Shown here piece after piece: positions 1-64,000 of a DNA stretch of 64,000 nt. The notes under the pieces are model-generated. The model did not search any database, was not told the origin of the DNA, and saw only the letters and a list, made by a program, of their open reading frames with translations. The translations under genes and the position numbers were made by a program. This stretch comes from Myxococcales bacterium (GTDB lineage: Bacteria; Myxococcota; Myxococcia; Myxococcales; Myxococcaceae). Where the stretch lies: NCBI GenBank assembly GCA_020846875.1, contig JADLDB010000086.1, positions 62,001 through 126,000 on the forward strand, in the 5' to 3' direction. Every line of letters starts with the position of its first letter. Within the stretch, counting starts at the first letter, position 1.

Positions 1-230
1 CCGTCCGCGCCGCCGTTGGTGCAGGAGTAGACGCCGTCGTTCATCAGCGTCTGGCCGGGGATCCGCAAGGTGACGCTCGCCACCTCCGGCGACTGCGCGC
101 ACGTCTTCCCGTTGAAGGTCCACAGGAAGCTGACGTCACCCCGCACCCCGCTCACACAGACGCACCCGCTGCCGCTCATCACTGCGGCGGCGGCGACGGC
201 CAACGACAGGAACCGGACTCGGGCGTTCAT
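1..230 (-). CDS. Putative lipoprotein, 3' end beyond window
   Basis: An open frame begins at an ATG at 230 and runs off the left edge without a stop (76 codons visible). The ATG has a good ribosome binding site, AGGAG, six bases upstream. The N-terminus is a basic start (MNARVRF) followed by an Ala/Val-rich hydrophobic stretch and Gly-Ser-Gly-Cys near residue 23, so a signal peptide and probably a lipid-modified cysteine, although the lipobox lacks the usual Leu/Val at -3. The visible mature part has three further cysteines and no recognised domain. It is transcribed divergently from tolQ. Function unknown. Confidence 0.6.
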   Translation of the reverse strand, partial: MNARVRFLSLAVAAAAVMSGSGCVCVSGVRGDVSFLWTFNGKTCAQSPEVASVTLRIPGQTLMNDGVYSCTNGGAD

Positions 231-364
231 TCGCGCTCCTCGAAGGAAGTTGCCGGCACAGACGGCGCCAAGTCTTCCCTATTCAGAGCGAGCCCGCCAA
301 CACTCTGATTCCACAGGGACGTTCCTTGATGGCCGGGGGCGCGGGTGTTACTTGCGGGGCCTCC

Positions 365-1051
365 ATGCTCGCCGCCATCAACTACGTCGACGTGCTGAAG
401 AGCGCGTCGGGGATCGAGCTCGCGGTGCTGGTGCTGCTGGCCGCGGCCTCGGCGTACTCGTGGGCCCTCATCGCGATGAAGACGCTGCAGCTGCGCAAGG
501 CGCGCGGCGAGTCGGTCACCTTCCTCGACACCTTCTGGAAGGCCAGCCGGCTGGACGCGATCTACAACGCGGCGCAGAAGCTCGAGTCGTCCCCCATCTC
601 CCGCGTCTTCCGCGCCGGCTACGAGGAGCTGTCCAAGCTGGCCCAGTCGAAGAGCGGCCCCGAGGGGGCGATGAGCGACAAGCTGGGGGGGATCGAGAAC
701 GTCGAGCGCGCGCTCAACCGGGCGGCCCTGGCGGAGATCACCACCCTGGAGGCCCACATCCCCTTCCTGGGCACGGTGGGAAGCACCGCCCCCTTCGTGG
801 GGTTGTTCGGGACGGTGATGGGCATTCTGGGGGCCTTCAACGAGATCGCCGAGAAGGGCAACGCCACCATCGCCACCGTGGCCGCGCCGATCGGCAACGC
901 GCTGTTGGCCACCGCCGCCGGGCTGTTCGCGGCGATCCCCGCGGTGATCGCCTACAACTCCTTCGTCTCACGCATCAAGGTGTTCGACACCGAGATGTCC
1001 AGCTTCAGCCACGACTTCCTCAACATCGTGAAGCGGCACTTCTTCAAGTAG
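365..1051 (+). CDS. tolQ: TolQ/ExbB-type proton channel protein
   Basis: MotA/TolQ/ExbB family inner-membrane protein of 228 aa. It forms the proton-conducting stator with TolR and energises TolA/TonB. One transmembrane segment lies near residues 17-37. Two more follow the cytoplasmic region, in the conserved block with STAPFVGLFGTVMGILGAF and in a C-terminal segment around AAGLFAAIPAVIAYN. I chose the ATG at 365 because it gives the usual short N-terminus before the first helix; TTG/ATG starts at 326/329 would add 12-13 residues. It is first in a four-gene tol operon, 7 bases before tolR. Confidence 0.9.
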   Translation: MLAAINYVDVLKSASGIELAVLVLLAAASAYSWALIAMKTLQLRKARGESVTFLDTFWKASRLDAIYNAAQKLESSPISRVFRAGYEELSKLAQSKSGPEGAMSDKLGGIENVERALNRAALAEITTLEAHIPFLGTVGSTAPFVGLFGTVMGILGAFNEIAEKGNATIATVAAPIGNALLATAAGLFAAIPAVIAYNSFVSRIKVFDTEMSSFSHDFLNIVKRHFFK

Positions 1052-1058
1052 GCGCGCC

Positions 1059-1511
1059 ATGGGCATGTCCACCGGACGCGGCGCTCCCGGCCGCACCACG
1101 ATGAGCGAGATCAACGTCACCCCGATGGTGGACGTGATGCTCGTGCTGCTCATCATCTTCATGGTGACGGCGCCCCTCATCCAGCAGGGCGTGAAGGTGA
1201 ACCTTCCCGAGACGAAGGCCGCGCCGGTGGAGTCCACCGACAAGAAGCTGGTGGTGTCCATCGACGCCAACAAGAAGGTCTTCATCGGCGAGGCCGAGGT
1301 GCAGTTGGCCGACCTGGAGGAGAAGCTGAAGGCCAACGCCAAGGCGCAGAAGGACAAGGAGCTCTACCTGCACGCTGATCGCGACCTGCCGTACGGCATC
1401 GTGGTGGACGTGATGGCCGCCGCCCAGCGCGCCGGCGTCACCAACGTCGGCATGATCACGGACCCGATGGGGGCGGGCCGGACGTCGAAGGAAGACAAGA
1501 AGAAGAAGTAG
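1059..1511 (+). CDS. tolR: TolR/ExbD-type stator protein
   Basis: ExbD/TolR family, 150 aa. A short cytoplasmic tail precedes the diagnostic motif MSEINVTPMVDVMLVLLIIF, whose membrane aspartate (Asp25) is the proton-path residue of the family. A periplasmic domain follows, with the conserved region KELYLHADRDLPYGIVVDVM. The tail is Lys-rich. It partners TolQ just upstream and the TolA/TonB-like protein 14 bases downstream. An internal ATG at 1065 is an alternative start. TolR versus ExbD cannot be settled by sequence alone; the following tolB favours Tol. Confidence 0.9.
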   Translation: MGMSTGRGAPGRTTMSEINVTPMVDVMLVLLIIFMVTAPLIQQGVKVNLPETKAAPVESTDKKLVVSIDANKKVFIGEAEVQLADLEEKLKANAKAQKDKELYLHADRDLPYGIVVDVMAAAQRAGVTNVGMITDPMGAGRTSKEDKKKK

Positions 1512-1525
1512 GGTTACCCGACGAC

Positions 1526-2251
1526 ATGAGCGCCCAGGCCGCCCACAGCCTCCTGCGACCCCGCCCGTCGGGCCTCGGGCCCTTCCTGGTGCTGTCGATC
1601 GCCGGGCACGTGCTGCTCACCGCGGGCGCGCTGGGGCTGTCCTGGGCCTTCGCTGGGCCGCCCATCGATCTCGAGCAGAAGCCGATCAAGGCCTCCCTGG
1701 TGCGCCTGGGCAAGCCGCGCGACGAGAAGCTGCTGCCCCGCAAGGAGCCGGAGCCGCCGCCCGCGCCGCCCAAGCCCGCCGAGGTCGCGGTGCAGGCGCC
1801 CGCGCCGCCCTCCAGCGCGGTGAAGATCCCCTCGAAGGACGCGAAGCCCGAGAAGGCGCCGGACCTGAAGAAGTCCCTGTTCGACGCCTTCAGCAAGGCG
1901 AGCAAGCCGGCCGAGCTGGAAGGCGCGGCGGACGGCGATCCGCTGGGTGACTCGGCGGTGCAGGAAGGCGAGCGCTACCACGGGCTGCTGCAGGCGGTGG
2001 TGAAGCGCAACTACGACGTGTCCGACACCATCCCCGAGGCCGAGCGCCGCACCCTGCGCGCTCAGGTGTCGATGCGGATCGACGCTCACGGAGAGGTCCT
2101 CGACGTGCGGCTGGCGAAGGCCTCGGGGAACGACCTGTTCGACGCCGCGGTGCTGGCCGCCGTGAAGAAGGCGTCTCCCTTTGCCCCACCCCCGCCGCAC
2201 CTCGCCGACGAGCTGAAGCGGGACGGGGTGTCCTTCGTCTTCACCCCGTGA
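1526..2251 (+). CDS. tolA: TolA/TonB-like energy transducer
   Basis: Protein of 241 aa with the TolA/TonB layout: one N-terminal membrane helix (about residues 20-44), a Pro/Lys/Ala-rich periplasmic spacer (about 55-120) and a C-terminal TonB/TolA-type domain (about 150-240) containing VSMRIDAHGEVLDVRLAKAS. It should carry proton-motive-force energy from TolQR to the outer membrane side. The position between tolR and tolB suggests TolA, although the C-terminal domain looks as much like TonB. Its stop lies 26 bases before the tolB start. Confidence 0.75.
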   Translation: MSAQAAHSLLRPRPSGLGPFLVLSIAGHVLLTAGALGLSWAFAGPPIDLEQKPIKASLVRLGKPRDEKLLPRKEPEPPPAPPKPAEVAVQAPAPPSSAVKIPSKDAKPEKAPDLKKSLFDAFSKASKPAELEGAADGDPLGDSAVQEGERYHGLLQAVVKRNYDVSDTIPEAERRTLRAQVSMRIDAHGEVLDVRLAKASGNDLFDAAVLAAVKKASPFAPPPPHLADELKRDGVSFVFTP

Positions 2252-2277
2252 AAAGAAGCCGCCAGGAGCCAACGATC

Positions 2278-3549
2278 ATGTCCCGCCTCGCCTTCGTCGT
2301 CCTCGCCTTCCCGTCTTTCGCCCTGGCCCAGCAGAAGGTGATTGAGATCTCGGGCGCCAACTTTCGCCCCATGCCCTTGGCGGTCGCGGCACCGATGACG
2401 CAGGACGACGCCGCGAAGAAGGTGGCGGCCGAGTTCGACAGCGCGCTCGTCTACGACTTCTCCGCCTGCGGGCTCTTCCAGGTGCTCGAGCGCAAGGGCT
2501 ACCTGGCCGACGCGAAGGAAGGCGTCACCGCTGGCTCGATCGCCTTCAACCGCTGGAGCGACGTGGGCGCCGAGGCGCTGGTGAAGACGCAGTTGTCCAC
2601 GGAAGGCGACACCATCCGCGCGGACCTGAGGTTGTTCGCGGTGGGCGCCGGCCGGGAGGAGCTCAAGGTGAGTGAGGTGGCCCCGGCGAAGAACCTGCGG
2701 CGGCTCGCCCACAAGCTGGCCAACGCGGTGTACCGCTTCTACACGCGCGAGACGGGCCCCTTCGAGACGCGGATCGCCTGGTCGCGCAAGTCGCAGCAGG
2801 GCCGCGACGTCTACGTGGCGGACTGGGACGGGAAGAACGCCCAGCGGATCACCAGCGACAGCGTCAACGTGCTGCCCGCGCTGCTCCCCGGCGGCGTGGC
2901 CTTCACGTCGTACCGGCAGAAGAAGCCGTTCCTCTTCGTCTCGCGCGGTGGCGGCGAGCCCACGCTGCTGTTGGCCAAAGGGGCGATGGTGACCGGCGCC
3001 GCCTTTTCGCACGACGGGAAGCGGCTGGCGGTGTCCGTCTCGGAAGGCGAGAACGCGGAGATCTTCGTGGCCAACGCCGACGGCTCGGATGCGAAGAAGG
3101 TGACGGACACGAAGTTCTTCCTCAACACCAGCCCCACCTGGTCGCCCGACGGGAAGAAGCTGGCCTTCGTGTCCAACCGCGCCGGCAACCCGCAGATCTA
3201 CGTGATGGGGGCGGACGGCTTGGGGGTGAAGCGCCTCACCTTCCAGGGCAACTACAACACCACCCCGGCCTGGAGCCCGCGAGGGGACGTGATCGCCTTC
3301 ACCGCGCGCGACGAGCGCAACGCCTTCGACCTGTTCACCGTCAACGTGGACTCGGGGAAGATCGTCCGCCTCACCCAGGACGCCGCCAACAACGAGGAGC
3401 CCGCCTTCTCTCCGTCGGGCCGGTTGATCCTGTTCACCTCCACCCGCACCGGCGCGCGGCAACTGCACGTGATGACGGTGGACGGGAACAACCAGCTCGC
3501 GCTCCCGGTGGACAAGGGCGACTACGCCACGCCGGACTGGGCCGAGTAG
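2278..3549 (+). CDS. tolB: TolB, periplasmic beta-propeller of Tol system
   Basis: TolB family protein of 423 aa. The signal peptide is MSRLAFVVLAFPSFALA, with cleavage expected before QQ. An N-terminal TolB domain (to about 150) precedes WD40-like propeller blades, visible as repeated motifs such as SPTWSPDGKKLAFVSNRAG, TPAWSPRGDVIAFTA and EPAFSPSGRLILFTS. The ATG at 2278 is preferred because AGGAG lies at 2264-2268 and the signal peptide begins there; a GTG at 2248 overlapping the tolA stop is the alternative. TolB usually pairs with Pal, but no pal or cpoB follows; the next gene is convergent. Confidence 0.9.
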   Translation: MSRLAFVVLAFPSFALAQQKVIEISGANFRPMPLAVAAPMTQDDAAKKVAAEFDSALVYDFSACGLFQVLERKGYLADAKEGVTAGSIAFNRWSDVGAEALVKTQLSTEGDTIRADLRLFAVGAGREELKVSEVAPAKNLRRLAHKLANAVYRFYTRETGPFETRIAWSRKSQQGRDVYVADWDGKNAQRITSDSVNVLPALLPGGVAFTSYRQKKPFLFVSRGGGEPTLLLAKGAMVTGAAFSHDGKRLAVSVSEGENAEIFVANADGSDAKKVTDTKFFLNTSPTWSPDGKKLAFVSNRAGNPQIYVMGADGLGVKRLTFQGNYNTTPAWSPRGDVIAFTARDERNAFDLFTVNVDSGKIVRLTQDAANNEEPAFSPSGRLILFTSTRTGARQLHVMTVDGNNQLALPVDKGDYATPDWAE

Positions 3550-3586
3550 CCGCCCCGTCCATGGCGCAGTCCTTCGAAAGCCAGCG

Positions 3587-4657
3587 TCACTCGCGCATCA
3601 GGGCGGCGCCCCAATGGAAGCCGGCGCCCAGGCCCACGAAGGCGACCAGGTCGCCCGGCTTCAACTTCCCCGACTTCTTGCACTCGTCGTAGGCGATGGG
3701 GATGGTGGCGGCCGTGGTGTTCCCGTAGCGCTGGATGTTGTTGTAGACGCGGTCGTCCGGCAGCTTGAGCGCCTTCTGCACGCCCTCGCTGATGCGCAGG
3801 TTCGCCTGGTGCGGGATGAGCAGGTTGACGTCGTCGAGGGTGACCTCCACCTTCTGGCAGGTCTCCAGCACCACCTCGGGCATCTTGGTGACGGCCATCT
3901 TGAAGACCTGGCGGCCTTCCATCACCGGGACGAAGCGCCCTTCCCTGACGTGCTCCTCGCTGAAGTAGGGGCGGTAGGCGAAGCCGGCCGAAGGCACATA
4001 GAGCGCTTCCACGTCCTTGCCCGCCGCGTGCAGCGAGTAGCCGAGCAGCCCGCGTCGGGGATCGTCCGTGGGCCCCATGCACACCGCTCCCGCCGCATCG
4101 CCGAAGAGCACGAACAGGTGTCGGAACTTCGAGTTCCACTCGCGCTCCGCCTGGGTGACGGGCTCGTTGGAGCGGCCCATCACCACGTCCCACCCGTGCT
4201 TCGAGAAGGGCATGAAGCCCGAGTGGATCTCTGCGCCCACGAAGAGGAGCTTCTTCGCCATGCCCGCGCGGATCAGCGCGTCGCACACCTGCAGGCCGTA
4301 GATGAAGCCCGAGCACTGCTGGCGGATGTCGAGCGCCGGGATGTTGCCGATCCCCAGCTTGGCCTGCAGCAGGCTGCCCACGCCGGGGAAGTAGTAGTCC
4401 GGCGTCATGGTGGCCACGACGATGTAGTCGACGTCTTCCGCCTTCCAGCCCGCGTCGTCGAGCGCCTTCTTCGCCGCGCCCACCCCGAGATCGCTGGTGG
4501 CCGTGCCTTCGTTGACGAAGTACCGCTGCTGAATGCCGGAGCGCTCACGGATCCACTCGTCCGTAGTGTCGCAGACCAGCTGCATGCGCTCGTTGGGGAC
4601 GAGCGTCTCCCCCGTCACGAAGCCGCTGCCGTAGATGCGGGAATACGCCTGCGTCAT
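3587..4657 (-). CDS. fabH: Beta-ketoacyl-ACP synthase III family protein
   Basis: KAS III enzyme of 356 aa, of the type that condenses an acyl-CoA starter with malonyl-ACP. The thiolase-fold catalytic triad is intact: Cys115 (DIRQQCSGF), His283 (IPHQANLRI) and Asn313 (QRYGNTTAAT), with a glycine-rich C-terminus (GLGAGFHWG). It is about 40 residues longer than E. coli FabH because of an insertion around residues 145-180. GAGGAG precedes the start. It stands alone rather than in a fab operon, so it may supply branched or specialised starter units. Convergent with tolB. Confidence 0.85.
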   Translation of the reverse strand: MTQAYSRIYGSGFVTGETLVPNERMQLVCDTTDEWIRERSGIQQRYFVNEGTATSDLGVGAAKKALDDAGWKAEDVDYIVVATMTPDYYFPGVGSLLQAKLGIGNIPALDIRQQCSGFIYGLQVCDALIRAGMAKKLLFVGAEIHSGFMPFSKHGWDVVMGRSNEPVTQAEREWNSKFRHLFVLFGDAAGAVCMGPTDDPRRGLLGYSLHAAGKDVEALYVPSAGFAYRPYFSEEHVREGRFVPVMEGRQVFKMAVTKMPEVVLETCQKVEVTLDDVNLLIPHQANLRISEGVQKALKLPDDRVYNNIQRYGNTTAATIPIAYDECKKSGKLKPGDLVAFVGLGAGFHWGAALMRE

Positions 4658-4746
4658 GTGCCTCTCCTCGCAGAGAAATCCGCACCTGCCTTACCCGTCG
4701 AGGCCCAGCCCGACAAGTTGTCGCGACCGACACGTCGCGTCATGGG

Positions 4747-4766
4747 GTGCGAAGGCGCCTTCGCAC
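4747..4766. promoter_or_regulatory. Perfect 20-bp palindrome between fabH and acetyltransferase
   Basis: GTGCGAAGGC followed directly by its exact inverse GCCTTCGCAC. There is no loop, so it looks more like a dimeric repressor operator than a terminator. It lies in the 145-base divergent region, 90 bases upstream of the fabH ATG and 37 bases upstream of the acetyltransferase ATG. Confidence 0.45.
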
Positions 4767-4770
4767 GGAA

Positions 4771-4799
4771 GGTGTGCGCGTGGCTTGCAATGGCACACC
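4771..4799. repeat. 7-bp inverted repeat before the acetyltransferase start
   Basis: GGTGTGC at 4771-4777 pairs with GCACACC at 4793-4799 across a 15-base spacer, ending 3 bases before the proposed ATG. It could be an operator or an mRNA hairpin that limits translation initiation; no Shine-Dalgarno sequence is visible here. Confidence 0.35.
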
Positions 4800-4802
4800 G
4801 GC

Positions 4803-5192
4803 ATGACGCTGCGACGTGGTCGCGCGACCACGGTGCGGGAAGACACGCGGGAGGGATCCGTGAGCGCGCAGGTGGACTCGCTGTTGGGGCTGTGCGGCGT
4901 GAGGGCCGACGCGGGGCAGGTGTTGATCGTCGTGCGCGACGATGAGGTGCTGGGCGTGGGCGTGCTGCGGATCGCCGGCGTGGACGCGGAGGTGGTGGGC
5001 CTGGTGACGGAGCCCAGCCACCGGCACCGGGGGATCGGCCGGCAGTTGGTGAGGGAGATGGAAGCGCGAGCGCGGCGCGCCGGGTGCCAGCGGCTGCGGG
5101 TGCGGTTGCCCAGGACGGACGACGTGACCGCCGGCTTCTTCCGCGCGCTGGGCTTCGACGACACGCACGTGGCGTTGGATCTGGAGTTGTGA
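4803..5192 (+). CDS. GNAT family N-acetyltransferase
   Basis: Small protein of 129 aa. The acetyl-CoA binding motif A is clear: VTEPSHRHRGIGRQLVREME, with the R-x-x-G-x-G core. The C-terminal GFFRALGFDD is the usual motif-B region. The substrate cannot be predicted. The ATG at 4803 gives a normal short GNAT; the frame is open further upstream to 4635, but that part overlaps the fabH promoter region and has no family similarity. Divergent from fabH and 19 bases before the aminotransferase. Confidence 0.75.
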   Translation: MTLRRGRATTVREDTREGSVSAQVDSLLGLCGVRADAGQVLIVVRDDEVLGVGVLRIAGVDAEVVGLVTEPSHRHRGIGRQLVREMEARARRAGCQRLRVRLPRTDDVTAGFFRALGFDDTHVALDLEL

Positions 5193-5211
5193 GCGGCGAG
5201 ACTGCCGCGCC

Positions 5212-6345
5212 GTGCACGACGCCTTCACCCTCGATCCGTCCATCACCTTCTTGAACCACGGCAGCTACGGCGCCTGCCCGCGCCCCGTGCAGGAGCAGCA
5301 GGCTCACCTGCGCGCGCAACTGGAGTCCGAGCCGGTGCGCTTCATGACGCGCGAACTCGAGCCGCTGCTCGACGCAGCGCGGGTGCGGCTCTCGGACTTC
5401 CTCGGCGCACAGCCCCCAGATCTCGCCTTCGTCCCCAACGCCACCACCGGGATCAACTCCGTCCTCCGCAGCCTTCTGCTTCAGCCCGGCGACGAGCTGG
5501 TCACCACCACCCACGGCTACAACGCGTGCACCAACGCCCTGCGCTTCGTCGCCGAGCGCACCGGCGCCCGCGTCGTGCTGGCGCAGGTCCCCTTCCCCCT
5601 CGAGGCCCCGCAGCAGGTGATGGACGCCGTCCGTCGCGCGGTGACGCCCCGCACCCGCCTCGTCCTCCTCGACCAGGTGACCAGCCCCACCGCGCTCGTC
5701 TTCCCCGTCGACGCTCTGGTGCAGGAGCTCGAGGCCGCCGGAGTCCAGGTGCTGGTGGACGCCGCCCACGCCCCCGGCATGGTCCCGCTGCACCTCGATC
5801 AGACCGGCGCCAGCTACACCGCCGGCAACCTGCACAAGTGGGTGTGTGCCCCCAAGGGGGCCGCGTTTCTCCACGTGCGCGAAGATCGACAGCCCGGCGT
5901 GCGCCCCGCGGTGATCAGCCATGGCGCGAACTCCCCTCGCACCGACAAGTCACGCTTCCACCTGGAGTTCGACTGGACCGGCACCAGCGATCCCACCCCG
6001 TACCTGTGCGTGCCCGGTGCGCTCGACGTGATGGCTTCGCTGCACCCCGAAGGCTGGCCCGGGCTGATGCGCGCCAACCGCGACGCCGCGACGCAAGCCG
6101 GGGAGCTGCTCGCCGACGCCCTGCGCCCCTTCCGCGGCGCGAGGAGCCTGCCCGGGGCGTCCATGGTCAGCGTGGAGGTGCCGGGGAGGCCCGGCGGCCT
6201 GCACGATCGCCTCTTCCTCGAGCACCGGATCGAGGTGCCCGTCATCCCCTTCGAGGGGAAGACGCTGGTGCGCGTGTCGATGCAGGTGCACACCACCCTG
6301 GCGGACGTCGAGAAGCTGGCTCGCGTTCTGCCGCGGCTCGGCTAG
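5212..6345 (+). CDS. Class V aminotransferase, isopenicillin N epimerase-like
   Basis: PLP-dependent fold-type I enzyme of 377 aa. The N-terminus ITFLNHGSYGACPRPVQEQ is typical of the isopenicillin-N-epimerase-like branch of class V. Asp183 (VLVDAAHAPGM) is positioned to bind the pyridine nitrogen and Lys209 (GNLHKWVCAPKG) is the Schiff-base lysine. The start is a GTG; no earlier in-frame start fits. It could be a cysteine desulfurase-like lyase or an amino acid epimerase; context gives no substrate. Confidence 0.8.
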   Translation: MHDAFTLDPSITFLNHGSYGACPRPVQEQQAHLRAQLESEPVRFMTRELEPLLDAARVRLSDFLGAQPPDLAFVPNATTGINSVLRSLLLQPGDELVTTTHGYNACTNALRFVAERTGARVVLAQVPFPLEAPQQVMDAVRRAVTPRTRLVLLDQVTSPTALVFPVDALVQELEAAGVQVLVDAAHAPGMVPLHLDQTGASYTAGNLHKWVCAPKGAAFLHVREDRQPGVRPAVISHGANSPRTDKSRFHLEFDWTGTSDPTPYLCVPGALDVMASLHPEGWPGLMRANRDAATQAGELLADALRPFRGARSLPGASMVSVEVPGRPGGLHDRLFLEHRIEVPVIPFEGKTLVRVSMQVHTTLADVEKLARVLPRLG

Positions 6346-6358
6346 CGTCCGCCCCTCC

Positions 6359-7279
6359 ATGAGCCGCTACGCCGCCATCGACGTGGGCACCAACTCGGTG
6401 CTGCTCCTGGTCGCCGAGCGGGGCGCGGCTGGCCGCTTCGCGGCCGTGCAGGAGCGCACAGAGATCACCCGCCTCGGTCGTGGCGTGGACCAGACGAAGC
6501 GGCTCGCTCCCGAGGCGATCGCAGACACGCTCGCCGTGCTGGAGTCCTACGCGAAGGAGGCCCGCGAGCTGGGGGCAACCGACATCGTCGTGTCCGCCAC
6601 CAGCGCCGCGCGCGACGCGCAGAATGGCCCCGAGTTCCTCGCCGGAGCCCAGCAACGCGCGGGGCTCACCGTGGAGATCATCACCGGCGACGAGGAGGCC
6701 CGCCTGTCCTTCGCGTCCGCCTGGGCCGACTTCGGCGGCAAGGGCCCCCTGGTGGTGCTGGACATCGGCGGCGGCAGCACCGAGCTCATCTTCGGCGGCG
6801 CGACGGGTCAGCTCGACTTTCGCCGCAGCTTCGACGTGGGCAGCGTGCGCCTCACCGAGCGGCACCTGCACGCCGATCCCCCGACCGCCGAGGAGCTGGC
6901 CCGCCTCTCGGTTGGCCTCAAAGACACCTTCTCTGCCCTTCCCCCTCCTCCCTCGGGAGCGCACCTGGTGGCCGTGGCCGGGACGGCGACGACGATCTGC
7001 ACCGTGGCGCGGGCGATCGAGCCCTACGACGCGGCGCTCGTGCACGGCGCGGTCCTCTCGCGGCAGGAGGTGGTGCACTCCGTCGAGCGGCTGGCGGCGC
7101 TGCCGGTCGTCCTCCGCCGTACCGTGCCCGGGCTGCCCCCCAGGCGCGCGGACGTGATCGTCGCCGGAGGGCTGGTGCTCGAGGCCGCGATGGACGCCGT
7201 CGATGCGGCCGAGGTGACGATCAGCGATCGCGGGCTGCGCTGGGGCCTGCTGGTCGATCGCTTCGGGACGCGGGCATGA
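6359..7279 (+). CDS. Exopolyphosphatase / GppA family phosphatase
   Basis: Ppx/GppA family, 306 aa, with the actin-like ATPase fold. Phosphate-binding motifs are present: DVGTNSVLLLV near the N-terminus, DIGGGSTELIF in the middle, and SDRGLRWGLL at the C-terminus. It matches the short bacterial form lacking the HD-like C-terminal extension of E. coli Ppx. The expected substrate is polyphosphate and/or pppGpp. The stop overlaps the start of the next gene by ATGA, so the two are likely co-translated. Confidence 0.85.
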   Translation: MSRYAAIDVGTNSVLLLVAERGAAGRFAAVQERTEITRLGRGVDQTKRLAPEAIADTLAVLESYAKEARELGATDIVVSATSAARDAQNGPEFLAGAQQRAGLTVEIITGDEEARLSFASAWADFGGKGPLVVLDIGGGSTELIFGGATGQLDFRRSFDVGSVRLTERHLHADPPTAEELARLSVGLKDTFSALPPPPSGAHLVAVAGTATTICTVARAIEPYDAALVHGAVLSRQEVVHSVERLAALPVVLRRTVPGLPPRRADVIVAGGLVLEAAMDAVDAAEVTISDRGLRWGLLVDRFGTRA

Positions 7280-8547
7280 GCGGTCCTCCCCCTGCGTCCG
7301 GCAGCACCGGCGAGTCGAAGCCCGCGCGGCCCCCCGCCCCCGGCGCCGTCTTCGCGCTCGTCGTCCTCACCTTGATGAACATGCTGAACTACGTCGACCG
7401 CTGGGTGCCGTCGGCGGTGAAGGACCTGTTCAAGCACGACCTGCACCTGACCGACGCGCAGACGAGTTGGCCGCTGTCCGCCTTCATCATCGTCTACATG
7501 CTGGCCAGCCCCGTCTTCGGCGCGCTGGCTGAGACGCGCAGCCGACGGGTGTTGATCGCCTTCGGCGTCGCCGCCTGGTCGCTGGCCACCGCCGCCGCCG
7601 CCTTCGCCCAGGGCTTTGGATCGCTGCTGCTCGCGCGCGCCGCGGTGGGCATCGGCGAGGCTGCGTACGCCACGCTCGCACCCGCCGTCCTCGCCGACTT
7701 CTTCCCGCCCGAGCGCCGGAACCGCATCTTCACCTACTTCTACGTGGCCACGCCGGTGGGCTCGGCGATCGGCTTCGTGCTGGGCGGCTTCCTCGGCGAG
7801 CACTTCGGCTGGCGCACCGCCTTCCTCGCCGTCGGCCTCCCGGGCCTGCTGGTGGCGGCCCTGGCGCTGCTGATGAAGGAGCCGGCGCGGGGCGGCTTCG
7901 ACGAGGCGCCGCCTCGGAGCGTCTCGTGGGGCCAGGCGATCCTCACGCTGGCGAGGAATCCCGTCTACGTCACCACCGTGCTCGGCTACACCGCCGTCAC
8001 CTTCGCCACCGGGGGCATCGCGGACTGGTTCCCCACCTTCCTCTCGCGGGTCCGCGGCATGCCCCTGTCCCAGGCGGATCTGGCGATCGGCGTGTCCGCG
8101 GTGGTGGGCGGGCTGCTCGGCACTGCCCTCGGAGGCGCCGCGGCCGACCGCCTGGGGAAGGTGACCCGGCAGCCGTACCTGGCCATCTCCGGGCTGGCGA
8201 TGATCCCCGCCACCCTCCTCACCGTGGTGGCGCTCTTCTTCCTCCGGGCGCCGCTGGCCATCGTCGCCGCGGTGCTGACGGCGCAGATCTTCCTCTGGGC
8301 CTACAACGCGCCCGTCAACGCGCTGCTGGTGAACAGCGTGGATCCCGGCCTGCGCGCGCGCGCCTTCGGCCTCTCCATCCTCTGTATCCACCTGCTGGGC
8401 GACGTGCTGTCCCCGCCGCTGATCGGCCTGGTGAGCGATCGCACCGGGAACCTGGAGCTGGCGCTGGTGATGGTGCCGGTGGCGGTGCTGCTGGGCGGGC
8501 TGGTGTGGCTGGTGGGGTGGCGCAGGCTGCCCGAGGTGAAGGCCTGA
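7276..8547 (+). CDS. MFS transporter, Spinster-like
   Basis: Major facilitator protein of 423 aa with 12 predicted membrane helices. Motifs of the Spinster branch are visible: MLNYVDRWVPSAVKD in helix 1, ASPVFGALAETRSRR in loop 2-3 and ARAAVGIGEAAYATLAPAVL in helix 4. The soluble N-terminal tail (about 25 residues) is Pro/Gly-rich. Substrate unknown; Spinster homologues move lipids or lysolipids in other organisms. It overlaps the phosphatase stop by 4 bases and ends 1 base from the convergent acyltransferase stop. Confidence 0.85.
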   Translation: MSGPPPASGSTGESKPARPPAPGAVFALVVLTLMNMLNYVDRWVPSAVKDLFKHDLHLTDAQTSWPLSAFIIVYMLASPVFGALAETRSRRVLIAFGVAAWSLATAAAAFAQGFGSLLLARAAVGIGEAAYATLAPAVLADFFPPERRNRIFTYFYVATPVGSAIGFVLGGFLGEHFGWRTAFLAVGLPGLLVAALALLMKEPARGGFDEAPPRSVSWGQAILTLARNPVYVTTVLGYTAVTFATGGIADWFPTFLSRVRGMPLSQADLAIGVSAVVGGLLGTALGGAAADRLGKVTRQPYLAISGLAMIPATLLTVVALFFLRAPLAIVAAVLTAQIFLWAYNAPVNALLVNSVDPGLRARAFGLSILCIHLLGDVLSPPLIGLVSDRTGNLELALVMVPVAVLLGGLVWLVGWRRLPEVKA

Positions 8548-8548
8548 C

Positions 8549-9889
8549 TCACCCGCCCGACGACATCGAGCGCTCCGCCTCCAGCTTCGGGCGGAACTCG
8601 TCCGCCAGCCGCTGGATCTCCTCCTGCAGTCGCTCCCCCTCGGCGATCAGGTGCACGCGCAGCCGGGAGCGGCTGCCCAGCCGGAAGAAGGCGATCAGAT
8701 CGCCTAGCGCCGCCTTGCGCCGCTCGTAGAAGTACCGGGTGTACAAGGCCAGCGGCAGCGCGGCGAGCAGCACCGTCACCAGGCCCGGTGTGCCCCAAAG
8801 GGCCCACCCGCCCGCGGTGAGCAGCGCCCACCACGCCGGCACCATCACCAGCGCCGAGACGAACTTCAGGGTCGCCCTTCGATCTCTGGACACCGGCGCG
8901 ACCATCGAGAGCAGGCGCAGGATCATGAAGGGGACGACGAAGAGCGCCATGCCCAGCACGAAGAGGGGGAAGCCGAAGAGCAGCGCGGCCAGGTTGCGCA
9001 CCACGAAAGCGAAGATGCTGCCCCGCTCGTAGCTCAAGGACAGATCCTTCGGATCGGCCCGCAGCATCTCCAACCGCGCGCGGTAGGACAGCACGTCCTC
9101 CTTCACCTCGTCGAAGCGCTCCGGATCGACGCTGCGGAGGATGCCGGCGCCCTTCGCCATCAGCCGCAGCCGCTCGGGATCGTTCTCCCGGTAGCCGTTG
9201 CGCAAGGCGAACAACTGGTCGGCCGTCTCGATGAGCCCCAGGTCTTCCCAGGTCTCCAGGTTGATGGTCAGGCCCCGCAGCGCGTCGCCCACCTGCCGGG
9301 TCAACGCCTGCACCCACTCCTGCTCCTTCTTCCCTTCCGGTGGCGTGGCCAGCGCCGGCACCAGGATCGGCTCCCCCACCTCGATGTGCACCTTGCTGCG
9401 GAAGCGGTGCTTCTGTGCGTAGGTCAGCCCGATGGGGACGATCCGCAGCGCGGTGCCCTTCTTCGCCACCCGCAGGGCGATGCGCGCGCAGCCGGTCTTG
9501 ATGTCCGACATCTGGGGCGCGGAGTGCGACTTGCCTTCGGGGAAGATGGTGATCGCCTTCCCCTGTGCCAGCGCCGACGCCGCCGCCTCCAGCGTCCCGT
9601 CGTTCTTCTCCATCAGCCCCGGGTGATCCTGCTTGCGGTACACCGGCAGCGCCCCCAGGCCCTTGAGCAGCCAGCCCAGCACCGGCGCGCGGAACAGCGG
9701 CTCGCGCGCGAGGAAGGTCACCTGGCGATCGGTGATCACGAAGACCAACGCGGGATCGATCAGGCTGTTGGGGTGGTTCCCCACGAACATCACCGGGCCG
9801 GACAGATCGCTGACGTGGCGCACCACCTCCACCCGGTAGAAGAGGCCGAGGGCGAAGGCAACGATGGCGCGGACGAGCCGGTAGAGCAC
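8549..9889 (-). CDS. PlsC-type glycerolipid acyltransferase with C-terminal membrane part
   Basis: Protein of 446 aa. The N-terminal half is a PlsC acyltransferase domain: the histidine motif GNHPNSLIDP (His39, Asp45, five residues between them instead of four, as in the eukaryotic Gpt2-like branch) and the substrate loop TIFPEGKSHS (about 115-123). After a soluble middle region, several hydrophobic segments (about 300-400) anchor it in the membrane, and the C-terminus is charged and helical. A role in phospholipid synthesis or remodelling is likely. It lies 12 bases downstream of the Omp85 gene on the same strand. Confidence 0.8.
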   Translation of the reverse strand: MLYRLVRAIVAFALGLFYRVEVVRHVSDLSGPVMFVGNHPNSLIDPALVFVITDRQVTFLAREPLFRAPVLGWLLKGLGALPVYRKQDHPGLMEKNDGTLEAAASALAQGKAITIFPEGKSHSAPQMSDIKTGCARIALRVAKKGTALRIVPIGLTYAQKHRFRSKVHIEVGEPILVPALATPPEGKKEQEWVQALTRQVGDALRGLTINLETWEDLGLIETADQLFALRNGYRENDPERLRLMAKGAGILRSVDPERFDEVKEDVLSYRARLEMLRADPKDLSLSYERGSIFAFVVRNLAALLFGFPLFVLGMALFVVPFMILRLLSMVAPVSRDRRATLKFVSALVMVPAWWALLTAGGWALWGTPGLVTVLLAALPLALYTRYFYERRKAALGDLIAFFRLGSRSRLRVHLIAEGERLQEEIQRLADEFRPKLEAERSMSSGG

Positions 9890-9901
9890 CGTGCTCCGAG
9901 A

Positions 9902-12900
9902 CTAGAAGACGCCGATGTTGAAGTGGATCACGAAGCTGGGCTCGTTGATCACCCGATCCGGAGACAGGTTGAAGCCGATGTCCAGCGCCAACGGACCCAC
10001 CGGCGTCTGGTAGCGCAGCCCCGAGCCGGCGATGGCGCGGAACGGCCACAGGCTGTCCGGCACCGCCAGCCACAGGTTCCCGGTCTCGAAGAAGACGCCC
10101 AGGTCCAGGGCCCCGAAGGCGGGGAAGCGCACCTCCGTCTTGAGCAGCAGGAAGAGCTCCCCTCCTTCCGACGGCACCTGCCGACCGTCGCGAATGGTGA
10201 GCGCCGCGTCGGAGCAGCCGTCCTTGCTCGCCAACACCTCGCACTCGCGCACCTCGGCCCGGTACTTCGCCCGTAGATCCTCGGCCAGGAGCTGATCTTC
10301 GTTGAAGCCGCGCATCGAGGTGGCGCCGCCCAGGAAGAAGCGCTTCACCGGCGGCGTGGTGGACCCGCTGGAGAGCGGCACGATCCGCCCGGCCCGCGCC
10401 GACACCGCCAGCACGAAGCGGCTGCCCAGCGGCACGTAGCCCGTGGCCAGCCCGGAGAACTTCATGAAATTCACCACCACCGGGTTGCCGTTTTCGTCCA
10501 CCGCGCTCAAGGCGCCGGTCAGATCCGCGGCGCCCTGCAGCAGCAGCCCCTTGCGCGGGTTGGCGGCGCTGTCCCGCAGGTCGAGCGTGGGGCTGAAGCG
10601 GACCGTGTGCAGGAGGAACTCGCCGAAGAGGAAGCGCAGCCGCTCCTGGTCCAGCACGTTGGTCGTCTTGGTCGGATCGACCGACGAGCCGGTAGGCAGC
10701 ACGCGCGACCAGTCCAGCTCGTACTGCAGGGCCAGCGTCAGCTTGGGCTTGAGCCAGTCGATCCGCGGAATCTCGAAGATCTTCTGCCAGTCCAGGGTGG
10801 GCACCCCGGCGAAGCGGGTGAAGCGGAACTGCTGGCGGAACACGCGCTCGCCGATCACGTCGAAGCGCAGGCCGAAGCCCTTGGGCAGCACGCTGCGGCT
10901 GGACACCGAGATGTTGCCCCGGCCGCCGATCTGCTCGTAGGCCGCCAGATCGCTCACGTCGACCTGCTTGCTCAAGGCCGGCGCGGACAGGGCGAAGAAG
11001 TTCACCTGGAGGTGGGCGTTCAGGTTGATCGCCCGCCCCCCCAGGTTGGGGGCGCTCAGATCCACCACCACGCGGGGACCGTCGGCGAGGAAGTAGCCGA
11101 GGCCGAACTCGCCCGACATCCGCGCCCGCTCGCGCGCCTTGAGCAGCACCGTCTTGAGCGGCTCGGGGCGCTCGGGCGCCAGCATCTCAACCTCCACGCT
11201 GCGGAAGATCCCCAGGCCCATCAGGTTGGACTGCGTCTTCGCCAGGGCCTCGGAGTCCAGCGGCTGGTCTTCCACCATCGTCGCCTGGCGCAGCAGCACC
11301 TCGTCGTAGGTGCGGTCGTTCCCCACCGGGAGGATCGCCCGCACCCGCACCAGCGGCCCGGGATCCACCGCCAGCACCGCGTCGGCGCTCTTCCCGTCGT
11401 CGGACAGCCGGTAGGTGGCCGCCACCTGCGCGAAGAGGTAGCCGCTGCGGCCCAGTTCCTTCGCCAGCGCCTGCCGCACGCCCTCCAGCGCCTGGAGGCT
11501 GAAGGGGGCGCCCTTCTCCACCCGGCCCACCACGTCGGAGGTGAAGCCTTCCGGCAGCCCCTTCGCGTCCAGCACGCTGAAGTGTGCCTGCGGCCCCTCC
11601 ACCACCGCGAAGCGCGCCCTGGCGAGGCGCCCGTCGATCAGCACCTCGTCCAGCGCCACCGTGCCCGACAGGTAGCCGCGCTGGCGGTACAGCGCCGTCA
11701 TCGCCCGAGTGGCCTCTGCCCAGGCCTCCTCGACCAGCACGGTGTCCAGCGCCGGGCTGGCCAGCTCGCTCTGCAGCGGCTGGCGGGTCCGGCCCTCGAG
11801 CTCCAGCGGATCGCCCAGCGCGTGCACGTCGAAGCTGACCTGGGGGGCGGTGGCCTCCATCACCTTCAGCAGCACCTCGCGTAGCTCCGAGTCGCTCACC
11901 GCGGTGTTCCCGTCGAAGTCCAGCGACGCCACGCGCAAGGGCGTGCCCTCTTCGATCACGAAGCCCAGCGCGGCCGCTCTGGTCCCTGGGCGGATCACCT
12001 CGCTGGTGCGGATCCGCACGTCGTGGAAGCCGCGGTACCGGTAGAACTGCTCCAGCTTCGCCGCGAGGCGCTCCGCCATCATCCCGTCGAGCAGCTCCTC
12101 GCCGGTGTAGGCCAGCACGCTGGTGAGGGTGATGTCCGCGAAGTGGCGATTGCCCGAGAAGGCCAGCTCGAAGCGGGGCCCGGAGATCACCGGCAAGATC
12201 AGGCGGCCGTCGCCCTGCACCGCCGGGGTGCCCACCCTCGCCCGGTAGAACCGCTCCTTCTGGAACAGGGTGCGGACGCGCCCCAGGCCCTGCTCCACCA
12301 GCTCCAGGTCCAGCACCTCACCTGGGCCGACGCCCAGCACCTCCCGCAGCCGCGACAGCTCCAGGCCCGGCTCGCCCACCCACGAGATGCCCGACACCCG
12401 CAGGGGCGGTCCTTCGCGCACCACGAAGCCCACCGTCACGCCTTCCTCCTCGCCCTCCACCAGATCTTCGATCCTCGGCTCGACCTCCACCTCCCGGTAG
12501 CCGCGCCGGTGGTAGCGCTCCACCACCTTCTCCACCGCGCGGACGACGCGCTCGGGCCAGTACTCGGCGCCTCGCGCCAGCCGCGACGCCTCCACGACCT
12601 CGGCCGAGGTCAGCGCCACGTTCCCTTCCGCGTACACGTCCATCACCGAGCGGCGCGGCGTCAGCTCGATGGTCAGCGCCAGGCCACCTTCCCCTTCCAC
12701 GCCCGTCACCTCCACGTCGGCGAAGCGCCCGGTGGCGTAGAGGTTCTCGATGGTCCGCTGCACCGCCCGGCGCGAGAAGGCCTGCCCCTGCCGCACCGCC
12801 ACCAGGCTGGGCACGCGGTCCAGCAGCTTCGGATCCGCGCCCGCCGGCAGGCGCACCTCCACCGAGCTCACCGCGAGCGGCCTGCTGTCCCCCTCGTTCG

Positions 12901-12949
12901 CCGGCGCCTGAGCGAGCAGCGCCGCCGCCACACAGAGCGCTATTCCCAT
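9902..12949 (-). CDS. tamA: Omp85/TamA-like outer membrane assembly protein, seven POTRA repeats
   Basis: Protein of 1015 aa. A signal peptide (MGIALCVAAALLAQAPA) is followed by about seven successive POTRA-like repeats over residues 30-650, each ending in a segment such as VVREGPPLRVSGI, VIEEGTPLRVASL or VVEGPQAHFSVL. The C-terminal 360 residues form the Omp85 beta-barrel, including FFLGGATSMRGFNEDQL and a terminal Phe. TamA has three POTRA domains and BamA five, so this is unusually long. The start overlaps the tamB stop by 10 bases, so the pair is probably a TamAB-type system. BamA is an alternative identity. Confidence 0.8.
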   Translation of the reverse strand: MGIALCVAAALLAQAPANEGDSRPLAVSSVEVRLPAGADPKLLDRVPSLVAVRQGQAFSRRAVQRTIENLYATGRFADVEVTGVEGEGGLALTIELTPRRSVMDVYAEGNVALTSAEVVEASRLARGAEYWPERVVRAVEKVVERYHRRGYREVEVEPRIEDLVEGEEEGVTVGFVVREGPPLRVSGISWVGEPGLELSRLREVLGVGPGEVLDLELVEQGLGRVRTLFQKERFYRARVGTPAVQGDGRLILPVISGPRFELAFSGNRHFADITLTSVLAYTGEELLDGMMAERLAAKLEQFYRYRGFHDVRIRTSEVIRPGTRAAALGFVIEEGTPLRVASLDFDGNTAVSDSELREVLLKVMEATAPQVSFDVHALGDPLELEGRTRQPLQSELASPALDTVLVEEAWAEATRAMTALYRQRGYLSGTVALDEVLIDGRLARARFAVVEGPQAHFSVLDAKGLPEGFTSDVVGRVEKGAPFSLQALEGVRQALAKELGRSGYLFAQVAATYRLSDDGKSADAVLAVDPGPLVRVRAILPVGNDRTYDEVLLRQATMVEDQPLDSEALAKTQSNLMGLGIFRSVEVEMLAPERPEPLKTVLLKARERARMSGEFGLGYFLADGPRVVVDLSAPNLGGRAINLNAHLQVNFFALSAPALSKQVDVSDLAAYEQIGGRGNISVSSRSVLPKGFGLRFDVIGERVFRQQFRFTRFAGVPTLDWQKIFEIPRIDWLKPKLTLALQYELDWSRVLPTGSSVDPTKTTNVLDQERLRFLFGEFLLHTVRFSPTLDLRDSAANPRKGLLLQGAADLTGALSAVDENGNPVVVNFMKFSGLATGYVPLGSRFVLAVSARAGRIVPLSSGSTTPPVKRFFLGGATSMRGFNEDQLLAEDLRAKYRAEVRECEVLASKDGCSDAALTIRDGRQVPSEGGELFLLLKTEVRFPAFGALDLGVFFETGNLWLAVPDSLWPFRAIAGSGLRYQTPVGPLALDIGFNLSPDRVINEPSFVIHFNIGVF

Positions 12950-15900
12950 TCGAACAGGAACCGCAGATCGAGCCCCGGGTTGCCGACGCTGGTGTTCTGG
13001 TTCTGGTTGTCCCACTGCGCGCGCGCGGACACGCGCTGGTTGATGCGGTACTCCGCCTGGGCCTTGGTGCCCCGGCCCGTCACCGGCTGGGTGACGCCCA
13101 CCTTGAGGTTCTGATCCAGCACCTTCGCCTCCCACTGCACCGCGGGCTCGGAGGTGCCGGTGCTCTCGTTGAAGCTGGTGGTGAAGCGCACCTGCTGATC
13201 CTTGAGACCTACGCTCTCGGACAGGAAGCGCTGCACCTGTTGATCGAGGCCGGACGCGGACAGCAGGGCCTCGGCCGCCAGGCTGGCGCCGGTCTGGCTG
13301 GACAGGCTCTCGCGCGAGGTGACGCCGATGGTGAGCAGCGCGACGATGTCGGACTCCGCCAGGTTGGGCTCGCTGGTGAAGCTGATCTTCGGATCGTCCA
13401 GCCGCCCGAAGGCCTTCACGTTCACTACGTAGTCGCGCACCGTCGTCTGCGCCGAGAGATCGAAGGTGGGCCACAGCCCGTTGAACTGCAGCAGGCCGCG
13501 GCTGATCCGGTAGGTGTTGTTGCGGAAGTAGGCCTGCGCGCCCTCGCCCGCCTCGATCGCGCCGATCAGCACCGGCTTCACGTTGGTCCCGGTCAGCCGC
13601 ACCTTACCCAGCAGCCTGGAGCGCACCAGGTTGTTGTCCAGGCGCACGTCGGGCCCCGCGCTCACGTCCACGTCCAGGCGCAGCCACTCCACCGGCTTGT
13701 CCTCCGACGGCACGCCGCGATCGCGCGCCGCCGCCAGCAGATCGTCCAGCGACAGTTGGCGGGTGTAGCGAAAGCGATCGACCTCCAGCGCCCCCGACAA
13801 CTGGTAGGCGCCCTGCTTGCGCGAGGCCAACAGCAGGCTGCCGCTGAGCGTCACCGGCACCTCCGGCTGCACGCGCAAGGTCACGTCCGAGAGGTCGAAC
13901 TGCAGCCCCAGCGACGCCACGTCCAGCCCGTCCAGCCGGGCGTCGCCGCGCACCCGCACGCTGCCGTCGTTGACGAAGCCCTGCACGTCCTGCAGCAGGA
14001 TGCGCGACTCCGAGAAGTTGGCCCGGCCGGACAGGGAGCGCACCTGCACGTCCTGCCCCTTCACCGCGAAGCGCACGTCGCCAAAGTCGGCGTTGCCCAC
14101 CAGGGTCGGATCCCTGGCGGGCCCCGAGAAGGCCGCGGTGAAGCCCAGCTGCCCCTGCGTGCGATCGAGCGTGCCCACGAAGCTGGAGAGGATGGACAGG
14201 TCCAGCGCTCCCCGGGCCTTCAGATCCACCGTCTGAGGCCCCCAGGTGCCCTCGGCCAGCAGCTCGGAGGTGGGCCCCTTCATGTGCAGGGCGCGCACCG
14301 CGAAGGCCCCGGTGCTCCAGGTGAGCTCCACCGGCCCCACGTTGGAAGCCTGGAACTCGCCGCGCGAGGCGGCCAGCTTGTCCAGCCGCACCTGCGCCTG
14401 GGACTGCGCGACGGCCAGCAAGGGGCCGCTCAGCGTGACGTCTCCTGCCACGGCGGCGGAGAGCTGCGCAGCCGACGCCGGGAGGAAGGGCGAAAGATCG
14501 CCCAGATCCACCTTCAGATCCGCGGTGTACGGCCAGTCGTTCTTCATCGTGAAGTGCAGCCCGGCGCCGAGGCCTCGGAAGACGGTGCCCTTCACGTCCG
14601 CGGCCAGGCCCACCACCTTCGCGTCCAGGTGTCCGGGGCCCAGCGCCTTGCCCCTCCAGTGCGCGTCCGCCGAGTCCATCGACCCGTCCACCAGCAGCTC
14701 GTCGGTGGTGCCACCCACCTTCGCTGCCGCGACGAAGGCGCCGGTGACGGGGATCTGGTCCGCCCCGCCGGGATCGATCAGCTCGGCCAGGTTGCCGCCC
14801 TCGATCCCCATCGAGAAGGACAGGGGACCCGCGAACTCCCAGCGGCCTCCGACGGAGTAGCGCCCCAGGACCCCCGCGAAGCGCGTCGGCTCCAGCACCA
14901 ACGCCTTGCCGTCCTCGAAGCGGGTGATCAGGCTCGCCTCCCCCATATGGCGATCGAAGTAGCGCACGTCGCGCACGTGGGTGGCGATCACCCCGGTGAG
15001 CTGCGAGGCCGGGCTGTCCACTGCGGCCAGGCCCGAGACGCGGCCGGTCAGCACGCCGTCCTGGAGGCTCTGCATCATCGGGCTCAAGTCGGCGAGCAGA
15101 TCGACCATGTCCTCCACGCGCCCGTCGGGCAACTGCACGGTGGCCCGGGTGTAGAGGCCGGCCGGCCGGAAGCTGAGCGCCACGTCGCCGAAGTACTGGG
15201 TCTGCCCCTTCTGGGCCACCACCGCGGGCAAGGACAGCGTGTCGCCGCGGAACTCCAGCGGGGACTGCACCACCCCCAGCGAGTAGCCCCACAGCTTGAA
15301 GTCGCGCAGCGTCACCTGGGCGTCCACCACGATCGCGTCCCCGGTCATCGGCCCGGCGATGCGCGCCTTCGCGCTCCCCACGCCGGACCAGGGCAGCTCG
15401 GCGATCGCCCCGAAGTCCGCTAAATCGATCTGCTCGCCGGTGACGTCGATGTCCAGACCGCGGCGGGCGTCGTAAAAGAGCGCCACCCGCCCGGCCAACC
15501 GCGTCGCCTCCTGCGGCCCCACGCGGATCCGCACGTCGTCGAAGGTGACCCCTTCACCCGACACGCCCAGGCGGAAGGCGCCGCTCGACTGCTTGAAGCG
15601 GAGGATGGTCGGCCCCCCCTCGGCCGGCTCGTCCCAGGCGCGCGCCGCCAGCACGAAGGGCCCGGTGGAGAAGTCGATGTCACCGGACAGCGCCGGCGCG
15701 GGCAACAGCCGGCCCGCCAGCGCGCCCTTCGTCGAGGCGGAAAACTCCACCCAGGCCCCCGGCACCCCGGCGCGCTCCATGATCCGCGCGAAGGACGCGT
15801 CGCGCGTCTCCACCTGCACCTTCACCGGCAGGCCTTCCTTGAGCGACAGCTCGCCCGAGACGCGGACCGTCCCCTCGCCGGAGGTGGTGAGGAACTCCTC

Positions 15901-16839
15901 CATCGCCACCGTCTGCCCGGACCAGGTGCCCTTCGCCGAGAAGTCCCCCGGGCGGAAGTGCCCCAGCACGACCTGGGTGGCCTGCAGCTCCGCTCGCACC
16001 ACCGGCGCGTCTACCCGCCCGGAGATCGTCACCCGGCTCACCACCTGCCCCGAAGGCTCAGGCAGGGGCACCCCCAGGCGCGGCAGGCTCTCCAGCGGCA
16101 CCCAGGCCTGCGCGCCCAGCGCCAACACCGGCAGCGCGTCGCACAGCGACTCCACGCGGCCCGCGGCGGTGAGGGACACGCCTTCCACGTTGGCCTCCAG
16201 GCGCCGCAGCTCGAGCTCCCGGTCCTCCAGATCGACGGCCGCGCTCACCTGAAACTGGCCCAGGGTGAGCAGCCGTCCCTGCACCGTCGCGCTGCCCGAG
16301 CGCGCCTGCGCGTCGAGGTCGGCCGAGCGGCGGCCCAGCGACGCTGCCACGTCCAGGCCCTCCAGCGCCACCGCCTGTCCGGAGGGCAGCGCGAGGCGCA
16401 CGCTCCCCTGCTCCACCTTGAGCGCCCCCACCCGCAGGCGGCGCAGCGCGTCCAGCGGGCAGCCGGCGGGCTCCTTCGACTCATCGCCCTGCGGCAGCGT
16501 GAGGTCCACCCGGGGCCGCACCAGCGCCACCTCGTGCAGCGACACGTAGCCGGGGAACAGCCCGCGCAGGGACACCTCCGCCGAGTCCGCCGACGCTAGC
16601 GGTGCGGCCGCCCCGGGCTGCGAGACCGCCACCGCCTCGAGGCGCACGCCCATGGTCAGCGGCTGGAGCTCACACCGGCCGATGGCCACGTCCAGGCCCA
16701 GGAGGCCTGGGAGCCGCTCCCGCAACTCACCGCACACCAGCTCACCCGCGCGCTCGGTGCGCAGAAGGAACACGAGCCCGACGACGCCCAGCGCCATCAG
16801 GCCTAGCGCTCTACGCCACCTGCGCCGCGGCTCGATCAC
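12940..16839 (-). CDS. tamB: TamB-like translocation/assembly protein
   Basis: TamB (DUF490) family protein of 1299 aa. A single N-terminal membrane anchor (about residues 10-27) precedes a very long beta-rich periplasmic region that ends in the conserved C-terminal TamB domain, with motifs such as FGRLDDPKISFTSEPNLAESDIVALLTIG and a terminal aromatic FLFEWE. Such proteins span the periplasm and, with an Omp85 partner, insert outer membrane proteins or carry lipids. The start is GTG with GGAGGA six bases upstream. It overlaps the Omp85 gene downstream. Confidence 0.88.
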   Translation of the reverse strand: MIEPRRRWRRALGLMALGVVGLVFLLRTERAGELVCGELRERLPGLLGLDVAIGRCELQPLTMGVRLEAVAVSQPGAAAPLASADSAEVSLRGLFPGYVSLHEVALVRPRVDLTLPQGDESKEPAGCPLDALRRLRVGALKVEQGSVRLALPSGQAVALEGLDVAASLGRRSADLDAQARSGSATVQGRLLTLGQFQVSAAVDLEDRELELRRLEANVEGVSLTAAGRVESLCDALPVLALGAQAWVPLESLPRLGVPLPEPSGQVVSRVTISGRVDAPVVRAELQATQVVLGHFRPGDFSAKGTWSGQTVAMEEFLTTSGEGTVRVSGELSLKEGLPVKVQVETRDASFARIMERAGVPGAWVEFSASTKGALAGRLLPAPALSGDIDFSTGPFVLAARAWDEPAEGGPTILRFKQSSGAFRLGVSGEGVTFDDVRIRVGPQEATRLAGRVALFYDARRGLDIDVTGEQIDLADFGAIAELPWSGVGSAKARIAGPMTGDAIVVDAQVTLRDFKLWGYSLGVVQSPLEFRGDTLSLPAVVAQKGQTQYFGDVALSFRPAGLYTRATVQLPDGRVEDMVDLLADLSPMMQSLQDGVLTGRVSGLAAVDSPASQLTGVIATHVRDVRYFDRHMGEASLITRFEDGKALVLEPTRFAGVLGRYSVGGRWEFAGPLSFSMGIEGGNLAELIDPGGADQIPVTGAFVAAAKVGGTTDELLVDGSMDSADAHWRGKALGPGHLDAKVVGLAADVKGTVFRGLGAGLHFTMKNDWPYTADLKVDLGDLSPFLPASAAQLSAAVAGDVTLSGPLLAVAQSQAQVRLDKLAASRGEFQASNVGPVELTWSTGAFAVRALHMKGPTSELLAEGTWGPQTVDLKARGALDLSILSSFVGTLDRTQGQLGFTAAFSGPARDPTLVGNADFGDVRFAVKGQDVQVRSLSGRANFSESRILLQDVQGFVNDGSVRVRGDARLDGLDVASLGLQFDLSDVTLRVQPEVPVTLSGSLLLASRKQGAYQLSGALEVDRFRYTRQLSLDDLLAAARDRGVPSEDKPVEWLRLDVDVSAGPDVRLDNNLVRSRLLGKVRLTGTNVKPVLIGAIEAGEGAQAYFRNNTYRISRGLLQFNGLWPTFDLSAQTTVRDYVVNVKAFGRLDDPKISFTSEPNLAESDIVALLTIGVTSRESLSSQTGASLAAEALLSASGLDQQVQRFLSESVGLKDQQVRFTTSFNESTGTSEPAVQWEAKVLDQNLKVGVTQPVTGRGTKAQAEYRINQRVSARAQWDNQNQNTSVGNPGLDLRFLFEWE

Positions 16840-16875
16840 GGCGTGTCCTCCGAGTCTTCAAACCGCGCCTTCGCG

Positions 16876-18225
16876 CTACAGCTTCCCCAGGCCCTCGAGG
16901 TAGCGGTCGATCTCCGCCAGATCCACTGCACCCTTGGGCCTTGCTGCCCCACCCGCTCCCGGAGCCGACGGCGCGGGCGGAGGAAGAGGCGGCGGCATGG
17001 GGGCGCTGGCCCCCTCCTTCGCGACACCGGCCTCGCCGCCGGCGGGCGTCCCGGCGGGGACAGGCTCCGGCCCCACGGCCACCGGCTCGCGCCTGGACGC
17101 CACCGCCGCCGCGCTCGCCGGCGGGCGGTACGGCGCCTTCACCGGAGACCCCGCGGGCGCCGGCGGCGCCGGGGGCGCAGCGGGGAGGACGGCAGGCTTC
17201 AGGGCCACCGCTGCAGACGAGGCCGAAGACGGCACCGCCGAGGGCACCGCGGGCCTGGGCGCCGCCCCGGGAGGCGGGGCCGCGGCGCTGGACGGTGCCA
17301 TCACCGGAGTGATCGCCGGCGGGGGAACCGCCGCGCTCGCATCGGCGACCGGCGCTTGCGCGGGCGCCGCCGAGGGGGCCTCCGGCTGGGCCGCGGCTGC
17401 GTTGGTCCGGTTCGCCTCCAGCCCCAGGTTCTCGGCGATCTGCTCGATCAGCTCGCCGGAGATCTCCGCGCTGCGCGAGAGGAAGCCTTCGAACAGCGCG
17501 TTGTCGCAGATGGTGTTGATCACCCGCGGCGTGCCGCCCGAGCGCCGGTGCACCGCCTGGATCGCCTCCCCGCCGAACGGCATCTTCGCGCTGCCGGCCA
17601 GCCGCAGCCGGTGCTTGATGTACGCCTCCGTGGAGTCGGCGCTGAAGGGCTCCAGCCGGTAGCGCATCGCCACCCGCTGGGCCAGCGGCGGGTCGAGCCT
17701 CAGGTTCTGCTCGATCTCCGGCAGCCCGAAGAAGACGAAGCTGATCAACTTCCGCTCCGGCACCTCGAGGTTGAGCAGCCCGCGGAACTCCTCCATCAGC
17801 TCGCGGGTCTCCAGCATCTGCGCCTCGTCGATCAGCACCACCGCCTTGCGGCCCTGCTCGTAGATCTGCAGGAGCCGCTGGTAGAGCTGCGAGAGCAGCG
17901 CCAGCTTCTCCTGCGCGGGGTTCTCCACGCCCAACTGCAGGGCGATCCGCTTGAGCAGCCAGCCGGCGGTGATCCCCGAGTGGATGATCACCAGCAGCGC
18001 CGCCTCGTACTCCTCCTCGGGCAGCGAATCGAGCAGCCGCCGGGCCAGCGTCGTCTTCCCCGCGCCGATGTCGCCCACCAGCACCGCCAGCCCCTTCATC
18101 GAGCTGGCCGCGTACAACAGCCGCGTCAACGCCTGCTGGTGCTGCGGGGCGTTGTAATAGAAGCGGCTCACCGGCGCGTTGCTGAACGGCTCCGAGGTGA
18201 GTCCGAAGTACTCCAGGTAGCTCAT
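16876..18225 (-). CDS. ExeA/GspA-like AAA ATPase with Pro/Ala-rich tail
   Basis: Protein of 449 aa. The N-terminal ~270 residues are an ExeA-type AAA ATPase: it opens with YLEYFGLTSEPFSNAP, has Walker A GDIGAGKTT and Walker B VVLIDEAQ, and the sensor region SGGTPRVINTICDNAL. The rest is a low-complexity Ala/Pro tail with no peptidoglycan-binding domain or membrane helix, ending in a short conserved-looking helix. ExeA relatives help assemble secretin machines through the wall. Position downstream of the SgmX-like gene (6 bases) and near pilQ suggests a motility or envelope role, by inference. Confidence 0.75.
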   Translation of the reverse strand: MSYLEYFGLTSEPFSNAPVSRFYYNAPQHQQALTRLLYAASSMKGLAVLVGDIGAGKTTLARRLLDSLPEEEYEAALLVIIHSGITAGWLLKRIALQLGVENPAQEKLALLSQLYQRLLQIYEQGRKAVVLIDEAQMLETRELMEEFRGLLNLEVPERKLISFVFFGLPEIEQNLRLDPPLAQRVAMRYRLEPFSADSTEAYIKHRLRLAGSAKMPFGGEAIQAVHRRSGGTPRVINTICDNALFEGFLSRSAEISGELIEQIAENLGLEANRTNAAAAQPEAPSAAPAQAPVADASAAVPPPAITPVMAPSSAAAPPPGAAPRPAVPSAVPSSASSAAVALKPAVLPAAPPAPPAPAGSPVKAPYRPPASAAAVASRREPVAVGPEPVPAGTPAGGEAGVAKEGASAPMPPPLPPPAPSAPGAGGAARPKGAVDLAEIDRYLEGLGKL

Positions 18226-18231
18226 GGCGCG

Positions 18232-21150
18232 TTACACGTAGCCGACCTTGCGCGCGGGTCGGCCTCCTCCAGACGGCGGGCGGCCTCCACCAGCGGGAGG
18301 TTGGGGCGGGGGGGCCTCGTCGTCCTCCGGCGTGGCCACCGCGGACAAGCGCTCGACGTGCGCGGCCACGTCGCGGAAGGCCCCGTCGAGGCCCTGCACC
18401 CGCAGGTACTGCCCCAGGGCCCTGCCCGTCTGCCCGGCGCCCTCGTAGGCGCTGGCCAGGTCGTAGCGGAGCGCCTTCTCCACGTCTCCCTTCGCGAGCT
18501 CGGTCTGCAACGCCTGCAGGAAGGCCTCCACCGACTGCGCGAAGTCCCCCTTCATCGTCTGCAGGAGGCCGATCATCGACAGGCAGTCGATCTCCTTGCG
18601 CTTGCCCACACAGCCCTTGCGCGCGATGGAGAACTCGCTCACCGCGTCGTCGATGAGGCCCATCTCCTTGTAGGCCACGCCCAGATCGTAGTGGGTGTCC
18701 ACGTCCTCGGGCTTGACAACCTTCTCCAGCCCTTTCTTGAACTCGGCGAACACCTCCTCCACCGACACCTGGTAGTCGTCGCCCCCCGCGCTGCCTACCT
18801 CGGGAGCCGCCTGCTCCTGCGAGAAGTCGCCCAGCTCGCTGGCCAGCTCGGCGGCGAGATCGAACGCGTCGCGCCCCGCCGCGCCGTTGCTGCCCGCGTC
18901 AGGCGCCTCCGGGGCCGGCGCGCCGCCCGCCGCCGCCTGCTCCATCTGCGCCATCAACTGCGTGGCGCGCGGGTGATCGGGGTAGGCGATGAGGATCGTG
19001 TCCAGGATCTCCCGCGCCTCGTCGTACAGGCCCTGCTCGATGAAGAAGGTGGCCTCGTCGCACTCCTCCGAAGCCGTCTCCTCCTCTGGCGGCGCCTCGA
19101 CGGCTTCCTCGATGGGCTGCGCCGGGGTGGGCTGCTCGAAGGCCTCGTCGGGCACGATCCCCACGCCGGTCGGGGGCTCGGCGTCGAGGTCCTCGAAGGA
19201 CGTCTCCTCGACGGGAGCCCTGCGACCGTGCGCCACCGCGGACGACTTCACCCCGACGGTCGTCTTGAGCAGCGACGGATCGAGGCGCGGCGCCACGCGG
19301 GTGGGCGCTTCGTGCTCGTCGTCCCCCAGCCCCGGCGGCGCGTCGAAGTCGTAGCCCGGGGCGGTGGTCGCCGGGATGCTCATCACCGGAATGCCCGTGC
19401 CGCCGGTGGGCTCGTCCTGCTCTTCCAAATCGGCCACGGGGAACTCGCCGGTCGAGGGCTCGGGCTCGTCCAGTTGGGGCGCGGCGTATTCCTGGTCGAA
19501 GTCCGAGACGACCTGATCCGAGGCGCCGCCGTCGTCTCCGTAGCCGGCCACCGGCGGAGGCTCGACGTCCACCCGCGCCGCCGCCGCTGCGTCGGCAGGC
19601 GTCATCAGCAGCTCTTCGTTGCTGGTGAGCGGCTCGTCCGCCAGCGCCGCTTCCTCGACCACCTCGTCGCCGGTGACCGCCACCTCGGCCGAGATCACCT
19701 CGTCCGGCTCGTCGGCGACGATCACGTCGTCGTCGCTCGAGTCTACGAGGATCGCGTCGTCGTGCCCGCCGTCCTGCTCCGCTTCCTGCTGCGTGCCGGT
19801 CGCGCCGCCCGCCACCCGCAGCGCCGAGAGGAACACCGGCACCTCGGGGTGCCCCGGGTTCTGCTGGAGGATCGCCGCCAGGTAGGGCTGCGCGCGCGCC
19901 CCGTCCCCGGAGCGGGTGTGCAGCCGCAGCACGTTGAGCAACTGCTCGAAGGCCTGCGCGTGGTTGTTGGACGCCACGTAGATGGCGTAGGCCTTCTCGT
20001 GCGCGTCGATGTTCTCAGGCTCGACGGAGAACACCTTCCGCAGGTGCTCCAGCGCTTTGTCGTGCAGCCCGTACTTCACGTAGACGTCGGTCTCCGTGAG
20101 CAGCTTGCTGATGTTGTCTGTCTTCGGCCTGCCCGCGGGGGCGGCGTAGGCGGCCTGGGCGGCGGTGGCCTGCTGCGCGGGCTGGGCCGGCTGGTAGACG
20201 GGGGCCGCGGCGGTGACGACGGCGCTGGCCACCGGCATGGGCGGTGCGGACGGCGGGGGCGCGAGCGCGGCTTCCCGGGCCTGCACGTCGGGATCGTTGG
20301 GATCGAGCTGGCTCACCTGCAGCCAGACCTGCTCGGCCTCGCTCTGCTGGCCGCGATCTTCGTAGGCGCGCGCCAGCTCCTTGTAGACGCTGATCGTCTT
20401 GGACGTCTGCCCCAGCCCCTGGAAGGCCACGGCCAGGAGCCGCAGGGTCTCGATGTCGCGGCTGTCGGCCTTGAAGCAGATCTGCAGCTTGGCCAGGGCG
20501 CGCTTCTGATCGTTCCGCTGGAGGTACAGCTCGGCCAGCTCCCGGGCCAGGCCCAGGTTGTTGGGATCCATCGCCGACAAGCGCTCGGCCACCCGCAGGT
20601 AGTCGTCGATGCGGTTGCTGCGCTTCAAGTGCTCGGCGGCGCGCTGGAACTCGCCCATGGCCTCGCCGTTCATCCCCTCGCGCACGTAGAGGTCGGCCAG
20701 CTTCACCCGCGACGCCACGTTGTCCGGGTCGAGATCCACCATCTTCTTGAGGACGTCGAGGCTCGCGCGCGTGTCGCCCAGCTTGTCGTGGTGGTTGGCG
20801 ACGATCTGGTAGTACGCCATCGCCTCGCCGAGCAGCTGCAGGTGCTGGTGCAGCTCGGCCAGCTTGATGTTGATGTCGATGAGCGACGGATCGAGCTTGA
20901 GGACCTGCTTGTAGAGCGCCACCGCCTTCAGGAAGAAGCCGTCGGTGGTGTAGCTCTCTGCGACCCGCGTGAAGAACTGCGCCGCCTGCGACGAGTCGTT
21001 CTTCTTCTGGTACAGCTCCCCCATCTTCTGGAGGATCCGAACGTCCTTCGGATCGATCTCCAGGATCTTCTGGTACTCCTTGATCGCCTTGTCGTAGGCC
21101 CCCTTGGCGACCAGCTTCGCGGCGGCCTCGATGATCTTGTTCTTGTCCAA
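18232..21150 (-). CDS. sgmX: Long TPR protein, SgmX-like T4P regulator
   Basis: Protein of 972 aa. An N-terminal array of TPR repeats (residues 1 to about 290, opening with KGAYDKAIKEYQKILEIDPK) and further TPRs at about 335-445 precede a long acidic, disordered segment (about 455-690). A C-terminal TPR cluster (about 690-940) includes DTHYDLGVAYKEMGLIDDA. In M. xanthus, SgmX is a TPR protein that links the polar GTPase MglA to T4P formation; as I recall, its gene lies next to accC-accB-efp near pilQ, as here. The assignment rests on architecture and gene order. The start is TTG without a clear ribosome binding site. Confidence 0.65.
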   Translation of the reverse strand: MDKNKIIEAAAKLVAKGAYDKAIKEYQKILEIDPKDVRILQKMGELYQKKNDSSQAAQFFTRVAESYTTDGFFLKAVALYKQVLKLDPSLIDINIKLAELHQHLQLLGEAMAYYQIVANHHDKLGDTRASLDVLKKMVDLDPDNVASRVKLADLYVREGMNGEAMGEFQRAAEHLKRSNRIDDYLRVAERLSAMDPNNLGLARELAELYLQRNDQKRALAKLQICFKADSRDIETLRLLAVAFQGLGQTSKTISVYKELARAYEDRGQQSEAEQVWLQVSQLDPNDPDVQAREAALAPPPSAPPMPVASAVVTAAAPVYQPAQPAQQATAAQAAYAAPAGRPKTDNISKLLTETDVYVKYGLHDKALEHLRKVFSVEPENIDAHEKAYAIYVASNNHAQAFEQLLNVLRLHTRSGDGARAQPYLAAILQQNPGHPEVPVFLSALRVAGGATGTQQEAEQDGGHDDAILVDSSDDDVIVADEPDEVISAEVAVTGDEVVEEAALADEPLTSNEELLMTPADAAAAARVDVEPPPVAGYGDDGGASDQVVSDFDQEYAAPQLDEPEPSTGEFPVADLEEQDEPTGGTGIPVMSIPATTAPGYDFDAPPGLGDDEHEAPTRVAPRLDPSLLKTTVGVKSSAVAHGRRAPVEETSFEDLDAEPPTGVGIVPDEAFEQPTPAQPIEEAVEAPPEEETASEECDEATFFIEQGLYDEAREILDTILIAYPDHPRATQLMAQMEQAAAGGAPAPEAPDAGSNGAAGRDAFDLAAELASELGDFSQEQAAPEVGSAGGDDYQVSVEEVFAEFKKGLEKVVKPEDVDTHYDLGVAYKEMGLIDDAVSEFSIARKGCVGKRKEIDCLSMIGLLQTMKGDFAQSVEAFLQALQTELAKGDVEKALRYDLASAYEGAGQTGRALGQYLRVQGLDGAFRDVAAHVERLSAVATPEDDEAPPPQPPAGGGRPPSGGGRPARKVGYV

Positions 21151-21272
21151 GGAACCGGAACGACTCGGGTTTTGCGTGGCGAAACAACAACGACAGCCCG
21201 CCGACGCTAGCAGGTCGAGTGCAGCGGTCCAAGAAGCTTGCAGGCCCGGTGCGCTCCCCGAAGGTGGAGTGT

Positions 21273-21290
21273 CCCCCGAGCGCTAGGGGG
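21273..21290 (-). terminator. Hairpin at the 3' end of accC
   Basis: CCCCC at 21273-21277 pairs with GGGGG at 21286-21290 around an 8-base loop, spanning the accC stop codon. No T-run follows on the minus strand, so it is at best a weak terminator or an RNA 3'-end stabiliser before the TPR gene 132 bases further on. Confidence 0.3.
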
Positions 21291-22668
21291 TCTCTTCGAT
21301 GGCCTTCTTCAGCCGCTGGCTGCCCGTCTCGGAGGCGTGCATGCGCTCGACGAAGCGGGTGTCGTAGTCCCCTCGCAGAAAGCTGTCTTCCTGCAGGGCC
21401 GCGCGGTGAAAAGCGATGTTCGTGCGGATCCCCTGGATCACGTACTCCCCCAGGGCCCGCCGCATCCGCTTGATCGCCTGAGCCCGGTCGTCGGCGGTGA
21501 CGATCAGCTTGGCCACCAGCGAGTCGTAGTGAGGTGGGATGGTGTAGTTCTCGTAGGCAGCGGAGTCGACGCGCACGCCCAGGCCGCCGGGCGGGTTGTA
21601 GCCGGTGATCTTCCCCGGCCAGGGGGCGAAGGTGACCGGATCCTCGGCGTTGACCCGGCACTCGATGGCGGCGCCCTTGAGGCGGACGTCCGCCTGGGTG
21701 AACCAGAGCTTCTCGCCGGCGGCGAGGCGGAGCTGCGTGCGCAACAGATCGATGCCGGTCACCTGCTCCGTCACCGGGTGCTCGACCTGCACGCGGGTGT
21801 TCATCTCCATGAAGTAGAAGCGGCCCTTCTCGTCCATCAGGTACTCGATGGTGCCGAGGTTGGTGTAGCCGATCTTCTGCATCGCCTCGAGGGACACGCG
21901 GCCCATCTCCTCGCGCAGCTCGGGGCTGACGCCGGCCGACGGGCTCTCTTCGATCAGCTTCTGGTGACGGCGCTGCACGCTGCACTCGCGCTCGAAGAGG
22001 TGGACGATGTTCCCGTGCTCGTCGCCGACGATCTGGATCTCGATGTGCCTGGGCTTCTCCACGTACCGCTCGAGGTACATGTCCCCGTTGGAGAACGCGT
22101 TCACCGCCTCGGCGGACGCGGTGGCGAAGGCCTGGGCCAGCGCCCGCGGCTCACGGACGATCTTCATCCCCCGGCCGCCGCCGCCCGCCGCCGCCTTGAG
22201 GATCACCGGAAAGCCGACCTCCCGGGCCACCGCCTCGGCTTCGTCGGCGCCCTTCAGCACGCCAGGAGATCCCGGCAGCAGCGGCAGCCCCGCCGCCTTG
22301 GCCGCCTCGCGCGCCCGCACCTTGTTCCCCATCAGCCGGATCAGCTCGGGCTTGGGGCCGATGAAGGTGATCTGGCACTTCCGGCAGACCTCGGCGAACT
22401 CCGCGTTCTCCGAGAGGAAGCCGTAGCCGGGGTGGATCGCGTCGGCCCGAGTGATCTCTGCGGCGGACAACAGCGCCGGCACGTTCAAATAGCTCTCGCG
22501 CGACGGCGGCGGCCCGATGCACACCGCCTCGTCGGCGAAGCGCACGTGCAGGGCGTTGGCGTCGGCGGTGGAGTGCACCGCCACGGTGGCGATGTCGAGC
22601 TCCTTGCAGGCGCGGATCACCCGCAGCGCGATTTCCCCGCGGTTCGCGATGAGCACCTTCTTGAACAA
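21283..22668 (-). CDS. accC: Acetyl-CoA carboxylase, biotin carboxylase subunit
   Basis: AccC, 461 aa, full length. It carboxylates the biotin on AccB using ATP and bicarbonate, the first step of fatty acid synthesis. The N-terminus [20 protein letters not shown] and [15 protein letters not shown] are signatures, the ATP-grasp glycine loop is [14 protein letters not shown], and the active site region [16 protein letters not shown] is intact. It is 33 bases downstream of accB and third in an efp-accB-accC operon. Confidence 0.95.
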
Positions 22669-22701
22669 GCGCTTGCCTCCCGAAAGCTGCCTGGGTGAGC
22701 G

Positions 22702-23259
<558 letters not shown>

Positions 23260-23267
23260 GCGCTTGT

Positions 23268-23846
23268 CTAGCCTCCGACGGCGACGCGGGTCAGGTACTT
23301 CCCGTCGCGCGTGTCGATCTTGAGCACGTCACCTTCGTTGATGAACAAGGGCACGTTCACCGTGTACCCGGTCTCCAGGGTGGCCGGCTTGGTGGCGCCG
23401 GACACGGTGTCGCCGCGCACGCCCGGATCGCACTTGGTCACCGCGAGCTCGACCGAGTTGGGCAGCGTCACGCCGATCGCCTTGCCGTTGTAGAACATCA
23501 CCGCGACGTCGATGTTCTCCTTGAGGAAGTTCTTCGCCTCTCCCAGCACGCCCTCGTTCACGAAGGTCTGCTCGAAGGTCTTCTTCTCCATGAAGTGGAA
23601 CTCGTCGCCCTGGACGTAGAGGAACTGCATGTCCTTCTCCTCGATGTCCGGGCGCCCCACCTTCTCGCCCGACTTCAAGGTCGGCTGCAGCACGCGGCCG
23701 TTGAGCAGGTTCTTGATCGACGTGCGCACGAAGGCCGAGCCCTTGCCCGGCTTGACGTGCTGGAAGTCGAGGATCTCGTAGGGATCCCCGTCATATTCGA
23801 TCTTGAGGCCCTTCCGGAATTCAGACGTGTCGTACACACCAGCCAT
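23268..23846 (-). CDS. efp: Translation elongation factor P
   Basis: EF-P, 192 aa, three-domain tRNA mimic that relieves ribosome stalling at proline runs. The N-terminal loop HVKPGKGSAFVR keeps the lysine that is modified in E. coli. The C-terminal OB domain (GYTVNVPLFINEGDVLKIDTRDGKYLTR) is intact. The ATG at 23846 is preferred because AAGGA lies about 9-13 bases upstream and the protein aligns from MAGVYDTSEF. It leads the efp-accB-accC operon. Proline-rich neighbours such as the LSm-like and ATPase proteins are likely clients. Confidence 0.95.
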   Translation of the reverse strand: MAGVYDTSEFRKGLKIEYDGDPYEILDFQHVKPGKGSAFVRTSIKNLLNGRVLQPTLKSGEKVGRPDIEEKDMQFLYVQGDEFHFMEKKTFEQTFVNEGVLGEAKNFLKENIDVAVMFYNGKAIGVTLPNSVELAVTKCDPGVRGDTVSGATKPATLETGYTVNVPLFINEGDVLKIDTRDGKYLTRVAVGG

Positions 23847-23883
23847 CGCTTGGGTCCTTCGCCTTTGGAGGAAAGTGGCGCGC

Positions 23884-23912
23884 TGTCTACCTGCCGGTCC
23901 CCGCCGGGGCAA
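23884..23912 (-). promoter_or_regulatory. Possible sigma-70 promoter for efp-accBC
   Basis: On the minus strand TTGCCC (23912-23907) and TAGACA (23889-23884) are separated by 17 bases, 38 bases upstream of the efp ATG. The match to consensus is modest (4/6 and 3/6). Confidence 0.3.
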
Positions 23913-23984
23913 GGACGGAAAGCCGGCACCCAGCCCGGCTGTCGCGGCGCGTCAGGAGTGACGAAGGACGGGCTGGCCGAAGGG

Positions 23985-24359
23985 CTACAGCTCTTTGCCC
24001 ACGTCGCCCGCCTTGATCCGCAGGACGTAGCGGCCCTTGCCGTAGTTGCCGGACGGCAGCATGCCCAGGACGAGGAAGTAGTCGGCGTTCACCATGCGCA
24101 TCAGGGTGATCACCTTCTCGCTGTTCACGCTCAGCTCAGCCACCTTGCCCGTCTTGAGCGTCTCGGCCGTGTTCTTCAGCTGCATGAGCAGGTTGGCGTA
24201 CTCCACCCAGGCGTTGGTCAGCTCCAGGCTGGCGGCCGCGGCGGCGGTGGCGTCGGACTGAAACGTCTCTACCGCGATGCCGTCGAAGCCCATCACGCTG
24301 CAGGCGATGGCGCCGTCGACCTGCGTGACGATGGCTCTGAGGTGATCGGAGAAGGCCAT
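23985..24359 (-). CDS. Roadblock/LC7 domain protein
   Basis: Single-domain protein of 124 aa with the roadblock/LC7 fold pattern: VDGAIACSVMGFDGIAVETFQ in strand 1-2, a long helix, and YFLVLGMLPSGNYGKGRYVLRI in the last strands. Proteins of this family (such as MglB) act on small Ras-like GTPases; M. xanthus MglA/MglB control the pole at which pili form. This gene sits between efp and the pilQ-linked lipoprotein gene (7-base spacing), so a role in pilus polarity is attractive but inferred. It is not obviously MglB itself. Confidence 0.7.
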   Translation of the reverse strand: MAFSDHLRAIVTQVDGAIACSVMGFDGIAVETFQSDATAAAAASLELTNAWVEYANLLMQLKNTAETLKTGKVAELSVNSEKVITLMRMVNADYFLVLGMLPSGNYGKGRYVLRIKAGDVGKEL

Positions 24360-24366
24360 GGACCGC

Positions 24367-25038
24367 TCAGGGGCAGCCGGGCGCGCCGACCAGGTTGTCG
24401 CAGCAAAGGCTCTTGGAGACAGAATGCGTCGACTGTCCGGGGTAGTTGCACTCGCCTACCACCGGCTGCTGGAAGCCGGTCATGCAATTGGCCGGGTCGC
24501 TGGCGATCACCCGGATCGGGTACACCAGCGCGCCCGTGGTGACCGCCGCGCGGTCGCCCGACATGTAGCCCCGAGCCTCTACAGACACCTGCAGCTCCAC
24601 GTCGTCACCGGGCGCCACGTCCGCCATCAGCCGGTCCGCCACCTGTGGAGAGATCAGGTTGACGTTCGTCTTCGCCGCTCCAGAGTCGAAATGCAGGGCC
24701 CTGGCGTACTGGACCGGGTCGAGCCGCCCAAGCGAGGTCTTGTAGGACAGCACGATCCGATCGAGGATTGGGCGGTTCCGATTCTCTGGCTCGAGGACGT
24801 GTGAGCCCACCACGACCTCATTCTGAACGAAGCTCTCGTTACCCGTGATCAAAAGGCTGAGCTGGAAGAATGGCGCGCCCGGGGCGATATCCAGCGTCCC
24901 GCCATTGGAGAAGTCATCATCGATCGGTTTGCAGTCCGAGTCCACCGAAAGGAAGCCCTCGATGCGCAACTGGGTAGGGCTGGGAGCACAAGCCACGACC
25001 AGGGGCGCCAGGGCAAGCAGAAAGTGCGTTCGTGTCAT
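24367..25038 (-). CDS. Lipoprotein downstream of pilQ
   Basis: Protein of 223 aa with a lipobox ending LVVAC after a 16-residue signal peptide. The mature part is beta-rich with no recognised domain; four cysteines cluster in the last 60 residues (NCMTGF, GECNYP, LCCDN, PGCP). The ATG at 25038 has GAGG seven bases upstream. It lies 8 bases after pilQ, so it is probably in the same transcript and could be a secretin-associated outer membrane lipoprotein, although it does not look like the TPR pilotin Tgl. It is somewhat less GC-rich than its neighbours. Confidence 0.65.
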   Translation of the reverse strand: MTRTHFLLALAPLVVACAPSPTQLRIEGFLSVDSDCKPIDDDFSNGGTLDIAPGAPFFQLSLLITGNESFVQNEVVVGSHVLEPENRNRPILDRIVLSYKTSLGRLDPVQYARALHFDSGAAKTNVNLISPQVADRLMADVAPGDDVELQVSVEARGYMSGDRAAVTTGALVYPIRVIASDPANCMTGFQQPVVGECNYPGQSTHSVSKSLCCDNLVGAPGCP

Positions 25039-25046
25039 GGCGGGCC

Positions 25047-27680
25047 TCACGGGTTCTGTGCCACGGCCGACCTGTTGAGGATCCGCGGCGTGATGAAGAT
25101 CAGCAACTCATTCTTGGTCTCGAGCTCCCGGTAGTTCCGGAAGAAGAAGCCCAGCACGGGGATCTTGCTCAGGATCGGCAGACCGTTCTGGTTGGTAGAA
25201 CCAGAGCGGACGTAGATGCCGCCGATGACCGTCGTCTCTCCGTCCTTCACCAGCACGTTGGTGCTGGCTTCCTTGCGGGCGATGCCGGGCTGGCCGTTGG
25301 AGCCGGTGTTCGACGGGTCGGGCTGGTTGTTCTGCGCACGAATGTCCATCAAGACGCTGCCGTCCTGCGTGATGTGCGGCGTCACGTCGAGTGAGAGCCG
25401 CGCTTCGATGAACTGCGTGTTGGCGCCAGCAGCCGACACCTGGCTGAAGGGGATCGACACGCCCTGGCTGATACGAGCCGACGCGTTGTCCAGCGTCGTG
25501 ATGCGCGGCGCTGAAATGGTCTTGATCGCGCCTTGGCTCTCGAGCGCCGAGAGGCGCAGGTTCAACTGCACGGCGCCTCCGGCCGAGCCGAACGCCATGC
25601 CGAGGATGCCACCCTGTCCTTCGCCGGCACCCACCGGGAGGCTGACAGCGTAGTTCGCCGGAACTCCCGTGCCCGCTGTGGCGGTACTCACGACGCCACC
25701 GGTCACCGCCAGTGAGTTGGGGAAGACGAGGCCCGTCGGGTTGCCCGTCGCAGCCGACATGATGCCCTGACCACCCCACTGAATACCGATTTCGCGAGCG
25801 TACCGAGTGCTGGCCTCGACGATCCGGCTCTCGATCAACACCTGCGGCGTCTGGAGATCCAGGCTCGTCACCAGCGATCGCACCTTCCCCATGTTTTCTG
25901 GCAGGTCGCGGACGATCAGCGTGTTGGTCCGCTCATCCACCGCCACGTTGCCGCGCTCGGTCAGCACCTCCTTGACCCGCGTCGACATGGCCGTCGCGGT
26001 GGCGTAGTTGACCGGAATTAGCGCGACCGTAAGGTCCCGCAGGAGGCGCTGGTTCTTCTTGCGCTCCGCGCGGCTCTTCGACTCCTCTTCCAACTTGGTG
26101 AGGGGCGCCACCCGGATGATGTTGCCGAACTCCTCCTTGCCCAGGCTCTTGGACCGCAGGATCAGGTCCAGCGCCTGGTCCCAGGGCACGTTCCTCAAGC
26201 GGATGGTGATCTTCCCGATCACGTCGTCCGCGACGACGATGTTCTTCTTGGAGATCTCCGCGATGATCCGGAGCAGGTTGTGGATGTCGATGTCCTTGAA
26301 CTCGAAGGAAACCCGCTTGCCCACGTAGCCCCGGCGCTGCTGCGGAGCGCCCTCTTCCGCCAGCTCGCTCGCCTCGGTGGAGAACCCCGCGGCCTCGTTC
26401 TCGGTGACCGTCGTCTCAACCTGGCCCTTCCTGGTGAAGCGCCAGGCCAGCACACCCGGGCGCCGGCTCACCACCTGGTCCAGCGCCTCACCGCCCGCGA
26501 CGACCAGGCGCACCCGCGGAGCCGCACCCGGCACCGAGAAGACGCTGATCATCTTCACCGGCGTCTCCAGCGCGCTGGTGTCGAAGCTCTTCTCCAGCTT
26601 GTGCTCGATGCGCGTCCCCTCGAGGTTCAGCACCGCGCTCTTCGTGTCGGGCCGCTCCACCGCGTAGCGCGGGCTCCCCTTGATCTTGAGCTCCACCGTG
26701 CCGCCGCCCTCCGCCTCGCGGAACGTCACGTCCGTCACTTCGGCCATCGACGCCTGGGCCACCAGCGGCTGCGTCTCGGTCGCCACCGCCTGGCCGTCGA
26801 TTTCCACCGTCTCCTCTTCCGCCGCGGGCTCGGCCTTCGCCGCAGCCGTCGGCTTCTGGAACCACACCTCCAGACCGTCCGCGCGTCGCCGCACGTTGAA
26901 CGGGGCCAGCCGCTCGAACTCGACGACCACGCGCACCTTGTCTTCGTGAGCGCCCAGGCGCACATCCTTCACGTTGGCCAGTTGCCCTCTAGGTGCTTTG
27001 GGGGTGCCCTTGAGCCCGCTCAGATCGATTGCCAGGCGCGGAGGATCCGCCAGCTCGATCACCTCGAACCGTGCCACTTCCCCGTCCGTCGCCAGCTTGA
27101 GGCCTCCGTGGTTGAAGGTGACCGCTTTGAGCCGCCGCGCCGGGCTCTTCACCGCCTTCTCGTCGACGCGCGAGGCGATGATCGTCTCCCCGGGAACCTG
27201 CGACGTCTGAGGTGGAGCCTCCGCCGCGGGGACCGCACCATCTGCCTGAGTTGCAACGACGGGGTCAGGCGCCGCCGGGACCTGGGCGACGGGCGGCGGT
27301 GGGGTCGCGCCCCCTTCGATAGAGATCACCAGCTCGTTGCCCACCGCTTTCACGTCGTACTTGCGAGCCCCCGCCAGCCCGAGGAGCAGCCGGCCCACCT
27401 CCGATCTCTCGTCGGAGAATTGAGACGCCACCACCCCTGTCACCGGCCCCGCTCCATCGTGGTGACCCTTGATCCCCGCGATCGAGGCCTGGGTGACGTC
27501 GACGATGAGTCGATCCGGATCGTTCAACCGAAAGACATTGAAGACCGGCGGCTGAGCGCACGTGACCCTCACGTCCACGCCGCCGCTGCGGGCGGTCACC
27601 GCGACGGCTTTGAGCTCATTGCTGGCGCCGGCCCAGGCCGTGGCGCACGACAACCCGCAGAGGAGCAGGGCGGCCTTCAT
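25047..27680 (-). CDS. pilQ: Type IV pilus secretin PilQ
   Basis: Outer membrane secretin of 877 aa through which the pilus passes. A signal peptide (MKAALLLCGLSCATAWA) is followed by three AMIN domains (about 20-120, 175-270 and 295-395), which bind peptidoglycan, then an STN/N0 domain (GYVGKRVSFEFKDIDIHNLLR), N1, and the secretin domain (VLIESRIVEAS, then VTPHITQDGSVLMDI and KNELLIFITPRIL). The ATG at 27680 has AAGGAG nine bases upstream; an ATG at 27725 overlapping the pilP stop by ATGA is the alternative. Last of pilMNOPQ. Confidence 0.95.
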   Translation of the reverse strand: MKAALLLCGLSCATAWAGASNELKAVAVTARSGGVDVRVTCAQPPVFNVFRLNDPDRLIVDVTQASIAGIKGHHDGAGPVTGVVASQFSDERSEVGRLLLGLAGARKYDVKAVGNELVISIEGGATPPPPVAQVPAAPDPVVATQADGAVPAAEAPPQTSQVPGETIIASRVDEKAVKSPARRLKAVTFNHGGLKLATDGEVARFEVIELADPPRLAIDLSGLKGTPKAPRGQLANVKDVRLGAHEDKVRVVVEFERLAPFNVRRRADGLEVWFQKPTAAAKAEPAAEEETVEIDGQAVATETQPLVAQASMAEVTDVTFREAEGGGTVELKIKGSPRYAVERPDTKSAVLNLEGTRIEHKLEKSFDTSALETPVKMISVFSVPGAAPRVRLVVAGGEALDQVVSRRPGVLAWRFTRKGQVETTVTENEAAGFSTEASELAEEGAPQQRRGYVGKRVSFEFKDIDIHNLLRIIAEISKKNIVVADDVIGKITIRLRNVPWDQALDLILRSKSLGKEEFGNIIRVAPLTKLEEESKSRAERKKNQRLLRDLTVALIPVNYATATAMSTRVKEVLTERGNVAVDERTNTLIVRDLPENMGKVRSLVTSLDLQTPQVLIESRIVEASTRYAREIGIQWGGQGIMSAATGNPTGLVFPNSLAVTGGVVSTATAGTGVPANYAVSLPVGAGEGQGGILGMAFGSAGGAVQLNLRLSALESQGAIKTISAPRITTLDNASARISQGVSIPFSQVSAAGANTQFIEARLSLDVTPHITQDGSVLMDIRAQNNQPDPSNTGSNGQPGIARKEASTNVLVKDGETTVIGGIYVRSGSTNQNGLPILSKIPVLGFFFRNYRELETKNELLIFITPRILNRSAVAQNP

Positions 27681-27721
27681 GGTTTGCTTCTCCTTCCTCA
27701 TCGTTCCCTCGAGCTCGCGCC

Positions 27722-28288
27722 TCATTGAAAGTCCTTCCCTCCGAGCAGATCGAGCACCGGGGCCGATCGGACGTCTGACTTCACGCACATGTTCTCTTTG
27801 TTCGGCTGGGCCTTGCCGTCGGGCCCGGACACGAAGGACGTGACCACGATGCAGTCGCGAAGGATCTGCGTGACCTTGCCACCCTGGCGGCCGATCTTGG
27901 TGTTGCGCCGCACGAGGTGGCCGACACCTGTCTTGTCTTCCACCATGGCCAGGGGATTGGCATCGCCGCTCACTACGGCGACCACCGTCAGGTCCCCCAG
28001 GTCGAAGCGGCAAAGAGGCTCGGCGCAGACCTCGGGCGCGGAGCTCTCCTCGCTTCTTGCCCCGCCGCCCGTCTCCATGAACAGCCCGCGGAAGGGGTCG
28101 CGCTTGCCAACCGGGTTGTACATGTATGCCACCGCGGCCGAAGACCCTGCCGGCGCCGCGGGTCCCACCTTGGCTGCCGCCTGAGGGCGCTTTGCAGACG
28201 CAGTTGAAGCTGCGGGCGGCGCGCCCCCACAGCCCATGGCCGTGAGCGCAAGAGTGAGCAGCGCCGCAGGGTGAATGGCACGGATCAC
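27722..28288 (-). CDS. pilP: Type IV pilus lipoprotein PilP
   Basis: Inner membrane lipoprotein of 188 aa linking PilNO to PilQ. The lipobox is LTAMGC. A Pro/Ala-rich linker leads to the beta domain, with KRDPFRGLF, the typical start of the PilP fold, and FDLGDLTVVAVVSGDANPLA. The start is GTG, overlapping the pilO stop (GTGA), and the stop overlaps a possible pilQ start (ATGA), which implies tight translational coupling. Confidence 0.9.
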   Translation of the reverse strand: MIRAIHPAALLTLALTAMGCGGAPPAASTASAKRPQAAAKVGPAAPAGSSAAVAYMYNPVGKRDPFRGLFMETGGGARSEESSAPEVCAEPLCRFDLGDLTVVAVVSGDANPLAMVEDKTGVGHLVRRNTKIGRQGGKVTQILRDCIVVTSFVSGPDGKAQPNKENMCVKSDVRSAPVLDLLGGKDFQ

Positions 28289-28896
28289 TTCCCCATCCCT
28301 CCCTTCTTCGGCTCGCTCTTCTTCTGCTGCTGCTCGTTGAAGCGGAAGGTGGTGGCCAGGAACTCGGAGTTGAGGATCACCTTGTCGTTCTTCAACGTCG
28401 GGTTCGCCAGCTTGATGTTGTTGACGTTGACGATGCGCCGCATGTTGGCGATCTCCTGCAGGAACATGGCGATCTCGTGGTAGTTCCCCGAGACAATGAT
28501 GGTGATGGGGATCCGCGCGTAGAAGCCTTCTGGGGCTTCAAGGCCGGGCGTGACCTTGGCGATCTCGAGGCCCGACTTCTTGCCTACGTCATTGAGCTGC
28601 GCGAGCAGCTCCTCGATGTCCTTCTTCTCGGGCAGCTCGGTGAGCGCCTCGGCCAGCCGCTGCTCGAGCGCGTCCATTTCCTTGCGGCGCTCGTTCAGGT
28701 TGTCCGCGATCGCCTGCTTCTCCGCGAGGGTCCGGTCGGCGGCCGCCTGCTGTGACTTGATGGTCTCGATCCGCGCCTCGACGTCGGTGACCAGCAGGAA
28801 GTAGCACGTACCTGTGATCAACACGGCGATGCCGAGCACGATCGCCGCCTTCATCGGCGTCGCGAGCTTGTTGATTCGATCGATCAATTGCTCCAT
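28285..28896 (-). CDS. pilO: Type IV pilus alignment protein PilO
   Basis: Bitopic membrane protein of 203 aa. A short cytoplasmic N-terminus with the amphipathic segment MEQLIDRINKLATPMK precedes one membrane helix (about 17-36), a coiled coil (about 40-90) and a ferredoxin-like periplasmic domain (FYARIPITIIVSGNYHEIAMF). It pairs with PilN. The C-terminus is Lys/Gln-rich. Located 9 bases after pilN and overlapping pilP by 4 bases. Confidence 0.92.
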   Translation of the reverse strand: MEQLIDRINKLATPMKAAIVLGIAVLITGTCYFLLVTDVEARIETIKSQQAAADRTLAEKQAIADNLNERRKEMDALEQRLAEALTELPEKKDIEELLAQLNDVGKKSGLEIAKVTPGLEAPEGFYARIPITIIVSGNYHEIAMFLQEIANMRRIVNVNNIKLANPTLKNDKVILNSEFLATTFRFNEQQQKKSEPKKGGMGK

Positions 28897-28905
28897 CGCA
28901 AGCCT

Positions 28906-29598
28906 CTAGATCGCGTAGTTGACCGACAAGGACATCTCGAACTTGACCGTGCGCTGCCGCGCTGACTGCGTCGCGGCCGGCCCGCTCGGGGCCTGGGACT
29001 CGCTGGCCTTGAGTTCGACGTTGTTGAAGAAGTGGGCGATCTCCGCGCCCGTGAAGTCCTCGATGGCGCTGTCCTCCGACACCAGCTCGACGCGCGCCGC
29101 TGAGCCGTCCCGCTTCATTTCCACCACGCGGCCCATGCCCTTGGGCGTCCACACCACGTTGTTGAGCCCCTTCATGAACTCAGACACATCTTCGAAGCTC
29201 TCGGCTGCGCCGGTCAGCTTCACCGCCCCGCTCTTCTCCTCGAAGTTCGTTACCCACACCTTCTTGGGGATGCACAGGGTCAACGCGTCGAGCAGCTTGA
29301 CCGGGCCACCGCGCTGCTTGCGCAGCTTGTCGAGCACCGCGAGCTTGTCCTCGACCTCCTTCTTGCGCTTGTTGAGGTTGTTCACCTCGCCGATCACCTT
29401 CTCCAGCTGGGCGATGCGGGCATTGGTGTCGTCCAGCCGGCGCTGCTTGTCCGCCCGGTCGCTGTCCAGAGAGAAATACCAGTACCCGTTGCCCAGGAAG
29501 GAGATCGCCAGCACGCCCACCATCAGGACGATGAACTGGCGCCCGGCCTCTCGCTTCTGCACCTGCCGGACCGGCAGGAGGTTGATGCGGATCATCAT
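28906..29598 (-). CDS. pilN: Type IV pilus alignment protein PilN
   Basis: Bitopic membrane protein of 230 aa. The cytoplasmic N-terminus carries the invariant INLLPVR motif that docks into PilM. One membrane helix (about 22-42), a coiled coil (about 48-95) and a ferredoxin-like domain follow (KVWVTNFEEKSGAVKLTGAAES). It sits 15 bases downstream of pilM. A second ATG one codon later is equally possible as the start. Confidence 0.93.
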   Translation of the reverse strand: MMIRINLLPVRQVQKREAGRQFIVLMVGVLAISFLGNGYWYFSLDSDRADKQRRLDDTNARIAQLEKVIGEVNNLNKRKKEVEDKLAVLDKLRKQRGGPVKLLDALTLCIPKKVWVTNFEEKSGAVKLTGAAESFEDVSEFMKGLNNVVWTPKGMGRVVEMKRDGSAARVELVSEDSAIEDFTGAEIAHFFNNVELKASESQAPSGPAATQSARQRTVKFEMSLSVNYAI

Positions 29599-29613
29599 GG
29601 CGTCCGATTCCTC

Positions 29614-30696
29614 CTAGCCGAGCTTGTCGCCGGGTTTGCGAAGCGCGAGCCCCACGGCCACCGCGGCCTGGGGCGCCACGTCCATGATGAACGCGGGGTC
29701 GAACTTCCGGTTGTCGATCTCGATGCGCTTGAAGGGGTTCAGGATCTCTACCGGCACGCCGACGCGCGACTCGATGGTCTTGAAGAGCGCCGGGACCTTG
29801 GCAGTCCCCCCCGAGAGGAACACCTTGGAGAAGTTCGCGTCGGCGGCGGTGCCCGCGTAGAAGTCCAGCGATCTCTGGATCTCGCCGGCCACCTGCTCAG
29901 CGACCTGCCCCATCACCTTCTCCACTTCCTGGGGCACCACCGCGTCGGCGTCGCCGCGTCCGCCGCCCACCTTGAGCGCCTCCGCTTCCTCGTAGGACAC
30001 CGAGAGCTGCTTCTGGATTTCTTCGGTGAACTGGTTGCCGCCGATGGTCACGTCGCGGGTGAAGGTGGTCGCGCCGCCCGACACGATGTTGATGTTCACC
30101 ACCGCCGCCCCGGCGTTGATCAGCACCACCGTCTCGGACTCGGGCAGCTCGTAGTTGGCGGTGAAGCAGTTCTGGACCGCGAAGGCGTCCACGTCGACCA
30201 CTACCGGCAAGAGTCCCGCCTCGGAGACGACCGTGGTGTAGTCGTTGATCATGTCCTTCTTGGCCGCGACCAGCAGCACGTCCATCTGCCCGGTGGCGTC
30301 GTTCGCGTCGGGTTTGAGGATCTGGGTGTCGAGGTTCACGTCCTTGATGTCGAAGGGGATGTGCTGCTCCGCCTCCCACTGGATCGCCTCGTCCAGCTCG
30401 TCGGGTGACATGCGGGGCATGGCGATCTTCTTGATGATCACCGAGTGGCCGCTCACGCCGATCGCCACTTCCTTTTGCTTGATCCGCAGCTCACCGAGGA
30501 GCTCCTGGATGGCCTGGACGATGGCGGTCGAGTTCATCAGCGCGCCGTCGACGATCGCCTCCGGGGGCAGCGGCTTCATGCCGAAGCTCTGCAGCGAGTA
30601 GACGACCTCACCGCGCCGCCGCGCCTCCTTGAGCTGAATGAGCTTCACGCCGGACGAGCCGATGTCGAGCCCCAGCGCCAGTTTCCCCTTCGCCAT
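29614..30696 (-). CDS. pilM: Type IV pilus actin-like protein PilM
   Basis: Cytoplasmic actin-fold protein of 360 aa that binds ATP and the PilN tail. Phosphate-1 motif LGLDIGSSGVKLIQL is at the N-terminus; the family motifs DEAIQWEAEQHIPFDIKDV and FLSGGTAKVPALFKTIE are present. AAGGAG lies nine bases before the ATG. First gene of pilMNOPQ. Its leader (30697-30769) contains a palindrome that overlaps the ribosome binding site. Confidence 0.95.
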   Translation of the reverse strand: MAKGKLALGLDIGSSGVKLIQLKEARRRGEVVYSLQSFGMKPLPPEAIVDGALMNSTAIVQAIQELLGELRIKQKEVAIGVSGHSVIIKKIAMPRMSPDELDEAIQWEAEQHIPFDIKDVNLDTQILKPDANDATGQMDVLLVAAKKDMINDYTTVVSEAGLLPVVVDVDAFAVQNCFTANYELPESETVVLINAGAAVVNINIVSGGATTFTRDVTIGGNQFTEEIQKQLSVSYEEAEALKVGGGRGDADAVVPQEVEKVMGQVAEQVAGEIQRSLDFYAGTAADANFSKVFLSGGTAKVPALFKTIESRVGVPVEILNPFKRIEIDNRKFDPAFIMDVAPQAAVAVGLALRKPGDKLG

Positions 30697-30709
30697 CGCG
30701 TGCTGCTCC

Positions 30710-30727
30710 TTCCCTCGCGAGCGGGAA
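30710..30727. promoter_or_regulatory. Palindrome overlapping pilM ribosome binding site
   Basis: TTCCC and GGGAA flank an 8-base TCGCGAGC core. The element shares the half-site CCCTCGC with a second palindrome at 30992-31008 in front of the small Xre gene. The AAGGAG of pilM (30712-30707) begins within it. A binding site for the neighbouring Xre protein is a reasonable guess. Confidence 0.35.
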
Positions 30728-30769
30728 GCCTATGGCCCTTCCGCCCAAGTACGAAAAATTTGGCCCCGG

Positions 30770-30979
30770 TCACTCGTCGAAGACCTGATCCTTCTCTGAG
30801 ACCTTGAGCCCCAGCGCGAGGATGATCTTGCGCTTGGTGTCCAACCGGCAGGGGCCCCCGCGCTCCACCCGATCGATCGTCAACACCGACAAGCCCGATC
30901 GCCGCGCCAGCTCCGCCTTCGACAGCAGCCTCTCCTCCCGCAGCCGCTGCACCCGATTCTTTCTCTCGTCCCCGCTCAT
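30770..30979 (-). CDS. Small Xre-family HTH regulator
   Basis: Protein of 69 aa that is almost entirely a Cro/C1-type helix-turn-helix: VQRLREERLLSKAELARRSGLSV in helices 1-3, then TIDRVERGGPCRLDTKRKIILAL and a short acidic tail. ATG 30979 is chosen because it gives the standard HTH length; a start at 31030 would add 17 residues that overlap the leader palindrome. It stands between pilR2 and pilM with its own AT-rich promoter region. I do not recall a studied homologue in pil regulation. Confidence 0.7.
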   Translation of the reverse strand: MSGDERKNRVQRLREERLLSKAELARRSGLSVLTIDRVERGGPCRLDTKRKIILALGLKVSEKDQVFDE

Positions 30980-30991
30980 CGGATCGCAAGC

Positions 30992-31008
30992 GTCCCTCGC
31001 CGAGGGAC
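30992..31008. promoter_or_regulatory. Perfect 7-3-7 palindrome in Xre gene leader
   Basis: GTCCCTC and GAGGGAC flank GCC, a perfect inverted repeat 12 bases upstream of the Xre ATG. A TTGACA lies directly upstream at 31017-31012 on the minus strand. The location suits an autoregulatory operator. Confidence 0.4.
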
Positions 31009-31030
31009 CCCTGTCAACACGACTGATCAC

Positions 31031-31073
31031 TCTTTGAGCACATAATTATATGTCAAAGATATGTAGTTATACG
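31031..31073 (-). promoter_or_regulatory. AT-rich promoter island upstream of the Xre gene and pilM
   Basis: This is the most AT-rich stretch in the window. On the minus strand it contains a perfect TATAAT (31050-31045), about 65 bases upstream of the Xre ATG. The hexamer 17 bases further upstream (CGTATA) does not resemble TTGACA, so any promoter would rely on the -10 or on an activator. The flanking near-palindrome ACATAATTATATGT may bind a regulator. Confidence 0.4.
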
Positions 31074-31077
31074 ACTG

Positions 31078-31109
31078 CCGGTGGGTGGGCCCGGGCGCAC
31101 CCCCACCGG
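31078..31109 (-). terminator. Hairpin downstream of pilR2
   Basis: CCGGTGGG at 31078-31085 pairs with CCCACCGG at 31102-31109 across a 16-base loop, about 36 bases past the pilR2 stop. The following minus-strand sequence is AT-rich but lacks a clean T-run. It probably separates pilS2-pilR2 transcription from the Xre-pilM unit. Confidence 0.4.
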
Positions 31110-31144
31110 TAGTGGATCAGGACCCGCGGCTTGTTCGGTTCGGC

Positions 31145-32584
31145 TCAGCCTTCGCCCGGGCCCTTTTCGCCCTCGGCGTCGGCGTCGATGCCGTAGTCCT
31201 TCAGCTTGTAGAGCAGCGCGCGGTGGCTGATCTCCAGCAGCTCGGCGGCGCGGGTGCGGTTGCCGCGGGTCCGGCGCAGCGCCGCGCGAATGAAGCGCTC
31301 CTCCACTTCGTGGATCGCCCGCTTCAGAGAGAACTGCACCGCCTCCGGTCGCGGCAGCTCGAGGCCCGCGGGCTGAGGCTGCGCCGTGGCAGACAGCCGG
31401 GCGCTCCACAGCTTCTCGGGCAGGTTCTCCGGCACCACCACCCGGCCGTCGGCCAACAGCACCGCGCGCTCGACGGCGTTCTCCAATTCCCGCACGTTGC
31501 CCGGCCAGGCGTAGGCGGTGAGCAGGGCCTCGGCCTCCGGGCCGAAGCGCTCCAGCGGCGGCTCGCGGTTGAACTCGCGGTTGAAGCGCTCGAGGAAGGC
31601 CGTCGCCAGGGGCAGCACGTCGCCCTTGCGCTCGCGCAGCGGCGGCACCTTCAGCTGCACCACATTCAAGCGGAAGTAGAGATCCTCGCGGAACTCTCCC
31701 TTCTCCACCAGGCGCGAGAGATCCCGCAGGGTGGCCGCCACCACCCGCACGTCCACCTTCTCGGCGCGGGACTCGCCCACCGGCCGCACCTCGCCTTCCT
31801 GCAGCACGCGCAGCAACTTCACCTGCGCGGCCATCGGCAGCTCGCCCACCTCGTCGAGGAAGATCGTGCCCCCGTCCGCTTCGGAGAAGAGGCCCCGCCG
31901 GGCCTGGCGCGCGTCGGTGAAGGCACCCCTCGCGTGGCCGAACAGCTCAGACTCGATCAGCCCCGCGGGGATTGCCCCGCAGTTGACGGTGATGAAGGGC
32001 TCCTGCGCCCGAAGTGACAGCTCGTGAATGGCCCGGGCCACCAGCTCCTTGCCGGTACCCGACTCGCCGGCCACCAGCACCGTGGTGCTCACCGGTGCCA
32101 CGCGCGTCAATTGCCGCTTCAGCGACGCCATCGCCTCGCTCTCACCCAGCAGCCGGTCGAGGGGGCTGGCCGTCTCCGGCTGGCCACGCAGGCGCCGGTT
32201 CTCGCGCACCAGCCGCTGCCGCTCCTCGGCCTTCTTGAGGACGAAGACGATCTCTTCCGGCTTGAAGGGCTTCTGGATGAAGTCGTACGCGCCCGCGGCG
32301 ACCGCTTCCAGCGCCTGGTCCTTGGACCCGTAGGCGCTCATCACCAGGAAGGTGAGATCGGGGTGGGAAGCGAGGGCGGTCTTGAGCAGGTTGAGCCCGT
32401 CCACCTTCGGCATCCGCACGTCGGAGATCACCACGTCGTAGTGGCGCGCGCCGAGCTCCTTGAGCGCCTCTTCCCCGTCGGCCACCGCCCGCACCTCGTA
32501 GCCGTGCTCGGACAACACCAGGGAGAGGACGTGACGAATCGACGCCTCGTCGTCTGCCACCAGCACCGCGCGGAACGTCGCCAT
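31145..32584 (-). CDS. pilR2: NtrC-type sigma-54 activator PilR2
   Basis: Response regulator of 479 aa: receiver domain with phospho-acceptor Asp55 (VVISDVRMPK), AAA+ domain with Walker A GESGTGKE and Walker B GGTIFLDEVGELP, and a C-terminal Fis-type HTH (RAAELLEISHRALLYKLKDYG). The sigma-54 contact loop is GAFTDA (220-225) rather than GAFTGA. It follows pilS2 by 39 bases, so they form a two-component pair, corresponding by gene order to the second pilS/pilR pair recalled in the M. xanthus pil cluster. Confidence 0.85.
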   Translation of the reverse strand: MATFRAVLVADDEASIRHVLSLVLSEHGYEVRAVADGEEALKELGARHYDVVISDVRMPKVDGLNLLKTALASHPDLTFLVMSAYGSKDQALEAVAAGAYDFIQKPFKPEEIVFVLKKAEERQRLVRENRRLRGQPETASPLDRLLGESEAMASLKRQLTRVAPVSTTVLVAGESGTGKELVARAIHELSLRAQEPFITVNCGAIPAGLIESELFGHARGAFTDARQARRGLFSEADGGTIFLDEVGELPMAAQVKLLRVLQEGEVRPVGESRAEKVDVRVVAATLRDLSRLVEKGEFREDLYFRLNVVQLKVPPLRERKGDVLPLATAFLERFNREFNREPPLERFGPEAEALLTAYAWPGNVRELENAVERAVLLADGRVVVPENLPEKLWSARLSATAQPQPAGLELPRPEAVQFSLKRAIHEVEERFIRAALRRTRGNRTRAAELLEISHRALLYKLKDYGIDADAEGEKGPGEG

Positions 32585-32623
32585 CTCGAGCGTGTCTACC
32601 CCGCCTGCGCACCGAGCGCGACT

Positions 32624-33733
32624 TCAAGGCCGCGGGAGGCGGATGGTGAACTCTGCGCCCCCGCCCGGCCGGTTGGCAGCCTCCAGCGTGCCTTCAAACT
32701 GGGCCAGCAGGTGACGAGACACAGCCAGACCGAGGCCCGTGCCCTGCCCCGCTGGCCTGGTGGTGAAGAACGGCTCGAACAGCCGAGCCAGCACCGCGGC
32801 GGGGATCCCCGGGCCTTCGTCCGCGACGCATAGCCGCCCGGTGGCCCCGTCCTCGCGCGCGCTCAGCGTCACTCTGCCCTTCCCGCCCATCGCCTGCGCT
32901 GCGTTGATCAGCAGGTTGACGAGCACCTGGGACAGGGGCCCGGGCTCCGCGCGAAGCCACAGGCTCTGGGGCGCGTCCACCCTCACCTCGACTCCCCGGA
33001 ACTCCTGCCCGGCCGACAGGAGTTGCACGCAGGTGTCCAGCAGAGGCCGGACGTCGACCGGCTGGGCCTTCCCTCGAGACGGTCTGCCGAGCTCCAGCAG
33101 CGAGCGGACGATCTGATCGATGCGCTGCACCTCCTTCTCGGTCCGATCCACCACGTCGTTGAGCTCGGCGTTGCCCTTCGCGCGCATGCGGATCACCGAC
33201 AGGTAGCCGAGGATCCCCGCCAGCGGATTGCCCACCTCGTGTGCGACGCCCGACGCCAGCTTCCCCACCGTGGCCAGCCGATCGGCCGCCACCAGCTCGG
33301 CCTGCAGCTTTGCGAGCTGCTCGTTCGAGGCCCTCAACGAGTCGAGCTGAGCGGTGTTTCGCTCGCGCTCCTCGCGCAGGGCCGCTGCGAGCCGGCGCAG
33401 CGACTGGTCGAGCCGTCGGAGCAGGGCCCCTCCGCGCACGTCCATCTCGGTGTACTCGTCGGCGATCCTCTCGACGGTCGCTTCGGCGCGAGACAGCGGC
33501 AGCCCGATCAGGACGTACAACAAGAGGAACACCAACCCCACGCTGATCACCAGGTACAGCCCCGCGATCTGGCCCGCCATCGACTCCCACCGCGCCACCA
33601 GCTCCGTCATCGGCGCCGGCATCGCCGCCAACGAATGGCGCACCATGTTCAGCAGCGGCCCGAACAGCAGCCACGCCGTGCCCGACACCAGCAGGACGAT
33701 GGCCAGAGAGGTGAGCGCGATGCGCAGCTTCAT
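32624..33733 (-). CDS. pilS2: Sensor histidine kinase PilS2
   Basis: Membrane kinase of 369 aa. Two membrane helices (about 5-27 and 58-80) bracket a short periplasmic loop of about 30 residues; a HAMP-like coiled region follows. The DHp box is SGVAHEVGNPL (His165) and the ATPase domain shows N-box NLLINAAQAM, G1 DEGPGIP and G2 GTGLGLAVS. The small sensor loop suggests it senses a membrane or internal signal. Cognate of PilR2 just downstream. It begins 36 bases after pilI; in M. xanthus pilD is recalled at this junction. Confidence 0.85.
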   Translation of the reverse strand: MKLRIALTSLAIVLLVSGTAWLLFGPLLNMVRHSLAAMPAPMTELVARWESMAGQIAGLYLVISVGLVFLLLYVLIGLPLSRAEATVERIADEYTEMDVRGGALLRRLDQSLRRLAAALREERERNTAQLDSLRASNEQLAKLQAELVAADRLATVGKLASGVAHEVGNPLAGILGYLSVIRMRAKGNAELNDVVDRTEKEVQRIDQIVRSLLELGRPSRGKAQPVDVRPLLDTCVQLLSAGQEFRGVEVRVDAPQSLWLRAEPGPLSQVLVNLLINAAQAMGGKGRVTLSAREDGATGRLCVADEGPGIPAAVLARLFEPFFTTRPAGQGTGLGLAVSRHLLAQFEGTLEAANRPGGGAEFTIRLPRP

Positions 33734-33769
33734 GGGCCCGCCCGGACTCTAGCGCGCCCGGGGACCGGC

Positions 33770-34537
33770 TCACCGGAAGTCGCGTCGCTCGAAGATCCAC
33801 GCCGCCACCGCCACCAGCAACGTGGCGTAGAGCCCGGAGTACGCCAGCGCCGCCCCCAGCTCTCCTGGCGGCGTGGGCAGGGAATGGGTCGCCCGCAGCT
33901 TGAAGTCCAGGCGCTCGAGGTTCGGCAACAGGTAGTACAGCGCCAGCCCCACCACCTTCACCGCCGGCGCCTTGCTGGCCGACGCCAGGCGGTACAGATC
34001 CGACGCCATGTGGCCGACGAAGAAGAGCCCCACGGTGGTCGTCACCGAGATGAACTGCGAGCTGAAACTGGAGAAGAGCAGTCCCACCGCCGACAGCAGC
34101 ACCACCTCGGCGACGATCCCCACCAGCGCCACCAGGTGCGCCTGGGTAACCGTCCCCCGCAGCACGACGAACTGCAGGAAGAAGAGGCCGGTCATCAACG
34201 AGAAGACGAAGAGGACGGTAGCCAGGTTGCCCAGGTAGCGGCCCACCAGGAATATGGTGCGGCTCACCGGCTTGCTCACCACGAGGAAGACGGTCCGCCG
34301 CTCCACCTCGCGGGGCAGCATGCCGCACGCGAGGAAAATGGCCAGCACCTCCGAGATGAGGGAGATGAAGCCGATGCCGACGCTGGTCATCGCGCGGTCG
34401 AGCGTGTTGACCGCCAGCTCGAAGGAGAACGTCGTGAAGAAGACCAGCAGGAGCGCGAACAGGCCCACCACCACCGTCACCCGGTTGCGGCGAGACTCCC
34501 GGAAGCCGTTGAGCGCGATGAAGAAGAGGGCCCTCAC
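33770..34537 (-). CDS. pilI: ABC-2 type permease PilI
   Basis: Integral membrane protein of 255 aa with about six helices, typical of ABC-2 permeases: conserved REVERRTVFLVVSKPVSRTIFLVGRY in the first cytoplasmic loop and a hydrophobic C-terminal hairpin. Start is GTG, overlapping the pilH stop (GTGA). With PilH it would form an ABC exporter; in M. xanthus pilGHI are reported as needed for pilus biogenesis. Identification as PilI is by position and family. Confidence 0.8.
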   Translation of the reverse strand: MRALFFIALNGFRESRRNRVTVVVGLFALLLVFFTTFSFELAVNTLDRAMTSVGIGFISLISEVLAIFLACGMLPREVERRTVFLVVSKPVSRTIFLVGRYLGNLATVLFVFSLMTGLFFLQFVVLRGTVTQAHLVALVGIVAEVVLLSAVGLLFSSFSSQFISVTTTVGLFFVGHMASDLYRLASASKAPAVKVVGLALYYLLPNLERLDFKLRATHSLPTPPGELGAALAYSGLYATLLVAVAAWIFERRDFR

Positions 34538-35466
34538 GGCCGTTCCTCCACGCCGGTGTGGGTGACGGCATCCACAAAGAGCTGCTCGAGCGAGTAGCGC
34601 GCCGGGGTCAGCTCACATACCCGCGCGCCGGCGCCCATCATCTGCGTCAGTACCTCCTGCGTCTTCGCAGGGTCGAAGCACACCACCACGCGGCTTCCCG
34701 CTGCGCGCGCCTCGAGGCCCAGGGCCTTCAGGGCTTCCAGGGTGATCGACTCCACGGTCGCCTCCATCAACGCGCCTTCCGAGACGAGCAGCTCGCTCAC
34801 CTGCCCTTGCTTGATCAGCTTCCCTCCCACCAGCAGCGCCACGCGATCGCACAAGCGCTCTACGTCGGGGATGATGTGGCTGCAGAAGAGGATCGTGGTG
34901 CCCCGCTGCCGCTCCTCGAGGATCAGCTCGCGCACCAGTTGCCGGCCCAGCACGTCCAGCCCGCTGGTCGGCTCATCGAGGATCAGCAGGCTGGGCTTGC
35001 CGACCAGAGCCCACGCCAGGGCGATGCGCTGCACCATGCCCTTCGAGTAGCGGCGAATGATGATGTTCGAAGCCTTCGCCATCCCCACCCGGACCAGCAG
35101 CTCGCCGACCCGCGTCTTCGACTCCGCGGCGCTCAGGCCCGACAGGCGCGCCGCGAGAGACAAGAACTCCTCGCCCGTCAGGTACTCGTATGGAGCCGGG
35201 TTCTCCGGAAGAAACCCGATGGTCCGCCGGCCCTCACTGTCGCGAGGCGAGCGCCCGAAGACGAGCGCCTCACCCGCGGTCGGCTTGATCAGATCCAGGA
35301 GCAGCTTGATGGTGGTCGACTTACCCGCGCCGTTGGGTCCCAGCAGCCCGAAGACCTCACCGCGAGCCACGCTGAGCGTCAGCCCCTCGAGCGCGATGAT
35401 GGCGCGTCTTCCCACCCGGTAGTGCTTCGACAACCCACGGGTCTCAATCGCGAAGTCAGTCGTCAT
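34534..35466 (-). CDS. pilH: ABC transporter ATPase PilH
   Basis: ABC ATPase of 310 aa. Walker A is GLLGPNGAGKSTT, the signature is YSKGMVQRIALAWAL (a variant of LSGGQ), Walker B is SLLILDEPTSGLD and the H-loop is ILFCSHI. The C-terminal ~90 residues are the accessory domain seen in ABC-2 exporters. ATG 35466 is chosen because it starts at the domain and overlaps the pilG stop by 11 bases. M. xanthus pilH, an ABC transporter homologue, is required for T4P; the substrate is unknown. Confidence 0.85.
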   Translation of the reverse strand: MTTDFAIETRGLSKHYRVGRRAIIALEGLTLSVARGEVFGLLGPNGAGKSTTIKLLLDLIKPTAGEALVFGRSPRDSEGRRTIGFLPENPAPYEYLTGEEFLSLAARLSGLSAAESKTRVGELLVRVGMAKASNIIIRRYSKGMVQRIALAWALVGKPSLLILDEPTSGLDVLGRQLVRELILEERQRGTTILFCSHIIPDVERLCDRVALLVGGKLIKQGQVSELLVSEGALMEATVESITLEALKALGLEARAAGSRVVVCFDPAKTQEVLTQMMGAGARVCELTPARYSLEQLFVDAVTHTGVEERP

Positions 35467-36361
35467 GGTCCTCGTCGAGGCCCGGAGCGGCTCCTGGCAC
35501 CTGCTCGCCAGCCATATATGCGCGGAGACGATCGAGGTACGCGTCGGACTGCGCGTTCCCCTCGCCGTCGACGTACAGGTGCCCGCCGGACGGATCTTCC
35601 AGCGCGTCGGGAGACAGCAGCCCCTCACTGACTATTTCGTACAGGGAAAGAGGCTCGCGGCCCTTCGCCACACGGAAGCGAGCGAGCGCGGCGTCGATCC
35701 GCTGCAACACGCGCTCGGTCTGCAACTGGCGAATGCGGAATTTGAAGGCCACGCGCTCCTCATCCGACTCGGCGCTCTCGAGCAGCGTCTGCGCCACCAG
35801 CAGCCCCTGGTCGACGTCGCCGCCTTCCCCGAGGAGACGTGTGGCGAGCAGCCCCACGTATGGGGGTGCGGCGGGATCACGCGCGGCCTCGGAGAACAGG
35901 TGCCCCGCCTCGGCCGGTCGGTGCAGGTAGAAATACGTGTTGTAGGCCCGCAACAGCTTCAGCTTGAGGTTGGTGGGGAACGCCTCGAGGCCGCGAGTGA
36001 TGAGGTCGTTCGAGAGGTCCCCGAACAGCCACTGGTTCCGGCTCTTCTGGAACGGCAGCACGATGGCCACGAACCAGTAGGCGCCCTCGAGGCGGGGATC
36101 GAGCTCCGTGACGAAGCGGCCCAGATCGTACAGCGCGCGGTGCTCCGACTCGGACTGTGCCGCGCCGACCGCGTTCACCGTGCGCAGCCAGAACAGCTCG
36201 GTCACCAGCGGCAGCGCAGGGGCAGCGAGCCGCCGCACCACCTCGGGACGAACGGGCACCATGAAGGCCTCGGCACGGCGCCGGCGCTCAGGTGCCTCGA
36301 CCAACAAGCCCAGCCCCACCGCGCACAGGACCGCGAGAGCCGGCAGAACTCGAAAGCGCAT
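35456..36361 (-). CDS. pilG: TPR-like membrane-anchored protein PilG
   Basis: Protein of 301 aa. An N-terminal signal anchor (RFRVLPALAVLCAVGLGLLV) is followed by a helical, TPR-like region (about 60-220: LFWLRTVNAVGAAQSESEHRALYDLG, then YNTYFYLHRPAEAGHLFSEAA) and a C-terminal segment with LYEIVSEGLLSPDALEDPSGG, which resembles pilin-processing-type globular ends. By order it is the equivalent of M. xanthus pilG, part of pilGHI. I chose the ATG at 36361, with CAGGG upstream; upstream codons would run into the pilA terminator. Confidence 0.75.
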   Translation of the reverse strand: MRFRVLPALAVLCAVGLGLLVEAPERRRRAEAFMVPVRPEVVRRLAAPALPLVTELFWLRTVNAVGAAQSESEHRALYDLGRFVTELDPRLEGAYWFVAIVLPFQKSRNQWLFGDLSNDLITRGLEAFPTNLKLKLLRAYNTYFYLHRPAEAGHLFSEAARDPAAPPYVGLLATRLLGEGGDVDQGLLVAQTLLESAESDEERVAFKFRIRQLQTERVLQRIDAALARFRVAKGREPLSLYEIVSEGLLSPDALEDPSGGHLYVDGEGNAQSDAYLDRLRAYMAGEQVPGAAPGLDEDHDD

Positions 36362-36385
36362 CGAACCCTGGAAATGAAGAAGCCA

Positions 36386-36406
36386 GCGAGGCCGCATCAG
36401 CCTCGC
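36386..36406 (-). terminator. pilA terminator hairpin
   Basis: GCGAGGC at 36386-36392 and GCCTCGC at 36400-36406 form a 7-bp perfect stem with a 7-base loop, 31 bases past the pilA stop. On the minus strand it is followed by a T-rich tract (TGGCTTCTTCATTTC). It probably ends most pilA transcripts and gives reduced read-through into pilGHI. Confidence 0.6.
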
Positions 36407-36436
36407 CGGCGGGAAAGGCACCCTCGCGCTTCAGGC

Positions 36437-37099
36437 TCAGTTCGTGTCGCAGGACACGTCGTTGTAAAGCTGAGCCGACGCGCCGGGCTGCACGTTGTCC
36501 TGCTGCTCGTTGCAGGCGCCGACGGCGATCGTCATGAACTCAGAGGATACGGACTGGTAGTCGATCGCCGGATCGTTGTCGAGGTTGCCGCGCGCCGAGG
36601 CCTGGAAGGAGCATGTGGCAGGGCAGACGCCGAAGTTCCCACCTTCGGCAGCGGTGGGCACCGTCACACCAGTGGACGCAGCAGCCCAGGCGGTGACGCC
36701 GGGAGCGCCGGGGATCGCCTCGAGCAGGGCGGCGGATGGATACCGGTAGAGGTCAGAGGTGACGCAGGTCGCGCCACCTGCCGGGAAAACCGGGGTCGCT
36801 GTGGACCGGTCCTCACAGGCAGCGGCGGCCACGCCAGCAGCGAGGGTGTATCCATAGCGATTGCCGCGCTCCGGCGCGAAGCCAATCTCACCGTTGAACC
36901 CGGCGTAGCGGTCCTTCTCGGCATAGAACGACTTCTGACCCGTGAAGATCGCCTTGAGGTTGGTCTTTGCCTCAGCCTGCTTCGAGCGCGCCTGGAAGCG
37001 GATGAAGTTGGGAATGGCGATGGCCGCGAGAATGCCGATGATGGCGACGACGATCATCAGCTCGACGAGCGTGAAGCCTTTCTTGAAGCGCTTGATCAC
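36437..37099 (-). CDS. pilA: Major type IV pilin PilA
   Basis: Type IVa prepilin of 220 aa. Leader MIKRFKKG ends at the PilD cleavage site [15 protein letters not shown], with Phe+1 and Glu+5 conserved; mature length 212. After the N-terminal helix comes [17 protein letters not shown], then a globular domain with six cysteines (three disulfides possible). The start is a GTG with AGGAG eight bases upstream; the frame remains open for 23 more codons upstream without pilin features. It has its own sigma-54 promoter and downstream hairpin, consistent with high, PilR-controlled expression. Confidence 0.95.
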
Positions 37100-37156
37100 T
37101 TGATGCTCCTGGGTATGGGGAATTGCCGAGCCCGCCTTCGGGCTGCCTGCGCCCTC

Positions 37157-37172
37157 AGCAACGAGCACGCCA
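37157..37172 (-). promoter_or_regulatory. Sigma-54 promoter of pilA
   Basis: Minus-strand TGGCGTGCTCGTTGCT has the invariant GG (37171-37170) and GC (37159-37158) separated by ten bases, and close agreement with TGGCAC-N5-TTGCW. Transcription would start near 37146, giving a leader of about 47 bases to the pilA GTG. PilR, encoded upstream, is the expected activator; its binding site should lie within about 37190-37290. Confidence 0.75.
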
Positions 37173-37296
37173 ACCGGGTCTGGAAGGCGAAGCCATTGAA
37201 AGCGCGTGGGACCGGGGGGTCAATTTCTTTCGCCTGACAGAAACCGTCACTCGCGCAGACGAAAAGCGTCGTGTGCGATGCAGCCCCACAACGGAC

Positions 37297-38670
37297 CTAC
37301 TCGTTCTCGCCAAGCCCGTGTTTGGCGAGGCGGTAACGGAACGAGCGGAAGGTGAGGCCCAGCAACTGTGCCGCCCTCGCCTTCATGCCGTCAGCCTGCT
37401 TGAGCGCGTCGAGGAGCAGCGCGCGCTCCAATTCATCGAGGGCGCGGTTCAGCGAGAAGCCGGGCCCCACGGTGGCGGTGACCGCCGCCGCAGGCAGCCC
37501 CACCGGCTCGCCGCGAACCGCGGGCGGCAGCGTCATGGGCTCGAGCAGATCGGAGTCCGACAGCGTCGCGGCGCGCTCGACGATGTTCTGTAACTGCCTC
37601 ACGTTGCCCGAGTATGCGTACCGCTCGAGCAGCGCCAGCGTCTCGGGCGCGAACTGGAGCGACGGCCGGCCCAGCTCCTCGGAGACCCGCGAGAGGAAGG
37701 CCTGAGCCATGGGCACGATGTCCTCTCGGCGCTCGCGCAGCGGCGGGACCTCGATGGTGATGACGTTGAGGCGGAACAGCAGATCCTCACGGAAGCGCCC
37801 CGCCTTCACCTCGTCCTCCAACCGCCGGTTGGTAGCGGCCAGCACACGGGCCTCGAACGGCACGTCCCGGCTGCTGCCGACGGGCTTCACCTTGCGCTCC
37901 TGAAGCACGCGCAGGAGCTTCACCTGCATGCTCTGCGGAATCTCGCCGATCTCGTCGAGCAGCACGGTGCCGAGGCCAGCCGAGACGAGGATGCCTTCCC
38001 GATCCGTCGTCGCGCCGGTGAACGAGCCTTTCACGTGGCCGAACAGCTCGCTTTCCAGCACGCCTTCCGCGAGCGCCCCGCAGTTGACCGCGACGAAGGG
38101 TGCCGTCGGGCGCAGCCCGCGAGCGTGAATAGCGCGGGCCACCACCTCTTTCCCAACGCCGCTCTCACCCGAGATCAAAACCGTAGAGCGCCCTGCCGCC
38201 ACCTTATCGACGATCGCCCACACCCCCGCCATGGCCTTGCTCGCCCCGAGGAGCGCCGAAGTCCGCGGCAGCAGGTTGGCGCGGAGAGCGCGGTTCTCCT
38301 CGCGCAGCCGCGCCTTCTCGAGCGCGCGCTCGATCAACAGCAGCAGCTCGTCGTTGTCGAAGGGCTTGGTGATGTAATCGTAGGCGCCGCGGCGCATCGC
38401 CTCCACCGCCGAGGCCGGCGTGCCGTAAGCGGTGAAGAGGATGACCTCCGGTGGAGCCGGCAAGCTGCGGGCGTGGGCCAGCACGTCCATGCCCGAATCC
38501 ACGCCGAGGCGGAAGTCGGTGAGCACGAGGTCGGCCCGCGAGGCGGCCTGCGCGGCGAGGTAGGCCTTCAACGAGTCGGCCGTCGCCACCTGGTGGCCGG
38601 CGCGCGTCAGCAGCACCTCGAGGAACTCCCGAATGGACTGCTGGTCGTCAACGACGAGGACGCGCGGCAT
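37297..38670 (-). CDS. pilR: Sigma-54 response regulator PilR
   Basis: NtrC-family activator of 457 aa: receiver with Asp52 (LVLTDFRLG), AAA+ domain with Walker A GESGVGKE and Walker B GTVLLDEIGEIPQ, and a Fis-type HTH (RAAQLLGLTFRSFRYRLAKHG). The sigma-54 loop is GSFTGA (215-220), a common functional variant. It lies between pilS and pilA, and should drive the sigma-54 promoter in front of pilA. The 197-base gap after it holds that promoter. Confidence 0.93.
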   Translation of the reverse strand: MPRVLVVDDQQSIREFLEVLLTRAGHQVATADSLKAYLAAQAASRADLVLTDFRLGVDSGMDVLAHARSLPAPPEVILFTAYGTPASAVEAMRRGAYDYITKPFDNDELLLLIERALEKARLREENRALRANLLPRTSALLGASKAMAGVWAIVDKVAAGRSTVLISGESGVGKEVVARAIHARGLRPTAPFVAVNCGALAEGVLESELFGHVKGSFTGATTDREGILVSAGLGTVLLDEIGEIPQSMQVKLLRVLQERKVKPVGSSRDVPFEARVLAATNRRLEDEVKAGRFREDLLFRLNVITIEVPPLRERREDIVPMAQAFLSRVSEELGRPSLQFAPETLALLERYAYSGNVRQLQNIVERAATLSDSDLLEPMTLPPAVRGEPVGLPAAAVTATVGPGFSLNRALDELERALLLDALKQADGMKARAAQLLGLTFRSFRYRLAKHGLGENE

Positions 38671-38677
38671 CGCTCTT

Positions 38678-40232
38678 TCACTTTCCGATCTGCCGGGGAA
38701 GGCGCAGGGAGAAGGTGGTCCCGGCTGAGGGAGTCGAGGCTACCGAGATGGTGCCCTCATGCTCGTGCACGATCGTCTTTACCGTCGACAGCCCCAGGCC
38801 CGTGCCGCCCGGGCGGCGGCTGAAGAAGGGCTCGAACAGGCGATGGAGATCGTCCGCATCGATCGAACCTGCGCTGTCCCACACCTCGAGCACCACGTGC
38901 TGCGCGTCACACCGGGCGCTGACGCGCACTCGGCCCGAGGGCCGCACCTCGGCCACCGCGTTGCGCAGGAGGTTGAGCAGGACCTGCTTGAGCTGGTCGA
39001 CGTCGACCCAGGCCTCGACCTCGGCCAGCGACTCCTCGATGACGATGCCTCCCGCCGCGGGATCCGCCCGGAGCATCTGCACGGTCTGGCTCGCCACCTG
39101 GTCGACGCGGGCCAGGATCCGGCGCGGGGGAGCGGGCCGGGCAAGGCGCAAGTACCCGTCCACCAGACCCGAGAGGCGATCGGCCTCGATGACGATCAGC
39201 CGCGCCATGCGCTCCTGGGGAGTGCCCAGCGTGTCGCCCGCCAGCAACTGCGCCGCCCCGCGCATCGAGGCCAGCGGGTTTCGCACCTCGTGTGCCAGTT
39301 GCGCGGACAGCCGGCCTAGCGCGGCGAGCTGGTCGAGGCGATCGAGCTCGCCCTGTAGCCTCTGCAGCTCCGTCAGATCCTGAAAGACGATGAGCCAGCT
39401 CTTCCCCTCTCCCTCCAGCGGCGTCAGCGACAACCCCAGCGTCCGCTCTCCCCGCGCGGTGGGGACGGTCAGCTCAGCCCGGCGAGCCCCCTGAAGCCGC
39501 AGGGCTCCCGGCATCAGCTGATCGATCATGAGGCCCGCCGGCACCGCCCCAAGGCCGAGGATCGCCTGGGCCGCGGGGTTGACGAAGGTGACGCGCCCGC
39601 CCTGCTCGCAGGTGACCAGGCCCGACGGCATCGCGCCCACGATTCGGTTCTGCAACGCGGTCAACTGCCGCAGGTCGCGCTCACTCGCCGAGAGCCGGCC
39701 TCCGGCCCTCGAGAGTTGCTCGGCGAGGTAGCCGCTCAGGAAGCCGATGAGGAGCTGCGCGATCAGGTGGGTGGCCGCCTCGAGGGCGAGCTGCGACGAC
39801 GAACGGCCCGAACTCATCACGGCCGCGACGGTCACCAGGGAATAGATGAGCGCCGAACCGACTGCCGCCAGGGCGGCACCGCGGCGGCCCAGGAGCACCG
39901 ACGCCCCGACGATGGCGAGGAGGAACAGCACGGCAAAGGGTGACTCGGTGCCGCCACTGAGCACCACGACGCTGGCAGCGAGCGCGAGGTCAAAGGCGAT
40001 CTGCGCCCACGCCAGCAGACGAGTCCCGAGGCCCATCCTCAGCACCAGGCCGGTGCCCAGCGTGAGCAGATAGACGGTACCGATGATCGCGAAGGACGCG
40101 ACCTCCACGGCCCCCAGCTCGCGCGCGCCGTATCGCAGCGCCAATACCACCAGCAGGAGCGAGGTGGCGACCGTCCGGAACAGCGTCAGCCAGAGCAGGC
40201 GTCCACGCAGGTCGCCCGGCTCCGCGGCACCG

Positions 40233-40246
<14 letters not shown>
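38678..40246 (-). CDS. pilS: Sensor histidine kinase PilS
   Basis: Membrane kinase with about six N-terminal helices (first ~190 residues), the layout of PilS in Pseudomonas, where the helices sense pilin in the membrane. A PAS domain (GLVTCEQGGRVTFVNPAAQ) precedes the DHp box LSAQLAHEVRNPLASMRGAA and ATPase motifs NLLRNAVAE, and GGTGLGLSTV. The start is uncertain: GTG 40246 (522 aa, overlapping pilC by 14 bases) is given; GTG 40291 (537 aa) is also possible. Neither has a strong ribosome binding site. Cognate of PilR. Confidence 0.9.
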
Positions 40247-41486
<1,240 letters not shown>

Positions 41487-41589
41487 GTGGAATCTGACCT
41501 CGCTGGAAGTTGAGAGAATCGCCGGCGAAGCGTACTCGGCTTCAGGCGGGATCAAAATGACTGACCGCGGCCTACCCCTGACTACCCAC

Positions 41590-41610
41590 CCGGTGAGCCG
41601 TTCTCACCGG
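41590..41610 (-). terminator. Hairpin at the pilT stop codon
   Basis: CCGGTGAG at 41590-41597 pairs with CTCACCGG at 41603-41610, an 8-bp perfect stem with a 5-base loop that includes the pilT stop. No T-run follows. It could attenuate transcription between pilBT and pilCSR or protect the pilBT mRNA 3' end. Confidence 0.4.
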
Positions 41611-42749
41611 CCCGGGGGTCGTTGGGCGCCCAGCCCGCCCATCGAATTCTGCGCCTGGTGGCCTGGCAACGCGGCGCCGCCGCCCGAGGCGATGATGTTC
41701 TTCAGCTCGTCCGGATCAGACGTGCGGCCGAACGCCTCTTCCATCGAGATCAGCTTGCGGCTGAGCAGCGCCGCCAGCGACTGGTTGAAGGTCTGCATGC
41801 CGAACTTGGACTGGCCGACCTGCATCTGCGAGTAGATCTGGTGCACCTTGTCCTCGCGGATCAAGTTCCGGATCGCGGGGTTGGGGATCATGACCTCCAG
41901 CGCCAGGATCCGCCCGCCGCCGGTGGCCTTGGCCAGCAGCGACTGGGACATGATGCCTTCGAGCACGAAGGACATCTGCGCCCGCACCTGCGGCTGCTGG
42001 TACGGCGGGAAGACGTCGAGGATCCGGTTGATCGTCTGCACCGCGCTGTTGGTGTGCAGCGTCGCGAAGGCGATGTGGCCGGTCTCGGCGATCACCAGCG
42101 CCGACTCGATCGTCTCGAGGTCGCGCATCTCACCGACCAGCACCACGTCGGGATCCTGCCGGAGGATGTACTTGAGCGCCGTCTTGAAGCTCTTGGTGTC
42201 CGCGCCCACCTCCCGCTGGTTCACCAGGCAGTTCTTGTGCGGGTGCAGGTACTCGATCGGATCCTCGATCGTCATGATGTGCTCGTGACGGTCGGTGTTG
42301 ATCTTGTCGATGATCGACGCCAGCGTGGTCGACTTGCCCGAGCCGGTGGGGCCGGTGACCAGGATCAGGCCGCGAGGCTTCTTCGACAGGTCCTGCACGA
42401 TCGGCGGCAGGCCCAGCTCCTGGAAGGTGAGGATCTTGAAGGGAATGGTCCGGAACGCCCCGGCCACCGCCCCGCGCTGCATGAAGATGTTCGCGCGGAA
42501 GCGCGACAGCCCCTTCACCCCGAAGGACAGGTCCAGCTCGTTGTCCTCCTCGAACTTGTGCTTCTGGGCGTCGGTGAGGATCGAGTAGCACAGCTGCTTG
42601 GTCTCGACCGGCGACAGCGGGTTCACCTTGAGCGGCACCAGCTCTCCGTCGATGCGCAGTTGGGGCGGCGAGCCGGTGGTGATGTGGAGGTCAGACGCGC
42701 CACGGTCCACCATGGCCTTGAGCAGCTGGTGCAGGTTCAGGTTCGCCAA
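41604..42749 (-). CDS. pilT: Type IV pilus retraction ATPase PilT
   Basis: Hexameric retraction motor of 381 aa. Start region LANLNLHQLLKAMVDRGASDLHITTG, Walker A GPTGSGKSTTL, the Asp-box IMTIEDPIEYLH, Walker B DPDVVLVGEMRDLET and the His-box ATLHTNSAVQTINRI are intact, as is the retraction-specific C-terminal segment before it (LIREDKVHQIYSQMQ). The start is TTG at 42749, the only start codon near the family N-terminus. A Gly/Ala-rich tail of about 25 residues follows the usual end. 35 bases after pilB. Confidence 0.93.
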   Translation of the reverse strand: MANLNLHQLLKAMVDRGASDLHITTGSPPQLRIDGELVPLKVNPLSPVETKQLCYSILTDAQKHKFEEDNELDLSFGVKGLSRFRANIFMQRGAVAGAFRTIPFKILTFQELGLPPIVQDLSKKPRGLILVTGPTGSGKSTTLASIIDKINTDRHEHIMTIEDPIEYLHPHKNCLVNQREVGADTKSFKTALKYILRQDPDVVLVGEMRDLETIESALVIAETGHIAFATLHTNSAVQTINRILDVFPPYQQPQVRAQMSFVLEGIMSQSLLAKATGGGRILALEVMIPNPAIRNLIREDKVHQIYSQMQVGQSKFGMQTFNQSLAALLSRKLISMEEAFGRTSDPDELKNIIASGGGAALPGHQAQNSMGGLGAQRPPGR

Positions 42750-42784
42750 CGTCGTGTCCCTTCGTCCGTGGAGGTGACGATCGC

Positions 42785-44491
<1,707 letters not shown>

Positions 44492-44529
44492 GTGGTGTGC
44501 GCCTCTCCCGAAGCGGGGAATCGTTGGTG

Positions 44530-44557
44530 AAAAAAGGCCGCGCCATCTTGGTCGGCC
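44530..44557 (-). terminator. ribF terminator
   Basis: On the minus strand GGCCGACC (44557-44550) pairs with GGCGCGGCC (44544-44536) through a G+C stem with a bulge and the loop AAGAT, followed directly by six T residues (44535-44530). This is a standard intrinsic terminator. It overlaps the proposed -10 of the pilB promoter. Confidence 0.55.
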
Positions 44558-44573
44558 GACTTCGAGGTGTCAA
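44545..44573 (-). promoter_or_regulatory. Sigma-70-like promoter of pilB
   Basis: Minus strand: perfect TTGACA at 44573-44568, 17-base spacer, CAAGAT at 44550-44545 (3/6 match), 54 bases upstream of the pilB ATG. The -35 is strong, the -10 weak, and the -10 sits in the loop of the ribF terminator hairpin. Confidence 0.5.
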
Positions 44574-44596
44574 AGCGCGAATTCGAGGGCCCGCCC

Positions 44597-45514
44597 TCAA
44601 CCGGCTCGCGCCACCGCGGCCCGCGCCGCCTCCAGATCCCTCGCGATCTGCCCCGCGAGCTCGCTGGCAGACGCAAAGCGCTTCTCGGCCCGCAGCCGCT
44701 CGAGGAACTGCACCCGCACCTTCTTCCCGTAGAGGTCGCCCTGGTAGTCGAACAGGTGCGCCTCGATCGTCACCTCGGTGCCCCCGAATGTGGGTTTGAC
44801 ACCGATGTTCGCCGCGGCGCCGTACCAGCGCCCCTGTCCTTCTCGAACGCGCACGGCGTACACCCCGGCGGCGGGGCGGAGCTCGTTGGGCGTGTCGATG
44901 TTGGCGGTGGGGAAGCCGATGGTGCGCCCGCGGCCGGCGCCGGGGACCACCACGCCGTCGAGATCGAAGGGCCGCCCGAGCAGCAGCGCCGCCGCCTCGA
45001 CCCGCCCCTCGAGGATGTACTCGCGCACCTTGCTGGACGAGACGACCACGCCGTCCACCGTGACGGCCGGCACCACCGACACCCCGGCTCCCCGCGCGCG
45101 CGCCGCCTCCTCCAGCGTCTGCACCGTGCCCGCGCGCCCCGCGCCGTAGGTGAAGTCGTAGCCCACCACCACCCAGCCGGCCTTCACCCCGTCGAAGAGC
45201 GCGGCCTCGAAGGCCGCCGGCGGCGTCTTCGCGTACTCCAGGGAGAAGGGCTGCACGATGGCCGCCGTCACCCCCGCTTCCTCGAGCAGCTCCAGCTTGC
45301 GCGCCGAGGTGGTGATGCAGCGGGGCGCGAGATCCGGCTTGAGCACCTTGCCCGGGTGCGGCGAGAAGGTGACCGCCACCACCACCCCGTGGCTTCGGGC
45401 TGCGTCGAAGAGCGCGCGGTGACCCTGGTGCACGCCGTCGAAGTTCCCCAGGCACAGCGCGCTGCCCGTGAGGCTCTCGTCGGCCGCGGCCTCCAGTGAG
45501 GTGAACACCTTCAT
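44597..45514 (-). CDS. ribF: Bifunctional riboflavin kinase / FMN adenylyltransferase
   Basis: RibF, 305 aa, makes FMN and then FAD from riboflavin. The N-terminal nucleotidyltransferase domain has LGNFDGVHQGHRALFD and VTFSPHPGKV and the SSSKVREYILEG region; the C-terminal kinase domain has RGRTIGFPTANIDTP and GVYAVRV. Complete and of normal length. It is divergent from trmB (87-base gap) and ends in a terminator upstream of pilB. Confidence 0.95.
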   Translation of the reverse strand: MKVFTSLEAAADESLTGSALCLGNFDGVHQGHRALFDAARSHGVVVAVTFSPHPGKVLKPDLAPRCITTSARKLELLEEAGVTAAIVQPFSLEYAKTPPAAFEAALFDGVKAGWVVVGYDFTYGAGRAGTVQTLEEAARARGAGVSVVPAVTVDGVVVSSSKVREYILEGRVEAAALLLGRPFDLDGVVVPGAGRGRTIGFPTANIDTPNELRPAAGVYAVRVREGQGRWYGAAANIGVKPTFGGTEVTIEAHLFDYQGDLYGKKVRVQFLERLRAEKRFASASELAGQIARDLEAARAAVARAG

Positions 45515-45601
45515 GCCCGGTGCTTCTTAGCGCCCGGGCTTCTCTTCCGCGCGGCGGATCGCCTTCCCCACGGCGGGCGAATTGGGTAGGCGGCGGCCCT
45601 C

Positions 45602-46219
45602 ATGTCCCGCATCCCGCTGCGCCCCCAGCCCGTCGGTGAAGCGCTCTACCGGCTCGAGGCCCCGCCCGACTGGACGGCGGTGTTCGGCTTCGACGGCCCG
45701 CTGGAGCTGGAGATCGGCTGCGGCGCCGGCGGCTTCGCGCTCGAGTACTGCCGGCGCAACCCGCAGGTGCGGTACGTGGCCTTCGAGTGGCGGAAGAAAT
45801 TCGCCCGCGAGGTGCAGCACCGCGCCGACAAGCACGGGATCAAGAACCTCAGGGTGATCGAAGGGGACGCGCGCTTCGCAGTGCCGCGGCTGTTCGCGGA
45901 AGGCAGCCTGGACCAGCTCCACCTCCAGTTTCCCGATCCCTGGTGGAAGCGCGCGCACCAGAAGCGCGCCATCCTCCAGCCCGACTTCGCCGCCTTCCTC
46001 CGCACGCGCCTCAAGGCCACCGGCCGCTTCGACTTCCGCACCGACGTGGAGGAGCGCGCGCGGCAGGGCCTGGCGGTGCTGGAGGAGGCAGGCTTCGTCA
46101 ACCCCTTGGGCCCGGGCGCCTTCCACCCCTTCGATCCCGACGAGGTGCCGTCCACCCGCGAGCGCCGCTACCTGGTGACGGGCCAGCCGGTGTTCCGCGC
46201 GCGCCTCCAGAAGCGCTGA
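45602..46219 (+). CDS. trmB: tRNA (guanine-N7)-methyltransferase
   Basis: TrmB, 205 aa, methylates G46 of tRNA with S-adenosylmethionine. SAM motif I is LELEIGCGAGGFALEY, followed by YVAFEWRKKFAREVQ, and the family signature LHLQFPDPWWKRAHQKRA. The C-terminal STRERRYLVTGQPVFR is also typical. Complete. The next gene starts 48 bases later. Confidence 0.93.
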   Translation: MSRIPLRPQPVGEALYRLEAPPDWTAVFGFDGPLELEIGCGAGGFALEYCRRNPQVRYVAFEWRKKFAREVQHRADKHGIKNLRVIEGDARFAVPRLFAEGSLDQLHLQFPDPWWKRAHQKRAILQPDFAAFLRTRLKATGRFDFRTDVEERARQGLAVLEEAGFVNPLGPGAFHPFDPDEVPSTRERRYLVTGQPVFRARLQKR

Positions 46220-46267
46220 AATTCGCCAGCCTGCCTCCCCTTCCCATACCCTCCCGAGCCGAAGGCC

Positions 46268-47311
46268 ATGCCGGCGCCCCGCCGAAAGACCCTGGAAGCG
46301 ACCCGCCGCCAGGACGAGCCCGCGGTCCGCCTTTGGGGCCGCACCCTGCTGATCGCCGACGACGATCGCGCGGTGCTCTCGCAGATCCGCGCCGGGCTGG
46401 AGGGCTTCGGCTACGCCTTCGTCGAGGCCCACGACGGCACCGAGGTGCTGACCGCCCTGCGCAAGGCCCAGCCGGACCTGCTCCTGATGGACGTGGAGAT
46501 GCCCGGCCTGGGCGGCGTGGAGATCACCCGCATCGTCAAGGCGAACCAGAGCACCAGCGGCTTCGGCTTCATCCCGGTGATCCTGATGACCGCCCGGCGC
46601 ACCACGGGGAAGGTGGAGGGCCTGGAGCTGGGCGCGGACGACTACCTGACCAAGCCCTTCGACATGCTGGAGCTCGCCGCGCGCGTCCGATCGATGCTGC
46701 GCCTCAAGGCCCTGCAGGACGCGCTGGTGGACAAGAACAAGGAGCTCGACCGCGCCAACAAGGAGCTGGAGGAGAAGCGCCAGGAGCTGCTCCTGCTGTC
46801 GCGCACCGACGGCCTCACCCAGCTGATCAACCGGCGCCACTTCGAGGAGCGCCTGGCCGCCGAGTTCGCCCGCGCGGCGCGCTACCGCGCTCCGCTCTCG
46901 TGCTTCCTGCTGGACATCGATCACTTCAAGAAGGTCAACGACACCTGGGGCCACCCCTTCGGCGACGTGGTGCTCAAGGAAGTTGCCGGCGTGGCGCGGC
47001 GGGCGCTGCGCGACGTGGACGTGCTGGCCCGCTACGGCGGCGAGGAGCTGATCGCGCTGTTGCCCGAGACGACCCCCGAGGAGGCGTGGCGCGCGGCCGA
47101 GCGGGTGCGGCTAGGCGTGGAGGCGATGCGCCTCACCAACCGCTCCAGGCCCGAGCCGGCGGTGGTGCGCTGCACGGCGTCGATCGGCGTCGCCACCTTC
47201 CCCGGCGAGGGGATCGACACCGCCGAGACCCTGGTGCAGGCCGCGGACGAGTGCCTGTACGTCGCCAAGCAGAGCGGCAGGAACCAGGTGCGGCAGTCCG
47301 GAGAGGCCTGA
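46268..47311 (+). CDS. Response regulator diguanylate cyclase (REC-GGDEF)
   Basis: Protein of 347 aa. Receiver domain (about 25-145) with acidic DDD at 31-33, Asp75 (LLLMDVEMPG) and Lys129 (LTKPFD), then a coiled-coil linker (150-178) and a GGDEF domain. The active site is GGEEL (257-261), with Leu replacing the usual Phe, and the inhibitory I-site RDVD (248-251) is intact, so it should make c-di-GMP under product inhibition. No cognate kinase is adjacent. PilB in this window has a c-di-GMP-binding-type domain, a possible link. Confidence 0.88.
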   Translation: MPAPRRKTLEATRRQDEPAVRLWGRTLLIADDDRAVLSQIRAGLEGFGYAFVEAHDGTEVLTALRKAQPDLLLMDVEMPGLGGVEITRIVKANQSTSGFGFIPVILMTARRTTGKVEGLELGADDYLTKPFDMLELAARVRSMLRLKALQDALVDKNKELDRANKELEEKRQELLLLSRTDGLTQLINRRHFEERLAAEFARAARYRAPLSCFLLDIDHFKKVNDTWGHPFGDVVLKEVAGVARRALRDVDVLARYGGEELIALLPETTPEEAWRAAERVRLGVEAMRLTNRSRPEPAVVRCTASIGVATFPGEGIDTAETLVQAADECLYVAKQSGRNQVRQSGEA

Positions 47312-47380
47312 CGAATCAGCGGGCCCCGGGCGCGCGAGTCCTTGAGCGCCGCGTACGTTCATCAGCTATGAAGTCACCGA

Positions 47381-47788
47381 ATGCGCCCCGTCTCCCTTTT
47401 CCTCACCGGGCTGCTCCTGCTGGCCTGTCAGTCGCCGCCGGCCAACACGCCCCAGGCCGCCTACCAGGCCTTCGCCCTGGCGCTCCGGAAGGGGGACACC
47501 CGCAGCGCCTACGCGTCGCTGTCCAGGCCCACCCGCGACGCAGTCGAGGCGCGCTCGAAGGCGCTGGTGGCCGCCTCCCAGGGCCTCATCAAGGACGAGC
47601 CGGCGCTGATGCTCTTCCAGTCCGGCACCCGCCCTGCGCCCTTGGGCGAGGTCAAGGTGGTGGAGGAAACTCCTTCCACGGCGGTGTTGGACGTGGCGGG
47701 CACCCGGGTGAAGATGATCAAAGAGGACGGCGGCAGGTGGGTGGTAGATCTCACCGACCTGTACACGAGGAACCAGGGGACCCCGTGA
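47381..47788 (+). CDS. Small lipoprotein, NTF2-like fold suspected
   Basis: Protein of 135 aa with lipobox LLLAC (Cys16). The mature part resembles SnoaL/DUF4878-type small lipoproteins: a helix AAYQAFALALRKGDTRSAYASLS, where the pattern is 'residues moving through a pore-sized helix then beta sheet', and a C-terminal strand GGRWVVDLTDLY. Role unknown. Its stop overlaps the start of the LSm-like gene (GTGA), so the two are co-translated. Confidence 0.65.
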   Translation: MRPVSLFLTGLLLLACQSPPANTPQAAYQAFALALRKGDTRSAYASLSRPTRDAVEARSKALVAASQGLIKDEPALMLFQSGTRPAPLGEVKVVEETPSTAVLDVAGTRVKMIKEDGGRWVVDLTDLYTRNQGTP

Positions 47789-48768
47789 GCGATCGCTTGA
47801 AGAAACCAGGGCCGCAGATCGAAGTCATTCGCCGGCCGGCGCAGGCCGCTTCCACGGTGAAGCCCACCCAGCCGGCCCCCGCGCCCAGGCCCGTGGCGCC
47901 GCGCACCGCCACCCCCGCCCAGCCCCGTCCGGCGTCTCCACACCCCTCCGGCCCGCGCCCGGCACCCGCAGGCGCGCGCCCGGCCGGAGGCAAGCCCCCG
48001 TTTCGTGCGCCGCGGGGCCCGCCGCGGCCTCCGCCCACCGCCGAGCAGATCGTCGCGCTGGCGAAGAAGGAGCGCGTCCCCAACCGGATCGCCAAGGGTG
48101 AGCTCGAAGGGAAGATGAAGTGCCGGATCTGGAAGAAGCTGCACGCCGAGGAGGCCAGGCGCTTCGACCAGGCCTTCAACGTCATGGAGGCGAACCCGGG
48201 CCTCGAGCTGGCCGACGCCTTCGGCGTGGTGCAGAGCGGGCTGCCGGTGGCCGACTTCGTGGCCCGCCGCGCCCGCGCGAAGAAGCGGGAGGAGGTCAAG
48301 GCCGCCCGCGCCACGGTGGCCGGAGCGACGGTGGACGAGCTGGTGGCCGGCTGGCAGACGCAGAAGGCCGAGCTGGCGGTGGTGATGGGCGAGCGCACCG
48401 CGCTGGACGTGATCGCCGAGATCCAGCCCGTGGCCTTCGTGCTGGAGCGCGCCGGCCGGGTGGAGAAGCTGAACGTGGTGGTGATCGCCCGCAAGGCCAC
48501 CTGGGACGCCCACCTCCCCACCGTGACTCGGGATCCGAAGCTGTCGCAGAAGCCCGCCGCGGTGGCCCGGCAACCGGCGCGCCGCCCGGTGAACGATCCC
48601 CGCACCTTCCTCGATTTCGTCGGGCAGCGGCTCACCTTCAACCTGCGCAACGGCATTACCGTCACCGAGGCGCTGCTGGCGGTCGGGCCGTTCGACGTGC
48701 TCCTCGGCGAGCCGGGCGAAGAGCTCTTCGTCCCGCTGCACGCCATGCTGAGCTGGTCCGCCGCCTGA
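47785..48768 (+). CDS. Pro-rich protein with C-terminal Hfq/LSm-like domain
   Basis: Protein of 327 aa starting at GTG, with AGGGGA upstream and a GTGA overlap with the lipoprotein gene. Residues 20-85 are Pro/Ala/Arg-rich and basic, 85-250 are mixed helical with many Lys/Arg. Residues 274-324 resemble Hfq: FVGQRLTFNLRNGITVTEAL matches the Sm1 pattern (hydrophobic-x-NG), FDVLLGEPGEELFVPLHAML matches Sm2 including the position of the conserved His before the last strand. RNA binding is the obvious inference. It could instead be an unrelated small beta-barrel. No known name. Confidence 0.6.
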   Translation: MSDRLKKPGPQIEVIRRPAQAASTVKPTQPAPAPRPVAPRTATPAQPRPASPHPSGPRPAPAGARPAGGKPPFRAPRGPPRPPPTAEQIVALAKKERVPNRIAKGELEGKMKCRIWKKLHAEEARRFDQAFNVMEANPGLELADAFGVVQSGLPVADFVARRARAKKREEVKAARATVAGATVDELVAGWQTQKAELAVVMGERTALDVIAEIQPVAFVLERAGRVEKLNVVVIARKATWDAHLPTVTRDPKLSQKPAAVARQPARRPVNDPRTFLDFVGQRLTFNLRNGITVTEALLAVGPFDVLLGEPGEELFVPLHAMLSWSAA

Positions 48769-49554
48769 TCAGAGCTGGCCGCGCAGCGCGTCGAGCACGG
48801 CCAACTGGGTGCGGCTGGTGCGGTCGTCGAAGCTCAGCCGGCACAACGTCTTCACCCGGGACAGCAGGCGGTACGCGGTGGCGCGCGAGACGCCGTGGGC
48901 CTGCGCCCAGGCCTCGACGCGCTGCCCGTCCAGTTGGGCGCGCAGGAGCGACCTCTCGTCATGGGACAGCAGCCCCAGCATGCCCCTGGCGAGGCGCTGG
49001 GCGTCGAGGTGGGCGATCAGGACTGCGGGGAGCTCCCGGGTGGAGGTGGTGCGCGGATCGAAGCCCGGGTGATTCAGGTAGCGGTCGAAGAGCTCCCCGG
49101 TGGCTTCTTTCACCGTCGGGCGGCGCCCGAGCTGGGCCCACACCGCGCCCACCGCCTCCTCCACCGCGACGGCCGAGAAGCCGCTCACCCCCTCGAGGCG
49201 CGAAGGAAAGCCCGCGCGCGCCGGCCCCGACAACACCCGGAGCGCGTCGCGGACGTGGGCGGATAGGGCGTGCCAGGCCTGGTGGTTGTCGCGCTCCCCC
49301 GCCACCACCTGCCTGAAGCGGTGGCGCACGGCCCGCACCAGCTCCTCGCCGCTCATCGCCACCAGCTCCGCGCGCCGCGCGTCATGGAGCAGGTGACGCT
49401 CGAAGAAGAGCCCCACGAAGCCATCGAGCAGCACCGGATCCACCCGGCCCACGCCGGCCACCGTCTGCCTGAGCGCCTGGTAGTCCTCGTCCCCGAAGGC
49501 GCCGGACCGGTGGAAGGCCTCGATCGCCGCCAGGAGGCGCGCGCCGTCGCTCAT
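48769..49554 (-). CDS. HTH protein with sigma-factor-like C-terminus
   Basis: Protein of 261 aa, all alpha. The C-terminus LLRAQLDGQRVEAWAQAHGVSRATAYRLLSRVKTLCRL is a helix-turn-helix of the sigma-70 region 4 / LuxR-like kind; earlier helices (70-120, EELVRAVRHRFRQVVAGERDN) loosely resemble sigma region 2. No close family is recognised. Its stop touches that of the convergent LSm-like gene, and it starts 3 bases after the VWA gene, so VWA and HTH genes are an operon. Confidence 0.55.
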   Translation of the reverse strand: MSDGARLLAAIEAFHRSGAFGDEDYQALRQTVAGVGRVDPVLLDGFVGLFFERHLLHDARRAELVAMSGEELVRAVRHRFRQVVAGERDNHQAWHALSAHVRDALRVLSGPARAGFPSRLEGVSGFSAVAVEEAVGAVWAQLGRRPTVKEATGELFDRYLNHPGFDPRTTSTRELPAVLIAHLDAQRLARGMLGLLSHDERSLLRAQLDGQRVEAWAQAHGVSRATAYRLLSRVKTLCRLSFDDRTSRTQLAVLDALRGQL

Positions 49555-49557
49555 GGG

Positions 49558-50793
49558 CTACTTGCGCTGCCGGTACGCCTGCAGGGGGATGACCTGGCTC
49601 ACGTTGGTGCCCGCGCGGGCCGACTGCGCCCGGCGGATGAGCAGGGGAATGTCGCCCTCGCCGCGCTCCACCGCCATCCGCAGATCTCCCAGGCGCTCCA
49701 GGTGGCGCCGCACCGGGAGGCCTTCGGGGTTGAGGCCGACGATCGCCCGCAGGTGGGCCTCGGCGTCCTCCAGCTGCTCCTCGGCGCGCTCGAGATCCCT
49801 CCGGGCCAGCGACAGCCAAGCGCTCGTCTCCGCGCTCACCAGGTCCAGCTCGTGGTTGACGCCCAGCACCAGGCGCCCGCGCGCGGAGTCCTCGGACACC
49901 TCCTCCACCTCCACCCGGGTGTGGCGGGTGTCGCTGCGCATCTTCGCGGTGCCGTGCACCTGGATGCTCCAGTCGCCATCGCCCAGCACCGCGCCGCTGA
50001 AGAGCACCAGGCGCGCCAGGCCCTTGGACACGTCACCCACCGTCGCCACCAGGGCCTCCTGCTCGAGGACCGTGGGGTAGCTGTGCCGGCAGGTGATCGC
50101 CGCCAGGCCGGACGGCTGCACGCGCACCGCCACCTCGGACGCGGCGTGGCCGAACAGCCGGGCGCACAGGCCGCCCATGGCCTCGGACAGGCCCTCCGGA
50201 CCGTCCACGTGCTCGAAGGCGTTGCCCGAAGGCAGCGTCAGCCCGTCGAGGATCTCGGCCACGTAGTGCTTGGCCAGCCCCAGCGCGTGGACCGAGATGT
50301 TGGCCTTCGCCAGCTCGTGGCCCAGCTCCTCGAAGGCCTCGGGGGCGTCGGGGCCCACGGAGGGCTCGCCGTCGGTGAGCACCAGCATCTGGGGACGGCG
50401 GCCCGGCACCAGGGTGCGCTGCAGGCCCTTGAGCCCCAGGGTGACGGCCTGGTGGAGCGCGGTGCCCCGGCCCGTCTGGATGCCCTTGAGCGCGTCCGTC
50501 ATCGCCCGCTTGCCCCGCGCGTCCATCAGGCAGACGGGTACCCGCTGCTCGGCGACGCCGTCGAAGAGGACCAGGCCGATGAAGTCGTCGGGGCGCGCCA
50601 GCTCGACGAACTGCGCCGCCGCCTCCACCGCCGCCGCCAGCGGAGCGCCCTTCATCGAGCCCGAGCGATCGAGCAGCAGGTTCACCATCACCGGCCCGCG
50701 CGGCTCGTCGGCGCTCACCCCCGCCGAGACGAGGAGGTGGACTTCACGGGTCTCTCCCCGCTGATGCTCGACTGCCCAGGCCATCCAGTGCAT
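49558..50793 (-). CDS. von Willebrand factor type A domain protein
   Basis: Protein of 411 aa, apparently cytoplasmic (no signal peptide). The VWA domain (about 30-220) has a complete metal-ion site: DRSGSM (42-47), Thr111 (GRGTALH) and Asp141 (VLTDGEPS). A beta-rich middle domain (about 225-320) and a helical, charged C-terminus follow, as in YfbK-type proteins. Start has AAGGAG eight bases upstream. Such proteins usually scaffold complexes; the partner here may be the HTH protein encoded immediately downstream. Confidence 0.8.
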   Translation of the reverse strand: MHWMAWAVEHQRGETREVHLLVSAGVSADEPRGPVMVNLLLDRSGSMKGAPLAAAVEAAAQFVELARPDDFIGLVLFDGVAEQRVPVCLMDARGKRAMTDALKGIQTGRGTALHQAVTLGLKGLQRTLVPGRRPQMLVLTDGEPSVGPDAPEAFEELGHELAKANISVHALGLAKHYVAEILDGLTLPSGNAFEHVDGPEGLSEAMGGLCARLFGHAASEVAVRVQPSGLAAITCRHSYPTVLEQEALVATVGDVSKGLARLVLFSGAVLGDGDWSIQVHGTAKMRSDTRHTRVEVEEVSEDSARGRLVLGVNHELDLVSAETSAWLSLARRDLERAEEQLEDAEAHLRAIVGLNPEGLPVRRHLERLGDLRMAVERGEGDIPLLIRRAQSARAGTNVSQVIPLQAYRQRK

Positions 50794-50926
50794 CGAAAGC
50801 TCCTTCGCGTGCGCTCCATCTCGTCAGAGCGCAGCCCCCGCCGTGGTGTCTCAACGCCGCCCGCCCCGAAAGCGTACCCGTGCGAGCGCCCTCGCGTCGC
50901 GCTAGACAGGCGTCCCGGAGACCCAC

Positions 50927-51349
50927 ATGCGCGCACTCATCATCCCGTCCGTCTTCCTCATCACCGTGCTGGCTGGCTGCAAGAAGGAAGAGCCCGCCAA
51001 AGAGGCGGCGGCTCCAGTGGCAGTGAAGCCGCCGGAGGCGAGGGCTCCGGAGGCCCCGGCGAAGGCCCCACCCGCCGCCACCGGGCGCGTGGTGGCGATG
51101 GAGGTGACGGCGGACGGCTTCGTCCCGGCCAACGTCACCCTGAAGGCGAACGAGCCGGTGACGCTGCGGGTGACGCGCAAGACGGACGAGACGTGCGCTA
51201 CCGAGTTGCTCATCGACGGCACGGACATCAAGGCGAAGCTGCCCCTCGACACCGCGGTGGACATCGCGTGGACGCCCACCAGGCCCGGCCAGGTGAAGTA
51301 CGGCTGCGCCATGGACAAGATGGTGGGCGGTCTGCTGCTGGTGGAGTGA
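50927..51349 (+). CDS. Cupredoxin-like lipoprotein, Cys/Met copper site
   Basis: Protein of 140 aa with lipobox VLAGC (Cys18), an Ala/Pro/Lys linker to about residue 50 and a C-terminal cupredoxin fold. Metal-ligand candidates are Cys90 (TCATEL), Cys127, Met129 and Met132 (YGCAMDKM); no histidine is present in the domain. This Cys/Met-only set resembles Cu(I)-binding cupredoxins associated with copper handling. Divergent from the VWA gene; GGAG precedes the ATG. Confidence 0.75.
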   Translation: MRALIIPSVFLITVLAGCKKEEPAKEAAAPVAVKPPEARAPEAPAKAPPAATGRVVAMEVTADGFVPANVTLKANEPVTLRVTRKTDETCATELLIDGTDIKAKLPLDTAVDIAWTPTRPGQVKYGCAMDKMVGGLLLVE

Positions 51350-51418
51350 GTCGCGAGAAACCCCGGCAAATCGGGCCCTTGCGCGTGAGTGTCGGACCCG
51401 GCGTGTAGGGTGGGCGCG

Positions 51419-53644
51419 GTGCGAGAGGTGCGCGACATCCTCGGCCGCCTGGCGGTGGTCGACGTGGAGACGACGGGGCTCGATCCGGCCTGCGCGCACG
51501 TCATCGAGGTGGGCGCGCTCTTCGTCGCCCCCGACGCGGCCCCGACGCGCAGGAGCTGGCTGGTGCGGCCCCCGGGGCCGGTGCCTGCGTGGATCACGGC
51601 CCTCACCGGCCTCGACGAGGGCGAGCTGTCCGGCGCGCCCCGCTTCGGCGAAGTCGAGGGCGAGCTGAAGGCCGCGCTGGCCGGGTGGACGCTGGTGGCG
51701 CACAACGCGGCCTTCGAGCGCGGCTTCCTGGGCGAGGTGGTGGGCGGCGCGGCGATGCTGGACTCCTGCGTGCTGACGCACCTCCTCTTCCCGGAGCTGC
51801 CCAGCCACGCGCTGGACGCGCTGGTGCGCTGGGCCGGGGTGGGAAGTGGCGCCCAGCACCGGGCCCTGGGCGACGCGGAGGACACGCTGCGGGTGCTGGA
51901 GGTGGCCCTGGCGCGGGTGATCGCGGAGGGCCGCCGCGCCGACGTGGAGGTGCTGCTGCAACGACTGACGCCTGCCGAGGGGGCGGACGCGGCGGCGCTG
52001 GTGGAGCTCCTGGAGCGGCTGCGCGACGCCACGCCCAGCGTGGGTCAGCCACCGCCCCGCGTGCAGAGCTGCGCCGACGAGCGGCTGGCGCGGCTGCTGG
52101 AGCGCGAGCTGTCCGGTGGGCCGGGCTGCCTGGAGATCGAGCGGCCGGGAGCGACGGCGGCGGCGCTCGAGGTGGCCACCCGCTTCGCGCGCGGCAGGGA
52201 AGGCGCGCTCGGGGAGGAGACCGACGACAGGGAGTCCGTGCTGAGAAGCGCTGCGCCGCCCCTACCCCGCGCCCTGGAGGAGGCCGGCGTTCCGCTGGTG
52301 CTGGCCGTGCCCCGCCGGACGCTTCGGGAGCTGGCACCCTCGTCTCCCCTTCCCCTCGTCCAGCGCTCGCCCACCTGCCGGGCGCGGCTCGCCCAGGTCC
52401 TCTCCTCCACGCAAGGAGTGGGTGACGGCGCCCGGCTTGGGCGCGCCTACCTCTCGGCGCTGCTGCGGCGCAGCCCGCTGCTCGTTCCCAGCCGTTGGTT
52501 CATCGGCCAGGCGCCGGAGGTGCCCGCCCTGCTGCGCGCCGCCGGGCCGTGCCGCTGTGGAGATCGAGCCTGCGCCGGGGCGCTCCCCGAGGGCGCTGGG
52601 CACGCGGTGCTGGTCAGCCACGAGCTGGCGCTCGATTGGCTGGAGCAGCGGGTTCCGATGGCGCTGGTGGCGCTGGACGCGGATCGCCTGCCCGCGGCCG
52701 AGCGGCGGCGAACGTCGCTCCGCCTCGACGCGCAGCGCCTGGCGAAGCTCGCCGGACGGCTTTGGGACAGGTCGGGAGGCGACGGGCTCGCGGCGCGGCT
52801 CACCCAGGGGGCGGACCTGTTCCAGCACGCGCTGGAGGCGCTGGCGGGCCAGGTGGGCCTCACCGTCGATCTGCGCGCCCGCGCGCTGGGGCCCTGGCTC
52901 AGGCTGCGCGACGTGCTGACCGGCCTGCGGAAGGACGTGACGGCGTGGCTGGCCGCGGCTGCTCCGGGCGACTCCAACTCGCCGGCGCTGGCGCAACTGG
53001 CGGACGAGCTGGCGCGCCTGGCCGAGCCTCCTCCGCCCGGCTTCGACGCGCGCGTGCATGGCGGCGACGCGCCGATCCTGAGCCTGGAGCCACGGCACCC
53101 GGAGGCGGCGATCGCGGCGCGGCTGCCCCGGTGGGCGGTGCTGGTGACGGGCAGCCCGGGCACCCTGGAGTGGGCGCAGCGCCCCACCCACCACGTCGGC
53201 CCCCTTGCTCGCCCCTCGGTGGAGCTGGAGCCGTGCGTCGCCTCCGCCCACGCCGTCGCCACCCACGCGGCCCGCCTCGCCCTGCAGCTCGCCGGGCCGG
53301 TGAACCTGGTGGTGGAAGGTCGGCTGGAAGGCCTGGCCGAGACGATCCGCGAGGACTTCCCGCGCCTGCCGGTGCGGACTGTCCCGGGCGCCCCTCCTCC
53401 GGGAGGCGCCTGCGTCCGCCTGGTGCCCTGGCCCGGCCCCACCCCCCCCGACGCCCTGGCCACGCTGGTGGGCCCGGTGCGGGACGTGCGGCGTGCGGTG
53501 CTGGCCTGCGGGGAGCAGGACGTCACCGTGCTGGTGCCCGCGGAGCGATGGGACGAGGTGGCCTCGCGGCTGGAGGAGCTGCGCGACGACGGCGGTGGGC
53601 TGCGCCTGGGGCTCTCGGCCGGACTGGACGTCGACGCGCGCTGA
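51419..53644 (+). CDS. DEDD exonuclease fused to degenerate DinG-like helicase
   Basis: Protein of about 741 aa. Residues 10-165 are a DnaQ-type 3'-5' exonuclease: VVDVETTG (Asp15, Glu17), HNAAFE (Glu100 where Asp is usual) and HRALGD (His147, Asp152). The rest follows the DinG layout (a Cys cluster GPCRCGDRACAG, HAVLVSHELALDWL, LVALDADRLP at the DEAH position, VTGSPGTLEW at the 'TSATL' position) but no Walker A lysine loop is visible, so helicase activity is probably lost. Start is uncertain: GTG 51419 (AGGG upstream), 51389 or 51428. Confidence 0.7.
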   Translation: MREVRDILGRLAVVDVETTGLDPACAHVIEVGALFVAPDAAPTRRSWLVRPPGPVPAWITALTGLDEGELSGAPRFGEVEGELKAALAGWTLVAHNAAFERGFLGEVVGGAAMLDSCVLTHLLFPELPSHALDALVRWAGVGSGAQHRALGDAEDTLRVLEVALARVIAEGRRADVEVLLQRLTPAEGADAAALVELLERLRDATPSVGQPPPRVQSCADERLARLLERELSGGPGCLEIERPGATAAALEVATRFARGREGALGEETDDRESVLRSAAPPLPRALEEAGVPLVLAVPRRTLRELAPSSPLPLVQRSPTCRARLAQVLSSTQGVGDGARLGRAYLSALLRRSPLLVPSRWFIGQAPEVPALLRAAGPCRCGDRACAGALPEGAGHAVLVSHELALDWLEQRVPMALVALDADRLPAAERRRTSLRLDAQRLAKLAGRLWDRSGGDGLAARLTQGADLFQHALEALAGQVGLTVDLRARALGPWLRLRDVLTGLRKDVTAWLAAAAPGDSNSPALAQLADELARLAEPPPPGFDARVHGGDAPILSLEPRHPEAAIAARLPRWAVLVTGSPGTLEWAQRPTHHVGPLARPSVELEPCVASAHAVATHAARLALQLAGPVNLVVEGRLEGLAETIREDFPRLPVRTVPGAPPPGGACVRLVPWPGPTPPDALATLVGPVRDVRRAVLACGEQDVTVLVPAERWDEVASRLEELRDDGGGLRLGLSAGLDVDAR

Positions 53645-53647
53645 GTC

Positions 53648-54373
53648 CTACCTGGACAGCCGAGCCTGAAGCTCGCCCTTCAGCCTGGCGAGGGCGGCGG
53701 GATCTCCGTTCGCGGCGGCCTCCACCACCTTGAGGTCGCCTTCGGTGCGATCCCGGAGCTCCTTGATCATCGCGGCCATCACCTCGAAGACGTCCTGCAG
53801 CTCGTCCCCGGGCCGCAGGCCATAGCTGGGCGGGCGGATCACCCCGCTGGCCACCTCGCGGGCCATGCGCTTGATGCGGAAGAGCGGGCCGACGATGCGG
53901 TGGGTGATGACGATCGCGCCGATCGCCACCAGCAGGATGAAGCCGCCGAGCAGCCCGATCAGCGCGTACAGCGTCATCCGCTGCTGCTTCTCCAGCTCCC
54001 CCCTCTGCTGGATCACCGCCTGCTTCTCGGCCTCGAAGGCGTCGTCGATCGTCTTCGACTTGACGGCTAGGCGGGCGATGAAGTCCGGATCGTCCATGTT
54101 CCTGGCGAGATCGCTGTTGATGGTGCAGGTGCCCAGCTCCTTGCTCGTCTCGGCGGCCTTCTGGCGGGACTGCACCGCCGAGTTCATCTGCGCGAACAGC
54201 GAGCCGGTGGTGCGGACAAGGAAGAAGCCGAGGAGCCCGGCGACCACCAGGGTCATCGCCACGAAGTAGGCGGCGAACTTCAACTGAAAGCGCGCGTCGA
54301 GCAGGAAGTTCCGGAGGCGGCGGTTCTGTCGCCCCGGCTGCCCTCCCTGCTGCGCTGGCTGTGGCTCAGACAT
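53648..54373 (-). CDS. HAMP-domain membrane protein without output domain
   Basis: Protein of 241 aa. Two membrane helices (about 31-53 and 131-155) enclose a periplasmic helical segment of about 75 residues, as in chemoreceptors. A HAMP domain follows (ITHRIVGPLFRIKRMAREVASG), then a helix (GDELQDVFEVMAAMIKELRDR) and the protein ends. No kinase, cyclase or methyl-accepting domain is attached. It might act by binding a soluble partner. GAGAGGA precedes the ATG. Convergent with the exonuclease gene by 3 bases. Confidence 0.75.
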   Translation of the reverse strand: MSEPQPAQQGGQPGRQNRRLRNFLLDARFQLKFAAYFVAMTLVVAGLLGFFLVRTTGSLFAQMNSAVQSRQKAAETSKELGTCTINSDLARNMDDPDFIARLAVKSKTIDDAFEAEKQAVIQQRGELEKQQRMTLYALIGLLGGFILLVAIGAIVITHRIVGPLFRIKRMAREVASGVIRPPSYGLRPGDELQDVFEVMAAMIKELRDRTEGDLKVVEAAANGDPAALARLKGELQARLSR

Positions 54374-54397
54374 GTCGACGGTCCTCTCGACCTGCTC

Positions 54398-55135
54398 TTA
54401 GGGCTTCCACTCCAGATCGACGGCTGCGTCGTCCACCACCCGCGGCACCATCGCCTTGATCAACGTCTCGGGCTTCGCGCCAGACGCCTTCACGTTGTAC
54501 GACCCCTTCAGCGCCTGATCCGGGTAGGTCATGATCAACATCTCCACCTTGAGCCCCTTGGCGGACTCCCCCGGCAACACCTGCAGCCTGAGCTGGTAGG
54601 CCTTGAGCTGACGCGCGCGCACCAGCGCGGCGGCCTGTCTTCTGTCCTCGGCGGGCGGAGCGAAGGTGGCGCCCATCGAGGCCAGCTTCTCACGCATTTT
54701 CTGTTCCGCCAGTTGCAGGAGCCCGGCCGGCAGATCGCCCACCTTGTCCTGGACGGGCTCGATGCTGACGTACAGCCCGCCGCGGGCTCCCGAGCCCAGG
54801 GCGAGCGCGCGCTCCATCGCCGCGCGCACGGTTGGATCGGTCTCGGACAACGCCTTCTTCAAGCAGTCGAGGGAGGACGCGTTCTGGACCTCGCCCAACG
54901 AGCTGGCGGCCGCGGTGCGCACCAGGGGCTCGGGATCCTTCAGCGCCGAGCAGAGGTACGGCACCGCCGACTCGTGGCCCGTCTGCCCCAGCAGCACGAC
55001 GATCTGCACCCGGTTACGGGGGTCCTTCGCGCCGGCGAGCTGCCGGGACAGCAGCGTGACGCGGGGATCCTCGGCGGCCCACACGGGCAGCCCGACCAGC
55101 AGAAGGAGCGCGCAACCCGCGCGGCGACAGCTCAC
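54398..55135 (-). CDS. Secreted HEAT-repeat protein
   Basis: Protein of 245 aa. A signal peptide (SCRRAGCALLLLVGLPVWAA) precedes two to three HEAT repeats (residues 25-115; HESAVPYLCSALKDPEPLVRTAAASSLGEV is one), then an alpha/beta domain (about 120-245) of unknown kind. Start given as GTG 55135; TTG 55141 is possible. Probably periplasmic. Located 24 bases upstream of the HAMP gene on the same strand, so possibly functionally linked. Confidence 0.65.
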   Translation of the reverse strand: MSCRRAGCALLLLVGLPVWAAEDPRVTLLSRQLAGAKDPRNRVQIVVLLGQTGHESAVPYLCSALKDPEPLVRTAAASSLGEVQNASSLDCLKKALSETDPTVRAAMERALALGSGARGGLYVSIEPVQDKVGDLPAGLLQLAEQKMREKLASMGATFAPPAEDRRQAAALVRARQLKAYQLRLQVLPGESAKGLKVEMLIMTYPDQALKGSYNVKASGAKPETLIKAMVPRVVDDAAVDLEWKP

Positions 55136-55297
55136 CCGCAATCCACCCTGGCGACAGCAACGACGGAGGTCAGCCGGTCACACACCGGGCGTCGAACCTG
55201 CGACTGCATGACGACGAGGTCCCCGGCCATGACCAAACCGCATCGTACCCTGCAACCGGCGTTTGCGAAGCCTGAGCCGCTGGCATATCCCACGCGC

Positions 55298-57967
55298 ATG
55301 CCATCCCACATGACCGCCTCGCAGGTGCGCGACGCGTTCCTCTCGTTCTTCGAAGGCCGCGGGCACCGCCGCGTGGCCTCGTCCAGCCTGGTCCCGGCCA
55401 ACGATCCGACGCTGCTGTTCACGAACGCCGGCATGGTGCAATTCAAGGACGTCTTCACCGGGCGTGAGAGCCGCGACTACACCCGCGCCACCACCACCCA
55501 GAAGTGCGTGCGCGCCGGCGGCAAGCACAACGATCTGGACAACGTGGGCTTCACCGCGCGGCACCACACCTTCTTCGAGATGTTGGGGAACTTCTCCTTC
55601 GGCGACTACTTCAAGGCGGACGCGATCACCTGGGGCTGGGAGTTCGTCACCCAGGTGCTCGAGCTGGACCCCAAGCGCCTCGCGGTGACGGTGTTCAGGG
55701 GTGAGGAAGGCATTCCCGCCGACGAGGAAGCGGCCCTGCTGTGGGCGAAGGCCGGGGTGCCGAAGGACCGCATCTTCCGGCTGGGGCTCAAGGACAACTT
55801 CTGGGCGATGGGCGACACCGGTCCCTGCGGGCCGTGCTCGGAGATCTACTGGTACCTGCCGGATCACCCGGTGAAGGACGGTGACGAGCCGGGCCCCTCC
55901 GACAACTGGCTGGAGATCTGGAACCTGGTGTTCATGCAGTTCGAGCGGAAGGAGGCGGGCGGGAAGCTGATTGCGCTGCCGCGGCCGTCCATCGACACCG
56001 GCGCGGGCCTCGAGCGCGTCACCGCCGTCGTGCAGGGCAAGAAGTCCAACTACGACACCGATCTCTTCACGCCGATCATCGCCACGGTGGAGCAGCTGTG
56101 CGGCCGGAAGTACGCGGGCAGTTGGACCGATCACCACGACGCGGCGATGCGGGTGATCGCGGATCATGCCCGGGCCACCGCCTTCCTGGTGGCCGACGGG
56201 GTGCAGCCTTCCAACGAGGGCCGCGGCTACGTGCTGCGCCGGATCATGCGGCGGGCGATCCGCCACGGCGATCAGACGCTGGAGCTGGAGACGATCTTCT
56301 TCCCGAAGTGCGTGGACGCAGTGGTGACGGCGCTGGGCGGCCAGTTCCCGGAGCTCCAGGAGAAGCGCGAGTTCCTCCTCGAGGTGACGAAGCACGAAGA
56401 GGAGGCCTTCCGCCGCACCTTGCGCGCGGGCCGGGCGCTGATCGCGAAGGAGTTCGGCCGGCTGGCGCAGGCGAAGACGAAGGTCGTCTCTGGCGAAGTG
56501 GTGTGGGACCTGCACCAGACCTACGGCTTCCCGTGGGACTTGACCGAGGTGATGGCGCGGGAAGAGGGCTTCTCCATCGACAAGCGCCGCTTCGACGAGC
56601 TGCTCGAAGTGGAGCGCCGGCGCAACGAGGGCTCGCTGACCAGCGAGAAGGGCATCGCCGACGTGTACATGGCGCTGGCCGGCAAGCACGGCGACACGAG
56701 ATTCCTCGGCTACGAGGGCGACGGCGTCACCGGTGCGGGCAAGGTGCTGGCGATCATCAAGGGCGGGCAGCCCCACGAGGTGGCGAAGGCCGGCGACCAG
56801 GTGGAGCTGGTGCTGGATCAAAGCCCCTTCTACGGCGAGTCCGGCGGCCAGGTGGGCGACACCGGGGGGATGAGCGCGAAGGGCGTCCGGGTGGAGATCT
56901 CCGACACCCAGAAGCCCGCGGGCGGCCTCCTGGTGCACCAGGGCAGAGTCCTCGAGGGCTCGGTGGCGGTGGGCGACGCGCTGGCGCTCGAGGTGGACAG
57001 GGCGCGGCGGGATCGGATCCGCGCCAACCACTCGGCGACCCACCTGCTGCACAAGGCGCTCAAGGTGGTGCTGGGCGAGACGGTCAACCAGAAGGGCTCG
57101 GTGGTGAACCCAGACAACCTGCGCTTCGACTTCTCGCACTTCAGCGCGATGACGCCGGAGCAGGTGGACCGCGTGGAGGATCTCGTCAACGGGTGGATCC
57201 GCGACAACCAGGGCGCGGACACGAAGGTGATGGGGCTTGCCGACGCGAAGGCCGCCGGCGCGGTGGCGCTCTTCGGAGAGAAGTACGGCGACAAGGTGCG
57301 CGTGGTGACGGTGCACCCCCAATCCACCGAGCTCTGTGGGGGCACCCACGTGCGGCGCTCAGGGGACATCGGCCTGTTCCGCATCACCCAGGAGTCGGCC
57401 ATCGCCTCGGGCGTGCGGCGGATCGTCGCTCTCACCGGCCAGCCGGCGGTGCAGCACGGGCGCGAGCTGGAAAAGCACCTGCGGCGCGCCACCGAGCTCT
57501 ACAAGGCCTCGCCCGCGGAGCTCCCCACCCGGATCGAGACCAGCCAGAAGCGGGTGAAGGAGCTGGAGAAGCAGCTCGAGGAGCTCAAGCTGAACGCCAC
57601 CAGCGGCGCGGGCAAGGCGGCGGAGAACGTGCAGGACGTCAATGGGATCAAGGTGCTCACCCAGCGCGTCGATCCGGCCGACGCCAACCTGCTGCGCCAG
57701 CTCGCCGACCGCTACAAGGACCAGCTCAAGAGCGGCGTGGTGGGCCTGGGCGGGCGCACCGAGGACGGCAAGGCGATCGTGCTGGTCGCCGCGACGAAGG
57801 ACCTGGTGGAGAAGGGCTTCAAGGCCGGGGACGCCGTGCGGGTGATGGCCCAGGAGCTGGGCGGCAAGGGCGGCGGCAAGGCAGAAATGGCCCAGGCCGG
57901 CGGCGCCGATCCGACGAAGCTCCCCCAGGCGTTCCAGAAGCTCCTCGAGCACGTGAAGGGCGCTTGA
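55298..57967 (+). CDS. alaS: Alanyl-tRNA synthetase
   Basis: AlaRS, 889 aa, full length. Class II catalytic core (VRDAFLSFFEGRGH, FEMLGNFSFGDYFK, TGPCGPCSEIYW, DTGAGLERVTAVVQG), tRNA recognition region, editing domain with HSATHLLHKAL and CGGTHVRRSGDIG zinc ligands, and a C-terminal DHHA1 region (GVVGLGGRTEDGKAIVLVAATK). ATG at 55310 is an alternative start, four codons in. No strong ribosome binding site is visible for either. Confidence 0.97.
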   Translation: MPSHMTASQVRDAFLSFFEGRGHRRVASSSLVPANDPTLLFTNAGMVQFKDVFTGRESRDYTRATTTQKCVRAGGKHNDLDNVGFTARHHTFFEMLGNFSFGDYFKADAITWGWEFVTQVLELDPKRLAVTVFRGEEGIPADEEAALLWAKAGVPKDRIFRLGLKDNFWAMGDTGPCGPCSEIYWYLPDHPVKDGDEPGPSDNWLEIWNLVFMQFERKEAGGKLIALPRPSIDTGAGLERVTAVVQGKKSNYDTDLFTPIIATVEQLCGRKYAGSWTDHHDAAMRVIADHARATAFLVADGVQPSNEGRGYVLRRIMRRAIRHGDQTLELETIFFPKCVDAVVTALGGQFPELQEKREFLLEVTKHEEEAFRRTLRAGRALIAKEFGRLAQAKTKVVSGEVVWDLHQTYGFPWDLTEVMAREEGFSIDKRRFDELLEVERRRNEGSLTSEKGIADVYMALAGKHGDTRFLGYEGDGVTGAGKVLAIIKGGQPHEVAKAGDQVELVLDQSPFYGESGGQVGDTGGMSAKGVRVEISDTQKPAGGLLVHQGRVLEGSVAVGDALALEVDRARRDRIRANHSATHLLHKALKVVLGETVNQKGSVVNPDNLRFDFSHFSAMTPEQVDRVEDLVNGWIRDNQGADTKVMGLADAKAAGAVALFGEKYGDKVRVVTVHPQSTELCGGTHVRRSGDIGLFRITQESAIASGVRRIVALTGQPAVQHGRELEKHLRRATELYKASPAELPTRIETSQKRVKELEKQLEELKLNATSGAGKAAENVQDVNGIKVLTQRVDPADANLLRQLADRYKDQLKSGVVGLGGRTEDGKAIVLVAATKDLVEKGFKAGDAVRVMAQELGGKGGGKAEMAQAGGADPTKLPQAFQKLLEHVKGA

Positions 57968-57971
57968 GTCG

Positions 57972-58574
57972 ATGCTCCGGGCGCTCTGCGCGGTGCTGGC
58001 GGTGGGCGTGTTGGGCTGCCCGAAGGAGGAGCAGCCGTTCGATCCGTCCACCGATCGCACCCTGCAGAAGCTGAAGGAGGAGCAGGACCGCTTGGCGAAG
58101 GGCGGGACTCCGAGCGGCCCACCCGGCGCGAAGACGCCCGAGCCCGATCCGCTGGCCGAAGCCGCCGCGGCCCAGGCGCCGCCCAGAGTGTTGCCGCTCC
58201 CGCCCGCGGCGGTGACGAAGCTCGGGCCGCTCAACCTGGAGCTCCGGCGCGTCGAGGTGTCGCAGACCCTCAAGACAACCCGCGCGTCGATCTCCACCGG
58301 CGAGCGCTTCGTGCGGGTGGTCCTCACCGCCACCACCAGGACCCGGGCGCCCTTGAGCCTGTCGGGCGCGCGGCTGGAGCGCGGCGCCGAGACGGCCTCC
58401 ATCGCCGGCGACGTGCAGCGCCTCGGCCAGGGCTCTCCCCTGGAGACGGCCATCGAGCCCGGCGTCGAGCAGGACCTGGTGCTCTTCTTCGAGGCCAGCC
58501 CCTCGATGATCGCCCCGGGGCTGAAGATCATTCTGCCCTCGGGCGAGAAGACGGTAGAACTGCCCCTGCAATGA
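57972..58574 (+). CDS. Lipoprotein of unknown function
   Basis: Protein of 200 aa with lipobox VGVLGC (Cys16), a Pro/Ala/Glu linker (about 20-85) and a beta-rich C-terminal domain (about 90-200) with ERFVRVVLTATTRTRAPLSL, reminiscent of DUF4352-like immunoglobulin folds. It is 4 bases after alaS and overlaps the PilZ-Hsp70 gene by ATGA, so it is translated together with that protein; a functional link is possible. Confidence 0.65.
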   Translation: MLRALCAVLAVGVLGCPKEEQPFDPSTDRTLQKLKEEQDRLAKGGTPSGPPGAKTPEPDPLAEAAAAQAPPRVLPLPPAAVTKLGPLNLELRRVEVSQTLKTTRASISTGERFVRVVLTATTRTRAPLSLSGARLERGAETASIAGDVQRLGQGSPLETAIEPGVEQDLVLFFEASPSMIAPGLKIILPSGEKTVELPLQ

Positions 58575-60628
58575 CGTCTCCGGACGAGTCGAAGAGGGTC
58601 CCGCTGCGGATCCGCCTGCCCTTCTCGACCGAGAGCGAGTTCGTCGACAAGTACGGGGTGCACCTGGCGCCCGGGGGCATCTTCATCACCACCCGCAGCT
58701 CCAAGCCGGAAGGCACGCTGCTCTCCCTCGAGGTGGTGCTCACCGACGGCTCGCGAGTGATGCGCGGCGAGGGCGTGGTGGAGCGCGTGGTGGAGGACGA
58801 GCAGCCCGGCAAGAGCGGCATGCTGGTGCGCTTCACCCGCATCGACGCGAGGACCAAGGCCCTGCTGGATCTGGTGACGGCCGCGCGCGCCGGCGTGACG
58901 CCCGAGCCGCCCGCCACCGGGCCGTCCCAGCCCGAGCCGCCCGCGCCCGCGCCCTACCGCTCCTCACCGACGCCCGGCCCCTTCTCGAGCAAGGGCAAGC
59001 CGCCGCTGTCCGAGGACCTCGTGCTGGGAATCGACCTCGGCACCACCACCTGCCGCGTGGCCCTGGTGCAGGACGGCGCGCCCAGGCTGCTCACGATCCC
59101 TTCCGAGCGCGGCGTGGCCATGCCGTCGGCGGTGGCGCTGGACACCGCGAAGGCGCGCCTCCTGGTCGGCTCGGCCGCGCGCAAGCACCGCGTCGAGCAC
59201 CCGGAGCAGACCATCGTCGGCTTCAAGCGCCTGATGGGCCGCCGCGCCCGCTCGAAGAAGGTGCGGGAGATCGCCGGCCGCGTGGCCTTCTCCATCGTCG
59301 CGGACATGGAAGGCGACGCGGGCGTGGAGCTCGGCGAGCGCACCTATGCCCTGCCCGAGTTCGCGGCGATGCTCCTGCGCGAGCTCAAGAACGCCGCCCA
59401 GGAGCACCTGCACCGCGAGGTGTACCGCGCCGTCCTCTGTGTGCCCGCCTGGTACACCGATCACCAGCGCGCCTCGGTATTGGAAGCCGGCCGGCTGGCC
59501 GGGCTGGAGATCCTGAGCCTGCTCAACGAGCCGTCGGCGGTGGCGCTGGCCTTCGGCTACGGCCGGGGCCTGGCCCGCAAGCGGGTCCTCGTCTACGACC
59601 TGGGCGGCGGCACCTTCGACGCCTCGGTGGTGGAGATCACCGGCGACGACATCGAGGTCGTCTCCACCGGCGGCGACGTCTTCCTCGGCGGGCTGGACTT
59701 CGACAGCCGGCTGGCCGACGCGCTGATCGGCACGCTGGCCGAGTCGGTGCGCGACCGGCTGCTCGAGTCACGGATCACCGTCGAGCGGGTGCGCGACGCG
59801 GCCGAGCTGGCGAAGATCACCCTCTCGGAGAAGACCGAGACGCCGGTGCGGGTCCCCTTCATCACCCACGACGACTCCGGAAAGCCGGTCGATCTCACCG
59901 TCACCGTCGAGCGCAGCTTCCTCGAGGCCAACACCCAGGACCTGGTCGAGCGCACCGTGGAGGTGACCCAGGTGGTGCTGGACGCGGCGAAGCTGACACC
60001 CCAGCACCTCGACGAGGTGGTGCTGGTAGGTGGACAGAGCCGCGCCCCGGCGATCCGAGCGCGGCTGGAGCAGGTGCTCGGCCGCCCCGGCCGCAACGAC
60101 GTCGATCCCCAGGGCGCGGTGGCGCTCGGCGCGGCGCTCTACGGACACTCGCTGGTCCAGAAGGAGCGCGGCAAGAAGGGCCTGAGGCTGGCTGAAGTGC
60201 TGGCCGCTCCCATCGGGGTGGCGGTGCGGGGCGGTGGTGTGCGGCGCGTGCTGGAACGGAACACCCGCCTGCCCGCCGGCAAGACGCTCGCCGTCCCCGT
60301 AGAGGCGGGACAGACGATGGGCCTCGCGGTGGTGCAGGGCGCCGCGCCCCTGGCCGTGGACAACGAATACCTCGGCGCGCTCCACGCCACCTTCGATCGC
60401 TCCGGCGAGGCCTCGCTGCGCTTCTCCCTGTCCACCGACGGGCGCCTCACCGTGTCCGCCACCTCCCCCACCGGCAAGGAAACCCAGCTCACCTTCGCCA
60501 CCCCCGACGCCTCCGAAGCCGTCCACGCCGAGCTGCTCGCCCAATCTCCCCTCCCCGGAGAAGTGGGCCCCGTCACCTCCTCGAAGTCAGGCCTCTTCGG
60601 CGGCATCAAGAAGCTCTTTGGACGATAA
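58571..60628 (+). CDS. PilZ-like domain fused to Hsp70 chaperone
   Basis: Protein of 685 aa. Residues 5-105 match the PilZ-related Myxococcus paralogous domain (TESEFVDKYGVHLAPGGIFITT, then SGMLVRFTRID), although the c-di-GMP arginines and the D/N-x-S-x-x-G motif are poorly kept. A Pro-rich linker (110-148) leads to a DnaK-type ATPase (GIDLGTTT at 153-160, VYDLGGGTFDAS, VVLVGGQSRAPAIRARL) and a substrate domain of beta type, with a short C-terminus (GLFGGIKKLFGR) and no lid. No dnaJ or grpE neighbours. Confidence 0.85.
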   Translation: MTSPDESKRVPLRIRLPFSTESEFVDKYGVHLAPGGIFITTRSSKPEGTLLSLEVVLTDGSRVMRGEGVVERVVEDEQPGKSGMLVRFTRIDARTKALLDLVTAARAGVTPEPPATGPSQPEPPAPAPYRSSPTPGPFSSKGKPPLSEDLVLGIDLGTTTCRVALVQDGAPRLLTIPSERGVAMPSAVALDTAKARLLVGSAARKHRVEHPEQTIVGFKRLMGRRARSKKVREIAGRVAFSIVADMEGDAGVELGERTYALPEFAAMLLRELKNAAQEHLHREVYRAVLCVPAWYTDHQRASVLEAGRLAGLEILSLLNEPSAVALAFGYGRGLARKRVLVYDLGGGTFDASVVEITGDDIEVVSTGGDVFLGGLDFDSRLADALIGTLAESVRDRLLESRITVERVRDAAELAKITLSEKTETPVRVPFITHDDSGKPVDLTVTVERSFLEANTQDLVERTVEVTQVVLDAAKLTPQHLDEVVLVGGQSRAPAIRARLEQVLGRPGRNDVDPQGAVALGAALYGHSLVQKERGKKGLRLAEVLAAPIGVAVRGGGVRRVLERNTRLPAGKTLAVPVEAGQTMGLAVVQGAAPLAVDNEYLGALHATFDRSGEASLRFSLSTDGRLTVSATSPTGKETQLTFATPDASEAVHAELLAQSPLPGEVGPVTSSKSGLFGGIKKLFGR

Positions 60629-60670
60629 GTCGCTGAATAAATTGAGTTATTTCGCTACACACAACTCGCA

Positions 60671-60693
60671 CCCACACTGTCCGACAATGTGGG
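60671..60693. promoter_or_regulatory. Near-perfect palindrome upstream of calpain-like gene
   Basis: CCCACACTGTC and GACAATGTGGG are 11-base arms around a single central C, with one mismatch. It lies 87 bases upstream of the calpain-like ATG in a relatively AT-rich 151-base gap. The missing loop suits a protein-binding operator more than a terminator. A second, imperfect AT-rich inverted repeat is at about 60631-60655. Confidence 0.4.
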
Positions 60694-60779
60694 CACATGA
60701 AAGTCAGGCGGCGTCCTCGTCTGACCTCCAGCGGTGCTGTACATTTTGACTCGCGCAACTCCTGAAAGGGGCCTTCACC

Positions 60780-62543
60780 ATGCCGATGCGGATCTCGGAC
60801 TCGAAGCTGGCGTCGCTGTACGCGGCCTTCGAGCGGCAGCAGCAGAGCAGCGCCGGTTTCAAGCTGGGACGTGAGCAGGCGCTCGAGATCCTCTCGATGG
60901 TGGGCGATCGCTCCGGCTGGTCCGCCACCAAGGTGCTGGCCGAGCTGAAGAAGCCGGGCCTGTCGCAAGACGCGCAGGTGGCGCTGGCCGCGAAGGGCCT
61001 GTCGAAGTCCGAGAAGAAGGACCTCGAGGCGATCCTCGACCAGGGCACGGTGAAGCTGGATCCCGGCGCGAAGGCCTTCCTCGAGGCGGTGGTGGGGCGC
61101 ACCGGCGGCGGCGGTGGTGGTGGGGGCGGCGTCAACGGGCTGAGCGTCACAGGCGATCAGAAGGACGGCCTGACCGGCGTGACGAAGGCCGGCGCCACCA
61201 TCGAGGCCATCAACATCACCACCGCGCCGGGCGGCCGCCTGCACATGGACGACACCATGGTGATCGGCAAGGCCGACGCCAACGGGAAGTTCAGCATGGC
61301 GAAGCTGACCGGCGATCAGGCGATGCGTGAAGGCGATCTGATCCGCATGCGGGCCCGCTACGCCGACGGCACCACCTCCGACTGGATGACGGTGAAGGCC
61401 AAGGGCATCGAGGCGAAGGACTCGCGCAACGCGGTGGTGGCGCTGTTCCGCATCGGCCTGGCCGACACGGGCAGCGGGAAGGTCAGCGTGGAGAACATCA
61501 ACGCCAGCCGCCAGGTGTCCGAGCCCGGCGCGAAGCTGCAGTTCACCAACCTGCGCACCAACGAGAAGACCCAGGTCACCATCACCGACCTCGGCGGCTT
61601 CCCCGACGGCTTCAAGCTCAACGGCAAGGCCGGCGACTCCTTCTCGGTGGCGGCCACCGACGGCACCAACAACTCCGCCTTCACCACCGCCGTGGGCAAC
61701 GTCACCGTCCCCGGCGGCAACCCGGGCGGCACGGACCTGATCCCCGACCCCGCGCTGCACAGGGACGAGCTGAACGCCGACGGCACCCCGAAGTTCGGCA
61801 AGAAGTCGTACACCGGCCCCCTCTTCATCGACGGCGCCAAGGCCGGCGACGTGCAGCAGGGGCAGATCGGCAACTGCTACTTCCCCGCGGCGATGGCGGC
61901 CCTGGCCCAGCACCACCCCGACGCCGTGCAGAACATGATCAAGGACAACGGCGACGGCACGTACACCGTCACCTTCAAGCAACAGGACTGGGCCACCGGC
62001 GGCCGCTACAAGGACGTGCAGATCAAGGTGGACGGCGATCTCTACACCCGCTCCTGGGGCGGCCCGCTGTACGGCCACTCGTCGAACAGCTCCGATCCCA
62101 AGAAGATGGAGCTGTGGTTCCCGCTGATCGAGAAGGCCTACGCCCAGTGGAAGGGCAGCTACGACAGCATCGGCAACGGCGGGCACGTCAGCGACGTCTT
62201 CGAGGACTGCCTGGGCGTCTCCACCAGCTCGATGGGGCTCTCCTACTCCAGCCTGGACAGCGTGTGGAGCCGCATCACCAAGAACGTCGACGAGAAGAAG
62301 GCCATCGGCGCGGGCACCTACGGCGAAGATCAGGAAGCGAAGTACACCAACACCGGCGTCTACGCCGACCACGCCTACTCCGTCCTGGGCTACGAGAAGG
62401 CCGCCAACGGGGAGCGCTACGTGCTGATGCGCAACCCCTGGGGCGAGTCGGAGCCCGCGGGCAACGGCCCCAACGACGGCGTGTTCAAGCTGAAGCTGCA
62501 GGACTTCACCAAGCTGTACCAGACGATGTACTTCGTCAGCTGA
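60780..62543 (+). CDS. Calpain-family cysteine protease with Ig-like domains
   Basis: Protein of 587 aa. Helical N-terminus (1-105), a nine-glycine linker (about 109-117), two beta-rich Ig-like modules (about 120-210 and 218-312), then a calpain-type protease domain. The triad is complete: Cys366 (QGQIGNCYFPAAMAALA), His531 (YADHAYSVLGYE) and Asn552 (RNPWGE). No calcium-binding EF-hands or signal peptide are seen. AAAGGGG precedes the ATG. It may be an exported effector or an internal processing protease. A small gene follows 15 bases later. Confidence 0.85.
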   Translation: MPMRISDSKLASLYAAFERQQQSSAGFKLGREQALEILSMVGDRSGWSATKVLAELKKPGLSQDAQVALAAKGLSKSEKKDLEAILDQGTVKLDPGAKAFLEAVVGRTGGGGGGGGGVNGLSVTGDQKDGLTGVTKAGATIEAINITTAPGGRLHMDDTMVIGKADANGKFSMAKLTGDQAMREGDLIRMRARYADGTTSDWMTVKAKGIEAKDSRNAVVALFRIGLADTGSGKVSVENINASRQVSEPGAKLQFTNLRTNEKTQVTITDLGGFPDGFKLNGKAGDSFSVAATDGTNNSAFTTAVGNVTVPGGNPGGTDLIPDPALHRDELNADGTPKFGKKSYTGPLFIDGAKAGDVQQGQIGNCYFPAAMAALAQHHPDAVQNMIKDNGDGTYTVTFKQQDWATGGRYKDVQIKVDGDLYTRSWGGPLYGHSSNSSDPKKMELWFPLIEKAYAQWKGSYDSIGNGGHVSDVFEDCLGVSTSSMGLSYSSLDSVWSRITKNVDEKKAIGAGTYGEDQEAKYTNTGVYADHAYSVLGYEKAANGERYVLMRNPWGESEPAGNGPNDGVFKLKLQDFTKLYQTMYFVS

Positions 62544-62558
62544 CAGGGGACTTCCGTC

Positions 62559-62915
62559 ATGGCCAAGCCGCCGGAACCGATCGAAGACGTGCTGCCCCGC
62601 GCGACGTGGATCGTCGACGCCGAGGTCACCGAGGTGCTCAAGACGGGCTCTGCCCCGCCGAAGGCGGAGGCCGCCCCAGGCGCCACCAGCACCGGCCAGA
62701 AGACGGCCGCGCAGACGGTGAAGCTCAAGGTGAAGCGGGTGCTCAAGGGCCAGGACGTGGCGGAGCTGGTGGTGGAGAAGCCGGAGGCGGGCTACGCGCT
62801 CAAGGCCGGCAACCACGGCCCGTTCCTCATCGACTCCACCAAGACGATCCTCGGCCGCTACGGCCCGGACTCGTACAGCTTCGAGCGGATCCAGAAGGCC
62901 CTGGCCGCGAGCTGA
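62559..62915 (+). CDS. Small protein partner of the calpain-like protease
   Basis: Protein of 118 aa without signal peptide. It is beta-rich (TWIVDAEVTEVLK, AQTVKLKVKRVLKGQDVAELVV, GNHGPFLID), a pattern that recalls OB/NTR (TIMP-like) modules, but cysteines are absent. A Pro/Ala insert is at about 30-48. AGGGGA precedes the ATG and the gene is 15 bases after the protease gene, so the two are co-transcribed. An inhibitor or immunity role is a guess from context. Confidence 0.55.
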   Translation: MAKPPEPIEDVLPRATWIVDAEVTEVLKTGSAPPKAEAAPGATSTGQKTAAQTVKLKVKRVLKGQDVAELVVEKPEAGYALKAGNHGPFLIDSTKTILGRYGPDSYSFERIQKALAAS

Positions 62916-62919
62916 ACCC

Positions 62920-64000
62920 TCACAGCGGGAACTGGGCCAGGAAGCGCTCGGGCCGCGGATCGCGGGCGAAGGCCTCCAGCACGCCCTCCGCCGGAGATCG
63001 GCGCCCTGCGGCCACCTGCGCCAGAGGCTCGAGCAGCGGCGCGTCCAGCGGATCGAGGCGGCCCAGCCCCCGCGAGGCGATCGCCACCAGGTCGGCCGCG
63101 TAGTCCGAGAGCGCGCCCGCCCCCAGCCGAGCGCCCAGGCCCTGCACCTGCGCGGCGGCGTGCAGTTCGAGGTGCGCCCTGGGCTGGAGCGGAGGCAGAA
63201 GGCGCGTGGCTTCGTCGAGGGCCGCGTCGTCGTAGAGGATCCCCCGCATCAGCGCCGCCAGGGCACCCGTCTGCGCCAGGTTGACCGCGTCGGCGCTGCG
63301 GATCTCGATCACCCTCTTCAGCCGGACCTCGGGGAACATGGTGGACAGGTGATCGACCCAGTCGGACTCGAGCGCCGGCTTCCCTTCCCACCCCTTCGCG
63401 AGCAACTGGCGGAAGGTGCACTGCGGATCCACGTAGCGCCCGTCACGCCGCAGGAAGAGCATGGGCGCGTCCAGCGTCCACTCCACGTACGCCTCGTAGG
63501 AGAAGCTACCGTCCAGCATGCAGGGAGGGTAGCCACAGCGAGAGGGATCGACCTCGGCCCACACCCGGCTGCGCCAGGACTGGTACCCGGTGGGCTCGCC
63601 GTGGGCCAGCGGGCTGTTCGCGTAGAGCGCGACCAGCAGCGGGGCCACCCGCACCGCCGCCGTCACCTTGCGCGCGCAGTCCGCCTCGTCGCGAAAGTCC
63701 AGGCTCACCTGCCCGGTTGCGGTCATCAACATCATGTGGTGGGCCAGCCGCCCGCGGCGCCCCAGCGTCTCGCGCATGGTGCGGTAGCGCGTCTTGGGCA
63801 TCCACGGCATGCCGTCGGGCGCGCCGAAGGGGCGGTAGCCGAGGGCGGCGGTGGCCAGGCCGAGCGGCGCCACCACCTGCGAGAGCTCGGAGGCGTGACG
63901 CACGCTCTCGGCGTGCGCTTCGCGCGCGGTGGCGAAGGGCGAGCCCGACAGCTCCACCTGTCCTCCGGGCTCCAGGGTGATCGTCTCCAGCCCGCGCGTC
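62920..64000 (-). CDS. gshA: Glutamate-cysteine ligase, plant type (5' end beyond window)
   Basis: The frame runs from a stop at 62920 through the right edge; 359 codons are visible and the start lies outside. Family motifs are clear: TLEPGGQVELSGSPFATA, MPKTRYRTMRETLGRRG, GQVSLDFRDEADCARK and ANSPLAHGEPTGYQSWRS, as in plant and alphaproteobacterial enzymes. It makes gamma-glutamylcysteine, the first step of glutathione (or ergothioneine-type thiol) synthesis. Convergent with the small partner gene. Confidence 0.88.
   Translation of the reverse strand, partial: TRGLETITLEPGGQVELSGSPFATAREAHAESVRHASELSQVVAPLGLATAALGYRPFGAPDGMPWMPKTRYRTMRETLGRRGRLAHHMMLMTATGQVSLDFRDEADCARKVTAAVRVAPLLVALYANSPLAHGEPTGYQSWRSRVWAEVDPSRCGYPPCMLDGSFSYEAYVEWTLDAPMLFLRRDGRYVDPQCTFRQLLAKGWEGKPALESDWVDHLSTMFPEVRLKRVIEIRSADAVNLAQTGALAALMRGILYDDAALDEATRLLPPLQPRAHLELHAAAQVQGLGARLGAGALSDYAADLVAIASRGLGRLDPLDAPLLEPLAQVAAGRRSPAEGVLEAFARDPRPERFLAQFPL

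Follow-up and report, generated by a model that had tools for sequence, protein, structure and literature searches.

A protein family of Myxococcaceae with a predicted Hfq-like domain at its C-terminus

In the window (the whole stretch of DNA that we analysed, 64,000 nucleotides in length) there is a gene for a protein of 327 residues, the last ~57 of which are, judging from sequence profiles and a structural model, a domain of the Sm/Hfq type. Here an Hfq-type domain forms part of a larger protein, and current family models are not sensitive enough to detect it. The explanation that we prefer, and that in our opinion is rather probable, is that the gene encodes an RNA-binding protein specific to Myxococcaceae, whose Hfq-like domain would form a ring and which would chaperone or stabilise RNA in general. 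Given that the C-terminal domain appears to be folded like Hfq and that Hfq itself is missing throughout the phylum, this protein, with its predicted RNA binding, is a good first candidate for an RNA chaperone of Myxococcaceae.

The Hfq-like domain

Searches of Pfam, NCBIfam and PDB with the 327-residue protein as a single sequence gave no meaningful match. The Pfam Hfq model (PF17209) matched nothing in the genome concerned and none of the 18 family members scanned, a Pfam scan of all members returned noise only, and the PHROG matches of family members were weak and inconsistent from one member to another. As Pfam does not recognise the protein, we call it Hfq-like and do not file it as an Hfq.

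The relationship of the C-terminal domain to the Sm/LSm/Hfq superfamily is detectable by profiles. A profile of the full-length family found three matches in PDB, all of them Hfq (best E-value 0.0023), and with a profile of the C-terminal domain seven of the eight PDB matches were Hfq, the best being the protein of M. jannaschii (3.4e-4). As a yardstick, B. subtilis Hfq used as a single query recovers the same archaeal Hfq proteins at 2.6e-4 and 0.0012, which is comparable to what the profile of our domain achieves. Comparison of the domain by hhalign with an alignment of six Hfq sequences gave a probability of 90-91% and a score of 34-35 (34.8), against maxima of 13.6 (n=100) and 19.4 (n=200) for column-shuffled controls. 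The E. coli member of that alignment matches an annotated hfq at 100% and the B. subtilis member matches PDB 3ahu over its full length; the other four sequences came from search-tool alignments.

An AlphaFold model, built as a single chain with an alignment of 18 sequences, predicts for this domain a helix at residues 273-276 and strands at 282-287, 291-300, 304-309, 312-317 and 321-326 (pLDDT 88-95), that is, the N-terminal helix and the five-stranded barrel with a long strand 2 by which the Sm/LSm/Hfq fold is recognised. The top 50 Foldseek matches are mostly Hfq and the remainder mainly eukaryotic Sm/LSm proteins and Gemin6/7, with probabilities mostly of 0.97-1.00 and TM-scores on the target of up to 0.78, the whole-chain E-values being only 0.01-0.1. 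The best rank by E-value is held by a viral protein that is poorly aligned (rmsd 13.9), and a fold search against viral structures was uninformative. An earlier note on this DNA had proposed an Sm/Hfq fold at the C-terminus, with structure prediction as the check. Sequence profiles, whether searched with or compared with one another, the predicted structure and the fold search all bear this proposal out, and the five strands are indeed predicted.

The same note had pointed to an Asn-Gly, a hydrophobic-Phe-Asp-hydrophobic stretch and a VPLHA segment near the C-terminus. These are present and conserved in our alignment, and the NG and VPLHA residues have not been lost across its 52 sequences: L287, R288, N289, G290, G301, D304, P317 and H319 are invariant in 52/52, and A320 is found in 51/52. 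In the ungapped profile alignment, N289-G290 falls on Asn28-Gly29 of Hfq, F303 on Phe42 and H319 on His57. In E. coli Hfq, whose numbering we follow, Phe42 stacks on uracil and His57 senses the RNA 3' end (PMC5379935). Among the proximal pocket residues Gln8, Phe42, Lys56 and His57, the counterparts of Phe42 and His57 are kept in the 52 sequences while those of Gln8 and Lys56 are not, hence half of the pocket is preserved. Position 56 is occupied by L318 and that of Tyr55 by P317; the Sm2 motif (Y/F)KHA of Hfq is thus replaced by (V/I)PLHA, with HA alone in common. The VPLHA segment, which the note had put in the place of YKHA, thus keeps the histidine, but not Lys56 and Tyr55. The Phe of the family's GPFD does correspond to Phe42, but the FD pair is displaced from Hfq's own FD, and consequently the Asp of the family is not the Asp of the Hfq 'FDxF'. 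Taken alone, the domain is acidic (pI 4.4), so it would be without the basic rim of Hfq, the positive charge being supplied by other regions of the protein.

The best PDB sequence match of the domain, the M. jannaschii Hfq-like protein MJ1435 (PDB 2qtx, 4x9c, 5dy9), shares with it a Gly-Lys before strand 1, the LRNG motif and the HA end; in both, the segment before strand 1 is short and no extended Hfq helix-loop is seen in the alignment. However, MJ1435 is a stand-alone chain of 71 residues with KHA, whereas here the Lys has become Leu and the domain ends a protein of 327 residues. Bacterial Hfq (PF17209; E. coli, B. subtilis, C. crescentus, Aquifex) resembles the domain in its helix and five strands, in the Asn-Gly and in the Phe42/His57 counterparts, at a mean identity of 21-27% over the domain, but its Gln8, Lys56, Tyr55 and N-terminal Arg patch are not kept and its Pfam model misses the domain. 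Moreover, Hfq stands alone as a small protein of some 70-100 residues, whereas this protein also has conserved helical and middle domains.

The remainder of the protein

The first 4 bases of the gene are shared with the preceding gene and include the stop of the latter. Relatives at 42-68% identity are encoded in 17 contigs of other assemblies (Archangium, Myxococcaceae, Cystobacterineae, Myxococcales or similar), and so we are dealing with a true gene family. Its alignment holds 52 non-redundant sequences and, being drawn from one bacterial family, is shallow. The features are collected in Table 1.

Table 1. Features of the Hfq-like gene, its product and its neighbours (positions in the window)
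Feature	Position	Strand	Basis or remark
trmB-like gene	45602..46219	+	Presumably a tRNA m7G methyltransferase; constant neighbour of the family
Response regulator-GGDEF (diguanylate cyclase) gene	46268..47311	+	Neighbour in most relatives, absent there in reduced genomes
Upstream gene, 135-aa putative lipoprotein	47381..47788	+	Weak DUF4878 match; neighbour in most relatives
Hfq-like multidomain protein gene	47785..48768	+	327 aa, GTG start; open frame and homologues
Pro/Ala-rich basic tail, residues 1-84	47785..48036	+	31% Pro, pI 12, predicted disordered
Conserved basic helical region, residues 85-178	48037..48318	+	AlphaFold and 52-sequence alignment
Middle domain, residues 179-254: helix, then six strand segments in Sm-like order	48319..48546	+	Tentative second Sm-like barrel
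Conserved basic linker QKPxxVARQPxRRPxS, residues 255-270	48547..48594	+	Alignment (n=52)
Hfq-like Sm domain, residues 271-327: short helix and five strands (predicted)	48595..48765	+	Profiles, AlphaFold, Foldseek
L287-R288-N289-G290, Sm1 'NG'	48643..48654	+	Invariant in 52 sequences; aligned with Hfq NG
F303, counterpart of E. coli Hfq uracil-stacking Phe42	48691..48693	+	F/Y in 52/52; aligned
V316-P-L-H-A320, counterpart of IYKHA	48730..48744	+	P317 and H319 invariant (n=52); aligned
261-aa protein	48769..49554	-	Weak helix-turn-helix matches; adjoins the gene in some relatives only

The whole protein is strongly basic (pI 10.7). Its tail, with a pLDDT of about 35-53 in residues 1-80, begins with a short conserved segment of the type KKPxPxVEVIRRP. 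The earlier note described the protein as having a long Pro-rich extension, but there is more to it: behind the tail and in front of the Hfq-like domain lie ~185 residues whose conservation is much like that of the domain itself (mean column identity 74% and 72%, respectively). They include a nearly invariant segment of the helical region, VPxRIAxGELxGKMKCRIWKKLH (n=52), and a linker whose pLDDT is low in residues 261-266. The helical region matched nothing in PDB or Pfam; with its GKMKCRIWKKLH segment it could be a new nucleic-acid-binding domain.

The middle domain may be a second Sm-like barrel, which would make this a tandem-Sm protein; we propose this tentatively. In the full-length AlphaFold model, residues 181-236 form a helix, strands at 197-201, 205-208, 210-213, 217-220 and 224-227, a short helical turn and a further strand at 231-236 (pLDDT about 90), and it is this Sm-fold order of elements that suggests a tandem-Sm protein. 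Folded in isolation, the domain is modelled with a pLDDT of 61 and no strands. A profile comparison of the middle domain with the C-terminal domain revealed no similarity, and its comparison with Hfq is in register with a marginal score (16.15, the shuffle maximum being 15.72). A bacterial protein with two Sm-like domains is already on record: Zymomonas mobilis and other Sphingomonadales have an Hfq-family protein of this kind, for which a three-chain ring has been proposed (PMC2877685). There, however, the comparison has its limit: in our protein only the C-terminal domain is clearly similar to Hfq, and the second is tentative.

A diverged paralogue of the protein, present in two genomes (L097, G133:C502; L098, G120:C241), has middle domain, linker and Hfq-like domain behind a different N-terminus, itself without a Pfam match, and in it LRDG replaces LRNG and VHLHA replaces VPLHA. 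That the three parts travel together in this paralogue speaks for their forming one unit. Apart from these, a short stand-alone copy of the C-terminal domain (L049:2951-3220, G073:C49) is apparently decaying (LLDGMV, VHPHAV), and a fragment in pieces with an internal stop (L099, G120:C301) is probably a remnant.

Distribution and the missing Hfq

The Hfq-like protein is found in 91 of the 93 Myxococcaceae genomes searched, as a rule in a single copy. The searches of genomes were made with the protein or profile without its Pro-rich tail: a profile of the conserved region detects the family in 45/117 Myxococcota genomes, and that of the C-terminal domain gives matches in 92/189, of which 91 belong to the same family of bacteria as the window, Myxococcaceae to judge from the titles of contigs. 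The one match outside (G042) we consider a chance result, as it is a partial match within an open frame of 2496 aa. As for the two Myxococcaceae genomes without the gene, in G149 the apparent absence is explained by a contig that stops just after the adjacent lipoprotein gene, and the other, G152, is 85% complete. Outside Myxococcota, we covered plasmid, phage and viral collections and made one single-protein scan of genome contigs; the plasmid, phage and viral-contig searches yielded no relative.

Wherever contigs reach, the order of genes is pilB-ribF-trmB-(response regulator-GGDEF)-(lipoprotein)-Hfq-like gene. Reduced Myxococcaceae genomes of 2.1-2.7 Mb retain the Hfq-like gene at this locus but show neither the GGDEF nor the lipoprotein gene beside it. 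In other families of Myxococcota, trmB has different surroundings and no relative of the Hfq-like gene is beside it. Judging from synteny, the M. xanthus orthologue should lie two genes beyond a GGDEF gene that is probably MXAN_5791.

Canonical Hfq was found in none of the 195 Myxococcota genomes (0/195), the genome concerned also being without a match, while the same search detects Hfq in five control genomes. ProQ/FinO (PF04352) matched neither in the genome concerned nor in any of 58 Myxococcota genomes. The lack of canonical Hfq, which the earlier note had put forward for M. xanthus, is thus supported here and agrees with the literature: the papers on Pxr, an sRNA of M. xanthus, report that there is no Hfq homologue and suggest another protein as a possible chaperone (PMC5684412, PMC5568312). 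Myxobacteria control multicellular development with sRNAs such as Pxr, and the gene described here, present throughout Myxococcaceae, is a concrete and testable candidate for the chaperone proposed in those papers. On the other hand, the idea of a lineage-specific replacement of Hfq does not stand as it was put. Hfq is missing from all Myxococcota searched but the Hfq-like protein is confined to one family, hence this protein did not simply take over when Hfq was lost; it may have been recruited later.

Possible functions

If the protein acts as we prefer to think, its C-terminal Sm domains would assemble into a ring, either of six such domains or of three tandem pairs should the middle domain have the Sm fold as well. 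A pocket of the ring, built from F303 and H319, would bind the 3' ends of single-stranded RNA, and the basic Pro-rich tail and the helical region would give further contact with RNA, similar to the Arg rim in Hfq. Its task would be to chaperone or stabilise RNA in general, and sRNAs such as Pxr may be among its targets. In favour of this explanation we count the Hfq matches of profiles and fold, the F/Y at 303 and the H319 in 52/52 sequences, the occurrence in 91/93 genomes, the retention in those of 2.1-2.7 Mb, the adjacency of trmB, the lack of Hfq and ProQ and the call of the Pxr papers for another chaperone; against it we count the change of Lys56 to Leu, the loss of Gln8, the acidity of the C-terminal domain and the lack of a Pfam Hfq match.

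One may also conceive that RNA is indeed bound via an Sm-like ring, but for RNA processing, tRNA or ribosome metabolism or RNA decay and not for the pairing of sRNA with mRNA. We regard this as possible, although it convinces us less. Its strength is the strict synteny with trmB and ribF together with the retention of the gene in the 2.1-2.7 Mb genomes, where its GGDEF and lipoprotein neighbours are missing, and a constant trmB neighbour and such retention do point to a housekeeping role. However, synteny alone does not establish a shared function, and this housekeeping role would need to be specific to a single family.

A bolder version of our preferred explanation would make this protein the missing sRNA chaperone of Myxococcaceae: a tandem-Sm protein that forms a three-chain ring and whose own helical and disordered parts bind RNA as well, which arose about when Pxr arose and acts with it. 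A paper on Pxr places the origin of this sRNA at the base of Cystobacterineae (PMC5568312). This version is, in our opinion, doubtful.

The Sm fold also serves roles that do not involve RNA, and Gemin6/7, which are among our Foldseek matches, are Sm folds that act mainly in protein contact. It is therefore conceivable, although we find it improbable, that the barrel serves for oligomerisation or for the docking of proteins and that the protein does not act through RNA, for example in a scaffold linked with the neighbouring c-di-GMP and pilus genes. The missing counterparts of Lys56 and Gln8 and the acidic C-terminal domain would suit such a role, and the gene is indeed close to pilB and to that of a response regulator with diguanylate cyclase domain. 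Yet it would leave unexplained why the counterparts of the stacking aromatic and of the 3'-end histidine are conserved in 52/52 sequences and why the whole protein is very basic, and the reduced genomes keep the gene without the adjacent diguanylate cyclase gene.

Finally, that the resemblance to Hfq is fortuitous and that we are looking at some other small barrel, as the lack of Pfam or NCBIfam matches for single sequences might suggest, is very improbable and largely contradicted, given that profile, profile-profile comparison, fold prediction and fold search all agree on Hfq.
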